NCBI GenBank assembly: GCA_021268355.1
Contig: JAJETY010000006.1
Location: forward strand, 1-47,787
Direction of reading: 5' to 3'
DNA: 47,787 bases
Source: Candidatus Nitrosopumilus sp.
GTDB taxonomy: Archaea; Thermoproteota; Nitrososphaeria; Nitrososphaerales; Nitrosopumilaceae
The position numbers and the translations under genes were made by a program. The notes below the pieces were generated by a model that saw only the letters and a list, made by a program, of their open reading frames with translations, was not told the DNA's origin and did no database searches. Positions 1 through 47,787 of the stretch are shown here, one piece after another (the first letter of the stretch is position 1; each line of letters opens with the position of its first letter).

Positions 1-96
1 ATGAACATTCTGATGAACATTCTGATGAACATTCTGATGAACATTCTGATGAACATTCTGATGAACATTCTGATGAACATTCTGATGAACATTCTG
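1..96 (+). repeat. 12-bp tandem repeat encoding Glu-His-Ser-Asp
   Basis: Eight perfect copies of a 12-base unit (atgaacattctg, arbitrary phase) run to base 96, followed by one decayed copy. The array probably continues left of the window. In the transporter frame it encodes EHSD units of the metal-binding loop. The copies are identical at DNA level, which suggests recent expansion by slippage and possible length variation between strains. Confidence 0.95.
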
Positions 97-629
97 ATGT
101 ACATTATGATGAACACGGTCATGAATCTGGTGATCCTCATATTTGGTTAAATCCTGTTTTTGCAAAAATTCAAGTCCAAAACATTGCAGATGCATTTTCA
201 AAACATGATCCAAAAAATCAACAATACTATCAATCAAATGCAGAATCATATATTCAAGAACTAAGTTTATTAGATTCACAAATCAGAAATGAACTTTCTA
301 ATTGTAGTTCTGATTTCATTGCATTTCATGATGCATTTTCATATTTTGCTGAAGAGTATGATCTAAATCAACACACAATTCTCTCTTCAACTGATTCACA
401 TGGGGAAGCAACTGCAAAGACATTAGAAAATGTAATTTCAACAGCAAAAATCCATAATATCAAAATTATTTTTAGTGAGGACAATTCTGATACTAGAACT
501 TCACAAACTATTGCACATGAAATTGGTGGAAAAGTTTTGGTGTTATCTCCATTAGAAATTTCTTCTGAAAAAAATTATGTTGAAAAAATGGGCGAAAACC
601 TTGAAAACCTAAAGGAGGCATTATGTTGA
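3..629 (+). CDS. Metal ABC transporter substrate-binding protein, ZnuA/TroA type (5' partial)
   Basis: This is the C-terminal part of a cluster A-I solute-binding protein that captures Zn(II) or Mn(II) outside the membrane and delivers it to the permease. The frame is open from the window start. It begins with at least eight Glu-His-Ser-Asp repeats, the His-rich loop typical of ZnuA. It continues with GDPHIWLNP and FIAFHDAF, which carry metal-ligand histidines in this family, and a late acidic motif FSEDNSDTR. The stop overlaps the ATPase start by seven bases, so translation is probably coupled. The N-terminus and any signal peptide lie outside the window. Zn versus Mn cannot be decided from sequence; the His-rich loop favours zinc. 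Confidence 0.88.
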   Translation, partial: EHSDEHSDEHSDEHSDEHSDEHSDEHSDEHSDVHYDEHGHESGDPHIWLNPVFAKIQVQNIADAFSKHDPKNQQYYQSNAESYIQELSLLDSQIRNELSNCSSDFIAFHDAFSYFAEEYDLNQHTILSSTDSHGEATAKTLENVISTAKIHNIKIIFSEDNSDTRTSQTIAHEIGGKVLVLSPLEISSEKNYVEKMGENLENLKEALC

Positions 630-1345
630 AGGCAGTTGAAATTAGCAATCTAACAGTTCAATATCCTGATGTGAAAGCTCTTGATGATGTCAGTTTTGAA
701 GTAAATCAAGGTGATTTTCTAGGCATAATTGGACCAAATGGTGCTGGAAAATCGACTCTTTTTGATTGCATGCTTGGATTAAATACAAAATACAAGGGAG
801 AAATCAGGTTCTTTGGTCAGGATATTAGGAAATCAAAAAATTTCCTTAAAGACATTGGATATGTACCTCAAAAACCAATCTTTGAGAAAAATTTTCCTGC
901 AACTGTAAGTGATGTTGTAAGAATGGGATTAAGAAAAGAATCTGATGATAATAAAATTAACAAAATTTTACAACAATTATGGATACACGAATTACAAAAT
1001 AGAAGAATTGGGGAGTTATCTGGAGGACAATTACAAAGAGTCTTTATTGCTAAAGCATTAGTAAATAATCCTAAAATTCTGATTTTAGATGAACCAGTTA
1101 CTGGAATTGATCAGCCAAGTATAGAATTGTTTTACAGCATCTTACGTGAATTAAATTCTAAACAAAAAATTACAATAATTTGGTCTTCACATGATCTAGA
1201 TGCAGTTAATCAATTAGCCAATCATGTTGCTTGTCTGAATAGAACTTTGTTCTTCCACGGAGAATCAGAAAAATTCTTTTCAGATGATGAACTTGTTAAA
1301 CAATATTCTGAAGCATCGATGCAGGAGCATATGCATCATCATTAG
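623..1345 (+). CDS. Metal ABC transporter ATP-binding protein, ZnuC type
   Basis: Cytoplasmic ATPase that powers metal uptake with the neighbouring permease. The 240 residues contain Walker A GPNGAGKST (37-45), a Q-loop near VPQKP (81-85), the ABC signature LSGGQ (132-136), Walker B KILILDEP (151-158) and the switch His in WSSHDLD. A strong Shine-Dalgarno AAGGAGG sits a few bases before the ATG, which suits an internal operon gene. The C-terminus ends in His-rich HMHHH, possibly a metal-sensing tail. The start overlaps the stop of the binding-protein gene, and the permease follows after 2 bases. Confidence 0.95.
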   Translation: MLKAVEISNLTVQYPDVKALDDVSFEVNQGDFLGIIGPNGAGKSTLFDCMLGLNTKYKGEIRFFGQDIRKSKNFLKDIGYVPQKPIFEKNFPATVSDVVRMGLRKESDDNKINKILQQLWIHELQNRRIGELSGGQLQRVFIAKALVNNPKILILDEPVTGIDQPSIELFYSILRELNSKQKITIIWSSHDLDAVNQLANHVACLNRTLFFHGESEKFFSDDELVKQYSEASMQEHMHHH

Positions 1346-1347
1346 TC

Positions 1348-2166
1348 ATGTTTTTTGAAATTCTAACTTACAGTTTTATGCAAAGAGCATTAATTGCTGG
1401 AGTTGCTATTGCGATTCTTTGCTCAGTTGTAGGATTATTTCTAGTTCTGAGAAGATATTCTTTGTTTGGTGATGCAATAGCTCATTCATCCTTTGGTGGA
1501 ATTGCATTGGGTCTTTTAGCTGGAATTTATCCATTATGGACAGCCTATGGTGTATCAATTGTTAGTGCGTTAATTATTACAAGGATCAAAGATAGATTCA
1601 ACATTTCAGGTGATGCTTCCATTGCTGTACTTCTATCTTCAGGCATAGCGGTTGGACTTGTAATAATTGGATTGTCAGGTGGATTCACTATCGATATCTT
1701 TAGCTTTCTCTTTGGAAGTATTCTTCTTGTTAGCATTAATGATACAATTTTGATACTTGGACTAACTGGAGTAATTCTAATAATTATTTTATTACTTTAT
1801 AGACAAATTCTATATTCTACATTCAATGAAGAGCAAGCCAAAGTTAGCGGAATTCCTGTAGAGAAAATAAATTATTTGATAATCTTTATGGCAGGATTAA
1901 CCGTTGTTACCTCAATTCAACTTGTTGGTGTTTTGTTAATTTCAGCCCTATTTGTGATCCCTAACGTCTCTGCAATAATGTATGGTAAAGGTTTCAAACA
2001 AACCGCAATTATCTCAATAAGTTTTTCAGTATTTTCTGTAATAACTGGAATTTTAGTTTCATACGTTTTTGATATTACTCCTGCTGGAACAATTGTTTTA
2101 ATCTCGATTGGATTACTTGCTGCTACATTAGGAATAAAATCTGCTGGATTACTTTCTAAGAATTGA
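1348..2166 (+). CDS. Metal ABC transporter permease, ZnuB/ABC-3 family
   Basis: Membrane channel subunit of the zinc/manganese importer. The 272-residue protein is almost wholly hydrophobic, with about eight predicted membrane segments. It has the ABC-3 family pattern: LRRYSLFGDAIAHSSFGGI near the N-terminus and VVTSIQLVGVLLISALFVIP in the second half. It lies two bases after the ATPase gene, completing a three-gene operon. Its last 11 bases overlap the convergent CopC-CopD gene, so the two transcripts overlap at their 3' ends. Confidence 0.95.
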   Translation: MFFEILTYSFMQRALIAGVAIAILCSVVGLFLVLRRYSLFGDAIAHSSFGGIALGLLAGIYPLWTAYGVSIVSALIITRIKDRFNISGDASIAVLLSSGIAVGLVIIGLSGGFTIDIFSFLFGSILLVSINDTILILGLTGVILIIILLLYRQILYSTFNEEQAKVSGIPVEKINYLIIFMAGLTVVTSIQLVGVLLISALFVIPNVSAIMYGKGFKQTAIISISFSVFSVITGILVSYVFDITPAGTIVLISIGLLAATLGIKSAGLLSKN

Positions 2167-4960
2167 TTAATGCATTTAATTTTCTTTTATCTTGAATGCT
2201 CTTTACATAAAATAAGGATGTTGCAATAATTCCTAATGCAATTAGTGGGGATGCAACTTCTGTATATTTTAATTGAAATTCTCCTAATGTCTGAACTTGT
2301 GATAAAATAACTGGAATTTCTGTCATCTTTATTGTACCAATTTTATTTGTTTGTTGTTCTACAAACCAGACATTGTTATCCCCATCTGATGTCATAAATT
2401 GTATAAAAGACGTCTCTGATGGAATTGCAACTTCAATTAAATTATCATTGTTAGGATCATATGCACCAATACTATCTACGGTGTGTTGCGCAAACCAAAT
2501 ATTTCCATATCTGTCAAATGTCATGCCAAATGGAAGTGCTTCGTCGTTAGGGATAGAAATTCTTTCAAATGTTTCTAAAACAGGATTAAATTTGGTAATT
2601 GACAATCCTGTATGTTCGGCAATCCATAAATTTCCATTTTCATCAAAGAGTAAAGCCTCAGGTCCCTGTAAAGGTGGTTCATTTGAAAACTGTGTGATTT
2701 GATTATTCTTTGGATTAATGTAACCGATGTTACCAGTGCCTGTTGTTGTAAACCAAATATTTCCATCTGAGTCAATTTCTAAACCAAATGGCAGATTCTC
2801 ATTTCCTGGAAGAATAATTTCTTCAAATTCATCCTTTTCTGGTATGTATTTTACAATTGCATCTTTGTTAATTATTGTAAACCAAATATTTCCATCAAAG
2901 TCTGCTTTTATGACAAGTGGTGTGTTATTAGATACGACATCTAATCCTTTAACAATTCCTTCAGGAATTATTTTTGGAATAGTTTTTGTTGTGATTTCTT
3001 TTGTTTGAGTGTCTATGAATCCAATTTGATTTCCAGGTGTATCTGTAAACCAAATTTTGCCATCTTTATCTTGAGTTAGAAATGTTGTAGTTTCTCCGTC
3101 AAATGAATATGATGTAAATTCCTGAGTTTTCAGTGAAAATTGCCATAAACGTGGTGATGATGCATCGCTGATCCACAGTGAATCTCTTCCATCATACAAT
3201 GGGAAGAGAGGCTTTGATTCTTCTGGTAATTCATATTCAATCACTTGTGTTTGAATATCGCCTAGTCTTGGTTTTACTAATAAATTCAAAAGTTTTGATT
3301 CATTAGCATTCTCAGATCTTTGCACTTCAACATCGACTAACCATTCACCCGAAAATCCAAATGTTAGTTCTCCTTTGAATTCAATAGGCTTATTTTCTTC
3401 TTGTTTGAACATCTCCATTGGAACTTCTATTGGAGAAATATTTTTAGCTGGATTTGATATCTTGACTTTAAGCTGATCTGAATCGTAAATAGGATTTCCT
3501 TCAAAGTCACTTACCTTGACTAAAATTGTATTTGAACCACTAGAAAACGGGGAAATATCAATATCGAATTTGGTATTTTCAGTAAATTCCAGTGTTTTGA
3601 AACCATAGATCATCTCTTGTGCATCCACTTTTTGAATTTCCCCTGCAGGTAGTGTTCCATTTGTGATTAATGCCACAACTCCTAAAAGTATTATTCCTAA
3701 TACAACATCAACTTTGAGTGATTTTTTTAATTTTTTATGAACTAAAATTTTTCCTGATTTGAGATTCTTTTCTGCATTTTTTTGTAACTTTAATTGAAAG
3801 TATCCTCCAAATCCAATTAGTATTGATGCAATAGCAATCTTTAGAATAATTAATTGACCATATATCGATTCAGTAATTAATCCAATATCACTTTCTAGAA
3901 ACCACAACAATGTAGGTCCAGTGATTATTACCACTCCCACTGCAATGATGAATGCAATTGAGAATCGTGGAATCATTAACAGACTCATTTTTTCCCTTTG
4001 TGTTTCTTTTAGTTGTGAAAATGTTGGCAGTAAAATAAAAACAAAATAAATTATTCCTCCTATCCAAACCCCGGAAACCAAATTGTGAACATAATCTAGT
4101 ATCAATGCTGGTGTTTGACCACTAGCAGCTCCATGGCCAATCAAACTTGACGTTGAAATTAGAGCAAGCATTGCTACCAACATTGGAATCTGATTCTTTT
4201 TGGATAGAGATTTACTTCTATCTAGTGCAAACCAAATACCTAGTAAAATTACTGTAATAGTCATTCTCATAACCCATGTCATTCCAAAATCCGTTTGAAT
4301 TGCGTCAAGTGGCGATACTTCAAGTCTTATGCTTTGTACTGCAATCATCAAAATATTTGAGATGAAAATTAAAACGAGTCCAATTCCTGTAATTGACATA
4401 AATTTTCCATGATGGAGACTAGCAATTTTATTTAGTTCTTCTCTAATCACCTGTTTGTTTTGCGTTCCCCAAATCATGAGAGATGCAATAACTGCACCTA
4501 AAACAATTGTCTGACCTACTAATCCTGGGAATCTTGCACCAGCTTCAGGTAAAAAGATTAACTCTGAACTTTCTACATTAAGTAATGAAGGATCAATAAT
4601 GGCATCACCAACTCCAAACAAGAATGCATCTGGAACTAGATGCCCATCTACTTTTGAGAGCACTTTAGTTGACACAGTATAAACACCATCTTCTAATGCT
4701 GGTGTTGTGATGATGAGAGACATTTCTCCTTCATAGTAAGATGTATCCTTGTTATCTATCTGATTTCCATTTGTATCAAATACTCTGAGCTCACTAAAGT
4801 TGATGTCAACTGGTTCTGAGAAAAATACGATTACTTGATTTATTCCAGCTGGCGCATTAGATTTTAGACTTGGAATAGTTTCTTCAGTAAATGGATGTGC
4901 TGTTGCAAATGGAATTGAAATAAACGACATCATCAATAAAATAAACAGTATTTTTTGCAT
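2156..4960 (-). CDS. CopC-CopD-beta-propeller fusion protein, membrane copper protein
   Basis: A 934-residue fusion. Residues 1-21 are a signal peptide, after which the mature chain would begin HPF. Residues ~22-125 match CopC, including the N-terminal His and a DGH motif (Cu ligands in CopC). Residues ~145-440 are a CopD-like multi-helix membrane domain. A soluble linker follows, then from ~575 to ~890 about six repeats of the form D.DGNIWFT, which resemble virginiamycin-B-lyase/NHL propeller blades. A membrane helix (~903-921) and short basic tail close the chain. CopC and CopD bind or import copper in bacteria; the propeller role is unknown. It converges with the metal-permease gene and diverges from the secreted protein at 5054. 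Confidence 0.85.
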   Translation of the reverse strand: MQKILFILLMMSFISIPFATAHPFTEETIPSLKSNAPAGINQVIVFFSEPVDINFSELRVFDTNGNQIDNKDTSYYEGEMSLIITTPALEDGVYTVSTKVLSKVDGHLVPDAFLFGVGDAIIDPSLLNVESSELIFLPEAGARFPGLVGQTIVLGAVIASLMIWGTQNKQVIREELNKIASLHHGKFMSITGIGLVLIFISNILMIAVQSIRLEVSPLDAIQTDFGMTWVMRMTITVILLGIWFALDRSKSLSKKNQIPMLVAMLALISTSSLIGHGAASGQTPALILDYVHNLVSGVWIGGIIYFVFILLPTFSQLKETQREKMSLLMIPRFSIAFIIAVGVVIITGPTLLWFLESDIGLITESIYGQLIILKIAIASILIGFGGYFQLKLQKNAEKNLKSGKILVHKKLKKSLKVDVVLGIILLGVVALITNGTLPAGEIQKVDAQEMIYGFKTLEFTENTKFDIDISPFSSGSNTILVKVSDFEGNPIYDSDQLKVKISNPAKNISPIEVPMEMFKQEENKPIEFKGELTFGFSGEWLVDVEVQRSENANESKLLNLLVKPRLGDIQTQVIEYELPEESKPLFPLYDGRDSLWISDASSPRLWQFSLKTQEFTSYSFDGETTTFLTQDKDGKIWFTDTPGNQIGFIDTQTKEITTKTIPKIIPEGIVKGLDVVSNNTPLVIKADFDGNIWFTIINKDAIVKYIPEKDEFEEIILPGNENLPFGLEIDSDGNIWFTTTGTGNIGYINPKNNQITQFSNEPPLQGPEALLFDENGNLWIAEHTGLSITKFNPVLETFERISIPNDEALPFGMTFDRYGNIWFAQHTVDSIGAYDPNNDNLIEVAIPSETSFIQFMTSDGDNNVWFVEQQTNKIGTIKMTEIPVILSQVQTLGEFQLKYTEVASPLIALGIIATSLFYVKSIQDKRKLNALINS

Positions 4961-5023
4961 TTACTCTTCAGGGCAATGTTGATAATTTAAACAGTTTTCA
5001 AGACTTCGATTTTTGTACCAATT

Positions 5024-5043
5024 CACGTAAAGATAATAACGTG
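5024..5043. promoter_or_regulatory. Inverted repeat CACGT-N10-ACGTG around a TATA-like element
   Basis: CACGT and ACGTG flank an AT-rich core (aaagataata) 11-30 bases before the ATG at 5054, in the divergent gap between the CopC-CopD fusion and the secreted protein. The arrangement looks like an operator overlapping a promoter, but the 5-bp arms are short enough to arise by chance. Confidence 0.3.
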
Positions 5044-5053
5044 TAATTGTCAA

Positions 5054-5692
5054 ATGATAACAGTGAAAATCTTAGTTTTTGGTATTATTGGTTTATTATT
5101 CTCTATTGGAATGATTGCCCCATCATTTGGTCATACTACTGTACATGTTGAACAATATGAAATTGAAGCAGGCTGGACTATTGAACCTCCCGTAGTAGGA
5201 ATTCGAAATGATCTTGTCTTTAAAATTATAGAACGTGGAGAAAAAGAAGGAACCTATACAGGAATAACAAGCGCATTCAAGAGTGTTGATGCAACTGTGA
5301 TGTTTGGTGGCGCATCAAAGAAAATTGAAATAAATTCCGATCCTAGACCTGGATATTATTTTTCTTCAATTATTCCAACTAAAACGGGAACTTACATGGT
5401 TGAATTAAAAGGTGAAATTCGTGGAGTTACTGTGGATATTAAAATCCCAATTGAAGATGTAGAGCCAACTGCCGTCTTAGATTTTCCACCCAAAAGTGCG
5501 GATGGTGATACGGATGTAGCTGCTCTAAAGAATGCAATATCGTCACTTCAACAAGATGTTTCTAAACTTAAGTCTGGTGAGGTAGAAGTAACATCAGATG
5601 GTGGTGCAGCATATGACTTTGCAATATTTGGATTATCAATTGCTGGTGCAGCTATAATCTTAGCAATAATTGGTTTATTAAAAAGAAAATAG
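5054..5692 (+). CDS. Secreted, membrane-anchored protein with N-terminal His, unknown function
   Basis: I do not recognise a named family. The 212 residues begin with a signal peptide ending ...APSFG; the predicted mature chain starts HTTVH. A beta-rich domain follows (~27-140), then a short coiled-coil-like stretch (~155-175), one membrane helix (~189-209) and a KRK anchor. The mature domain is therefore outside the cell, tethered by its C-terminus. The His-x3-His start resembles the mature N-terminal His of CopC-like copper proteins and fits its neighbours, a CopC-CopD fusion and a cupredoxin. A copper role is inference only. Its stop is 13 bases from the convergent cupredoxin stop. Confidence 0.75.
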   Translation: MITVKILVFGIIGLLFSIGMIAPSFGHTTVHVEQYEIEAGWTIEPPVVGIRNDLVFKIIERGEKEGTYTGITSAFKSVDATVMFGGASKKIEINSDPRPGYYFSSIIPTKTGTYMVELKGEIRGVTVDIKIPIEDVEPTAVLDFPPKSADGDTDVAALKNAISSLQQDVSKLKSGEVEVTSDGGAAYDFAIFGLSIAGAAIILAIIGLLKRK

Positions 5693-5705
5693 AAAAAGAG
5701 GATTC

Positions 5706-6545
5706 CTAAAATCTTGGAATTACTCTAGATTTTGCAGTGATTGCTACGATGCTTATGATTGCAACAGTTAGTACCATCATTACGATTGTACCAAATTCTG
5801 GAACAACTTTGGCAGTTGCGACTACACCAGTTGGTCCAGTCCAATCTGCTTCAGCTCCTGGGGCACCAATTCCTAAAGAAATCACCTCGATGTCAATTGG
5901 ATTGTCATCAGAACCTAATGCATCAATTTGATGGGTTGCTGTTGATTCCATTGCGTGTTGATTAGTTTCTTGTAGGACTACTTCGCCACCTTGTGTAGCA
6001 GTAATGTCATAGTTGACATGTAATTCGCTGAATGTAAGCTCAATTTGTGTTCCACCCATTACTTGTGAATCCGCAATTGATACCATTAATTCTCCAGCAT
6101 CGTCACCATGATCGTCACCATGATCGTCTTCAGCTTTTTCAGCTGCTCCTGCTTCTTGTACTATGATTAATCCTTGCATCCATGGGTGAACCATACAGAA
6201 GTAAGGTTGTTCACCTACGGTTGTAGGAGTCCACTCAAATGAACCTCCTGCCATCAATAAGCTGGTATCAAAGACACCATCTGGTCCATCATCTGGAGTT
6301 CCTGAAGTGTATGTATGTGCTGCATTGTCAGTATTTGACATGATTACAACACCACCAACATCAACTGTTGCAGTACTTGGAATGTAACATCCATCTGCAG
6401 TTTCTTCACAACCTGGTGCACCAGAACCTGCTGCTGGTACGATTGTGACTTCAGAATGATCTGCAAATGCTGCTGGAGTAGTTGCAACTAAGCCAGCTAC
6501 CATTGCAAATAGTACGAAGAAAGAGCAAATTGCTATAGTCTTCAT
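5706..6545 (-). CDS. Cupredoxin (type 1 copper protein) with PEFG-type C-terminal sorting tail
   Basis: Extracellular blue-copper electron carrier. The 279 residues begin with a signal peptide (1-28). A plastocyanin-like domain follows with the full type 1 ligand set: His77 in NAAHTY, Cys117, His120 and Met123 in FCMVHPWM. An acidic/His linker (repeated DDHGDD) leads to a second beta domain (~150-240). The C-terminus is VPEFG, a hydrophobic helix and a basic tail, the PEFG-CTERM sorting signal of Thaumarchaeota thought to be processed by an archaeosortase-type enzyme. Such proteins probably shuttle electrons in the copper-based respiratory chain of ammonia oxidisers. The second domain is unassigned. 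Confidence 0.9.
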   Translation of the reverse strand: MKTIAICSFFVLFAMVAGLVATTPAAFADHSEVTIVPAAGSGAPGCEETADGCYIPSTATVDVGGVVIMSNTDNAAHTYTSGTPDDGPDGVFDTSLLMAGGSFEWTPTTVGEQPYFCMVHPWMQGLIIVQEAGAAEKAEDDHGDDHGDDAGELMVSIADSQVMGGTQIELTFSELHVNYDITATQGGEVVLQETNQHAMESTATHQIDALGSDDNPIDIEVISLGIGAPGAEADWTGPTGVVATAKVVPEFGTIVMMVLTVAIISIVAITAKSRVIPRF

Positions 6546-6604
6546 TAAACAGTTTACTTGTTCGGATACATAAAAACCTCACTGGAATCTTAAAGAGATA
6601 AGGT

Positions 6605-7426
6605 CTAATTTTTTCTAAATTGGTACAACTTTAGAATTCCAATTAAAGGAATTCCAATATACATTCCAAGATTAAGTAGTACTATGGAACTTCCATATCC
6701 TAACATCTCTATTTCAGAATCAATATCGACATGATTTAGCAATGATAATGATGTTAACATTGGAGTAAGTGTCATCTTCATGAATTCCTTGAAAAATGGT
6801 TGTTCTCTTTCAAAGTCTGCAATAGATGGTGAAAATGAATAATAGAATTGATTAAAAGTTGTCATAAATGAAATTCCTAAATTTGTTTTTAGAACTGTAT
6901 TATCTCTAAGTTCTCTTAATTGTTGTACTTGTGGTGCAAGCTCTGAACCAAATGTTGCTGTTGCAATCAAACAACCACCACTCTCTCCATCTGGTTTTTG
7001 ATCTATTGGTTCTGGTATGGGTTGAGCATTTGCTTCACCTACATGTATATTGAATGAGACTGTCTCTTTGGGAATTGGTTGGAATAAAATTCCTTCCACT
7101 TCAAAGTCCATTGTGTAAACTCCTTCACCTAGATTGAATTCTATTGGAATTTTTACAGAACCTAGTGATGTATGTGTAAGTGGAATTGGTCCAAATACAG
7201 TCTCACCATCTTTGGAAACAGCTACAGTATAATCAATATGTTCTTGTACTTTTTGAGTTTGTGGATTGATAAAATCTATGTTAATCTTAGTTTGTACACC
7301 TGGTTCAATTGAATCGTATGTTAATTTTACATCAAGCGTATTTTTATCCGTAGCCAATGTTTGAGTTTCACCGAATGCTGGAACTAATAAAAACGGAACA
7401 AGAAGTAATACAATAAGTATTCTCAT
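6605..7426 (-). CDS. Secreted protein with CFI-box C-terminal region
   Basis: The 273-residue protein has a signal peptide (1-19). A beta-sandwich-like domain (~25-130) follows, of the type seen in many thaumarchaeal surface proteins, then a Pro/Gln linker. At 152-160 is the motif CLIATATFG followed by SELAPQVQQLRELRDN. This is the CFI-box module (a Cys-rich C-terminal element of archaeal and bacterial surface proteins whose biochemistry is not established). A hydrophobic helix lies near 247-265. It is divergent from the secreted WW-module protein at 7537. Confidence 0.75.
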   Translation of the reverse strand: MRILIVLLLVPFLLVPAFGETQTLATDKNTLDVKLTYDSIEPGVQTKINIDFINPQTQKVQEHIDYTVAVSKDGETVFGPIPLTHTSLGSVKIPIEFNLGEGVYTMDFEVEGILFQPIPKETVSFNIHVGEANAQPIPEPIDQKPDGESGGCLIATATFGSELAPQVQQLRELRDNTVLKTNLGISFMTTFNQFYYSFSPSIADFEREQPFFKEFMKMTLTPMLTSLSLLNHVDIDSEIEMLGYGSSIVLLNLGMYIGIPLIGILKLYQFRKN

Positions 7427-7506
7427 AAAATATTTTGAAAAATGATAAATAAAAATCGTACTCTAATTCTTTAAAAAAACTTCACGCATGAAAACACCAT
7501 ACCATC

Positions 7507-7514
7507 TTTAAATA
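7507..7514 (+). promoter_or_regulatory. TATA box for the secreted WW-module gene
   Basis: TTTAAATA is centred 26 bases before the TTG at 7537. This is the archaeal TATA-to-start distance and predicts a leaderless transcript beginning at the TTG. It supports that non-AUG start. Confidence 0.65.
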
Positions 7515-7536
7515 TGGAATTATCATAATTCATTTA

Positions 7537-9249
7537 TTGCATAACAAGTTTGCATTTTTTATTACGATTATTGGAATTTTTACAATCCCTGCATTAATTC
7601 CTGATGTATTTGGACATGGTTTGGGTGGAGATCAAGCCCCTGCAATATCATTTGGTGATATGGAAGTAACTGTTAGTACACAACTAAGTCCATCTGATAT
7701 TACTGTTGGAGAAGTTGATAATGCAAACATGCAGATTCGTTTCTTTGATACTGTGACTGACACTAATCTTGACAAAGTTACTTACAGAGTAGAAGTATGG
7801 CACAGTGGTGAACTTTTGGCTAGAAATTTGTTTTATGATCTAGATGGTAGATTGGATGTAAAGCTAACTCCAAAAGCTGATTGTAATAAAGAAAGTCTAC
7901 ATCAATGCACTGTTTATTATGGTTCTGAACATATTAGTGCTCCAGGAGCTTTATTTGTTCAGGGTACTGCATGCACAGATGATAATCTTGATTCCTGTGC
8001 AAGACCTGGAATAACTGGCCCGATATTTGTAGAGGGTGGACTATATCAAATTCGTGTAGATATTGAAGCTGCTACTAGTCCAAAATCTGTATTGGCAAAT
8101 TTGTTGAGCTATGATACTTTTGTTAGTATTGCACAAGATCAAGACTTTATGATACAAACTGCTAATGCAGACATTCCAGTTACTGTCAAGACTTACTATG
8201 ATCAAGTTGATAATTTCAAATTTGATCAATCAGATAACTCAATTTCTTTTGATATGCCATTTGATTGGAATCCAAAATATGTTGATTTAGTTCAAGTAGT
8301 ACATGAGGAAGTTAGAGTTCCAAAGACGTTTGCACCATATGGAGAAGGTAAACAATTCAAAGGATATGTTAATGGTATAGAGGTTGATCAAAGAGCTTTA
8401 CTAAATGATCCTTATTCATATGATGATACTAACATTGTTCATTTTCTAATTACTAACCAAGAATTACAGAGAATCAATGAAACATTAGGAGAATCCAATT
8501 ACATCAATCCTAAAATGGATTTGAAACTTGTTCCTCTAAGTGGAGTCCAAAAACAATCCACTGAATTTTATCTAGTAGATACTACAAATTATGAACGTGT
8601 ACCAACAACTGTAAACATCTCATGGGATGGAAGTCTTGGTGCAGGTGATGAGATTCCTTTTGAGATAGCATTTTTTGATGAAAACAGAGATCTAATTCGA
8701 GATATGAGATATGTTGTTTCATTCATTGATCAAAATGACACCGTTCTTGAGAAATTCATGGGAGATAATCCTCAAATTCCAGGCATTATTGCTTCAGAAG
8801 GGATCGACGTAAAGAAGATCTATGCTCCATCACAAGGAGTATACAGAATTGATGTTAGAGCTTTAGGAACTGGATTATCTTATGATGAAACTTATGCTGG
8901 TATTGGTTCAGGAATTATTGAACTTGGACCTAGCTTAGGCAAGACTCAACCAACACCAGAAGCTCAACCCCCTACAGCCATTCCTGCTTGGATTAAGAAC
9001 AATGCAGGTTGGTGGGCAACAGAACAAATAGATGATGATTCATTTGTTCAAGGAATTCAATATTTAGTTAAAGAGAATATTTTAAAGATTCCTCCAACAT
9101 CACAAGGTCTTGGAACTGGTTCTAATGAAATTCCTGCTTGGATTAAGAACAATGCAGGATGGTGGGCAGATGGTGCAATTGATGATAACTCTTTCATTCA
9201 AGGAATCCAATATTTGATTAAAGAAGGAATCATGAAAGTTCAATCATAG
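7537..9249 (+). CDS. Large secreted protein with two C-terminal Trp-Trp modules
   Basis: The 570-residue protein starts at a TTG that coincides with the predicted transcription start. A signal peptide (1-26) ends ...DVFG; the mature chain would start HGLGG. A long beta-rich ectodomain (~30-470) contains two Cys pairs (~118-155). At the end are two ~45-residue modules with pattern [12 protein letters not shown]...IDDxxFxQGIQYL, about 50 residues apart. No enzyme motif is visible. It is a paralogue of the protein at 9490: both share the mature HG start, a VTVxxxLSxSDxT-like beginning, a VVHEExxxPKTF segment and the terminal modules. It is probably a cell-envelope structural or binding protein. 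Confidence 0.85.
8980..9169 (+). repeat. Direct repeat encoding the two Trp-Trp modules
   Basis: The first 29 bases from 8980 and from 9130 are identical, and the next ten differ by only one or two. The copies are exactly 150 bases apart and encode the start of each [12 protein letters not shown] module. A parallel pair occurs near 10777 and 10924 in the next large gene. The DNA-level identity suggests recent duplication or gene conversion. Confidence 0.85.
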
Positions 9250-9250
9250 G

Positions 9251-9260
9251 TTTTTAAATA
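9251..9260 (+). promoter_or_regulatory. TATA box for the small gene at 9282
   Basis: TTTTTAAATA is centred 26 bases before the ATG at 9282, right after the stop of the preceding secreted protein. It implies a separate leaderless transcript and supports the short gene being real. Confidence 0.65.
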
Positions 9261-9281
9261 AAATTAGACTAGTGTACTATT

Positions 9282-9488
9282 ATGAAAGACATCAATGACT
9301 TCATGCCAAAAATTCCCAACATGAGGTGGGGAGCATTAATGAACAAAGCACCAACTAGTGAAAAAGTTGAGGAGATGAACAAAATTTTCCCTAGTAATGG
9401 TAAATGGCACACCATCTTTGAAGAGAAAGATTCTGTAACTATTGATGGAAAAGAAATTCGCAAAAAAGATCCAAACAAGTGGACATAA
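9282..9488 (+). CDS. Small conserved-looking protein, 68 residues, unknown function
   Basis: I do not recognise a named family. The soluble, charged 68-residue product has no signal peptide or Cys. It contains the segments MPKIPNMRWGALMNK and IFPSNGKWHTIFEE. Its own TATA box at the correct distance and its position immediately before the next secreted protein (a TTG one base past its stop) suggest translation and possible coupling. The sequence has normal codon usage and a plausible fold, so I treat it as a gene. Confidence 0.65.
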   Translation: MKDINDFMPKIPNMRWGALMNKAPTSEKVEEMNKIFPSNGKWHTIFEEKDSVTIDGKEIRKKDPNKWT

Positions 9489-9489
9489 T

Positions 9490-11037
9490 TTGAAAAGTCT
9501 ATTTCTATTACTTTTACTACCCTTGTTTGTATTTGCATTTGATAATGGATTTGGTCATGGTGTAGGAAGCGAGACATTTCCTCCTGTAAATCTTGATGGA
9601 AAGCAAGTAACTGTGGAACTCTCTTCGTCACAAAGTGATCCTGAAGCAAGTGATGATCAGCAAATTTCGATTTCAATGATTGATTTTGATTCAAAAATTA
9701 CATTACGTGATGTTACCTTTCACATAAAAGCTGAGAAAGGAAGCCAATTTCTTTTTGAACAAGAATTCAAAGCAGATAATGGTTTTCTAGTATTCAATTT
9801 TGTTTCAGAAGAAACTGATTCAATTGTAATAGAGGAAGAAAGTGAGAGTAACCTCTTTGGTTCCCTGCTAGGATTAGATAGTAGACTGATTCATGTAAAG
9901 GGACCTAAACTCAGTGAAGGAGGACTGTACAAATTTGATATCAGTATACTTACTGCAGATGGATATTCTAAGACACTTGATGAACCACTAGTATTCAACG
10001 CTGGAATCTCTATTGCTCAAACCTCTAGACATGATTTTGTTGATCCAAATTTTGGAGACCAGAAAATTGATGTGGTTACTTACTATGATGAAATCTCTAA
10101 TTTTGAATATGATTCTGATTCAAAAGAAATCAGTTACTCTATGCCTTTTGAATGGAGTTACACAAACATCAATCAAACATCAGTTGTACATGAAGAACTA
10201 GTAATTCCAAAGACATTTGGTGATTTACTTGTATCTGGATTCACTATGTACGTCAATGGAGTGCAACTATCTGATGATGTTGCAACAATTGATGATTTTT
10301 TTGCTGATGGACGTATAGTTCATTTCATAGTTTACCAAAAAGAACTACTCAAAGTTCTTGAAGATGGTTCAAATGAGAATGGCATGAATTTTGTAATTTC
10401 TCCTGATAGAGATTACCCTCATTTGAGTTCTGTTACTGAGAATGGACAATTCAGAATTCTTGTATCTTGGGAACCTGAAAATTTGAAATCTGGTTCTGAT
10501 GCAAAAATACTCTTTGATGTAACTGATGTTTTCTTGAAAAACAAACCTGTTTCAACAAACTATCAGTTCTCTATAACACAAAATAACAAAGTAATTTACC
10601 AACAAAGTGGAGTTAGCACTGATTCAAGAGAAGAACATAATGTTGCAGAGTTTGTAATTCCACAAGATGTCACAGGAATTGTTTACTTGAATTTTAATAA
10701 TTTAGATAATAATGATCTTGCTAGAACAACTATTCCAATTGTTATTGATAGAGTTACAAACGAAAAAGAAATTACAATTCCTGATTGGATTAGAAATAAT
10801 GCATTGTGGTGGTCTGAAGAACAAATTGATGATACTACATTTGTTCAAGGTATAGAGTATTTGATTAAAAACAAAATCATTGTAATTCCTCCAACTCAAC
10901 AGGAAGATTCTTCCTCTCAAGAAATTCCTGATTGGATTAGAAATAATGCAGCCTGGTGGGCTTCTGGCCAAATTGATGATACTACATTTGTTCAAGGGTT
11001 AGAATTCTTGATTCAGAAAGGAATCATTCGTGTTTGA
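9490..11037 (+). CDS. Secreted protein with two C-terminal Trp-Trp modules, paralogue of the 7537 gene
   Basis: I chose the TTG at 9490, directly after the stop of the 68-residue gene. It yields a compact signal peptide (MKSLF, a run of Leu, ...VFAFDNGFG) and a mature chain starting HGVGS. The longer frame from 9442 would add 16 residues overlapping the upstream gene. The ectodomain (~25-430) is beta-rich and parallels the 7537 protein, including VVHEELVIPKTF. Two modules IPDWIRNNAxWW...IDDTTFVQGxExL end the chain. There is no obvious enzyme or membrane anchor. Function is probably envelope-related; together with the 7537 gene it forms a tandem paralogue pair. Confidence 0.85.
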   Translation: MKSLFLLLLLPLFVFAFDNGFGHGVGSETFPPVNLDGKQVTVELSSSQSDPEASDDQQISISMIDFDSKITLRDVTFHIKAEKGSQFLFEQEFKADNGFLVFNFVSEETDSIVIEEESESNLFGSLLGLDSRLIHVKGPKLSEGGLYKFDISILTADGYSKTLDEPLVFNAGISIAQTSRHDFVDPNFGDQKIDVVTYYDEISNFEYDSDSKEISYSMPFEWSYTNINQTSVVHEELVIPKTFGDLLVSGFTMYVNGVQLSDDVATIDDFFADGRIVHFIVYQKELLKVLEDGSNENGMNFVISPDRDYPHLSSVTENGQFRILVSWEPENLKSGSDAKILFDVTDVFLKNKPVSTNYQFSITQNNKVIYQQSGVSTDSREEHNVAEFVIPQDVTGIVYLNFNNLDNNDLARTTIPIVIDRVTNEKEITIPDWIRNNALWWSEEQIDDTTFVQGIEYLIKNKIIVIPPTQQEDSSSQEIPDWIRNNAAWWASGQIDDTTFVQGLEFLIQKGIIRV

Positions 11038-11073
11038 TAGGCACTAATTCGAAAATTTAACAAGTCGCTTTAA

Positions 11074-11370
11074 ATGAATAATTGAACAAAATCCGGGAAT
11101 TCATTTTTGAGAAATCATACGTTCATCTGGATTAAAGAATGATGTTCTAAGTCATTATCTAGATAAATTAGAAAAAAATGAATCATTAAAGCTGTCCGTG
11201 GATCAAGACAAGTTAGAATGGATTAGTTGAAACATAACTCATTCAGCTCAAAAAAAAAAAGATATCATATTAAAGCAAGGGATATGATGGATAAATTAGT
11301 TGAATACTATAGACCAAGATTACTTGAGAAATCAACTTCAGGATTCGAAGATATCATCTATGCTTTCTAG
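11074..11370 (+). pseudogene. Decayed winged-helix transcription regulator
   Basis: Three frames together give a coherent small archaeal winged-helix protein. From 11087 one frame reads QNPGIHF, a TGA (11108-11110) where Arg is expected, then EIIRSSGLKNDVLSHYLDKL and on to a second TGA at 11228. After an 11-A run (11250-11260) the frame shifts by one and reads YHIKARDMMDKLVEYYRPRL up to a TAG at 11368-11370. The start region (ATG at 11074) is also out of frame. Multiple lesions make sequencing error unlikely as the only explanation. The family assignment rests on the GLKNDVLSHYLDKLEKN recognition-helix pattern common in thaumarchaeal regulators. Confidence 0.7.
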
Positions 11371-12598
11371 TAAATCATGTAAAACTCTACTATTTGGAAT
11401 TCTTCTAACTGTTCTCTTTGTTCCACAAATAGCATTTGCTGATGTCTTTATTCCTGAAAGTGAATACACTGGTTACTATGACTATCAAGATATTTTCACT
11501 GTAGTTGGAAATGTAAAAAATCAAAATGATTTTGCATTGATCCCAACAATTACAATTTCTGTAATTGACACTGATGATACAAAAATTACAAAACAATTTG
11601 TTCATGTGCCAATTCCTGCAATGACTGACATCCCATTTAAAATAAAATTTCCTGAGATTCATGGTCTAAATCCAGAATTGTTAACAGCAGAACTAAGTTA
11701 CACTAAAACTGAAAAAGATCGTATTCCAATTCAAATCATTTATGATAAAACTTTGATCACTCATGATGATGGACATGTTACTGGAAAAATTGAGAATATT
11801 GGAAATTATACAGTATACAATCCCAAAGTATATGCAATTGTACATGGCTATGAAAATTACGTCTTAGACGTTGCTCACAACATTGAAAGAATTGAAAAAA
11901 TTGAACCTGGAGAAATTCTAGACTTTGCCATTTATCCTGATCCATCTGTATCTGAACCAGTACGCTTCTACTCTTGTTTTGCACCAGTTGATACCACTGT
12001 AATTCCAATTTCTACACAAAAGAATGGAGGGAATTTTGATTTTAGGTATGATTCACCTGGTACATTCTATTATGGTGCAAAATTTGATGAACAAGGAAAT
12101 GTTTTGACAATTAGCGGAACAAATAGTTATCCTATTCCAACATACGCAAATTTTGAGTTTCCTCCAATTTCTGGAAATGAAAAATTCTCTGTCACATTAA
12201 ATGATGAACCAATCGAATTCATTCAAAGTATGGATGAAATGGGATTTTGGCATGTTGCGTTTGATGTGAAGCCACAATCTCAAGGAGTTTTGAAAATTTC
12301 AGGCTTTGATGAGGGATTGCCTCCAGAACTCCCTTCAATTCCTGTATGGGTCAAACAAAATGCAGATTGGTGGACAACCCAAGAGATCTCTGATTCAGAA
12401 TTTTTAGAAGGAATAGATTTTCTTTTAGAAAAACAAGTTGTAACTGTTCCAACACGTGAGGCAGTTTCAGAATCTGAATGGAGTATTCCTAATTGGGTAA
12501 AAAATCCTGCAAGTTGGTGGTATGAAGAAAAAATTACTGATGATCAATTTTTAAACATAATTGAAAATCTTGTTCAACGAAAGATAATTGTAATCTAG
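11360..12598 (+). CDS. Secreted protein with two divergent C-terminal Trp-Trp modules
   Basis: I chose the ATG at 11360. It gives MLSSKSCKTLLFGILLTV..., a standard signal peptide ending IAFA. A TTG at 11300 would add 20 hydrophilic residues read out of frame through a pseudogene tail. The mature ~390 residues contain beta-rich domains with no obvious catalytic motif. The end carries two modules, IPVWVKQNADWW and IPNWVKNPASWW, each followed by an acidic FxxxI/LxxLxxK pattern. They are more diverged than those in the two upstream genes. The signal-peptide coding region overlaps the end of the decayed regulator gene in another frame. Confidence 0.82.
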   Translation: MLSSKSCKTLLFGILLTVLFVPQIAFADVFIPESEYTGYYDYQDIFTVVGNVKNQNDFALIPTITISVIDTDDTKITKQFVHVPIPAMTDIPFKIKFPEIHGLNPELLTAELSYTKTEKDRIPIQIIYDKTLITHDDGHVTGKIENIGNYTVYNPKVYAIVHGYENYVLDVAHNIERIEKIEPGEILDFAIYPDPSVSEPVRFYSCFAPVDTTVIPISTQKNGGNFDFRYDSPGTFYYGAKFDEQGNVLTISGTNSYPIPTYANFEFPPISGNEKFSVTLNDEPIEFIQSMDEMGFWHVAFDVKPQSQGVLKISGFDEGLPPELPSIPVWVKQNADWWTTQEISDSEFLEGIDFLLEKQVVTVPTREAVSESEWSIPNWVKNPASWWYEEKITDDQFLNIIENLVQRKIIVI

Positions 12599-12674
12599 TT
12601 AAAACATTTGACAAATAATTCATAATTTAATTGAAAAATCTTATTATACAAATTTCATTCAAGCTAAATAACCA

Positions 12675-13433
12675 ATGTTACCATTACGAGATGAAAACCC
12701 CCACCCACCAGGATTCAAACCAAAAATTACAATTGGATTAATCATACTCAATGTCATAATTTTCTTTTATGAAGTATTGGTTACAGGTCAATTTTGGGAA
12801 TTCTCCAATCAAAACGCTGCATTCATGTTCTTTGAATGGGGCGCAGTTCCTAGCTGTGTAACTGGTTTTTCATCAATGATTCAACCAGGAATTTCTTGCC
12901 CTGATACTCCATACTTTTCCTTACTTAGCTCAATGTTCATGCACGGTGGTTTAATGCACTTGGGTGGTAACATGTTGTTTTTGTGGATCTTCGGTGACAA
13001 CATTGAACTAAAGTTTGGTAAAGCAAAATTTCTTTTAATTTATCTCGCATGGGGAATTGGTGCAGGTCTAGCTCACATTGTAATTGATCCTACAAGTTCT
13101 ATTCCTGCAGTTGGTGCCTCTGGAGCAATATCTGGTGTTCTCGGTGCATATTTGGCAATGTTCCCACGAGTTAGAATTACCACCTTCCTTATGTTGGGAT
13201 TCTTTTGGAGAATGATGCATATCCAAGCAAGATGGTTCTTGCCATTTTGGTTGGTATTCCAAAACCTGTTACCATTTTTCATAGGTGGTTTTGGTGTTGC
13301 AGGTGGTGGTGTTGCATACATGGCACACATTGGAGGCTTTGTAATAGGATTTGCAACTGGCTATCTCTACAAGAAAACACACAGTTCTGAATATACATAC
13401 GGAACACGATACGGTTACAGACCAGATTATTGA
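12675..13433 (+). CDS. Rhomboid-family intramembrane serine protease
   Basis: Membrane protease that cleaves other proteins within their transmembrane segments. The 252 residues contain about six membrane helices. The HxxxHLxxN-type motif lies at 90-99, the catalytic GASG (147-150) with Ser149, and the partner His218 in YMAHIGGF. These are all the residues the family needs, so it should be active. A TATA-like stretch (ttattatac, ~12650) lies 20-26 bases upstream of the ATG. Substrates are unknown; nearby surface proteins are possible targets but nothing in sequence shows it. Confidence 0.92.
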   Translation: MLPLRDENPHPPGFKPKITIGLIILNVIIFFYEVLVTGQFWEFSNQNAAFMFFEWGAVPSCVTGFSSMIQPGISCPDTPYFSLLSSMFMHGGLMHLGGNMLFLWIFGDNIELKFGKAKFLLIYLAWGIGAGLAHIVIDPTSSIPAVGASGAISGVLGAYLAMFPRVRITTFLMLGFFWRMMHIQARWFLPFWLVFQNLLPFFIGGFGVAGGGVAYMAHIGGFVIGFATGYLYKKTHSSEYTYGTRYGYRPDY

Positions 13434-13466
13434 AAGCATAAATTCCTGACTCTAGTTTGAGTCTTC

Positions 13467-13643
13467 ATGCCATTGATTACAGTGTCAATGTATCCTGGAA
13501 GAACTCAGGAACAAAAAGACGAATATGCAAAAGCAATCACAAAATCAGCAGTTGAGATTCTAAAAACAAAAGAAAATCACGTTATTGTTGTTTTTGAAGA
13601 CAATCCAAAAGAAAATTGGTTTTTGGCAGGAAACCAACTTTAA
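13467..13643 (+). CDS. 4-oxalocrotonate tautomerase-like protein, 58 residues
   Basis: Very short enzyme of the tautomerase superfamily, which moves protons using an N-terminal Pro. The chain begins MPLITVSMYPGRTQEQK; Pro2 would be exposed after Met removal, and Arg12 matches a conserved position. The rest is the expected alpha/beta unit ending in WFLAGNQL. The length (58) is normal for 4-OT monomers, which work as hexamers. It lies 33 bases after the rhomboid gene. The substrate is unknown. Confidence 0.85.
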   Translation: MPLITVSMYPGRTQEQKDEYAKAITKSAVEILKTKENHVIVVFEDNPKENWFLAGNQL

Positions 13644-13661
13644 TCATTTTTTAAAAAATTT

Positions 13662-13687
13662 GACTGGATGACTCCTCCTGTCCAGTC
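13662..13687. other. Hairpin GACTGGA-N12-TCCAGTC
   Basis: A perfect 7-bp inverted repeat with a 12-base loop lies 18 bases after the tautomerase stop. There is no T-run after it, so it is not a classical terminator. It may be a 3' mRNA stem or an operator for the downstream nitrilase gene. Confidence 0.4.
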
Positions 13688-13752
13688 ACAGGTTTGACAT
13701 ACACACTATGGTCGGTATGATTCTATTAGAACAACTTTGCATAAGAAGAAAA

Positions 13753-13775
13753 TGGTACATTTTGCGATTGTACCA
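13753..13775. other. Hairpin TGGTACA-N9-TGTACCA
   Basis: A second perfect 7-bp inverted repeat lies 41 bases before the chosen nitrilase start. The dyad form suits a dimeric regulator site. The gap 13644-13815 otherwise shows no gene. Confidence 0.4.
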
Positions 13776-13815
13776 ATGGTTTATCCTTTTATTGTCATTT
13801 AATTATTGGTTTGCA

Positions 13816-14622
13816 ATGAAAGCTGCAGTTGTACAATTCAAAGCATCAACAAACAAAGAAACCAACCTAAAAAAAATTATTTCATACATTGAGAAAGCAG
13901 CTTCAAAAAATGCAGCACTATGTGCATTTCCAGAGTTTATGATGTTTTACACAAATTCTTCTCAAACACCAAAACAACTTGCAGCTCTTGCTGAAACCAT
14001 TAATGGAAACTTTGTGAAAACTATTGCCAAGACTGCAAAAGAAAATCGTATCCAAATTGTAGGCTCGTTTTATGAGAAGAGCAGAAAAAAAGATAGAGTC
14101 TATGATACTTCGTTTGTAATTGACAAAACTGGTAAAGTAATCTCTACCTATAGAAAAATCCACCTCTATGATGCATTAGGTTTTAGAGAATCAGACAAAA
14201 TGGCATCAGGTTCAAAGATTGCAAAACCAGTAAAGACAACAGTTGGTAAAGTTGGAATGATGATATGCTATGATCTGCGTTTTCCTGAAATGTCGCGCTC
14301 ACTTGCAGCTGCAGGCTCTGAAGTATTGGTTGCACCATCAGCTTGGGTTAAAGGAAACATGAAAGAAGAACATTGGATTACAATTAACAAGACACGTGCA
14401 ATTGAAAATGGTTGTTATGTTATTGCGCCTGATCAAGTTGGAAACATTTACTGTGGAAGAAGTCTGGTTGTTGATCCATATGGAAAAGTTTTGCTTGACA
14501 TGAAAAAGAAACAAGGAATTGGTTATGTCAACATTGATCTAAAAAAAGTCAAACAAACACGCAAAGTCTTACCTCTACTCAAAAACAGAAGAACAGATGT
14601 CTATCCTACTTTGAAGGCTTGA
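13816..14622 (+). CDS. Carbon-nitrogen hydrolase (nitrilase superfamily)
   Basis: Cytoplasmic hydrolase of amides or nitriles. I chose the ATG at 13816, which begins MKAAVVQFKAS as the family does; a frame open from 13708 would add a spurious 36 residues. The catalytic triad is visible: Glu40 (AFPEF), Lys114 (YRKIHLYD) and Cys151 (MICYDLRFPE). The 268-residue length and the FRESD segment resemble the Nit2/omega-amidase and deaminated-glutathione amidase branch, so repair of side-products is a reasonable guess, not proven. The 3' end overlaps the convergent zinc-ribbon gene by 17 bases. Confidence 0.88.
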   Translation: MKAAVVQFKASTNKETNLKKIISYIEKAASKNAALCAFPEFMMFYTNSSQTPKQLAALAETINGNFVKTIAKTAKENRIQIVGSFYEKSRKKDRVYDTSFVIDKTGKVISTYRKIHLYDALGFRESDKMASGSKIAKPVKTTVGKVGMMICYDLRFPEMSRSLAAAGSEVLVAPSAWVKGNMKEEHWITINKTRAIENGCYVIAPDQVGNIYCGRSLVVDPYGKVLLDMKKKQGIGYVNIDLKKVKQTRKVLPLLKNRRTDVYPTLKA

Positions 14623-15064
14623 CTCTGCTTTCACAATTAAAGTTAGAACATTGTTTAGTCCAGTGTTGTTTTCGTGAGTAACGGAAAATTACCATTGGCC
14701 ACTTGCATACCTCACAAGGACTCTTTGTAGCTCTGAGTTTTGCCTTTTGCAGTAAAGGTGATGATGCTTTACATCCACCATAAAAGTTTGAACAACCCAT
14801 GAAACGCTTTCTTGTTGTTCTTGAGCGAATTACCATCAGCTCTCCAACTTTGCACTGAGGACATGGAACCAGGCCATTTTTTGGAGAGTTTGTTCCAAGA
14901 ATCATGTATTTTTTGTCTTTTGATGACCATGAAAGATACCCATTACCATCAAGGTACTGAATGATCTCTTTTTTGAAGATACTAGTTTTGGACTTGGTAG
15001 TTTTTACTGAATGTCTGATTATGGTCTTTTTGATCTGTACGGTTTGCAGTTTCTTTGATGGCAT
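14606..15064 (-). CDS. Topoisomerase-type C4 zinc-finger protein
   Basis: The 152-residue basic protein has a Lys-rich N-terminus and two C4 zinc fingers like those at the C-terminus of bacterial topoisomerase I. The first reads CPQC...GCSNFYGGC (~90-120), the second CEVC...CSNFNC. There is no topoisomerase catalytic domain, so it is a stand-alone nucleic-acid-binding protein. It diverges from the thiolase gene across only 46 bases. Confidence 0.8.
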   Translation of the reverse strand: MPSKKLQTVQIKKTIIRHSVKTTKSKTSIFKKEIIQYLDGNGYLSWSSKDKKYMILGTNSPKNGLVPCPQCKVGELMVIRSRTTRKRFMGCSNFYGGCKASSPLLQKAKLRATKSPCEVCKWPMVIFRYSRKQHWTKQCSNFNCESRVKPSK

Positions 15065-15110
15065 GTTCTATCTTGATTTTACTAAAACGATTTTTATAGG
15101 GATTTAGTCA

Positions 15111-16274
15111 GTGTCATTTGTGGAAAAGGTTTGTGTTCTTGGCGCTGGAAGCACCAAATATGGAAAATTAGCAGATAGTATTGCCGATATTACTACTCAG
15201 GCATCAGTTGCAGCCATAGAAAGTGCTGGAATTTCTCCTAAGGATATCAAAGCATCTTACATTTCAAACGTATTTGGAGTTGCGGACAAACAAGTACACA
15301 TTGGTCCTGTCTTGATGAGTAGACTAGGCATTCCAGACAAACCATCCCTAACAATTGAATCTGCTTGTGGAAGTGGCTCTGTATCATTTAGAGAGGCATA
15401 TGCCAATGTTGCAGCAGGATTTTATGATTGTCTCTTAGTTACCGGAGTTGAAAAAGTAACTCACACTGGAACTGAATGGACAACAACTTACTTTGCATAT
15501 TGTTCAGACTTTTTCTATGAGGGTCAAGCTGGTGCATCATTTCCAGGATTGTTTGCATCAATGGCAAGAGCTTACATGACAGAGTTTAACACAACTGAAG
15601 AAGACTTTGCTAGAGTTGCAGTAAAGAATCACGATAATGGTGTACTAAATCCAAAAGCTCACATGCAGAAAAAAATTACTATTGATGATGTATTGAACTC
15701 TGCAGTTGTTGCAAGTCCACTAAAGCTATTTGATTGCTGTCCATTTTCAGATGGAGCAAGTTCTGTTATTCTTTGTTCTGAAAAGTTTGCAAAAGAACAC
15801 GGTGGTGATTATATTGAATGTATTGGTTCAGGTCGTGGTGGTTCTCCTGCTGCATTGCAAGGACGTGATCACATGACAACAATTCCAAGTACAAAAATTG
15901 CAGCAGCTGATGCATACAAGATGGCAGGTATAACTGCAAAAGATGTAGACTTTGCAGAAGTACATGATTGCTTTACAATTGCAGAAGTTGTTGACACTGA
16001 AGACTTGGGTTTCTTTGAAAAAGGAAAAGGTGTTCAAGCAGTTCGTGAAGGTAGAACATCATTGAATTCTGATATCTCGATTAATCCATCAGGCGGTCTT
16101 AAATCAAAAGGACATCCAATTGGAGCTACTGGTGTTGGTCAAGTAGTTGAAGTATATGATCAATTAACTGGAGCTGCTGGTGCAAGAACTGTAAAAGATG
16201 CAAAGATTGGATTAACTCATAACTTTGGTGCAACCGGAGCAAGTTGCGCTGTTCATATTTTCCAGAGTGTGTAA
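15111..16274 (+). CDS. Thiolase family acetyl-CoA acetyltransferase (SCP-x type)
   Basis: Condenses or cleaves beta-ketoacyl-CoA. The 387 residues start at GTG. The nucleophilic Cys86 sits in ESACGSGS, the GGLKSKGHPIGATG motif with the active His is present near 335, and a second Cys-containing NFGATGASC motif is near the end. A TATA-like TTTTTATAG lies just upstream. The adjacent DUF35 gene follows 1 base later; in archaea such pairs form thiolase complexes that bind acyl-CoA. In ammonia-oxidising archaea an acetoacetyl-CoA thiolase serves the hydroxypropionate/hydroxybutyrate cycle and also mevalonate synthesis. Which role this copy plays is not evident. Confidence 0.92.
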   Translation: MSFVEKVCVLGAGSTKYGKLADSIADITTQASVAAIESAGISPKDIKASYISNVFGVADKQVHIGPVLMSRLGIPDKPSLTIESACGSGSVSFREAYANVAAGFYDCLLVTGVEKVTHTGTEWTTTYFAYCSDFFYEGQAGASFPGLFASMARAYMTEFNTTEEDFARVAVKNHDNGVLNPKAHMQKKITIDDVLNSAVVASPLKLFDCCPFSDGASSVILCSEKFAKEHGGDYIECIGSGRGGSPAALQGRDHMTTIPSTKIAAADAYKMAGITAKDVDFAEVHDCFTIAEVVDTEDLGFFEKGKGVQAVREGRTSLNSDISINPSGGLKSKGHPIGATGVGQVVEVYDQLTGAAGARTVKDAKIGLTHNFGATGASCAVHIFQSV

Positions 16275-16275
16275 A

Positions 16276-16641
16276 ATGTCAATTGAAGAACAAGTAATTG
16301 AACATGCTAAAAACGGTAAATTACTAACTCACAAATGTACTGACTGCGGATATCTGCATCTTTCAACTGCATATTTCTGTAGGGAGTGTGGAAGTAAGGG
16401 ATTTGAGGATGTTCTTCTGGACGGTGTAGGCCAGGTTGCCACTTATACCATAATTACCGTGGCTCCAGCAGGCTTTGAAAAATACACCCCATATGCCTTT
16501 GTTGTACTTAAACTCGATAATTCGGATTTGAGAATTTCCGGATTTATGGCAGGAATTGCTACCCCCACTGATCTCCCTGTAGGAACCCGAGCAAAAATCA
16601 CTGGTTTTGATGAAAGAGGAATCATCATCGAAAAACAGTAA
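16276..16641 (+). CDS. DUF35 OB-fold/zinc-ribbon protein, thiolase partner
   Basis: I use the ATG at 16276, one base after the thiolase stop. The 121 residues have a rubredoxin-like zinc ribbon with Cys21, Cys24, Cys35 and Cys38, then an OB-fold (~45-121). In methanogens and other archaea this family bridges acetoacetyl-CoA thiolase and HMG-CoA synthase and shares a CoA-binding site. The tight pairing here supports the same structural role. No HMG-CoA synthase gene is in the window. Confidence 0.92.
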   Translation: MSIEEQVIEHAKNGKLLTHKCTDCGYLHLSTAYFCRECGSKGFEDVLLDGVGQVATYTIITVAPAGFEKYTPYAFVVLKLDNSDLRISGFMAGIATPTDLPVGTRAKITGFDERGIIIEKQ

Positions 16642-16711
16642 AATTTTTTGTTTGAATTATTAAATAAAATTAAAACCGATTTTTAATTATTTTGCGATAC
16701 TAATCTTTTTC

Positions 16712-16873
16712 ATGTCAGTAGAAGTAACATGTGGAAAATGTGGTGAAAAGATCACAAACATGAAGATGCTAAAATCTCTAAAAGATGTAATGAACCCATA
16801 TAGTGGAAAATGTCCGTCATGTGGACAGAAACTCTCTACATCAGAGTTTTCACTAGATGTTCAAGAAAAATGA
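16712..16873 (+). CDS. Small zinc-ribbon protein, 53 residues
   Basis: This short reading frame starts MSVEVTCGKCGEK and contains CxxC pairs at residues 7/10 and 34/37 (CPSCGQK), a clear treble-clef or ribbon pattern. No named family is recognised. It stands alone between the DUF35 gene and the ATP-cone gene. The paired CxxC motifs make chance occurrence unlikely. Confidence 0.75.
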   Translation: MSVEVTCGKCGEKITNMKMLKSLKDVMNPYSGKCPSCGQKLSTSEFSLDVQEK

Positions 16874-16910
16874 TCTCTAGTATTTGATCTTTTTCTACAC
16901 TTTTTAAAAA

Positions 16911-16962
16911 TTGGATCAAAATCTTTCATTGCATTTGGAAAAATGATCAAAATTGGATCCAA
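16911..16962. promoter_or_regulatory. Repeated TTGGATCxAA elements before the ATP-cone gene
   Basis: TTGGATCAAA at 16911 and the perfect palindrome TTGGATCCAA at 16953-16962 (within aaaattggatccaaatttt) lie 48-99 bases before the ATG at 17010. A further TGATCA is at 16944. The repeated dyads look like an operator; the product of the gene has a winged helix, so autoregulation is a possible reading. Confidence 0.4.
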
Positions 16963-17009
16963 ATTTTTTCTGTCATAAGTCTTAATTAGTCCTATTTTTT
17001 AGACAAGAT

Positions 17010-19178
17010 ATGAAAATGTCTGATGAAGAATTAGAAATGGATCTAGACGGTGATCTAGATGTAGATATGGATGACGACGATGATCTAGATCTAGATGATG
17101 ATTCAGATTCACCAAAACGTGGTGGGATTTTACAATCTACATCAAAACGTGTAAGAATGATCTTTTCTGTAATGGCAAGCCCTAACAGAATAGATATCCT
17201 GAGAATTCTAAATTCTAAAGGCCCTCTAACTTATTCCGAATTAAAATCCTTAGCTGGATTCAAATCAAAAAAAGAGAGTGGAAAATTTGCATACCACTTG
17301 AGAAAATTACTTAGACAGTCACTAGTAGCATTAAACAAATCTGAAAGACGTTACACAATTACAAATCTTGGAAAATTAGTTTTAAGCTTAGCAAGACAAA
17401 TTGAAGAAAGATCAATTATTGAAAGTGGAAAGATGTATGTCCGAACATCACACGAATCAATTGAGGAGTTTAATTCACACAAAATTATTCAATCTCTAGT
17501 ACGTGAGGGTAGCCTCCCACTTGAATTAGCACAAAAAATCACTGAAGAAGTTGAAAATAGAATTTACAAGTATCAAACCACCTATCTTACAGGCTCATTA
17601 ATCAGAGAAATGGTAAACTCTGTTCTACTTGAGCACGGTCATGAAGAATACCGCAACAAACTTGCACGCCTGGGTTTGCCTGTTTTTGACGTTCAAGAAA
17701 TGATTACCAACTTAGATAATGTGGATAATGGTGCTGAAGGCCTTTTGTTCAAAACTGGACAAAGAGTTTTTGCTGAACACCTACTTACAAATATCTTACC
17801 AAAGGATGTAGCTGACTCTCATCTTTCTGGTGATCTGCACATTACAAATCCTGGAATCTGGTCAATGATCCCTGATACAATATTTGTTAATGTTAAAGAA
17901 TTAATTGAAGATGGAATTGATCTCGGAGGAAAATATCTTGACGTTTCAAGAATTCCTGCATCAAAACAACTTGATGAAATTACAAGTGCGTTGTCTGTTG
18001 TAATATCACTACTTTCAAAAGAGGCTTCACAAGAAATTGTACTTGATGGTCTTGTTCCATTGTTTTCAAAACATTCAAAATCACTTACTGAACTTGAACA
18101 AAAATTAACTGCAGCATTTGCAACTGCATCTACCACTTCTAAATACAATAAATCAAGTACTAATGTTTCAATTAGATTACAATTAGGATCTGAAACAAAA
18201 ATAATTAATTCAATCATTAATGCATACAAAAATTATACAAAACTAACCCCAATTCCAAAAATTGGTTTAATCATTGATAATGAAAAAGGAAAGATAACTG
18301 ATGTTTCAGGAGATGTATCTGAAATAATCTCACTGGGAGGAAAAGTAATGTTTGCAAAAGGACAAACATCTAGTCATGGTGTTACCAACGGTTCAACTAA
18401 GAACTCTGGTCCACTTTCTATAATGCTTGAATCTGTATCAATCAATCTCCCAAGATTGGCATTTGAGTCAAACAAAGATGAAACTTACTTTAGGGCTAGA
18501 TTGGCATTGTTAATGAAACCTGCATTGTCTTCAATGGCACTAAGAAAGAAAGAAATTTCAGATTTGACCAGACGTGGCTTGAATCCAATTCTGGCTAAGA
18601 ACACCCAATATATGCAAAAAAGTAATGTTTCCCTTGTAGTTAATCTGGTTGGCCTAAAAGAGGCTGTGTTTAACATTCTTGGATTCCAGGATGATAAGGA
18701 AGGACGTGAAATACTTCACAAGGTAATTGAGACGGCAGTAGACGTTGGAGCCAAAAAAGGCAAGGAATTAGGCGATACTGTGGCTATTTGTATGACTGAG
18801 ACTGAGAGTGCAACCCGTTTCGCTACGCTAGATGGTGAAAAATATGGTAAAAATTCATCCTTAAACTCCATGGAAGGAGATTCATATTCTGAAGGAATAA
18901 CTATTGACGCTTCTGAAGTATTTGATTACACTACTAAGACTGAACAAATCTCAGAATGTAACAAACTCTCAAAGTTGTTAAACGGGGGCTTATTCATCAC
19001 ACTAAAAATTTCTAAAAATACAAAGCCTGATGAAATTAAAAAGGCAATTGAAAAGACATCAGAATTAACTACCTCATTCAGACCTGTACAAGAAATTGCA
19101 ATCTGTGGTGAATGTGGTTTCAAGGATGAACCATTTGAAGACAAATGCCCAAAGTGCAAGTCTCCATATGTTGTATGA
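17010..19178 (+). CDS. Winged-helix/ATP-cone/NrdD-like protein lacking the glycyl-radical end
   Basis: A 722-residue composite. After an Asp-rich N-terminus (1-35) is a winged-helix domain (~48-125: ASPNRIDILRIL, GPLTYSELKSL, RRYTITNLGKLVLSLA). An ATP-cone (~145-235) follows, then a region resembling anaerobic ribonucleotide reductase NrdD, with ESATRFATLDGEKYG near 605-620. The C-terminus has the NrdD-type zinc site (CGECGFKDEPFEDKCPKC) but stops there, before the RVxGY glycyl-radical segment. It therefore cannot be a normal class III reductase. Its place ahead of nrdJ and its DNA-binding domain suggest a nucleotide-sensing regulator, an idea from context. Confidence 0.82.
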   Translation: MKMSDEELEMDLDGDLDVDMDDDDDLDLDDDSDSPKRGGILQSTSKRVRMIFSVMASPNRIDILRILNSKGPLTYSELKSLAGFKSKKESGKFAYHLRKLLRQSLVALNKSERRYTITNLGKLVLSLARQIEERSIIESGKMYVRTSHESIEEFNSHKIIQSLVREGSLPLELAQKITEEVENRIYKYQTTYLTGSLIREMVNSVLLEHGHEEYRNKLARLGLPVFDVQEMITNLDNVDNGAEGLLFKTGQRVFAEHLLTNILPKDVADSHLSGDLHITNPGIWSMIPDTIFVNVKELIEDGIDLGGKYLDVSRIPASKQLDEITSALSVVISLLSKEASQEIVLDGLVPLFSKHSKSLTELEQKLTAAFATASTTSKYNKSSTNVSIRLQLGSETKIINSIINAYKNYTKLTPIPKIGLIIDNEKGKITDVSGDVSEIISLGGKVMFAKGQTSSHGVTNGSTKNSGPLSIMLESVSINLPRLAFESNKDETYFRARLALLMKPALSSMALRKKEISDLTRRGLNPILAKNTQYMQKSNVSLVVNLVGLKEAVFNILGFQDDKEGREILHKVIETAVDVGAKKGKELGDTVAICMTETESATRFATLDGEKYGKNSSLNSMEGDSYSEGITIDASEVFDYTTKTEQISECNKLSKLLNGGLFITLKISKNTKPDEIKKAIEKTSELTTSFRPVQEIAICGECGFKDEPFEDKCPKCKSPYVV

Positions 19179-19340
19179 AATTCATAATCGGAAAAACTAG
19201 TTACGATCATTTTTCAAAATTTTTTGATCTAAATCAGAGCTTCGCGATCATCGTCTATAAAAAAATTATTCCGATATGAACTTCATAGTAGCATTGTCAA
19301 TTTTATTGAACCGAACTTTTAGAGAAAAACTGACAAACCA

Positions 19341-19346
19341 TTTATA
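19341..19346 (+). promoter_or_regulatory. TATA box and Shine-Dalgarno region for nrdJ
   Basis: TTTATA predicts transcription from about 19366-19370. That gives a short leader holding GGGGAGA about 8 bases before the ATG at 19383, unlike the leaderless pattern elsewhere. CCCCTTGCGGGG (19363-19374) could form a small stem near the transcript start. GATCAT occurs at 19205, 19246 and 19355 in the same gap. Confidence 0.5.
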
Positions 19347-19382
19347 CTCTCATTGATCATAACCCCTTGCGGGGAGATTATA

Positions 19383-22034
19383 ATGGATAATTCACAAATA
19401 GAAAATACTATCAATGAGATCCGTAAGCGCAGTGGCGCTGTTATGGCTTTCAATAAGGATAAAATTTCAAATGCCATCTTTAAGGCATTGGCAGCCACCT
19501 CTAAAGCCGACCGTGGTTTAGCCGATCAGTTAGCAGATAATGTAGTTAACAAATTAGTCGAACAAGGATTCACTAGTACGAGAACTCCTACAGTTGAAGA
19601 TATTCAAGATATTGTAGAGTCTACTTTGATTGACAGTGGAAATAGCGATATCGCTAAAGCCTACATTGTCTATAGACATGAAAGAAGAAAACTAAGGGAT
19701 GAGAAAATGAAGGTCCTCAATCTAAAGGCCCTTGATCCAGTTTCCAAAAAGTTTGACTTGAATTGTCTTCGAGTTTTAGCCTCTAGGTACCTTTTCAGAA
19801 ATGGCAAAAATGAGATTATTGAATCTCCAAGCCAAATGTTTGAGAGGGTTGCGATTCTCGTAGGAATTGGTGACCTCATGTATGATCCACAACTATTTGA
19901 CAAATCTGGAAATACAAAACAAGATGTTGAAGAAGCAAAGTCCTATCTTGAAAAACTAGATGCCTTTGATTACAAATTCAAAGTTGGAGACTATTTCTTC
20001 AACAAATGGCATTTCAGATCACTCATCAATCACTATGTAACCCTTGCAAACAAGGGTCAGATGAAAGTGAGTTTTAAAGAACTTTTGACATTGTTAGCAG
20101 CAAAGAAACTAGACACATATGCAGAGAAAATTACTGAATACTTTGAGTTGATGGTAGCACAAGACTTTTTGCCAAACTCTCCAACAATGATGAATGCAGG
20201 TGGAAGACTAGGTCAACTCTCTGCATGCTTTGTACTCGGAATGCAAGATGGCATGGAAGAAATCATGAAGTCAACTTCTGATGCAGCATTAATCTTCAAG
20301 TCTGGTGGTGGAGTTGGAATTAATTACTCTGATCTTCGTGAAGAAGGTGACATAGTAGCATCAACATCAGGAGTTGCATCAGGTCCAGTCTCTTTTATGA
20401 ACATCATTAACACTGTAACTGAAGTTGTTAAACAAGGAGGCAAGAGACGCGGTGCTAACATGGGAATTATCGAAGCATGGCATCCAGATGTTGAAAAATT
20501 TATCACAAACAAAACCGAACCTGGTGTTTTAGAAAACTTTAACGTCAGTGTTGGTGTTTGGGAAGACTTTTGGCATGCACTTGTAAACACAAGTGATGGT
20601 AACTATATTTTACGTAGTCCACGTGACAAAAAACCAGTTAAAGAAATCAATGCACATCAACTTATTGACTTGATTGCATTATCAGCATGGAAGAGTGCAG
20701 AACCTGGTTTGATCTTCTTTGATCAAATTAACAAATACAATGTATTTGCAAAAGCAAGACAAGCACCATTACGTGCAACAAACCCATGTGGTGAACAAAG
20801 TCTTTACCCCTACGAATCATGTAATCTTGGATCTATCAATTTGGTAAATCTTGTAAAGAGACAAGCAGATGGAACCTATGAATTTGATTGGCAAAGATAT
20901 GAAGAGACAATCAGAAAGACTACCCGATTCCTTGATAACATCATTGATGTTAATCACTACCCAGTTCCAGAGATCAATGTAGCATCAAAAGAATCCCGAA
21001 GAATTGGATTAGGTGTAATGGGAGTGGCAGATCTCTTGTACAAACTAAGAATCCCATACAATTCCAAAGAGGGATATGAACTACAATCAAAATTATCTGA
21101 AGCCCTAACATACTATTCCATGGAAGAAAGTGTAGCCCTTGCAAAGTCTCGTGGCGAATTCCCACTATGTTCCAAGACTGAGTATCCTGAAGGAAAGATT
21201 CCAGTTGCAGGCTATTATGAAAAGCCAAAAGAATCTCACTCCTATGAATGGGATGCATTAATTGAGAAAATAAAACAATATGGAATAAGAAATGTCCTAA
21301 CCACAACAGTGGCCCCAACAGGTACCCTGTCAATGATTGCAGACTGTTCAAACGGAATGGAACCTGCATTTGCATTGGTATTTGAAAAGAGAGTTACTGT
21401 CGGAAGATTCTTCTACACAAACAAAATTGTGGAACAAGTTCTTAAAGAAAATAATCTATATTCAGATGAAATTCTTGCAAAGATTGCAGACAACTATGGT
21501 TCATTGAAAGGAATTGAAGAAATTCCTCAATGGATGCAAGATGTCTTTGTAACTGCAATGGATATTCACTGGTCTGATCACTTGATGGCTCAGGGAGTCT
21601 GGCAAGACTGGATTGGAAATGCAATTGCAAAAACAATCAACATGCCATATGATGTCACTGCAGAAGATGTAAAATCTGCATATCTGCTAGCACATGAAAT
21701 AGGTCTCAAAGGTATCACAGTTTACCGTGATGGTTCTAGACACAAACAAGTACTTCACATGACAAGTGAAAATGCACAAAAAACATTTGACGTTACCCCA
21801 AGTGAGCATGTAACAAGTTATGTTACACAAAATATTACAAATCCATACGTCAAATCACAAGTTAATGCAGCACTTGCATTGAAAGTACATGATGAGGAAA
21901 TCAAAGCTGAGCCAATTCAACATGAAGAGGTTTCAGAAGATCGTCTATGTCCAACATGTAAGAACAACCTTGTATTTGTGGAAGGTTGTAGTATCTGCAT
22001 TGAATGTGGATTTAGTGGTTGTACTTCTGGATAG
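19383..22034 (+). CDS. nrdJ: Adenosylcobalamin-dependent (class II) ribonucleotide reductase
   Basis: Makes deoxyribonucleotides using a B12-generated radical. I chose the ATG at 19383, which has a Shine-Dalgarno; the ATA/ATC-rich extension to 19353 looks spurious. The 883 residues begin with an ATP-cone (~10-100), the allosteric dATP/ATP site. The ten-stranded barrel has NPCGEQ (catalytic Cys, Glu), a SACFVLGM finger segment and VAPTGTLSMIADC. The C-terminus carries a Cys-rich zinc ribbon (CPTCKNN...CIECGFSGC) as in class II enzymes, supplying the thiols for turnover. It follows the NrdD-like gene after 204 bases. Confidence 0.96.
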   Translation: MDNSQIENTINEIRKRSGAVMAFNKDKISNAIFKALAATSKADRGLADQLADNVVNKLVEQGFTSTRTPTVEDIQDIVESTLIDSGNSDIAKAYIVYRHERRKLRDEKMKVLNLKALDPVSKKFDLNCLRVLASRYLFRNGKNEIIESPSQMFERVAILVGIGDLMYDPQLFDKSGNTKQDVEEAKSYLEKLDAFDYKFKVGDYFFNKWHFRSLINHYVTLANKGQMKVSFKELLTLLAAKKLDTYAEKITEYFELMVAQDFLPNSPTMMNAGGRLGQLSACFVLGMQDGMEEIMKSTSDAALIFKSGGGVGINYSDLREEGDIVASTSGVASGPVSFMNIINTVTEVVKQGGKRRGANMGIIEAWHPDVEKFITNKTEPGVLENFNVSVGVWEDFWHALVNTSDGNYILRSPRDKKPVKEINAHQLIDLIALSAWKSAEPGLIFFDQINKYNVFAKARQAPLRATNPCGEQSLYPYESCNLGSINLVNLVKRQADGTYEFDWQRYEETIRKTTRFLDNIIDVNHYPVPEINVASKESRRIGLGVMGVADLLYKLRIPYNSKEGYELQSKLSEALTYYSMEESVALAKSRGEFPLCSKTEYPEGKIPVAGYYEKPKESHSYEWDALIEKIKQYGIRNVLTTTVAPTGTLSMIADCSNGMEPAFALVFEKRVTVGRFFYTNKIVEQVLKENNLYSDEILAKIADNYGSLKGIEEIPQWMQDVFVTAMDIHWSDHLMAQGVWQDWIGNAIAKTINMPYDVTAEDVKSAYLLAHEIGLKGITVYRDGSRHKQVLHMTSENAQKTFDVTPSEHVTSYVTQNITNPYVKSQVNAALALKVHDEEIKAEPIQHEEVSEDRLCPTCKNNLVFVEGCSICIECGFSGCTSG

Positions 22035-22080
22035 ATAACAGAATCACAACTTTTTTACTTTCTTTTCTTTTTGAATCCAT

Positions 22081-23205
22081 ATGGATAAGAAGATTCTAGG
22101 CGTGGGTATTGGGATAGCTGTAGTTATTGCCATTGCAGCTGGAGTTTTTGGGGTTTCTGATAATTCAAGTACTAACATTACACCTCAAAAAACCAATGAG
22201 AAAATTGGATTGGTAATAAATTCTCCAAATCAATCTGTATCCTTACCAGAATTAGATGAAATCTATGCTACTGCATCCGAATCTGGAATTGGAAGAAGTA
22301 ATGTCTATCTTTTTTGGAATTTAGTTGAACCTGAACGAGGTGAATACAATTGGCAATATTCTGATGCTTTAATGAGCTTTAATCAAAAAAATAATCTAAA
22401 AGTTACACTTTACTTTTCAATAATTAATGGAGAAACATTAGGACCATTTCCAAATTGGATTGGAAAACCTCCACTTCAATCACTTGGAGAAGAAAGAGTG
22501 ATCAATGTCCTTGATGCGATTTTATCCAGATATGATATTGTTGATACTGTAATTCTTGCTGGAGAAACAGAATCTCAATTCAGATACTATGAACAAAATA
22601 TTCCTGTTTACAAAGAACTTTTCATCGAGATATATGATGGAATTAAAGAAAAACATCCTGATGTAAAAATTGGAAATGCATTTGCCTTACACCAAGTGTT
22701 GAATAAGAACTTGAGATATATTGTAACTGATTTGGATGTTGGTGATTTTATTGCATTCTCTTATTCCCCAGTTGACACAGTTGGTGATATGGTAAAAAAT
22801 CCACAACAGGCAAAAGAAGAACTAGAAGAAATTATTGATTTAACAGGAGATAGAAAGGCCGCTATTTTTGAGATTAGTTGGAGTACATCTGATTTTGTTG
22901 GAGGAAGTGAAGAATCTCAAACTGAATTTTTAGAAAAATCCTTTGAATTTTATACCGAACATGAATCAGAATTAGAGTTTTTCACCTGGTATAGGCAAAA
23001 TGACAAGCCTGAAGGAACTTGTGCATTTGATGCACAAGAAATAGGAGAAGATACGCTCACTGTTGGGGGCTCAGGTTTTGGAAGTAGTGAACATGTGATT
23101 GAGAGACTAAATCATTATGTCTGTAAAGCTGGATTGTTTGATGTGAATGGCAATCCTAAATTAGGTTGGAATGAATTTAAAAATCAAATCCAAATGACAA
23201 ACTAA
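22081..23205 (+). CDS. Membrane-anchored, secreted glycosidase-like TIM-barrel protein
   Basis: A membrane anchor or signal sequence (5-24) is followed by a ~335-residue extracellular domain. FWNLVEPERGEYNW (79-91) is a pattern of clan A glycoside hydrolases. Candidate acid/base Glu162 or Glu164 (ILAGETES) and nucleophile Glu264 (IFEISWS) lie where strand 4 and strand 7 residues would be expected. Two Cys occur in the last 70 residues. I could not assign a specific GH family. The gene ends one base before the nep1 start. Confidence 0.65.
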   Translation: MDKKILGVGIGIAVVIAIAAGVFGVSDNSSTNITPQKTNEKIGLVINSPNQSVSLPELDEIYATASESGIGRSNVYLFWNLVEPERGEYNWQYSDALMSFNQKNNLKVTLYFSIINGETLGPFPNWIGKPPLQSLGEERVINVLDAILSRYDIVDTVILAGETESQFRYYEQNIPVYKELFIEIYDGIKEKHPDVKIGNAFALHQVLNKNLRYIVTDLDVGDFIAFSYSPVDTVGDMVKNPQQAKEELEEIIDLTGDRKAAIFEISWSTSDFVGGSEESQTEFLEKSFEFYTEHESELEFFTWYRQNDKPEGTCAFDAQEIGEDTLTVGGSGFGSSEHVIERLNHYVCKAGLFDVNGNPKLGWNEFKNQIQMTN

Positions 23206-23206
23206 A

Positions 23207-23875
23207 ATGATTTCTATAATTTTAGCAGAATCTGCATTAGAACTTGTTCCTTACGAATTAAAACATCATCCCTCAGTAATTTCCCATGCAAGAAAACTTG
23301 GAAAATATTCATCTGAAATTCTATTAGATAATTCATGGCACTTTGCAGCAATGAAAGGAATCACAAATGAATTAAAGAGAGGAAGACCTGACCTTGTACA
23401 CTTTTCAATACTTGAAGCTACAACCATCCCTCTTTATCTGAAAAATAAAATCAACCTCTACGTTCATACAATTGATGATAAAGTGATCTATTTTGGTCAA
23501 AATGTTCATGTTCCAAAATCTTATCATAGATTTGCAGGGTTGATTGAAAAATTGTATAAAGAAAAAAAGATCACATCAAACGATAATATCCTTCTTGAAA
23601 TCAAAGACAAAACATTTTCAGAATTAATTGATGAAATAAATCCATCAAAAGTGATTGGATTTTCTACCAAAGGTGCTCTAAATTCATATGAAAAAATTGC
23701 AGGAGAGATTAATAATGACTATTGCATTGTATTTGGTGGATTCCAAAAAGGACATTTTTCAGACTCTATTGAAAAACAATTTACTCAAATGTATTCTGTT
23801 GGTGATGAATCCTTTGAAGGTCATACTGTAGTTGCTAGGATGCTCTATGAGTACGAAAAAACCATTTTTATGTAG
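23207..23875 (+). CDS. nep1: rRNA small subunit pseudouridine N1-methyltransferase Nep1 (EMG1)
   Basis: SPOUT-class methyltransferase that methylates a pseudouridine in helix 35 of 16S rRNA and aids small-subunit assembly. The 222 residues contain the family motif LKRGRPDLVHFSIL (56-69), the early Asp-rich strand EILLDNSWHF, and a C-terminal SAM-binding knot (CIVFGGFQKGHF, then YSVGDESFEGHTV). The length is typical. Spacing to the preceding secreted-protein gene is one base, so both may share an mRNA; a tRNA follows directly. Confidence 0.92.
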   Translation: MISIILAESALELVPYELKHHPSVISHARKLGKYSSEILLDNSWHFAAMKGITNELKRGRPDLVHFSILEATTIPLYLKNKINLYVHTIDDKVIYFGQNVHVPKSYHRFAGLIEKLYKEKKITSNDNILLEIKDKTFSELIDEINPSKVIGFSTKGALNSYEKIAGEINNDYCIVFGGFQKGHFSDSIEKQFTQMYSVGDESFEGHTVVARMLYEYEKTIFM

Positions 23876-23897
23876 GAATCAAAATTTGCATTTTGTT

Positions 23898-23971
23898 GCA
23901 GTCATAGTATAGCCTGGTTAGTATTCGGGGTTTCCAACCCTGTGACGCGGGTTCGAATCCCGCTGACTGCA
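23898..23971 (+). tRNA. tRNA-Gly (anticodon TCC)
   Basis: A 74-base cloverleaf. Acceptor arms GCAGTCA and TGACTGC pair over 7 bp with discriminator A. The anticodon stem CGGGG/CCCTG closes the loop TTTCCAA, giving anticodon TCC (reads GGA/GGG). The T arm is GCGGG-TTCGAAT-CCCGC. No intron and no encoded CCA. A TATA-like tttttatgta about 26 bases upstream could drive it. Confidence 0.96.
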
Positions 23972-24023
23972 TTTCTTTGATTCAAATCAGAAGTAATTTT
24001 TAGGTGTAACCCTACAAGTTATT

Positions 24024-24326
24024 GTGAAACCTGGAGTAAGAAAACTTGCAATAGAGAGAATGCAAATTTTAATTCAAAATGCTATAAGTAATGCAAGAAC
24101 AGATCCAACACTTTCCCAACGTCAAGCCCTTCTTGCTAGGAGGATTAGCACTCGACATAAAATCCGAATGCCATATGAATTAAGGATGGTTTTCTGCAAA
24201 AAATGCAAATCATTCATTGCCCCTGGAGTTAATTCCAGAATTCGTATGGGTAGGTCATCTGTAAAGTCTATTAGGATATCTTGTTACTTGTGTGGACACA
24301 CGTACCACAAAATAATGTCTCAATAA
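24024..24326 (+). CDS. rnp4: Ribonuclease P protein component 4 (Rpp21/Rpr2)
   Basis: Protein subunit of archaeal RNase P, which trims tRNA 5' ends. The 100-residue chain starts at GTG. A two-helix N-terminus (RKLAIERMQILIQNA, then LSQRQALLARRISTRHKIRM) precedes a zinc ribbon with CKKC (~58-61) and CYLC (~87-90). The layout and length match the Rpp21 family. It sits just downstream of a tRNA gene, a sensible neighbour although probably coincidental. Confidence 0.93.
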   Translation: MKPGVRKLAIERMQILIQNAISNARTDPTLSQRQALLARRISTRHKIRMPYELRMVFCKKCKSFIAPGVNSRIRMGRSSVKSIRISCYLCGHTYHKIMSQ

Positions 24327-24351
24327 TTAAATTCTGGATTTTACTGATAAA

Positions 24352-25248
24352 TTATTTAGAATTACTATGACGAATCGAATTCATAAAATCTTCATGTTGT
24401 AACATTAAATCTATCATTTGTTCTCTGATATCTGGATCATCCATCATAAATTCTAACATTGGCCCCATCATTTGTTCTGACATTTCTGTCATGTGGTTTG
24501 GACTCTGTAACATGAATTCATGCATTTCGAAAACCATTTCTTCCTGAATCCACATATGGTGAATAATGTCCATCATTCTATCAGAATTTGCAAATCCCAT
24601 ATTGTGATGTGGTTTCATATGGTGTGATAATTCTGGACACCATTGGCACATTTCTTCATGCATACCTTGATTCATGTTTTGTCCCATTCCATGACTCATA
24701 ATAGGTTCATGAACGGACTCCATCCAATCATAATGATTTTTTAGAGATTGTTCCATAACTGGATGTTCTTTCATATGTGTAATCATTTGTTCTCTTAATT
24801 CAGGAATGGAAGTAATAGGTCCCATTACATTTTTTAACAATTGCGTATTGTCCTTCATTTTTGGAATCCAATTTTTCATAGTTGTTTCAAACTTGGTTGG
24901 ATCCCTTTCCATCATTTCATGCCAATGATGCATAATTGAAGAATTAGATACCATACCTTCCATCAAATTATTCATCATACTTGGTCGATTTTTCATTATT
25001 TTGATATCAAAAGTTCCATAACCTCTATCAACTAATTTGAGATATGCTGTAGGAGAAACACATGCAGGTACTCCATTATTTTTTTGTAACAATACCAAGT
25101 CTTCTTTACATGTAAGTTTTTCAATTTCAGAATGTTGTTTCCACTGTTGACGAGGAGACATTATAGATTCTCCAAATGATTCGTGTATAGGAACTATCAT
25201 AATTCCAAGAACAGACGAAAATAGAATAAACAAAGATAGATTTTTCAC
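24352..25248 (-). CDS. Secreted Met- and His-rich protein, possible copper binding
   Basis: The 298 residues start with a signal peptide (1-26). A short Cys module common in thaumarchaeal surface proteins follows: CKEDLVLLQKNNGVPACVSP, then KLVDRGYG. The remaining ~220 residues are helical and hold roughly 40 Met and 20 His, with clusters such as SHGMGQNMNQGMHEEM and SHHMKPHHNM. Met/His-rich secreted proteins often bind Cu(I)/Cu(II), so copper storage or scavenging is plausible in an organism dependent on copper enzymes. No family is recognised for the long region. It converges with rnp4. Confidence 0.75.
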   Translation of the reverse strand: MKNLSLFILFSSVLGIMIVPIHESFGESIMSPRQQWKQHSEIEKLTCKEDLVLLQKNNGVPACVSPTAYLKLVDRGYGTFDIKIMKNRPSMMNNLMEGMVSNSSIMHHWHEMMERDPTKFETTMKNWIPKMKDNTQLLKNVMGPITSIPELREQMITHMKEHPVMEQSLKNHYDWMESVHEPIMSHGMGQNMNQGMHEEMCQWCPELSHHMKPHHNMGFANSDRMMDIIHHMWIQEEMVFEMHEFMLQSPNHMTEMSEQMMGPMLEFMMDDPDIREQMIDLMLQHEDFMNSIRHSNSK

Positions 25249-25648
25249 AAATTTACTTGATTTTTTTTAGATAAAAATCATTAGATATTGGATTCTATTA
25301 AATTTCATCAGAAATAATTATGATAGTTGAAGGTTTGGGTATTCAGATGTTCCCAATACTTATCGGGAATTCTTTTTAATTTTTAGACTCTTTACTATCT
25401 AATGGATAATAGGAATGAAGGTTTTTGCTTCCGTATGTGTCTAGTTCGGTTTTACCTACAAACCTCTTGACGGCATTATCAGTTAATTTCTAATGTATTA
25501 AACCAACAGAACGATTGATTTGTGACTCTTGATTAAATTCTAATCTCTGAGAATTTTGCTGATCTATTATTTCAAGCACGAAATATGTCCAATAATCATG
25601 AAACAATATCTCAATGATTTATAAGACGATTCTCGATTTTTTCTCTTC
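25249..25648. other. 400-base intergenic region, hairpin plus T-rich tract
   Basis: No convincing protein gene. A 20-base hairpin at 25350-25369 (TTCCCAAT, loop ACTT, ATCGGGAA, one mismatch) is followed by T-rich sequence. This resembles a factor-independent terminator on the plus strand or the end of a small RNA. An ATG at 25402 opens only 22 codons (MDNRNEGFCF...), with a TATA-like stretch about 26 bases before it. The segment 25405-25480 is somewhat richer in GC than its surroundings. The right end holds the S19e promoter. Confidence 0.4.
25618..25624 (+). promoter_or_regulatory. TATA box for rps19e
   Basis: TTTATAA is centred 28 bases before the ATG at 25649, giving a leaderless or nearly leaderless mRNA for the ribosomal protein. 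Confidence 0.6.
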
Positions 25649-26101
25649 ATGGCAAAGGTATACGATGTACCAGCAGATGTATTGATAGGAAGACTAGCTG
25701 AAATTCTAAAGAATGAAGATATTCCTGCCCCTTCTTGGATTCCCTTTGTAAAAACTGGAGCCCATGCTGATAAACCACCACAAAACCGTGATTGGTGGCA
25801 TACTAGATGTGCTTCAATTATGAGAAAAATTTACCTTAATGGTCCAATTGGAGTTAACGAATTAAGAAAAGATTATGGCGGCGGTAAACCATCTGGTTAT
25901 GGTGCAGCTCATCACAAAGATGCTGGTGGTGCAATTATTAGAAATGCCATTCAAGGATTAGAAAAATTGGGTTACTTGGAAAAAGTTGAGAAGAAAGGAC
26001 GCGTTGTTTCTAAACAAGGCATGCAAAAACTCGACAGATTATCAACCGAAATTCTAAAAGAAATGATTGTTGAAAATCCTCAATTGAAAGTTTACACATA
26101 G
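25649..26101 (+). CDS. rps19e: Small subunit ribosomal protein S19e
   Basis: Archaeal/eukaryotic-specific protein of the small ribosomal subunit. The 150 residues show the family signature: AKVYDVPADVLI at the start, WWHTRCASIMRKIY (~50-63), a GGGKPSGYG loop and the helix AGGAIIRNAIQGLEKLGYLE. Length matches archaeal homologues. The PDCD5-family gene follows 7 bases later, a pairing seen in many archaea. Confidence 0.97.
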   Translation: MAKVYDVPADVLIGRLAEILKNEDIPAPSWIPFVKTGAHADKPPQNRDWWHTRCASIMRKIYLNGPIGVNELRKDYGGGKPSGYGAAHHKDAGGAIIRNAIQGLEKLGYLEKVEKKGRVVSKQGMQKLDRLSTEILKEMIVENPQLKVYT

Positions 26102-26108
26102 ATTTGAA

Positions 26109-26390
26109 ATGAGTTTTCCTGAATCAAACGATTTTTCTCAAGACAATACAAATCACGAACTAGCTGCACAAAAAGAACAGATTCTAAAACAGATTCTTGT
26201 CCCTGAAGCAAGAATGAGATTAAACAATATCAAAATGGTAAAACCCGAGTTGGCTGATTTAGTTGAACAATATCTAATTGGAATGGCTACTCAAGGAAAA
26301 ATTCCTGGCCAAATTTCTGACGATCAACTAAAACAAATCTTGCTATCTACACAGCAACCAAAACGTGATTTCAAGTTCAATCGTGTATGA
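26109..26390 (+). CDS. PDCD5-family DNA-binding protein
   Basis: Small helical protein of the PDCD5/TFAR19 family, found across archaea next to ribosomal genes. The 93 residues contain the core ILVPEARMRLNNIKMVKP and VEQYLIGMATQGKIPGQISD, then LKQIL and a basic tail. Its biochemical job is unclear; eukaryotic homologues interact with chaperonins and chromatin factors, and archaeal members bind DNA weakly. It is probably co-transcribed with rps19e. Confidence 0.93.
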   Translation: MSFPESNDFSQDNTNHELAAQKEQILKQILVPEARMRLNNIKMVKPELADLVEQYLIGMATQGKIPGQISDDQLKQILLSTQQPKRDFKFNRV

Positions 26391-26402
26391 TTTCAGAAAA
26401 AA

Positions 26403-26412
26403 TATAATTATA
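26403..26412 (+). promoter_or_regulatory. TATA box for the alcohol dehydrogenase gene
   Basis: TATAATTATA is centred 26 bases before the ATG at 26433. It indicates a leaderless transcript beginning at that ATG rather than at the upstream TTG (26421). Confidence 0.65.
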
Positions 26413-26432
26413 GGTAAGGTTTGAATTTATCC

Positions 26433-27509
26433 ATGAAAGCAGTCGTATACAATGAATATGCACCAGATGATAATTACGCTAAGATCCTTAAAGTCCAGGA
26501 TATAGACGAACCAAAACCAAAATCAGATGAGGTAATTTTTACCAATAAAGCATCTGCCCTAAATTATAATGACATTTGGGGAATGAGAGGAGTTCCAGTA
26601 GCAGTTCCTCTCCCACACGTTTCAGGTTCTGATGTAGCTGGAGATGTTATCGCCGTAGGCGAAGACGTTAAAAATTTCAAAGTAGGTGACAGAGTTGTTT
26701 CTCACTCTAACCTTGCATGTAGAGTTTGTAAAGCATGTACTGATGGACGAGAATTTGACTGTACCCGAAGACAAGTTTGGGGCTTCCAAACTGGACCTCT
26801 ATGGGGTGCATACTCTGAACAAATTCACCTACCCGAAGTTAATGTTTCAAAAATTCCTGATGGAGTTTCATATGAAGATGCAGCAGCAGCTTCAATGACT
26901 ATTCTTACATCGTGGCACATGTTAGTTGGTAGAGCTAACATTACTCCAGGTCAAACAGTACTCATTATGGGTGGTGGTTCTGGTGTCGGAAGCTATGCAA
27001 TTCAAATTGCAAAATTATACAACTGTGATGTAATTGCAACTGCAAGTCCAGACAAGCTAGACAAATGTCTAGAACTTGGTGCAGATTATGCAGTAGACCA
27101 CAGAAAAGACGATTGGAGCAAAGAAGTCTTTAAGATATCCAAAGAAATTGCAAAAACAAAAGGTGAAGCACCAGGTATTGATCTTGCATTTGATCACATT
27201 GGTCAAACTCACTTCAACAAGCAACTAACATTACTCAAGTATGGTGCAACACTTGTTTCATGTGGTGCAACAACCGGTTATGATGCACAAATAGATCTTA
27301 GACATATCTTCTTCAAAGGAATCAATGTTCTAGGTTCAACCCAAGGAACTAAAGCTGAACTAGATCAAGGTCTCTATTGGATGGGTCAAGGAAAGATAAA
27401 ATCAATTGTTGATTCTGTCTTTACCTTTGAACAAGCAGCAGAGGCTCATACAAAAATGCTAAAGGGCGACTTCTTTGGCAAAATCATAATGAAACCTGAA
27501 GGCGCTTAG
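26433..27509 (+). CDS. Zinc-type alcohol dehydrogenase/enoyl reductase family protein
   Basis: Medium-chain dehydrogenase/reductase with NAD(P)H. The start at 26433 (MKAVVYNEYAP) matches both the family and the promoter. A GroES-like domain includes HVSGSDVAGDVIAVGEDV and the structural zinc site CRVCKACTDGREFDC. The Rossmann domain has GGGSGVGSYAIQIAK near 187-201. Family members include crotonyl-CoA and acryloyl-CoA reductases of archaeal carbon-fixation cycles; the latter would fit a CO2-fixing ammonia oxidiser, but sequence alone does not settle substrate. The CitE-like gene lies 7 bases downstream, probably the same operon. Confidence 0.88.
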   Translation: MKAVVYNEYAPDDNYAKILKVQDIDEPKPKSDEVIFTNKASALNYNDIWGMRGVPVAVPLPHVSGSDVAGDVIAVGEDVKNFKVGDRVVSHSNLACRVCKACTDGREFDCTRRQVWGFQTGPLWGAYSEQIHLPEVNVSKIPDGVSYEDAAAASMTILTSWHMLVGRANITPGQTVLIMGGGSGVGSYAIQIAKLYNCDVIATASPDKLDKCLELGADYAVDHRKDDWSKEVFKISKEIAKTKGEAPGIDLAFDHIGQTHFNKQLTLLKYGATLVSCGATTGYDAQIDLRHIFFKGINVLGSTQGTKAELDQGLYWMGQGKIKSIVDSVFTFEQAAEAHTKMLKGDFFGKIIMKPEGA

Positions 27510-27516
27510 TCATTTA

Positions 27517-28371
27517 ATGACTCAGCTCTTCAGAAGTCTCATTTTTGTTCCTGGAAATAATCCTAGATTTCTAGAAAAAGCAAAAAAGATTCAGGCTGAT
27601 ATTGTCTGCTTTGATTTGGAGGATTCTGTTCCAGACGGTGAAAAAGTAACTGCAAGAAAGCTAATCAAATCTGCCCTTAAATCTAGAAATTCATACGAAT
27701 CTTCAATTTTTGTTCGTACAAATTCTCCTCTATCTGGCAAAATTCCATCTGATCTAAAAGAAATTATTCAAAAAGGAATTGATGGAATTGTAATTCCCAA
27801 AGTAAACAACACAAAAGAGCTAAAAAAGATTGAAAAAATAATTGTTGGATTGGAAAAATCAAGAAAACTCAAATCTATTCAAATTATTCCTTCAATAGAA
27901 TCTGCAGAAGGTGTTGTTAATACATACCAAATTGCTTCTAGTAGCAAGAGAGTTGTTGCAGTAGTTTTTGGAGTATTTGATCTTCTAAATGATCTTGGTG
28001 TAGAATATACAAAGGATGCAGAAGGTGCAAAATATTCTAGAGGAAAAATACCTGTTGACGCACGTGCTGCTGGCGTAGCTGCAATAGATGCAATTTGGCA
28101 AGACCTTAAAGATTCTAAGGGACTAGAAAATGATTGTAAGATTGGAAAAAGTCTAGGTTATTCAGGAAAGAGTATAATTCATCCCGATCATATTTCTGTA
28201 ATCCATAAATTATTTCATCCAAACAAAAGTGAAATTGAATGGGCTAAAAAAGTTTGTAAAACTTATCTGGAATCAAAAAAGCAAGGAAAAGGAGCCACTA
28301 CTATTGAAGGAAAGATGATTGATGAAGTTCACTTTAAACAAGCAAAGACGTTACTAGAACTAGTTAAATAA
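27517..28371 (+). CDS. HpcH/HpaI aldolase family, CitE-like lyase
   Basis: Mg-dependent C-C lyase acting on acyl-CoA esters such as malyl-CoA or citramalyl-CoA. The 284 residues form a TIM barrel with the CitE pattern: RSLIFVPGNNPRFLEKA (6-22), DIVCFDLEDSVPDGEK, IIPSIESAEGV (metal-binding Glu), VFGVFDLLNDLGVEY and GKSIIHPDHI. Residue choices fit the CitE/malyl-CoA lyase group. The gene is close behind an MDR-type dehydrogenase, implying a shared acyl-CoA pathway; the actual substrate is not evident. Confidence 0.9.
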   Translation: MTQLFRSLIFVPGNNPRFLEKAKKIQADIVCFDLEDSVPDGEKVTARKLIKSALKSRNSYESSIFVRTNSPLSGKIPSDLKEIIQKGIDGIVIPKVNNTKELKKIEKIIVGLEKSRKLKSIQIIPSIESAEGVVNTYQIASSSKRVVAVVFGVFDLLNDLGVEYTKDAEGAKYSRGKIPVDARAAGVAAIDAIWQDLKDSKGLENDCKIGKSLGYSGKSIIHPDHISVIHKLFHPNKSEIEWAKKVCKTYLESKKQGKGATTIEGKMIDEVHFKQAKTLLELVK

Positions 28372-28610
28372 TTCAGCTTGAAGTTCATCTCTTATAGATT
28401 TCATGGTTGTACTTTTTAGAAATATTTCTTTAGATATGATTCCGGAAACCGAGATTTTTTCCCTTTTAGCAGCAAAAAAATTCAACAATAACATACATCG
28501 TACAGTTATTCTAAAGTAATAGTGATATCTTATAAATTTCCCAAATAACTCTAATTTTCATTATTTCCGAATACATTAAAGATAATGAATTTTCATTTTA
28601 ATTATTAAAA

Positions 28611-29327
28611 ATGGTCAATCTATTAGATCCCAGTAACGTCATTACTAGAATGTTTAATGCGGGAAAATATGATGAGATGTACAATTATTGCAAAGGCTTA
28701 TTGGAAAAGATTCCCAATGACATGGTCGCTCTTCAAAACATATGTTTATCTTTAATTTATCTTAAAAAATATGATGAAGCGATTTCATATTGTGATAAAG
28801 TTCTTCAGATAAAGAAATCTGACACATATGCATTAAAAAATAAAATTTTTGCACTTGAAAGCTTAGGCAAGTATCATGAAGTTTTAGAATCATGTATGGA
28901 AATTCTTTCTTCTACTCCTAATGATTCTTGGACATTGAACAGTATGGGTTTGTCATTAAATCATTTAGATGATCATGAAAGCGCTATTGAATACTATGAT
29001 AAATCACTTTCAATTGATCCAACTGATGTTACAGCCTTGATGAATAAAGCAATATCTCACAGTCATTTAGGAAATTATGAAATTGCCATTGATCTTTATG
29101 ATCAGGCACAAATGATAGATTCCAGCCTAAAAGAAATTCCTGTAGCTAAATCAAAGTTATTTGAAAAATTGGGTGATAATGATAATGCGTTTTTAGCAGC
29201 ACAAGGAATCCTTAACAAAGACATGGAAAAAATAAAACTTGCAGCAAAAGAAAACAAATGTTCTCTTTTTCATCAAGTATGTGAAAATGAGTTTCAAAAA
29301 TTAGATTCTAAGAAATCTTTATTGTAA
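28611..29327 (+). CDS. Tetratricopeptide repeat (TPR) protein
   Basis: The 238 residues consist mostly of about five to six TPR units, visible as repeated 34-residue patterns (YDEAISYCDKVLQIKKSDTY, HESAIEYYDKSLSIDPTDVT, YEIAIDLYDQAQMID). No signal peptide or catalytic domain. TPR solenoids mediate protein-protein contacts; the partner is unknown. The 239 bases upstream hold no gene, only AT-rich sequence. Confidence 0.9.
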   Translation: MVNLLDPSNVITRMFNAGKYDEMYNYCKGLLEKIPNDMVALQNICLSLIYLKKYDEAISYCDKVLQIKKSDTYALKNKIFALESLGKYHEVLESCMEILSSTPNDSWTLNSMGLSLNHLDDHESAIEYYDKSLSIDPTDVTALMNKAISHSHLGNYEIAIDLYDQAQMIDSSLKEIPVAKSKLFEKLGDNDNAFLAAQGILNKDMEKIKLAAKENKCSLFHQVCENEFQKLDSKKSLL

Positions 29328-29340
29328 ATTAACTAAATCA

Positions 29341-29348
29341 TTTTTATA
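29341..29348 (+). promoter_or_regulatory. TATA box for riboflavin synthase
   Basis: TTTTTATA is centred 26 bases before the ATG at 29371, a clear leaderless promoter at the head of the riboflavin genes. Confidence 0.65.
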
Positions 29349-29370
29349 CGCCAACTAGCAAATCAATTTA

Positions 29371-29955
29371 ATGTTTACAGGAATTGTTGAGGGAATTGGA
29401 AAAGTAGAAAAAATTTCTAAAAATACAAAAAATCGAAGTGCAATTCAAATGACTGTAAACTTGGGAAAACACTCAAAAGGTTTGAAAATTGGGCAAAGTG
29501 TTGCATTAAATGGAGTATGTCTTACTGCAACCAAATTATCAAAATCTAGTTGCATATTTGAAATGATTGAAGAAACTACCAAGAAAACAGATCTTGGAAA
29601 TCTTCAGGTTGGTGGAATTGTTAATATTGAAAGAAGTCTCAAAGCTGGAGATAGATTAGAAGGTCATTTTGTTTTAGGTCATGTTGATGGAGTGGGAATA
29701 ATCAAAAAAATTCTAAAAAAGCCCAAAGAAGTTCAAGTTTGGTTTGAAGTACCTAGAAAATTAGCAAAATTTGTAGTCAAAAAAGGTTCTATTGCAGTTG
29801 ATGGAATTAGTTTAACTGTAACTGACATCAAACAAAATCTTGCATCTGTTTCTTTAATTCCTCATACAATTGAAGTTACAAATTTTCAAACAAAGAAAGT
29901 GGGCGACAAACTTAATATTGAAACTGACATCCTTGGGAAATACATTCTAAAATAA
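29371..29955 (+). CDS. ribE: Riboflavin synthase, bacterial/eukaryotic alpha-subunit type
   Basis: Joins two 6,7-dimethyl-8-ribityllumazine molecules into riboflavin. The 194 residues contain two lumazine-binding repeats, each beginning like MFTGIVEGIGKV and HFVLGHVDGVG, with LNGVCLTA and VDGISLTVT. This is the trimeric bacterial-type enzyme, not the short archaeal type related to lumazine synthase found in methanogens. It has its own promoter and is followed at 78 bases by ribB. Confidence 0.95.
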   Translation: MFTGIVEGIGKVEKISKNTKNRSAIQMTVNLGKHSKGLKIGQSVALNGVCLTATKLSKSSCIFEMIEETTKKTDLGNLQVGGIVNIERSLKAGDRLEGHFVLGHVDGVGIIKKILKKPKEVQVWFEVPRKLAKFVVKKGSIAVDGISLTVTDIKQNLASVSLIPHTIEVTNFQTKKVGDKLNIETDILGKYILK

Positions 29956-30003
29956 ACCAGTGAATTTACTACTTTAGTGGTAATTACCAGTTTTTAAGTA
30001 AGC

Positions 30004-30010
30004 TTTATAA
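30004..30010 (+). promoter_or_regulatory. TATA box for the ribB operon
   Basis: TTTATAA is centred 27 bases before the ATG at 30034. It favours that ATG over the TTG at 30028 and predicts a leaderless five-gene transcript. Confidence 0.65.
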
Positions 30011-30033
30011 TCAGTCGTAGGATTTTTTTGTTC

Positions 30034-30699
30034 ATGTCTCTTGAAACTGCCTTACAGTCTCTAAAAAGAGGAGAATTTGTATTATTGTTTGATTCTGCTG
30101 GACGTGAAAATGAAATTGACATGGTAGTTGCAGCAGAATTTGTCACTCCTGAACATGTGGCTCGAATGCGCCAACATGCGGGTGGATTACTCTGTATTGC
30201 AATAGACAATCAATTTGCCAATTCACTTGAACTAAAATACATGCATGAAATTCTAGCTGATTCCTCAATTTCTAACAAAGAAATGATTATGGGTCTAGCT
30301 CCATATGGTGATCACCCAACATTTTCGTTATCTGTAAATCACTATCAAACTTATACTGGTATTACTGACAATGACCGATCATTAACAATTCGAGAGATGG
30401 CAAATATTTTCAATGTAGAAAATAAACAAAAAAAGTTTGCATCATCTTTTAAAACTCCAGGACATGTACCTTTGCTTATTGCATCGAAAGGTTTGCTAGC
30501 AGCACGCCAAGGGCATACTGAAATGTCTGTTTATCTAGCACAAATTGCAGGTTTAACTCCAGTTACAGCAATCTGTGAAATGATGGATGCTGAAACATAT
30601 ACTGCATTATCTATTGAAAAAGCTGAAAAGTTTGCAAAACAAAATGGGATTCCATTGATTGATGGAAAAGAATTACTAGAATACGCCAAGGTGCATTAA
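30034..30699 (+). CDS. ribB: 3,4-dihydroxy-2-butanone 4-phosphate synthase
   Basis: Converts ribulose 5-phosphate into the four-carbon unit of riboflavin. The 221 residues (ATG at 30034) show the family motifs: DSAGRENEIDMVVAAEF (acidic metal loop), MRQHAGGLLCIAI, DHPTFSLSVNH, TPGHVPLL and RQGHTEMSVYLAQIAGLTP. There is no GTP cyclohydrolase II domain, as expected in archaea. RibH begins 3 bases after its stop. Confidence 0.96.
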   Translation: MSLETALQSLKRGEFVLLFDSAGRENEIDMVVAAEFVTPEHVARMRQHAGGLLCIAIDNQFANSLELKYMHEILADSSISNKEMIMGLAPYGDHPTFSLSVNHYQTYTGITDNDRSLTIREMANIFNVENKQKKFASSFKTPGHVPLLIASKGLLAARQGHTEMSVYLAQIAGLTPVTAICEMMDAETYTALSIEKAEKFAKQNGIPLIDGKELLEYAKVH

Positions 30700-30701
30700 T
30701 T

Positions 30702-31118
30702 ATGAATATTGCAATCGTTGTGTCGGAATTTAATGAGGAAGTCACATCTAGGATGCTCTCTGTAGCAAAAGAAAAAGCTGAATCTTTGAAATTAAAAATC
30801 ACTTACAATTGTTCTGTTCCCGGTGCATATGATATGCCCATAATCGTTGATGCATTATTGCAAAAAAGTGATGTTGACGCTGTAGTTACTCTGGGTGCAA
30901 TTATCAAGGGACAAACTAAACATGATGAAGTAATTTCACATGCTGCTGCACAAGCACTGACTGATTTATCAATCAAATATCGAAAACCTGTATCTTTAGG
31001 AATATCTGGACCTGGAATGCAAGAAAGACATGCGCATGCAAGGATTAGACCTGTATCTGAACGCGCAGTTGAGGCGGTAGTAAAAATTTCATCAGAACTT
31101 AAAAGGATTCAACAATGA
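30702..31118 (+). CDS. ribH: 6,7-dimethyl-8-ribityllumazine synthase
   Basis: Combines the RibB product with the diaminouracil intermediate. The 138 residues begin NIAIVVSEFNEEVTSRML and contain VPGAYDMPI, TLGAIIKGQTKHDEVI (catalytic His in the KHDE loop) and SLGISGPGM. Length is typical for archaeal enzymes, which assemble into pentamers or capsids. The stop overlaps the next start by four bases (ATGA), so translation is coupled. Confidence 0.95.
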   Translation: MNIAIVVSEFNEEVTSRMLSVAKEKAESLKLKITYNCSVPGAYDMPIIVDALLQKSDVDAVVTLGAIIKGQTKHDEVISHAAAQALTDLSIKYRKPVSLGISGPGMQERHAHARIRPVSERAVEAVVKISSELKRIQQ

Positions 31119-31867
31119 TTCAACTAACTATTTTGAAAATTAGTGGATATGGCCCTTGGACTTTAACTTTGGGCAGTGACAGAGAACATGAATTACAAAT
31201 ACTTCAAGCATCTTTGTATCAACAATTACAAAAATTATTTTCTGAAAAAAACTGCCTTGTTTTTCTAAATAGATCTGATGAATTTTTTGTTGTTTCAAAT
31301 GGTCTTGGATTAAAAGAACATATTGAAATTCAAAAAACACTTGAAAAATCATTTGAGGTAAACCTGACTATTTCAATAGGTTTTGGTGAATCACCATTTC
31401 ATGCAAATTTGAAAGCATTTGAAGGAAAAGAGAATAAAATTATTTTAGATAAGGAACATAATATTTTTGGTTTTATGAGTAATGGTTCTGATTCAAAAGT
31501 AACCATCATGCATTTGGATGTAGATGATATTACATCTAAAGGAAGAACAAATTCTCCATATGAAATTTCTTCAATAATTTTTCAATTATACTCAAAAATG
31601 TCAAAATATTTTCTAGAGAAAAATTCACTTACATTTTTTATGGGTGGTGACAATTTTATGGTAATTGCAAGCGATGATGGAAAAAACTCTGTTCAAGATT
31701 TTATTACCATGATAAAAAATGATGATCAAATTTTTCTCAATTGTGGTATTGGTAATGCTCATTTATGTAGAGATGCTGTAAAATTAGCCACAAAATCGCT
31801 TGATACAATTCGTGAAATTCGAGATTTGGGCAAAGAAAAACCTGAAATTTATGAATTATCATGTTAA
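31115..31867 (+). CDS. arfA: GTP cyclohydrolase III (archaeal riboflavin pathway)
   Basis: Opens the GTP ring to the formylated pyrimidine (FAPy) nucleotide, the first committed archaeal step. The 250 residues match GCH III: MIQLTILKISGYGPWT, HELQILQASLY, the C-terminal cyclase-like half with MHLDVDDIT and FFMGGDNFMVIA, and CGIGNAHL. The protein is a duplicated nucleotide-cyclase-like fold using metal-binding Asp residues in those motifs. It overlaps ribH by 4 bases and the amidohydrolase by 7, clear operon packing. Confidence 0.93.
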   Translation: MIQLTILKISGYGPWTLTLGSDREHELQILQASLYQQLQKLFSEKNCLVFLNRSDEFFVVSNGLGLKEHIEIQKTLEKSFEVNLTISIGFGESPFHANLKAFEGKENKIILDKEHNIFGFMSNGSDSKVTIMHLDVDDITSKGRTNSPYEISSIIFQLYSKMSKYFLEKNSLTFFMGGDNFMVIASDDGKNSVQDFITMIKNDDQIFLNCGIGNAHLCRDAVKLATKSLDTIREIRDLGKEKPEIYELSC

Positions 31868-33051
31868 TCAAAAATGTTAGTCTTCTTTTGGGAAATGATT
31901 TAGAGTATGTTTCAAAAACAAATTTACAAATTCAAAATGGTAAGTTCAAACAAATTCATTCTAATATAAAATCAAACGGAAAAGAAGATTCCATTGATTG
32001 TGAAGGTCTTTTATTAATTCCTGGATTTATTAATGCACACACTCACATTGGTGATTCAATTGGTAAAGACGTCACTCTTGAAAGTTCTGTAGATAAGAAG
32101 ATTCATCCAGTTTTCGGCGCAAAATCTAAAATTCTAAAAAATACTCATCCTGAAAATTTATCAAATTTTATGAAAAATACCTGTTACTCAATGATCAGGA
32201 AAGGAATCACAACTTTTGTAGATTTTCGAGAGGGAGGACTTGATGGTGTTGTTCTTTTAAGGAAGACATTATCTGAAATTCCGATCCGTTCAGTTATTTT
32301 GGGACGAGTTGATTTTTACCAAAATTCTTCTGAAATTAAAAAAAATCTACCTATTCCAAAAGAAAAAGCCAGCCAATTACCAGAAATAATACAGAAATCT
32401 GATGGGATAGGAGTCAGTGGAGCAAATGAAAATAGCAATTCTGTTTTGAATCATTACTCAAAAACATCCAAAATTAGAGCAATTCATTCTGCTGAAACAA
32501 AACAAAGTGTTTCAAGATCTAAAAAAATGACTGGAAAATCTGAAACAATTAGGGCTCTATCTTTGAAACCTCATTTTCTTGTCCATATGACTCATGCATC
32601 AAGGAGTGATCTAAATTTGGCTGCAAAAAAAACTCTAGGAATAGTTGTTTGTCCGAGAGCTAATGCCTCATTGGCTGAAGGAATTCCTGATATTACTTTG
32701 ATGCAAAAAGCCGGTTGTAGGCTTGCAATTGGTACAGATAATGTAATGATCAACTCACCTGATATGTTTAGGGAAATGGATTATCTTTGGAAGGTAACTA
32801 TGGGAATTCATAAAAAAAGAATCAATCCAAAAGAAATTCTAAAAATGGCTACTGTGAATGGTGGAAAAATATTGAAAAAAGATATTGGGGTTATTGAAAC
32901 AAAAAAAATTGCAGATTGTATATTTCTAAATAAGCATGCATTAGATTTAGAACCAATGCATGAGCCATATGCGTCTATTGTTCACAGAGCATCTGAATCT
33001 GCAATTCAAGCAGTTATGATAGGGGGTAAAATGGTTCATGGAAAAATCTAG
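31861..33051 (+). CDS. Amidohydrolase-superfamily metalloenzyme in the riboflavin operon
   Basis: The 396 residues have the full amidohydrolase metal set: NAHTH (His60, His62), His209 (IRAIHSAE), His242 or His245 (VHMTHAS) and Asp293 (IGTDNVM). The fold and CPRANASLAEG segment resemble cytosine deaminase/chlorohydrolase-type enzymes. It lies between GTP cyclohydrolase III and the pathway reductase and overlaps both. The step between these two enzymes is removal of formate from FAPy, done in methanogens by ArfB, a creatininase-type protein. This gene is therefore a good candidate for that deformylase; the role is inferred from position. Confidence 0.85.
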   Translation: MLIKNVSLLLGNDLEYVSKTNLQIQNGKFKQIHSNIKSNGKEDSIDCEGLLLIPGFINAHTHIGDSIGKDVTLESSVDKKIHPVFGAKSKILKNTHPENLSNFMKNTCYSMIRKGITTFVDFREGGLDGVVLLRKTLSEIPIRSVILGRVDFYQNSSEIKKNLPIPKEKASQLPEIIQKSDGIGVSGANENSNSVLNHYSKTSKIRAIHSAETKQSVSRSKKMTGKSETIRALSLKPHFLVHMTHASRSDLNLAAKKTLGIVVCPRANASLAEGIPDITLMQKAGCRLAIGTDNVMINSPDMFREMDYLWKVTMGIHKKRINPKEILKMATVNGGKILKKDIGVIETKKIADCIFLNKHALDLEPMHEPYASIVHRASESAIQAVMIGGKMVHGKI

Positions 33052-33694
33052 ACCTTACGTAATTTTAAGTGGAGCAATATCTATTGATGGAAAAATTGCA
33101 ACAAAAACAAATGATTCAAAACTTTCATCAACAAATGATTTTAAAAGACTTCATAAATTGCGTTCAAAAGTTGACGCAATACTAGTAGGAAAAAATACTG
33201 TATCACGGGATGATCCACTTCTAACAGTTCGTCACGTTAAAGGGAAAAACCCAATTCGAATAATTTTGGATTCAAAAGGAACCATTTCAAACAAATCAAA
33301 AATTTTACAATCTAGCAATGAAATTCCAACAATAATTGCAGTATCTAAAAAAATTACTAGAAAAAATCTTGAAAAACTTCAAAAATTTCCTGTTGAGATA
33401 ATTAGCACTGGTACTGATTCGGTTAATCTCAAACACCTATTGAAAAAACTAGTAAAGAAGAAAATCAAGATACTCTTAGTAGAAGGGGGTGGAACCGTTA
33501 ATTGGGAATTTGTAAAACATGAACTTTTTGATGAAATTGAAATTACTTTATCACCAATTTTGATAGGTGGAGAAGACGCAATTTCTTACTTAGGTGGGAA
33601 TGGATTTAGAAAAATTTCTAATTCTCCAAATCTCAAACTAAAATCCACAAAGAGGCTCAAAAATCATCTAGTTTTACATTACAAAAAGCTCTAA
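33038..33694 (+). CDS. arfC: 2,5-diamino-6-ribosylamino-pyrimidinone 5'-phosphate reductase
   Basis: Reduces the ribosyl side chain to ribityl with NAD(P)H, in the archaeal/fungal order of reactions. The 218 residues are the RibD C-terminal reductase domain alone: ILSGAISIDGKIAT, LRSKVDAILVGKNTVSRDDP, NPIRIILDSKG and VEGGGTVNWEF (nucleotide-binding loop). No deaminase domain is fused. It overlaps the amidohydrolase by 14 bases, the last gene of the riboflavin block. Confidence 0.94.
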   Translation: MEKSRPYVILSGAISIDGKIATKTNDSKLSSTNDFKRLHKLRSKVDAILVGKNTVSRDDPLLTVRHVKGKNPIRIILDSKGTISNKSKILQSSNEIPTIIAVSKKITRKNLEKLQKFPVEIISTGTDSVNLKHLLKKLVKKKIKILLVEGGGTVNWEFVKHELFDEIEITLSPILIGGEDAISYLGGNGFRKISNSPNLKLKSTKRLKNHLVLHYKKL

Positions 33695-33730
33695 GTTCTT
33701 ATAGTTTATTTCGAAAACAACATCAAGAAA

Positions 33731-34021
33731 TTGGCAGTAAAAAAGAAGACAACTAAAAGAAAAGTTACTACAAAAAGAAAGGCTGCACCAAAAACAAAGG
33801 CTGCACCAAAAAGAAAAGTTACTACAAAAAGAAAGGCTGCACCAAAAAAGAAATCCACTAAATCAAAACCAAAGAAGGCTGCATTTGGTGGATATGCAAT
33901 TAGTTTTGCAGGTCGTAAAGAAACCGCTGAACAAATTTTTGGTAAAACACCAATTGCCCCAAGTGAAATGACAAAAAAGATTTGGGCATTTGTAAAATCA
34001 AAAAACCTTTCAAATCGTTAA
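33731..34021 (+). CDS. Lys-rich, histone-tail-like protein with a SWIB-like C-terminal end
   Basis: The 96 residues start at TTG. Residues 1-50 are a basic tail built from repeats (KRKVTTKRKAAPK), like histone H1 or bacterial Hc1 tails. Residues ~52-96 form a short domain with FAGRKETAEQIFGKTPIAP and MTKKIWAFVKSKNLSN. The last part resembles the SWIB pattern IWxYIKxxNL, but the match is short. Probably a DNA-binding or chromatin protein, by composition. It follows the riboflavin operon by 36 bases. Confidence 0.7.
   Translation: MAVKKKTTKRKVTTKRKAAPKTKAAPKRKVTTKRKAAPKKKSTKSKPKKAAFGGYAISFAGRKETAEQIFGKTPIAPSEMTKKIWAFVKSKNLSNR
33755..33848 (+). repeat. 40-base direct repeat, 54 bases apart, encoding the basic tail
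   Basis: A stretch of about 40 bases beginning AAAAGAAAAGTTACTAC occurs at 33755 and again at 33809. It encodes two near-identical Lys/Ala/Pro-rich units of the histone-tail-like protein, a recent internal duplication. Confidence 0.85.
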
Positions 34022-34029
34022 ATCCATAC

Positions 34030-34049
34030 GTTAACGAAATATCGTTAAC
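34030..34049. promoter_or_regulatory. Inverted repeat GTTAACG-N6-CGTTAAC
   Basis: A perfect 7-bp dyad with a 6-base AT spacer lies 9 bases after the histone-tail-like gene and about 60 bases before the hemerythrin start. It could be a transcript-ending stem or an operator for the hemerythrin gene. There is no strong T-run directly after it. Confidence 0.45.
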
Positions 34050-34110
34050 AACTTCCATCTTTTAATTATGAAAAATAAGATATAGATACTAGAATAAATG
34101 TACACTAATA

Positions 34111-34668
34111 ATGTCAACTGCTTCATTAAGGCGTGATCATGAATTGATTGAAAAAGTTGTCAAAGCAATGGATGCAACAATTCAATTATTAAATGAAAAT
34201 AAAAAAATTCCTGAATCGATTTTACTTCCTGTAATTGATTTTTCAAAAAACTTTACAGATGTTTGTCATCATAGTAAAGAAGAAAACTCTTTGTTCCCTG
34301 CATTAGAACAAGCTGGAATGCCAAAAAATATGGGTCCTATTGCAATGATGTTAATGGATCATGAACGTTCTAGAGAAATTGGAGCAAACATGGAAGCATC
34401 GGCAAAAGAATATCTTTCTTCAGGTGAATCTGAAAAATTAATTTCTGATATGACACAATATGTGGAACATATTACTGAACATCTTTGGAAAGAAAATAAT
34501 CGACTGTTTATGATGGCAGAAGCCAGGTTACAATATGTTGCACAAAAAGTTGATGGAGAATTAAATGAAATTGAAGCAACAAAACTCAAAGATTTAGGAA
34601 AATCTAGAGAACACTATGAAGAACTGGCTGAAAATCTTACACGAGATGTAGCTGAGCACGGAAATTAG
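34111..34668 (+). CDS. Hemerythrin-like (HHE) di-iron protein
   Basis: Binds O2, NO or iron through a four-helix bundle. The 185 residues contain His10 (RRDHEL), His53 and His54 with Glu57 or Glu58 (CHHSKEE), His84 (MDHER), His120 and His124 (HITEHLWKEN) with Glu128. These form the usual ligand set of the DcrH-type family. A ~50-residue charged helix follows the bundle. Likely roles are oxygen or nitric oxide sensing or protection; NO is an intermediate in ammonia oxidation. The acidic-tailed protein begins 2 bases after its stop. Confidence 0.9.
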   Translation: MSTASLRRDHELIEKVVKAMDATIQLLNENKKIPESILLPVIDFSKNFTDVCHHSKEENSLFPALEQAGMPKNMGPIAMMLMDHERSREIGANMEASAKEYLSSGESEKLISDMTQYVEHITEHLWKENNRLFMMAEARLQYVAQKVDGELNEIEATKLKDLGKSREHYEELAENLTRDVAEHGN

Positions 34669-34670
34669 CC

Positions 34671-34988
34671 TTGACAGACAGCATATTTGGGCAGGTAATT
34701 GCAGTAAGAAAATTTGTTAATGGAGACATTGAATTAGATTTCTATCATGATGATAAAGTGACTCAATACCGATATTCATCAGATCCGAGTCGATTGGGAA
34801 ACTTCCCAAAAGAACTTGCTGAAACCTTGGCATCTGCACTGTCTTCAGATATCTGCATTGAAATTTTCTTTGCAGATGATGGAACCCCAACACATATCCA
34901 ATTGGAAGAATGTGATGATGAAGATGATGATGAAGATGATGATGAAGATGATGATGAAGATGATGATGAAGATGATGATGATGATTAG
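34671..34988 (+). CDS. Small protein with an acidic repeat tail
   Basis: The 105-residue product starts at TTG, 2 bases after the hemerythrin stop. Residues 1-80 form a compact domain (FGQVIAVRKFVNGDIELDFY, TQYRYSSDPSRLGNFPKELA) of unknown family. The last 25 residues are EDDD repeats. The acidic tail could bind metal or basic proteins; it is opposite in charge to the Lys-rich protein two genes upstream. Function unknown. Confidence 0.75.
   Translation: MTDSIFGQVIAVRKFVNGDIELDFYHDDKVTQYRYSSDPSRLGNFPKELAETLASALSSDICIEIFFADDGTPTHIQLEECDDEDDDEDDDEDDDEDDDEDDDDD
34914..34985 (+). repeat. 12-bp tandem repeat encoding Asp/Glu tail
   Basis: About six copies of gaagatgatgat make up the 3' end of the acidic-tail gene, with the last copy drifting. 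Like the array at the window start, it is a 12-base coding microsatellite likely to vary in length. Confidence 0.9.
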
Positions 34989-34995
34989 AAGATCT

Positions 34996-35108
34996 TGACG
35001 AGGACTTGTCATAGAGGAATCATGAACTTCAAGTGTATCTCAAAGCTCAAGGCGTTCCCAAGATCTCTTTGATCTTCACTCAATACATGTCGTCGAGTGT
35101 CCTCGTCA
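34996..35108 (-). ncRNA. Candidate structured RNA, about 113 nt
   Basis: The ends form a perfect 10-bp helix: TGACGAGGAC at 34996-35005 and its complement at 35099-35108. Inside are a second perfect hairpin (AAGATC-N5-GATCTT, 35060-35076) and a third stem (CACTC/GAGTG, 35077-35099), giving a multi-branched fold. GC is about 44%, well above neighbouring intergenic DNA. On the minus strand, a TATA-like element (acttaaat as read on the plus strand, centre about 35134) lies 26 bases upstream of 35108, placing transcription start exactly at the closing helix. It matches no RNA family I can recognise; I checked for tRNA, 5S and SRP features and found none. Confidence 0.6.
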
Positions 35109-35129
35109 CATATAATACGCTAAAATTGT

Positions 35130-35137
35130 ACTTAAAT
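35130..35137 (-). promoter_or_regulatory. Minus-strand TATA-like element for the candidate RNA
   Basis: On the minus strand this reads ATTTAAGT. Its centre is 26 bases upstream of 35108, the first base of the closing helix. The spacing agrees with the protein-gene promoters in this window. Confidence 0.5.
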
Positions 35138-35164
35138 GATACTCATAATTTCACTTCTGAAAAA

Positions 35165-36556
35165 TTATTCTACGTAATGATGATGAGTCAAGTTATCATA
35201 GAATCTGACTGATTTTAGATTTACGAATTCTAACATTCCATATCTTGATAACTCTCTTCCAAATCCACTATGTTTTATTCCACCAAATGGGATTCTGGGA
35301 TCTGAAATAACAACATTGTTTACACTAACAATTCCCGATTCAATTCTTCTTGACATTTTGTCTGCCTTAGCAAGATCTTTGGTCCAAATACTTGCACCTA
35401 ATCCAAATTCACTATCATTTGCCATCTTAATTGCTTCACTTTCATTCTCTACAATTGTTATGGGTGCCACTGGTCCAAAAGTTTCCTCTTTTGCTATTCT
35501 CATATCTGGTGTAATATTTGTCAAAATTGTTGGTTTGTAGAAATATCCCTTAGCATCTATCTCTTCTCCTCCTAACAAGACTTCCGCACCTTTTGCCTTT
35601 GCATCCTCAACAATACCTGAAATTGTTTCTAACCCATCTTTACTTGATAGTGGACCAATATCTGTTTCAATTGACATTGGATCCCCTACCTTTAGTTGAG
35701 ATGCCTTTTTGATAAATAACTCAATAAAGTCTTTAGCAATATTCTTGCCTACAAAGAATCTTTTTGAGGCAACGCAACTTTGACCACAATTGATGAATCT
35801 TCCTTTAACTGCTCCTTCTGCTGCCTTTTCTATAATGGCATCATCTAAAACAATGAAAGGATCACTCCCACCTAATTCTAAAACACATTTTTTTAGATTC
35901 ATTGCAGATCTCTCACCAACCTTTGCTCCTGCATTAGTACTTCCAGTGAATGTAACTGCATTAACTTCTGAATCAATTAGGTGATTTGCAGAATCGACAC
36001 TCCCAATAACAGTAGAAAACACACCTTCAGGTATTCCCGCATCTGCAAATGCTTTTTCAATTTCTATTCCAGATTGCATGGTCACTCTAGATGGTTTCAT
36101 GACAATTACATTTCCTGCCATCAAACATGGAGCTGCAAATCTTAGAGCTTGCCAATATGGAAAATTCCATGGCATAATGGAACCAATTACCCCTAATGGC
36201 TCAAATGTAAGAAAACTCTTTCTAGCATCAGTGTTTAATACTTCATCAGAAAGAAAACTGTCTCCATGATCTGCATAAAACTCTAAAGCCCATGCACATT
36301 TTTCAACTTCGCCAATTGATTCTTTTAGTGCCTTACCCATTTCACTAGTTGCAATTTTTGCTAACTCTGTTTTGTTTTTCTTCAAATGTTCAACTAAATT
36401 GTAAATGTAACTTCTCCGTTTTTCATAATCTTTTTTCCATTCTGGAAATGCCCTTTTTGATTTTCTAACTAATTCAAATACCTGATCTTTATCCATTGCT
36501 GAAAATGTGGTAATATCTTCACCTGTTGCTGGATTTACTGTAGTGATCTGACTCAG
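35165..36556 (-). CDS. Aldehyde dehydrogenase (succinate-semialdehyde type), possible non-AUG start
   Basis: NAD(P)-dependent oxidation of an aldehyde to the acid. From the ATG at 36496 the product is 443 residues, with MPWNFPYWQ, VLELGGSDPF (catalytic Glu) and NCGQSCVAS (catalytic Cys). But the same frame continues upstream to 36562 and encodes ITTVNPATGEDITTFSA, the usual N-terminal strand of this family. No ATG, GTG or TTG lies there; a CTG at 36554-36556 sits about 26-28 bases after a TATA-like AATAAATAAG on the minus strand. I give the extended gene; if only AUG is used, it starts at 36496. The succinate-semialdehyde role suits the 4-hydroxybutyrate part of the carbon cycle but is not proven. 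Confidence 0.85.
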   Translation of the reverse strand: MSQITTVNPATGEDITTFSAMDKDQVFELVRKSKRAFPEWKKDYEKRRSYIYNLVEHLKKNKTELAKIATSEMGKALKESIGEVEKCAWALEFYADHGDSFLSDEVLNTDARKSFLTFEPLGVIGSIMPWNFPYWQALRFAAPCLMAGNVIVMKPSRVTMQSGIEIEKAFADAGIPEGVFSTVIGSVDSANHLIDSEVNAVTFTGSTNAGAKVGERSAMNLKKCVLELGGSDPFIVLDDAIIEKAAEGAVKGRFINCGQSCVASKRFFVGKNIAKDFIELFIKKASQLKVGDPMSIETDIGPLSSKDGLETISGIVEDAKAKGAEVLLGGEEIDAKGYFYKPTILTNITPDMRIAKEETFGPVAPITIVENESEAIKMANDSEFGLGASIWTKDLAKADKMSRRIESGIVSVNNVVISDPRIPFGGIKHSGFGRELSRYGMLEFVNLKSVRFYDNLTHHHYVE

Positions 36557-36620
36557 GATCTCTTAGAAATATCTCTCTTATTTATTCTAGTAACTTAAAA
36601 TTCAATATTTTTTAATCTTG

Positions 36621-37136
36621 TTAGAAAATCTGCTGCATATCTTTTTTGATTTCATCAATTTTCTTTTGATATGCCTTTTTTGATTTATCATTCTTTTTTA
36701 GATTTAATACATTTCCACATGAGGGACACTTGAACATTCCTTCAAGTGCATCTTCAAATGTTACTCGTGGACAATCCTCATTTCCACAATGATAAAAATC
36801 TGATGCATTTTCATAATCTAATCTTTGTTGCAATCTCTCTTCGATTTTCTTTTTTTGATTTTCAATGAAATGTTCTACTTCCTCTCTCCTTGTTCTCCAT
36901 CTATAGACAAACCATCCTTTTCTTTCATCTTTTACTCTAATTCCTGTAATGAGTGATTTTCCAAAAAGATCATACAACACCTTTCTCACCATGTTGATTC
37001 TAAGTCCAGTAGAGCTAGCAATCTCTTCATCTGTAGCATCTTCTGCTTTCAATAGGGAACGAGCAACTTTGAGATATTCGTCTCCTCCGATCATAGAAGC
37101 AATTCTAACAAAAGGATCTTCGTATTTATCTACCAA
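36621..37136 (-). CDS. tfe: Transcription factor E (TFE alpha)
   Basis: Archaeal TFIIE-alpha homologue that helps RNA polymerase open promoter DNA. The 171 residues have an extended winged helix (~1-85: EEIASSTGLRINMVRKVLYDL, GWFVYRWRTRREEV), a coiled linker (~90-110) and a C4 zinc ribbon (CGNEDCPR...CPSCGN, ~117-143), then a Lys-rich tail. Size and order match archaeal TFE. It is the last gene of a minus-strand block with aTrm56 and HflX. Confidence 0.95.
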   Translation of the reverse strand: MVDKYEDPFVRIASMIGGDEYLKVARSLLKAEDATDEEIASSTGLRINMVRKVLYDLFGKSLITGIRVKDERKGWFVYRWRTRREEVEHFIENQKKKIEERLQQRLDYENASDFYHCGNEDCPRVTFEDALEGMFKCPSCGNVLNLKKNDKSKKAYQKKIDEIKKDMQQIF

Positions 37137-37162
37137 CTCAAATTTCTCCCGATTTTCTATTA

Positions 37163-37696
37163 TTAATCCCTTGTTTCTTTTACCTGAACATTTTTGCCTG
37201 ATTTCGTGGGTATAATCTTCCGCTTTGCATTTGAAAATTCTTTCTCAAACTGCATACCCTCTTGAATACGATCCAAGAGAATGGCAAGGGCACTTATTTC
37301 TGAATGTGGCTGAGTACCTACTCCGACATTGTAATCTGCTAACTCATAAATTTCTCTAGGAACTTTCTCAGCACCTACAACAATTAGCAATTTTTCTTCT
37401 TTTCGAATTTTTTCTTGAATGGTATTAATTTTTTCACCATACATTGAAAGATGAACGATCTTGAAACTCTCATCTTTTTTCTTTTTAATTATTGGCTTCC
37501 AACTTTCTATAAATTCAATAACAAAATTACCTCCCCAAGTATCATTAATTTTTCCCACTGTGTCTTTAATTTCTGGATTAACTTCTGTCATGAATATTCT
37601 ATCTGCACCAAATGCTCTAGAAACTAATGCTACGTGAGTTGTAACTCTGTCATCTCTAACTAGTCTCTGCCCAATTCGTAAAACTTCAATTACCAA
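37163..37696 (-). CDS. tRNA (cytidine-56) 2'-O-methyltransferase, aTrm56
   Basis: SPOUT methyltransferase that modifies C56 in the tRNA T loop. I prefer the TTG at 37696, giving [11 protein letters not shown], which matches the family N-terminus; an ATG at 37723 would add nine unlike residues. [18 protein letters not shown] (~12-30) and [29 protein letters not shown] (knot region, ~115-145) are diagnostic. The start overlaps the end of hflX by 11 bases. A Lys-rich C-terminus follows. Confidence 0.9.
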
Positions 37697-38798
37697 ATGC
37701 TTTTTGCACTCCGTTATTTTCAAATTTATGAGAATTGTAACTTTCTAAGATGTCCTTTATCAATTCTTTGAGTTCATCTACATTATTTCCTGTTTTTGCA
37801 GAAACTGGAATCCATTTTTTATTATCTACTAAATTTAATGTTTCAATTTTTTCCTCAATCTCACTATCTTCAAGTAAATCTGATTTGTTTAGCGCATAGA
37901 CCATTTTATCTTTCTCAACTCCTAATTCACTAAGGGTTCTCATACAACTAGAAAATTTCTTTTTTAATTCAAATATAGAATCACTAATGTCAATAACCAC
38001 TATTATGATATCTGTGTGACCTAATTCTTCTAAAGTTGATTTGAATGCATCAATCATGTATGCGGGTAATTTACTGATAAAGCCTACCGTATCTGAAATC
38101 AAAAATGGTTCTTGATTAATAATGACTCTCCGTGTAGTAGTAGAAAGCGTTGTAAATAATTCGCTACTCTGATCTCTTGTTTCTCCTGTCATTATGTTAA
38201 ACAAGGTTGTCTTACCTGCCGAAGTGTATCCGGCTAATGATATAGTCTTGAATCCCATTCTCTTTCTTCCCTGTCTATGTAACTCTCTTTGTTTTCCAGC
38301 TTTTTCTAATTTTGATCTAACCGTACTCATTCTATGTTTGATATCGTTGTAATAGACATCAACTTCGAATTTTCCTATTCCCATAAATCCTGGCTGTTCC
38401 CCCATGCTGGAAAGTCTAACCTTTTCTTTTGCTCTTGCCATTTCATATCTTAGCTGAGCTAACTTTACTTGTAATTTTGATTCTGCGCTTGATGCTCTAC
38501 TTTCAAAAATTTCTAAAATCAGAGCTTCTCTATCTAAAACTTCCCTATGTAATACAGATGCTAAATTATAATTCTGACTAGGTTTTAGAACTTCATCATA
38601 AACTATGACATCTGGTCTAATCTTTTCTGAAATCTCTTCTAATCTTTCTAAAATTCCTCCACTAATGCCGTATTTTGGTCTCTTCAAAAATTTCTGCTTG
38701 ATCGTGTGTACTACTTGAAATCCTGCCGCATCACACAGACCTTTGGCCTCATTAATGACATCTTCTTTATCATATGTGATTAAAATTGCTGATTTCAT
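37686..38798 (-). CDS. hflX: GTPase HflX
   Basis: Ribosome-associated GTPase. The 370 residues have the HflX N-terminal domain (~1-110; [25 protein letters not shown]), a coiled coil (~120-175), and a G domain with P-loop [11 protein letters not shown] (~195), [10 protein letters not shown] (G3), NKSD (G4) and VSAKTG (G5). In bacteria HflX splits stalled ribosomes; archaeal HflX binds the large subunit. It shares a transcript with aTrm56. Confidence 0.94.
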
Positions 38799-38853
38799 TT
38801 TGATTCCATGTTTTTAATATAACTCGAGTTAAATATTCTAACTATCCTGTAAC

Positions 38854-39900
38854 CTATTCACTTTTTTTGATTGCTTTTTCTATATTCATGTTTAAGACTA
38901 TTTCCGCAATATCACTGGCATATTCAGATATCCTTCTAATGTTCTCAGTCATTCTTCTGACTCGATAGATCTCTTCATCATCCTTTAGCGACTTTGATGC
39001 CTCTCTTACCTTTTTTTCAAATTTTACTATGTCGTTAGTTTTTTCAATGGTTTTTTCAGCCTGACTATAATCCTCCTTAAACAAGGATAGGCATGCATCA
39101 TCCAATACAGAAAGAGAGAATTCGTTCATTTCTTGAATTTTCTGCAAAATTTCTTTTTTAACTGATTTTTTGAATTCTAAAAGGTCTTGTGCAATAAATG
39201 CTGCATGATCTCCAGTCCTCTCAATATTTTTAACAACTAATCTATAACCCAAACAATCTCTTGGATTTCTAAAGCCCATCTCTTTTAGCATATGTTCATT
39301 TTGAATTGCAATTTTTAACTGACGAATAATATAGAACCCAAATCTATCTACCTCGTCATCAGTATTGATTACTTCTTGTGCTAAATCCAAATTGTTTTCC
39401 TTTACTGCTAAAATGGCATCGCTGGACATTGATTTTGCCAAGTGAATCATTCTTTTGAATGCGCCATCTACAGATAATTCCAATAAATTTACCAAAACTT
39501 GTACTGTTATCCCACTAGTAGAGTCTGAAATTATTTCAGAACCCATTAACATTCGCTTAACTGCTTCTTTGACCGTGTTTCTTTGAATAGGACTCAACCT
39601 TCCATCTTTTGGTCTTACATTGATAGTCTTAAAACCCAAAAAATAAAGTGAAATTAACTTTCTTACAATTGAAGACGCCTTTTCTTCAGAATTGATTTCA
39701 ATTACTGCTTCTTCTTTTTTTCTACTTCTCGATTCAAACTTTGGTGGGTAAAGCTCTAATGTTGATGAGCCTTTTCTTATCATTCTAATTTGATCCCCTT
39801 GTTTTAATCCTAAATCCATAATCCACTGTTTTGGTAATGAAACTATATACGATGATTTACCTGTAAATTGAATTTTCCTTGTTTCCTCTCTTTGTTCCAT
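38854..39900 (-). CDS. PhoU-domain regulator with N-terminal AbrB-like domain
   Basis: The 348 residues begin with an AbrB/SpoVT-type DNA-binding fold (RKIQFTGKSSYIVSLPKQWIMDLGLKQGDQIRM, residues 8-40). Two PhoU-like helical bundles (~125-335) follow. This architecture is common in archaea and is annotated as a phosphate-uptake regulator. No phosphate transporter is nearby, so the regulon cannot be read here. The basic loop RSRKKEE suggests DNA or RNA contact. Confidence 0.85.
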   Translation of the reverse strand: MEQREETRKIQFTGKSSYIVSLPKQWIMDLGLKQGDQIRMIRKGSSTLELYPPKFESRSRKKEEAVIEINSEEKASSIVRKLISLYFLGFKTINVRPKDGRLSPIQRNTVKEAVKRMLMGSEIISDSTSGITVQVLVNLLELSVDGAFKRMIHLAKSMSSDAILAVKENNLDLAQEVINTDDEVDRFGFYIIRQLKIAIQNEHMLKEMGFRNPRDCLGYRLVVKNIERTGDHAAFIAQDLLEFKKSVKKEILQKIQEMNEFSLSVLDDACLSLFKEDYSQAEKTIEKTNDIVKFEKKVREASKSLKDDEEIYRVRRMTENIRRISEYASDIAEIVLNMNIEKAIKKSE

Positions 39901-39990
39901 AAACTAAATAAAAAAATTGAATCTATATAGTTTTTCATCTCTTATTATCTCATCATTGAACTAATATTTAGAAAGATATTCAGACTGATT

Positions 39991-40464
39991 ATGGATCATA
40001 TTCTAAAACTACAATCATCAATTGATTCTTTGTTTGGAAATGGTGTATCAAAACATCTTCCTAAAGATATTGAAATGACTTTCTCAAAAAAAACTGGAAG
40101 GATTAGAACTGTAATGCACAAAGGAAAATTATTGTGTACATTAAGAATTGATGGAGGTCTGGCAATCAGTCCCTACTTTGCTCAAATGCTCATGAAGAGT
40201 AAAAAATTCAGGGAAAACTGTGTTGAGATAAACAAGGATGCGGCTCCATTTGTTCAAGAAGGAAGATCAGTATTTTGTAAACATGTTGTAAAATGTGGAA
40301 AAAATGTTAGAATCTCATCTGACACTCCAGTCTTATTCAAAAATAAAGTAATAGCAGTAGGTAGGGCTGTTTTATCCTGTGAAATGATTTCTGATTTTGA
40401 TAGAGGTGTGGCAGTGAAGGTTAGAGATAGTTTAAAAAGTCGTAAAGAGGAAAAAGAACCATGA
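39991..40464 (+). CDS. PUA-domain RNA-binding protein
   Basis: The 157 residues hold an N-terminal domain (1-75) and a C-terminal PUA domain (~80-150; DAAPFVQEGRSVFCKHVVKC, VIAVGRAVLSCEMI). Stand-alone proteins of this kind in archaea are predicted RNA-binding proteins. Its stop overlaps the NAC gene by 4 bases (ATGA), so they are translated together, in keeping with a translation-related role. Confidence 0.88.
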   Translation: MDHILKLQSSIDSLFGNGVSKHLPKDIEMTFSKKTGRIRTVMHKGKLLCTLRIDGGLAISPYFAQMLMKSKKFRENCVEINKDAAPFVQEGRSVFCKHVVKCGKNVRISSDTPVLFKNKVIAVGRAVLSCEMISDFDRGVAVKVRDSLKSRKEEKEP

Positions 40465-40802
40465 TGCGCGGAGGCAATCGCGAAATGCGGAGAATGATGG
40501 ATAAAATGGGTCTAGACATGAATGAGCTATCCAATGTTCAGGAAGTCATAATTAAGACTGATAAAAAAGAGATCATTATTTCGAAACCCTCCGTAACTGA
40601 AATGAAAGCCAAAGATAATTCCATTTTCACTGTTACTGCAGATAGTTATGAGGAAAGAGAATTAGAGGTTCCTATTTTCTCCGAAGAGGACATTCAACTA
40701 GTTAGTCAGCAAGCAGGTGTTGATGAAGAAAAGGCCAAAAGTGCATTAGAGGAAGCAAAAGGCGATCTTGCAAGAGCTATTTTACTCCTAACTACCGGAT
40801 AA
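40461..40802 (+). CDS. Nascent polypeptide-associated complex protein (archaeal NAC)
   Basis: Ribosome-bound chaperone for emerging chains; archaeal NAC works as a homodimer. The 113 residues begin with a basic RGGNREMRRMM patch for ribosome contact, followed by the NAC beta-barrel (~20-70; VQEVIIKTDKKEIIISKP) and a C-terminal UBA domain (EEDIQLVSQQAGVDEEKA, residues ~75-113). The length matches archaeal NAC. It overlaps the PUA gene. Confidence 0.95.
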   Translation: MMRGGNREMRRMMDKMGLDMNELSNVQEVIIKTDKKEIIISKPSVTEMKAKDNSIFTVTADSYEERELEVPIFSEEDIQLVSQQAGVDEEKAKSALEEAKGDLARAILLLTTG

Positions 40803-40864
40803 TTTCTCATTTTATGCCTAAAAATGAATGATTTAAGTATTGGATTTTATGATATTGGGGTGTA

Positions 40865-41197
40865 ATGAGTATGGCTGAATCTAAAGTCACTGGAATCATC
40901 AAATCTCTAAATGCTCTAGAAGATGATATTGACTCCTTGAACAGCAAAGTTGGTGATATGAAAAAACAACTCTCACTAAAAGCTCAAAACGAGATTGATG
41001 CTCTTTTGGAAAAAACTAGAGAAATGGCAACAAAAGAAGCAGAAGTTATGATTAATGCTTCAAAAGAAAAGGCCACAGCAGACTCTGCAAAAATTGCTCA
41101 AGAAGGTGAATCTAAATTATCTGAAATTCAATCAAAAATTGATGCAAATTTTGATGAAGCAGTAAACCATGTTGTGTCAACTGTTTTGAAGGCATAA
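40865..41197 (+). CDS. Coiled-coil protein like A-type ATP synthase subunit H
   Basis: The 110 residues are nearly all helical, with Lys/Glu/Ala heptads (KAQNEIDALLEKTREMATKE, SKEKATADSAKIAQ) and no Cys. The composition matches the peripheral-stalk subunit H (AhaH) of archaeal ATP synthases. The other synthase genes are not in this window, so the assignment is tentative; a simple coiled-coil protein is the alternative. An internal ATG two codons downstream is an alternative start. Confidence 0.6.
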   Translation: MSMAESKVTGIIKSLNALEDDIDSLNSKVGDMKKQLSLKAQNEIDALLEKTREMATKEAEVMINASKEKATADSAKIAQEGESKLSEIQSKIDANFDEAVNHVVSTVLKA

Positions 41198-41218
41198 TCC
41201 TAAATCCTATATTCCGGT

Positions 41219-41881
41219 TTGTCAAATATCGACCCCTTACTTAATTCCCGTATTGGAGTTGCTACTACCTATGGTAAGCCATACTTTAGATTTTCAACAT
41301 ATCTTAAAGCCCTCAAATTGTCATTTGATTCAATTTTACCTGAGGATATCCAAAATTACTCAGGGCATCTAATTCTAACTACTCATAAAGAATCTCCAAA
41401 GAAATGTGAGACTCCCATTCTTCATGAAGATATTTTTGAACACCCTCCAACTGTAATTAGAGGAATCATGATGCAAAAACTCAATCTAGATTATGAAGAA
41501 AATGATCTCATTTTGGGAATAGATCCTGGTGAGAGAACTGGCTTGTCTGTGTCTTATTATGGAAAAGAAATTGAAAGTTCATTTCATTCATCCGTTGACA
41601 AATTAGTTGCTCATATTATTCAAGTTCTTGGTGGTCTCAGAGCTAAAAGAAAGATTATAAAAATTGGAAATGGTAACATGGGAATTGCAAAACAAATTGT
41701 AAATATGCTTAATCTCAAATTCTGCTCATCTTTTGAATTGGAGTTTGTTGACGAAAGAAAGACAAGTATGAAAATAAAAAATTTTAACCAAAGAGGAAAA
41801 CGAGATATGCTATCTGCAAAATTTATCTCTCAAAGAGATGGATACCGCTATTCCATTTTACCACTATCCATGACAGGCTAA
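41219..41881 (+). CDS. RuvC/YqgF-like RNase H-fold protein
   Basis: The 220 residues start at TTG. The second half has the RNase H-like core: LILGIDPGERTGLSVSYYG with Asp102, GNGNMGIAKQIVNML, EFVDERKTS (Asp178, Glu179) and RDMLSAKFI (Asp196). Four acidic residues placed this way match nucleases such as RuvC and YqgF. The first ~90 residues are unassigned. The family is found in archaea but I know of no set function; Holliday-junction or RNA processing are options. Confidence 0.65.
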   Translation: MSNIDPLLNSRIGVATTYGKPYFRFSTYLKALKLSFDSILPEDIQNYSGHLILTTHKESPKKCETPILHEDIFEHPPTVIRGIMMQKLNLDYEENDLILGIDPGERTGLSVSYYGKEIESSFHSSVDKLVAHIIQVLGGLRAKRKIIKIGNGNMGIAKQIVNMLNLKFCSSFELEFVDERKTSMKIKNFNQRGKRDMLSAKFISQRDGYRYSILPLSMTG

Positions 41882-42188
41882 TTTTTTAATTTTAGATAAA
41901 ATTCTCTTTTTCATAAGATCATACTTTAAGAGTATTTCAATTTTCTATATTTTTATAAGAAAAAACTGAAATTTTTCATCAAACAAGTATATTGACACAT
42001 ATCATTTTTTCAAGAAAAACGAAATTCAAACAATCTATACATATTTATTGAAGATTTTTTGTTTTTCGTTGAAACTAATTATTAAGAACACACAAATTAT
42101 TAAAATTTTTACAACTTTTAGATTTAATTTAACAAATTTTTATCGATCCATCCTTATATACTTATGAATTCTATATGATACTACCAAG
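41882..42188. other. AT-rich intergenic region with promoter for the downstream gene
   Basis: No gene seen in 307 bases of very AT-rich sequence. A TATA box (TTATATA, 42154-42160) lies 32 bases before the ATG at 42189, so transcription should start near 42183. The rest contains only poly-T and poly-A stretches. Confidence 0.6.
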
Positions 42189-42632
42189 ATGACTTGTAAA
42201 GGAATTTGTGTAAGATACAAGGCTCAAAAGCCTGTTGGAACCGGAAGATATGCTTCTGGACAACGTCGATGTCAAATTTGTGAAATATTCATCAAATGGG
42301 AAGGACTATGGTGTCCATGCTGTGGTTATAGATTAAGAACAAAACCACGTAATTTGAAATACAAAGCCAAATTACGTGCAAGAGTTGAGGCTGACTCAAT
42401 TGAAGCAAAATCTGTCGCAGAAGTTCAACCTGAAGTTGAAGAAATTGTAGTAAAAGCAAAATCTAAAGCAAAAACTGCAAAGGCAAAAACAACAAAGTCT
42501 AAGGAAAAAACTCCATGCAAATATTGTGAGAAATTGTTTGTCTATCCGGATAAACATGAAAAGAATTGCAAGAAGAATCCTGCACTAGTTGACGCTTCCC
42601 AAGAAAGTGAATCAATAGCAATAAAAGCATAA
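42189..42632 (+). CDS. Zinc-finger protein with Lys-rich linker
   Basis: The 147 residues have an N-terminal zinc ribbon (CQIC...CPCCGYR, residues ~28-48), a long Lys/Ala/Glu linker (~70-110) and a C-terminal zinc knuckle or C2HC-type finger (CKYCEKLFVYPDKHEKNC). Two separated fingers joined by a flexible basic arm suggest nucleic-acid binding. It looks thaumarchaeal in style. Function unknown. Confidence 0.8.
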   Translation: MTCKGICVRYKAQKPVGTGRYASGQRRCQICEIFIKWEGLWCPCCGYRLRTKPRNLKYKAKLRARVEADSIEAKSVAEVQPEVEEIVVKAKSKAKTAKAKTTKSKEKTPCKYCEKLFVYPDKHEKNCKKNPALVDASQESESIAIKA

Positions 42633-42649
42633 GACTTGTTCATAGCTTA

Positions 42650-42991
42650 TTGAACTCTCCAGATGGATTTTTCCAAAAACTGGTAAATTTGGAGGGCCGT
42701 AAATTTTCTTTATCAATTCAAAAATTTGATAATGGTTACTTTGTATCTGTGGCCGAAGGTTCAAATAAAATTGGTTCAATGGTCGCATCTATGGCAACTG
42801 GACCTACTCCAATAACTACAACCATCATTCCTTCCAAAACACAATCTCTTTTCCTAAAACTAGTTGCTGAAAGAATTAGTACTAGAATGAGGGGTATTGC
42901 ATTAGTTTCTGCTTTTATTCAAAAAGAATTAGAACCAAACACTGCAAAAGACTTAATGTCTGAAATTATGGAGATGATAGAGAATGAGTGA
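42650..42991 (+). CDS. Conserved-looking archaeal protein, possible proteasome-assembly-chaperone fold
   Basis: The 113 residues start at TTG. The layout (beta strands, then MVASMATGPTPITTTIIPS, and two helices: LFLKLVAERISTRMRGIALVSA) loosely recalls the PAC3/PAC4 proteasome-chaperone fold, but there is no diagnostic motif. The stop overlaps the UbiD gene by 8 bases, so they are in one operon. Function unknown. Confidence 0.6.
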   Translation: MNSPDGFFQKLVNLEGRKFSLSIQKFDNGYFVSVAEGSNKIGSMVASMATGPTPITTTIIPSKTQSLFLKLVAERISTRMRGIALVSAFIQKELEPNTAKDLMSEIMEMIENE

Positions 42992-44315
42992 TTTAAGAAA
43001 CTATATTTCAAAAATTAAGAAAAATAAAGAACTCAAAACTGTAAAAACTCAAGTTTCAACAAAATTTGAGATTGCAGGTATAACCGCAAAAGTTGACGGT
43101 TCACATGCTGTATTATTTGAAAATATCAAAGAAAGTAATTTTAATTTAGTCTCCAATCTGGTTGGAACCCGAAAAAGATTTGCTCTCGCAGTTGGGGGGA
43201 CAGAGGATAATATACATGAAAAGGTGATTTCTGCAATAAAAAAAGCCAAATCTCCAAAAATCATCTCATCTGGAAAATTTCAAGAAAATAAGTCAAAAAA
43301 CCTACTTTCTATGCCTATTGTAACGCATTTTGAAAAAGAATCTGGTCCATTTATCACCTCTTCAATTGTATATGTGAAGAATCCTGAAACTGGTAAACAA
43401 AATTCATCTTTTCATAGAATGATGCCTATTGATAAAACACATTTTTCGATAAGAATGGTTGAAGGTCGTCATCTACATCGTTGCTTTGTTGATGCCAAAC
43501 AACATGGTGAGGATCTTAAAATTGCAATTACTGTGGGGGTTCACCCTGCAATTTCTATTGCAGGTGCTTATCAGGCACAATGGGGAAAATCTGAAATTGA
43601 TATTGCTAACTCTTTGTTAGATGGAAAATTAACTTTAACAAAACTCCCCTTTACTGGATTGAATGTTCCATCAGGTTCAGAGATAGTGATGGAAGGTAGA
43701 GTTCTTCAGGATAAAACCCATCCTGAATGGATGGTAGAGATGCTTCAAACATATGATCATGAAAGATCTCAACCAGTTTTCGAACTTGAAAATATGTATT
43801 TTAGAAATAATCCAATATTTCATGATGTGTTGTCAGGATATTCTGAACATAGACTATTGATGGGAATGCCAATTGAATCAAAATTAAATGGTGATCTGAA
43901 ACAGGCATTTAACCAAACACAACAAGTGTCAATGACAAATGGAGGCTGTAATTGGTTACATGCAGTTGTTCAAATTAAAAAGAAACATGATTCTGATCCT
44001 AAAAAAATTATCAAAAAAACATTTGAATCACATCGTTCACTTAAGCAAGTAACTGTAGTTGATGATGATATAGATCCAAATAATGCTGAGGCGGTAGAAT
44101 ATGCAATGGCGACTAGATTCCAAGCAGATAAGGATTTAGTGATTTTGAAAAATGTACGTGGTTCTAGTCTTGATCCATCTAGCAACCAAAAGAAATTACA
44201 GACTGCAAAAATGGGTATTGACGCAACAAGATCTCTTTCAAAACGTCCTGAGGGATTTGAATTGGCAAAAATCCCAAAAATCAACAAAATTAAACTTGAA
44301 AAATATTTTACATGA
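42984..44315 (+). CDS. UbiD-family decarboxylase
   Basis: Non-oxidative decarboxylase that uses prenylated FMN. The 443 residues match UbiD across the length: NLVGTRKRFALAVGG near the start, HLHRCFVDAKQHGEDL, TVGVHPAISIAGAY, VPSGSEIVMEGRVL, then ERSQPVFELENMYFRNNP and GGCNWLHAVVQI. Archaeal members include trans-anhydromevalonate 5-phosphate decarboxylase of the modified mevalonate (lipid) pathway, a plausible role in an archaeon. The required FMN links to the riboflavin genes upstream. Confidence 0.9.
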   Translation: MSDLRNYISKIKKNKELKTVKTQVSTKFEIAGITAKVDGSHAVLFENIKESNFNLVSNLVGTRKRFALAVGGTEDNIHEKVISAIKKAKSPKIISSGKFQENKSKNLLSMPIVTHFEKESGPFITSSIVYVKNPETGKQNSSFHRMMPIDKTHFSIRMVEGRHLHRCFVDAKQHGEDLKIAITVGVHPAISIAGAYQAQWGKSEIDIANSLLDGKLTLTKLPFTGLNVPSGSEIVMEGRVLQDKTHPEWMVEMLQTYDHERSQPVFELENMYFRNNPIFHDVLSGYSEHRLLMGMPIESKLNGDLKQAFNQTQQVSMTNGGCNWLHAVVQIKKKHDSDPKKIIKKTFESHRSLKQVTVVDDDIDPNNAEAVEYAMATRFQADKDLVILKNVRGSSLDPSSNQKKLQTAKMGIDATRSLSKRPEGFELAKIPKINKIKLEKYFT

Positions 44316-44360
44316 TCAAAATCAACTGGTTAAATTAAATTTGGATTAATTAGATTCTAT

Positions 44361-44852
44361 GTGGATAAAATGTCAGAATCACATGTTAAGGAAAAAAGTC
44401 CTGCTGAATCACATGCTGAAGTAATTGTAAGGATGTTCCCATCTGATGCAAATCCTGCTGGAAATGTGTTTGGTGGTGAAATTTTAAAACATATTGACAT
44501 GGTTGCTGGAATTGTTGCCCAACGACATGCTCAATCAAATGCTGTTACAGTATGCATGGATAGTGTGAATTTTCTAAAACCTGTATTTGTTGGAAACGTT
44601 CTTTCACTAAATGCTCGGATAAATTATGTCCATAATTCATCTATGGAAATTGAAGTTAGTGCCGAAGCTGAAGATATTGTCACTGGGATTCGAACAACAA
44701 CTGGAACTGCTTTTGTTACCTTTGTTGCTCTAGATAAAAATGGTAAACCCCTGCATGTTCCAAAACTTTCTTTAAAAACTGATGAAGACCGAGTAAAATT
44801 TGAAGAAGGAAAAATACGAATGGAAGAAAGATTGAAAAATCGAAAAAAATGA
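44361..44852 (+). CDS. Acyl-CoA thioesterase, hotdog fold
   Basis: Hydrolyses acyl-CoA thioesters. The 163 residues contain the hotdog signature: FPSDANPAGNVFGGEILKHIDMVAGIVAQRHA, with the Asn/Asp-rich loop and the helix that holds the active site, then VNFLKPVFVGN. It resembles the BFIT/YciA group. The start may be the GTG at 44361 or the ATG at 44370; a TATA-like taaattaaat 26 bases before 44361 favours the GTG. Confidence 0.88.
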   Translation: MDKMSESHVKEKSPAESHAEVIVRMFPSDANPAGNVFGGEILKHIDMVAGIVAQRHAQSNAVTVCMDSVNFLKPVFVGNVLSLNARINYVHNSSMEIEVSAEAEDIVTGIRTTTGTAFVTFVALDKNGKPLHVPKLSLKTDEDRVKFEEGKIRMEERLKNRKK

Positions 44853-44902
44853 TTGATTGAATTAGAGAACCATTTAAGAACTACGAATTTAATTAACAGT
44901 TA

Positions 44903-45316
44903 ATGTCCGAGCAAGAAAAAAATAATGAATGGGATTCATTATGGCAAGAATATACCAAATCACTTGAAAATTGGAAATCTCTTTTTGAGCAGATTCAAAG
45001 TGCTAGTAAAGAGATGCAATCTAAATTTAATGATGTTTGGGAAAAAGCAAGCATTGAATCAAGTAACGAAACCATGAAATTATTTGGAGAAAACTGGCAA
45101 AAAGCAATGACTGAAGCTGGAATGAATTCTTTCAAGGAATTCAGTGAAAACTGGCAAAAAGCTCTAAATGATAACAACATGTCAACTTTCAAACAATTTG
45201 TTGAAAACTGGCAAAAGAATCTCAGTGCTTCAGGATTGGAACAGATGAATGCCTATGGTGAAATGATGAAAAAATTCACTGAAACATGGGGTTCAATGTG
45301 GCCAAAATCTAAATAA
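44903..45316 (+). CDS. Helical protein with ENWQK repeats, phasin-like
   Basis: The 137 residues form amphipathic helices. Three repeats of about 22 residues each contain FxENWQK (near 49, 71 and 92), with Phe, Trp and Lys at fixed spots. The pattern recalls phasins or small surfactant proteins that coat polymer granules or membranes. No signal peptide or Cys. A TATA box (ATTTAAG, 44872-44878) lies about 27 bases before the ATG. Function not proven. Confidence 0.65.
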   Translation: MSEQEKNNEWDSLWQEYTKSLENWKSLFEQIQSASKEMQSKFNDVWEKASIESSNETMKLFGENWQKAMTEAGMNSFKEFSENWQKALNDNNMSTFKQFVENWQKNLSASGLEQMNAYGEMMKKFTETWGSMWPKSK

Positions 45317-45356
45317 ATTTTGAAAGAATAAAAACATCTTTTATTCTAAATTTTTT

Positions 45357-46016
45357 ATGTCCATTTCTCAAAATGAATATTTTATTGAACTATCAAGTTT
45401 TAACGATTTAGCAAGATTTGCATGTGCCTTTAGAGAATACCCTCAACGTGTCTATTCTCATGAATTCAACGGAGAACGAGTTGTTTCATGTAGTATGAGT
45501 CTAGCAAATACTCTACTGATTTTTTACACACCTTTAAAAAAATCTGGACGATATGTTTCATATCAGCTTTCAGCAGGAAAAGAAATCTGTGATATCGTGG
45601 AATCAACCAAGGACATCTCTCATTATGCTCCTGTCATCCATATGGTATCTGAAATTTCTCCATTACCTCAAAGTGAAAAAAATATTTCAGATCAATTTCA
45701 TCCTATACAAGTTGAGGATCTTGGTAGTTTAGCTAGGTTGACCTATGATCCTGAATTCCCAGAAGACCAAAAATTATCACTATTTGCTTTACCTAGAAAA
45801 ACATCTTGGGTAGTTGGTTACATCACTTCTATAGAAATGGATGAAGTGTATTACAATTTCAATTATGTTGAATTAGATTTTGAACCAAGTAAAAATTTCT
45901 TAAAATATCAAGGCAACCAAGGAAAAGATCCTGAATTCTCTGATATTATCGATCATGGTTTTTCATATTTTCCGATAATCAAAATAAAAAATGAGCATTC
46001 GATATTTGGATTTTGA
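45357..46016 (+). CDS. Conserved-looking hypothetical protein
   Basis: I do not recognise this 219-residue protein. It is soluble, mixed alpha/beta, and lacks a signal peptide. Segments such as NDLARFACAFREYPQRVYSHEF and YDPEFPEDQKLSLFALPRK stand out. A TATA-like gaataaaaac at 45326-45335 lies about 26 bases before the ATG, indicating a separate leaderless transcript. It converges with the next gene. Confidence 0.7.
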   Translation: MSISQNEYFIELSSFNDLARFACAFREYPQRVYSHEFNGERVVSCSMSLANTLLIFYTPLKKSGRYVSYQLSAGKEICDIVESTKDISHYAPVIHMVSEISPLPQSEKNISDQFHPIQVEDLGSLARLTYDPEFPEDQKLSLFALPRKTSWVVGYITSIEMDEVYYNFNYVELDFEPSKNFLKYQGNQGKDPEFSDIIDHGFSYFPIIKIKNEHSIFGF

Positions 46017-46023
46017 GATTAAT

Positions 46024-46707
46024 TTAGTCCCATGCGGTTAACTCTCTAATTTTTTTCCTTGACTCTTCAACGAGTCTTGTCAATACGGGAATATACACCT
46101 CAACCGTGTACGCAACTTCAATTTCAGAAATATTTTCAATATCGATAAATGCTGAAGTAGTAATCTGATTTTTGTTTACACCCGGTTCCTTATTTTCAGT
46201 TCTTTTGTGGTTTATCATTTCCAAAAATACCGGTAATTGCCTATTGATCTCAATTTGCAATTCATCTTTTGAGCGTAATTTTTGATTGTTTAAACCAACT
46301 ATGATTTGTTGATTAACATCATTTTCATATCTGTCTAGAGCTCTTATCATAATTTTTACTTCTGGTAATCTGTTATGTTTATTTTTAAATTCACAAATTT
46401 TTTTAATTGATTTTGGAAATTTACTGGAATGTTCTTGATCAAATTTTTCTTTATACCATTCTGAAAACTTTATTGCTCCCACATCATTTTTTTCTTTAGC
46501 TTTTTCAAGAAATTTCTCATAGGAAAATTTTCCAATCAAAAATAAACCAAAATCTCTATTTGCTTCATCAAAAATACCCTCAATAACTAAATTTACAGAA
46601 TCGATGAATTTAGAAAAAAAATAATTTATGTAGAAGGGCTCAGGATCGTAATGCTTTATCTGTTTTATATAAATTTCACAATCATTAATTTTATTTTCAA
46701 TATTCAT
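46024..46707 (-). CDS. Hypothetical protein, 227 residues
   Basis: A Lys/Asn-rich, mostly helical protein with no recognised domain and no signal peptide. Its start overlaps the end of the upstream gene by 4 bases (ATGA on the minus strand), so the two form a translationally coupled pair. The composition is more AT- and Asn-rich than neighbours, which may indicate recent arrival, though this is weak. Confidence 0.65.
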   Translation of the reverse strand: MNIENKINDCEIYIKQIKHYDPEPFYINYFFSKFIDSVNLVIEGIFDEANRDFGLFLIGKFSYEKFLEKAKEKNDVGAIKFSEWYKEKFDQEHSSKFPKSIKKICEFKNKHNRLPEVKIMIRALDRYENDVNQQIIVGLNNQKLRSKDELQIEINRQLPVFLEMINHKRTENKEPGVNKNQITTSAFIDIENISEIEVAYTVEVYIPVLTRLVEESRKKIRELTAWD

Positions 46708-47087
46708 TGAACATTGCCAGATTCACTATTTGCATATTTTGATTTTGATTTCAAACTAATTGCTAATTCCTTAAAAATTTCATTTACACTAACATCTACA
46801 AGATTAATTGTAGCATTTTCTTTAACAATTTGTTTTTCAAATTTTTCTTTAATTGCAAATGATACTGATGACCAGTGCAAAATTCCTTTCAATTGTTCCT
46901 CAACTGTTGCGTTTGTTGTTGGGAAATTTGCTGGTGAAAAAACAATACCATTTGTCCATTGCATCGTGGGAATTGCGCCTCCTGACGATCTAGTACTAAA
47001 TGCTATTTGTTTAACCCAATCATCAAATTTGTATTCAATTACTTCGTGGATAATCAGTTTTTTCCATGGTTCTACAGAAATTTCCAT
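46704..47087 (-). CDS. Hypothetical protein, first gene of a two-gene pair
   Basis: I chose the ATG at 47087 (MEISVEPWKKLIIHEVIEY); a TTG at 47111 would extend it by eight residues. A TATA-like attataatt sits 26-28 bases before 47087, indicating a leaderless mRNA. The 127 residues have a beta-strand-rich start and a helical end. No family is recognised. It shares a divergent promoter gap with the gene at 47197. Confidence 0.6.
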   Translation of the reverse strand: MEISVEPWKKLIIHEVIEYKFDDWVKQIAFSTRSSGGAIPTMQWTNGIVFSPANFPTTNATVEEQLKGILHWSSVSFAIKEKFEKQIVKENATINLVDVSVNEIFKELAISLKSKSKYANSESGNVQ

Positions 47088-47163
47088 CTGACAAGAGTTT
47101 CTAAAAACCAATTATAATCTTATTTTTTCAAGTGCAATCCTGGAAACTTTGATTTAGACTCGC

Positions 47164-47170
47164 TTATTTA
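47164..47170 (+). promoter_or_regulatory. TATA box for the last gene
   Basis: TTATTTA is centred about 30 bases before the ATG at 47197, between two divergent genes. Confidence 0.5.
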
Positions 47171-47196
47171 GTAGACACTTATCACTATTTTTTGTT

Positions 47197-47787
47197 ATGG
47201 ATAAATGGGCTGACTATTTGATCTCTGAAGTCAGTTATGACGTAAAACACCTGCTATCTGCAGCAATTAGACATCAAGATACACCAGAGGGAATCACTAA
47301 AGGAAAGCCTGTTGACCGACTAACTATTTTATCTGATATTAAGAACGGATTATCTTACATCACAATTTACAGTGGAAAAAACTCCTGGAAAAAGGGACAT
47401 CTAATCCACACTTTTTCTATCAATAGCGAACCATTTTTAAGAATTGATAGAAATAAAGTAGAATTAGATTTTCTAGGGGATTTACCTGGTGTATCCAGCA
47501 TTAAGTTGGATGAACTTGATTTAGCTCCAGAGCCTGTTACTGAAGAACCAACTCCAGAACCTGAAAAACAGAAACCAACTCCTAGTCCAAGAGGCTCATT
47601 ACCAAAAGAATCTGCAGAAGAACTTCCACAAGAACTTGATTTAGCTCCAGAGCCTGTTACTGAAGAACCAACTCCAGAACCTGAAGAGGAAGAAGCAACT
47701 CCTGAGCAGTTAGCTAGACTAGAACAATTGGAGAAACAAATCCAAGAACTAGAATCTCGACCTGAACCAACTCCAGAACCTGAAGAG
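47197..47787 (+). CDS. Repeat-rich Pro/Glu protein (3' partial), unknown N-terminal domain
   Basis: The frame begins MDKWADYLISEVSYDVKHLL and stays open to the window end (197 residues seen). Residues 1-105 form a soluble alpha/beta domain of no family I recognise. From ~106 the chain is low-complexity Glu/Pro/Thr (EEPTPEPE repeats, PEPVTEE) with a short coiled coil (ARLEQLEKQIQELE). This layout suits a long extended linker or scaffold. The C-terminus is outside the window. Confidence 0.75.
   Translation, partial: MDKWADYLISEVSYDVKHLLSAAIRHQDTPEGITKGKPVDRLTILSDIKNGLSYITIYSGKNSWKKGHLIHTFSINSEPFLRIDRNKVELDFLGDLPGVSSIKLDELDLAPEPVTEEPTPEPEKQKPTPSPRGSLPKESAEELPQELDLAPEPVTEEPTPEPEEEEATPEQLARLEQLEKQIQELESRPEPTPEPEE
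47512..47685 (+). repeat. 54-base direct repeat, 120 bases apart
   Basis: Bases 47512-47565 recur at 47632-47685 with no change seen, encoding ELDLAPEPVTEEPTPEPE. A partial third copy ends the window (from about 47761). Perfect DNA identity implies recent duplication of a 120-base unit. Confidence 0.9.

Follow-up and report, generated by a model that had tools for sequence, protein, structure and literature searches.

A conserved structured RNA with a dedicated promoter element, and its sister family, in the Nitrosopumilaceae

The locus and its fold

The window analysed here is the whole 47,787-nt stretch of contig JAJETY010000006.1 from a Candidatus Nitrosopumilus genome. On its minus strand, in the gap between an aldehyde dehydrogenase (ALDH) gene and a convergent open reading frame (ORF) with an acidic tail, lies a 113-nt segment with 44% GC, referred to below as RNA A (Table 1). 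The tail of the convergent ORF (34905–34988) is a GAT/GAA codon repeat whose stop precedes RNA A, and in most close relatives the same ORF finishes within RNA A as a DEDxVxEES-type tail. In 12 close homologues the ORF extends into the 3′ end of RNA A, covering its final 28 nt (16 nt in one); here the ORF ends 8 nt short of the RNA, and the P1 helix that closes the fold is still intact.

Table 1. Features of the RNA A locus, numbered by position in the window.
Feature	Position	Strand	Remarks
RNA A	34996..35108	(-)	113-nt structured non-coding RNA; closing helix P1 and three inner hairpins; covariation in 23 members
P1 5′ arm, UGACGAGGAC	35099..35108	(-)	CGAG core common to family B
Predicted transcript start of RNA A	35107/35108	(-)	
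P1 3′ arm, GUCCUCGUCA	34996..35005	(-)	In relatives, overlaps C-terminal codons of the convergent acidic-tail ORF; no overlap in this genome
P2a hairpin	35078..35098	(-)	5 of 9 pairs changed on both sides
P2b hairpin	35060..35076	(-)	Missing from three-way-junction members L057, L058 and L060
P3 long interrupted hairpin	35015..35059	(-)	Lower stem GGAA/UUCC, internal loop, upper stem, AUAC apical loop
Extended promoter, TTAAGTACAATTTTAGCGTA	35116..35135	(-)	TATA octamer at 35128–35135
Upstream neighbour, ALDH (PF00171)	35165..36496	(-)	Stop about 57 nt ahead of RNA A
Convergent neighbour, acidic-tail ORF	34671..34988	(+)	No Pfam match; GAT/GAA codon repeat changes the tail here

The predicted minus-strand fold has a free energy of -40.9 kcal/mol (z -4.58) that none of 200 shuffles equalled, while the plus strand of the same segment reaches a z of only -1.98. 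When both strands of the window were scanned with a sliding frame of 113 nt, RNA A surpassed all 2374 other positions in both minimum free energy and z, and a tRNA in the window was also less stable. Further stretches with z below -4 were returned at 27446–27558(-), 36686–36798(+) and 35646–35758(-), the last of which falls within the ALDH gene.

The first-pass annotation had proposed a structured non-coding RNA closed by a perfect 10-bp helix, holding two more stems and having about 44% GC. The helix, in which TGACGAGGAC at 34996–35005 pairs with 35099–35108, and the GC content both held; the stem count held in part, the inner hairpins being three in number. Its further claim that structure, GC and promoter spacing are independent signals also held only in part, as GC and stability are linked.

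Two additional features were considered and set aside: kissing between the P2a and P3 loops (UGUAU/AUACA), which suits this genome and, by eye, not most relatives, and a small ORF within the RNAs, whose reading frames (again by eye) are not maintained among relatives.

Relatives of RNA A and covariation

Searched at the DNA level, 95 genomes from the window's genus yielded 12 strong homologues, 77–91% identical to RNA A, which lie between an ALDH gene and the convergent acidic-tail ORF; next after that ORF comes a hemerythrin gene. A covariance model built from 13 sequences, against which the window copy scores 119 bits, matched 26 of 250 Nitrosopumilaceae genomes, in four genera. Three of these matches (L059, L062 and L063) are weak, AT-rich copies at the ALDH locus. 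Among the hits of the analysis as a whole, one that proved to be coding sequence (L133) and one on the reverse strand (L065) were removed as false, and another (L119) was counted as doubtful. Clear homologues of RNA A are present in 22 other genomes from the four genera, 14 of them in the window's genus, and RNA A is single-copy in this genome. The closest relatives score 114–139 bits on the RNA A strand versus 10–14 bits on the complement, which identifies the minus strand as the RNA strand.

In the alignment of 23 members, 94.7% of pair cells hold standard pairs, and for 15 of the 41 pairs at least one sequence has both bases changed. The double-changed cells number 33, against 9.0+-2.5 in shuffles (none of 500 had as many), and sliding the pair partners lowers pairing to 33–50%. 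The strongest covariation is found in P2a and upper P3, while the P3 internal loop, C[GU]CC[UG]UG opposite CAUGA, is almost invariant. It should be stressed that these cell counts lean towards structure because the 23-member alignment was fitted to the model. An unfitted MAFFT alignment of the 13 sequences gives the same fold with only 2 doubly changed pairs, a number that reflects how close those sequences are. Conservation of the 3′ arm is by itself ambiguous because in relatives this arm overlaps the end of the convergent ORF. The first-pass annotation had named absence of conservation and covarying pairs in relatives as grounds for refutation; this has now been checked, and 22 diverged homologues with 15 covarying pairs favour an RNA. 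Its central proposal of a structured minus-strand RNA is therefore supported by covariation, a conserved promoter and strand-specific scores, with transcription remaining inferred; that RNA A belongs to a larger family with a sister gene was beyond what it could see.

The surroundings of the family vary. In genera g1 and g11, RNA A lies about 60 nt after the ALDH gene and faces the acidic-tail ORF, which in g11 ends at the edge of an RNA whose P1 helix is still intact. An exact-pattern scan of named genomes matched MAGs of Nitrosopumilus, a single-cell genome of Marine Group I and Nitrosarchaeum, which identifies g1 as Nitrosopumilus and makes Nitrosarchaeum the probable identity of g11. No ALDH gene adjoins the C-type member L060, the g4 members or L050. 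A three-way-junction form of RNA A (L060, L057 and L058, from two genera) is found near UspA and/or a NirK-like multicopper oxidase, and one family member sits between the two. The L050 copy has 54% GC and different neighbours and comes from a GC-rich contig of genome G025, a contig that could be foreign or mis-binned. In two of the weak copies, L059 and L063, the P1 5′ arm and the fold have been lost (z -1.3) and the 3′ side, which is coding in relatives, is retained; these are likely to be decayed copies, representing an apparent natural loss of RNA A.

The promoter element and sister family B

A TATA-like element, TTAAGTACAATTTT, lies at 35122–35135(-). The first-pass annotation had taken such an element to place the transcript start at the closing helix, and this held in that the spacing is conserved in relatives, the start itself being an inference. 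In both families the RNA starts about 30 nt downstream of an extended TATA element that is itself conserved, TTAA[AG]TATNATTTTRRCGTA; the TTAA-to-CGAG distance is 30–31 nt in 22 of the 23 A members and in 47 of the 60 B members examined. The pattern TTAARTA-N14-26-RACGAGRA occurs at exactly two sites in this genome, at A and B, a count that is no proof by itself because a reversed-pattern control also yields 2. When a 20-nt promoter consensus was used, the best two sites in the genome were those ahead of B (0 mismatches) and A (1 mismatch), and no others fell within 2 mismatches; the other nine sites have 3 mismatches, which is chance level, and they are fewer than the 18 of the control. With a covarying fold on one strand and a promoter of its own at fixed distance, RNA A meets the criteria for a stand-alone non-coding RNA gene, as judged from sequence only.

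Family B first surfaced as weak matches of the family A search in other contexts (L019, L021 and L028). Its members are about 104 nt long, with the same closing helix and promoter as A and different inner hairpins. A B model built from those three matched 86 of the 250 Nitrosopumilaceae genomes, and the family is present in about 85, with at most 4 copies each. This genome has a single B gene, at C3:39883-39987(+) (equivalent to L094:2001-2105). The closed, 1,645,259-base genome G006 has both RNAs, with A at 1468832-1468947(+) and B at 630617-630722(-). The B consensus runs from RACGAGAA into a hairpin with the cap UCUGCGU[CA]GUAGA, then a second hairpin whose internal loop contains UCAUGUUA, and then UCUCGUU, often with a U run. 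Among 66 members, 23 of the 34 pairs are doubly changed, and the 143 double-changed cells compare with 34.9+-5.0 in shuffles (0 of 500 as many). It is possible that A and B share ancestry, a view that rests on P1, the promoter and the layout, the full-length alignment not being significant. Direct pairing between A and B was also considered and rejected, as 19 of 200 shuffles did as well as the -47.3 kcal/mol obtained.

The neighbours of B differ widely between genomes. In this and several related genomes it precedes one particular small zinc-ribbon-like ORF, c11, in most cases at a distance of about 60 nt, and for that reason a leader role in the c11 branch is conceivable. Two genomes, G041 (L111-L114) and G014 (L106-L108), have three or four B copies, and the weakest copies of such genomes, L108 and L114, are apparently decayed. 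Since B is found in many contexts and A at both ALDH and UspA/NirK-like loci, neither is tied to one host gene.

Neither family A nor family B, nor the distant A members, matched any Rfam 15 family above its gathering cut-off, and at E values up to 10 only low-scoring chance matches were seen. The first-pass statement that the segment matches no recognised RNA family thus held, the Infernal-type check it suggested having given none. Searches of 400 class genomes from 82 genera, with a refined model in the case of B, gave no match to either family outside the Nitrosopumilaceae; weak members elsewhere may have been missed because these class-wide searches used strict filters. Viral contigs contained no match to the A or B patterns. 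The literature searched contains no description of the family, and an earlier mention of the transcript cannot be excluded, as the search did not extend to subscription journals, the N. maritimus genome paper among them.

Interpretation and comparison with known systems

The identity of the gene, the fold, its covariation, the conservation of the promoter, the existence of a sister gene and the restriction to Nitrosopumilaceae are shown. These give strong support to A and B being conserved genes for RNA, each with a promoter element of its own, and to RNA A being an unannotated member of a previously uncatalogued small-RNA family of ammonia-oxidizing archaea, its expression being inferred. As to what these genes do, our main reading is that A and B are a stand-alone, co-regulated pair that would act in trans, more probably by binding protein than by pairing through a seed. 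We give it a probability of roughly 0.5, as transcription, co-regulation, trans action, the protein partner and function are all inferences.

In this reading, RNA polymerase would start at the UG of UGACGAG, about 25 nt downstream of the TATA element TTAAGTAC, as inferred from the fixed spacing. The transcript would fold on itself, with P1 joining the two ends, P2a, P2b and P3 radiating from the junction, and the paired ends stabilising the RNA. RNA B would use a promoter of this kind too and would share the closing helix, with other inner hairpins, and because this promoter type is common to both in one genome, the two are probably expressed together. Trans action is inferred from context independence. 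The conserved unpaired or internal-loop elements are the P3 loop of A with its AUAC apical loop and, in B, the capped hairpin plus UCAUGUUA. A protein-binding regulator or scaffold, that is, a ribonucleoprotein (RNP), would suit such stem-embedded elements better than an open antisense seed, and protein binding is favoured because the invariant bases form internal loops and a hairpin cap with no long open stretch. Against the main reading, there are no expression data, and trans action and a partner rest only on context independence and the position of conserved bases; the 57-nt spacing after ALDH could also suit an RNA derived from a 3′ UTR, and UCAUGUUA of B may yet be a pairing seed.

The most serious rival, which remains possible, is a trans-acting antisense sRNA in which a signal would activate the promoter common to A and B, and a conserved loop (UCAUGUUA in B, the P2/P3 loops in A) would pair with mRNAs, the start codon being one conceivable site; in genomes with B, TAACATGA-type complements would then be expected where orthologous genes begin. 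A stand-alone gene with a dedicated promoter and paralogues with variable inner loops would fit, as would UCAUGUUA, a conserved and unpaired run of 8 nt with AUG in its complement. However, the invariant bases are mostly found in stems or in internal loops that are short, and A has no long conserved open stretch. Less likely is that RNA A is a 3′-UTR or terminator structure of the ALDH mRNA, or acts in cis as an antisense element against the convergent ORF. Its constant place after ALDH, convergent with the ORF, in g1 and g11 and the overlap of the last 16–28 nt with the ORF in close relatives speak for this, but RNA A has its own TATA element at fixed spacing, the P3 module and P1 also occur away from ALDH (L057, L058 and L060), this promoter also precedes sister B, whose contexts are unrelated, and there is no ORF overlap in this genome or in g11.

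A riboswitch-like ligand binder, an H/ACA or C/D guide RNA or an rRNA-pairing RNA is very unlikely. The conserved P3 internal loop does look like a binding pocket, and an ACA triplet 3′ of P3 is invariant in the 13 closest sequences, but Rfam riboswitch and snoRNA families all fell below cut-off and the ACA is missing at that place in the g4 and g11 members and L050. A cis-regulatory leader or riboswitch would keep one place ahead of a regulated gene on its own strand, and this does not fit, as A faces a convergent gene, with no downstream gene to control, and B contexts vary. Complementarity to rRNA does not exceed chance: the longest match is 10 nt, and 69 of 200 shuffles did at least as well, in an assembly that lacks part of the LSU. 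Finally, inverted repeats are frequent in AT-rich intergenic places, and a chance fold or functionless mobile repeat might be envisioned; this is all but excluded by the compensatory changes in both families, by the rank of RNA A in the stability scan, its single copy and the absence of viral matches, and by the decayed L059 and L063, which lose the fold while the arm that codes in relatives stays.

Beyond the main reading of a co-regulated, protein-binding pair, a bolder possibility is that A and B are two forms of an unknown, Nitrosopumilaceae-specific ribonucleoprotein class with exchangeable inner hairpins, a common closing helix and a dedicated promoter. Few cells in the ocean are as abundant as ammonia-oxidizing archaea, and no described regulatory RNA family was found for them in the literature searched; two related RNAs with a near-unique common promoter in a streamlined 1.3-Mb genome hint at a regulon or an RNP.

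Among known systems, RNase P RNA (RF00373) and archaeal SRP RNA (RF01857) are, like RNA A, stable structured RNAs of this genome, and RNA A is neither because both match elsewhere, on contigs C59 and C18. With archaeal H/ACA guide RNAs it shares a stem with an internal loop and, in its closest relatives, a downstream ACA. This identity was promising in the 13 sequences and was rejected: unlike those guides, the family loses the ACA in other genera, has no recognised kink-turn, joins its ends by a long closing helix and has no rRNA complementarity above chance. Tan1 of marine group II Euryarchaeota, a structured 229-nt RNA that is lineage-specific and outside Rfam (PMC5069720), resembles RNA A in being a lineage-specific marine archaeal non-coding RNA without an Rfam entry; the lineage differs, and the sequences were not compared. 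Archaeal trans-encoded sRNAs such as Methanosarcina sRNA154 and the haloarchaeal sRNAs are likewise stand-alone and intergenic, with their own promoters, lengths of about 100–140 nt and stable folds. No sequence or structural relation to these has been shown, and unlike them, A and B have a near-unique promoter and a closing helix in common and are confined to the Nitrosopumilaceae.
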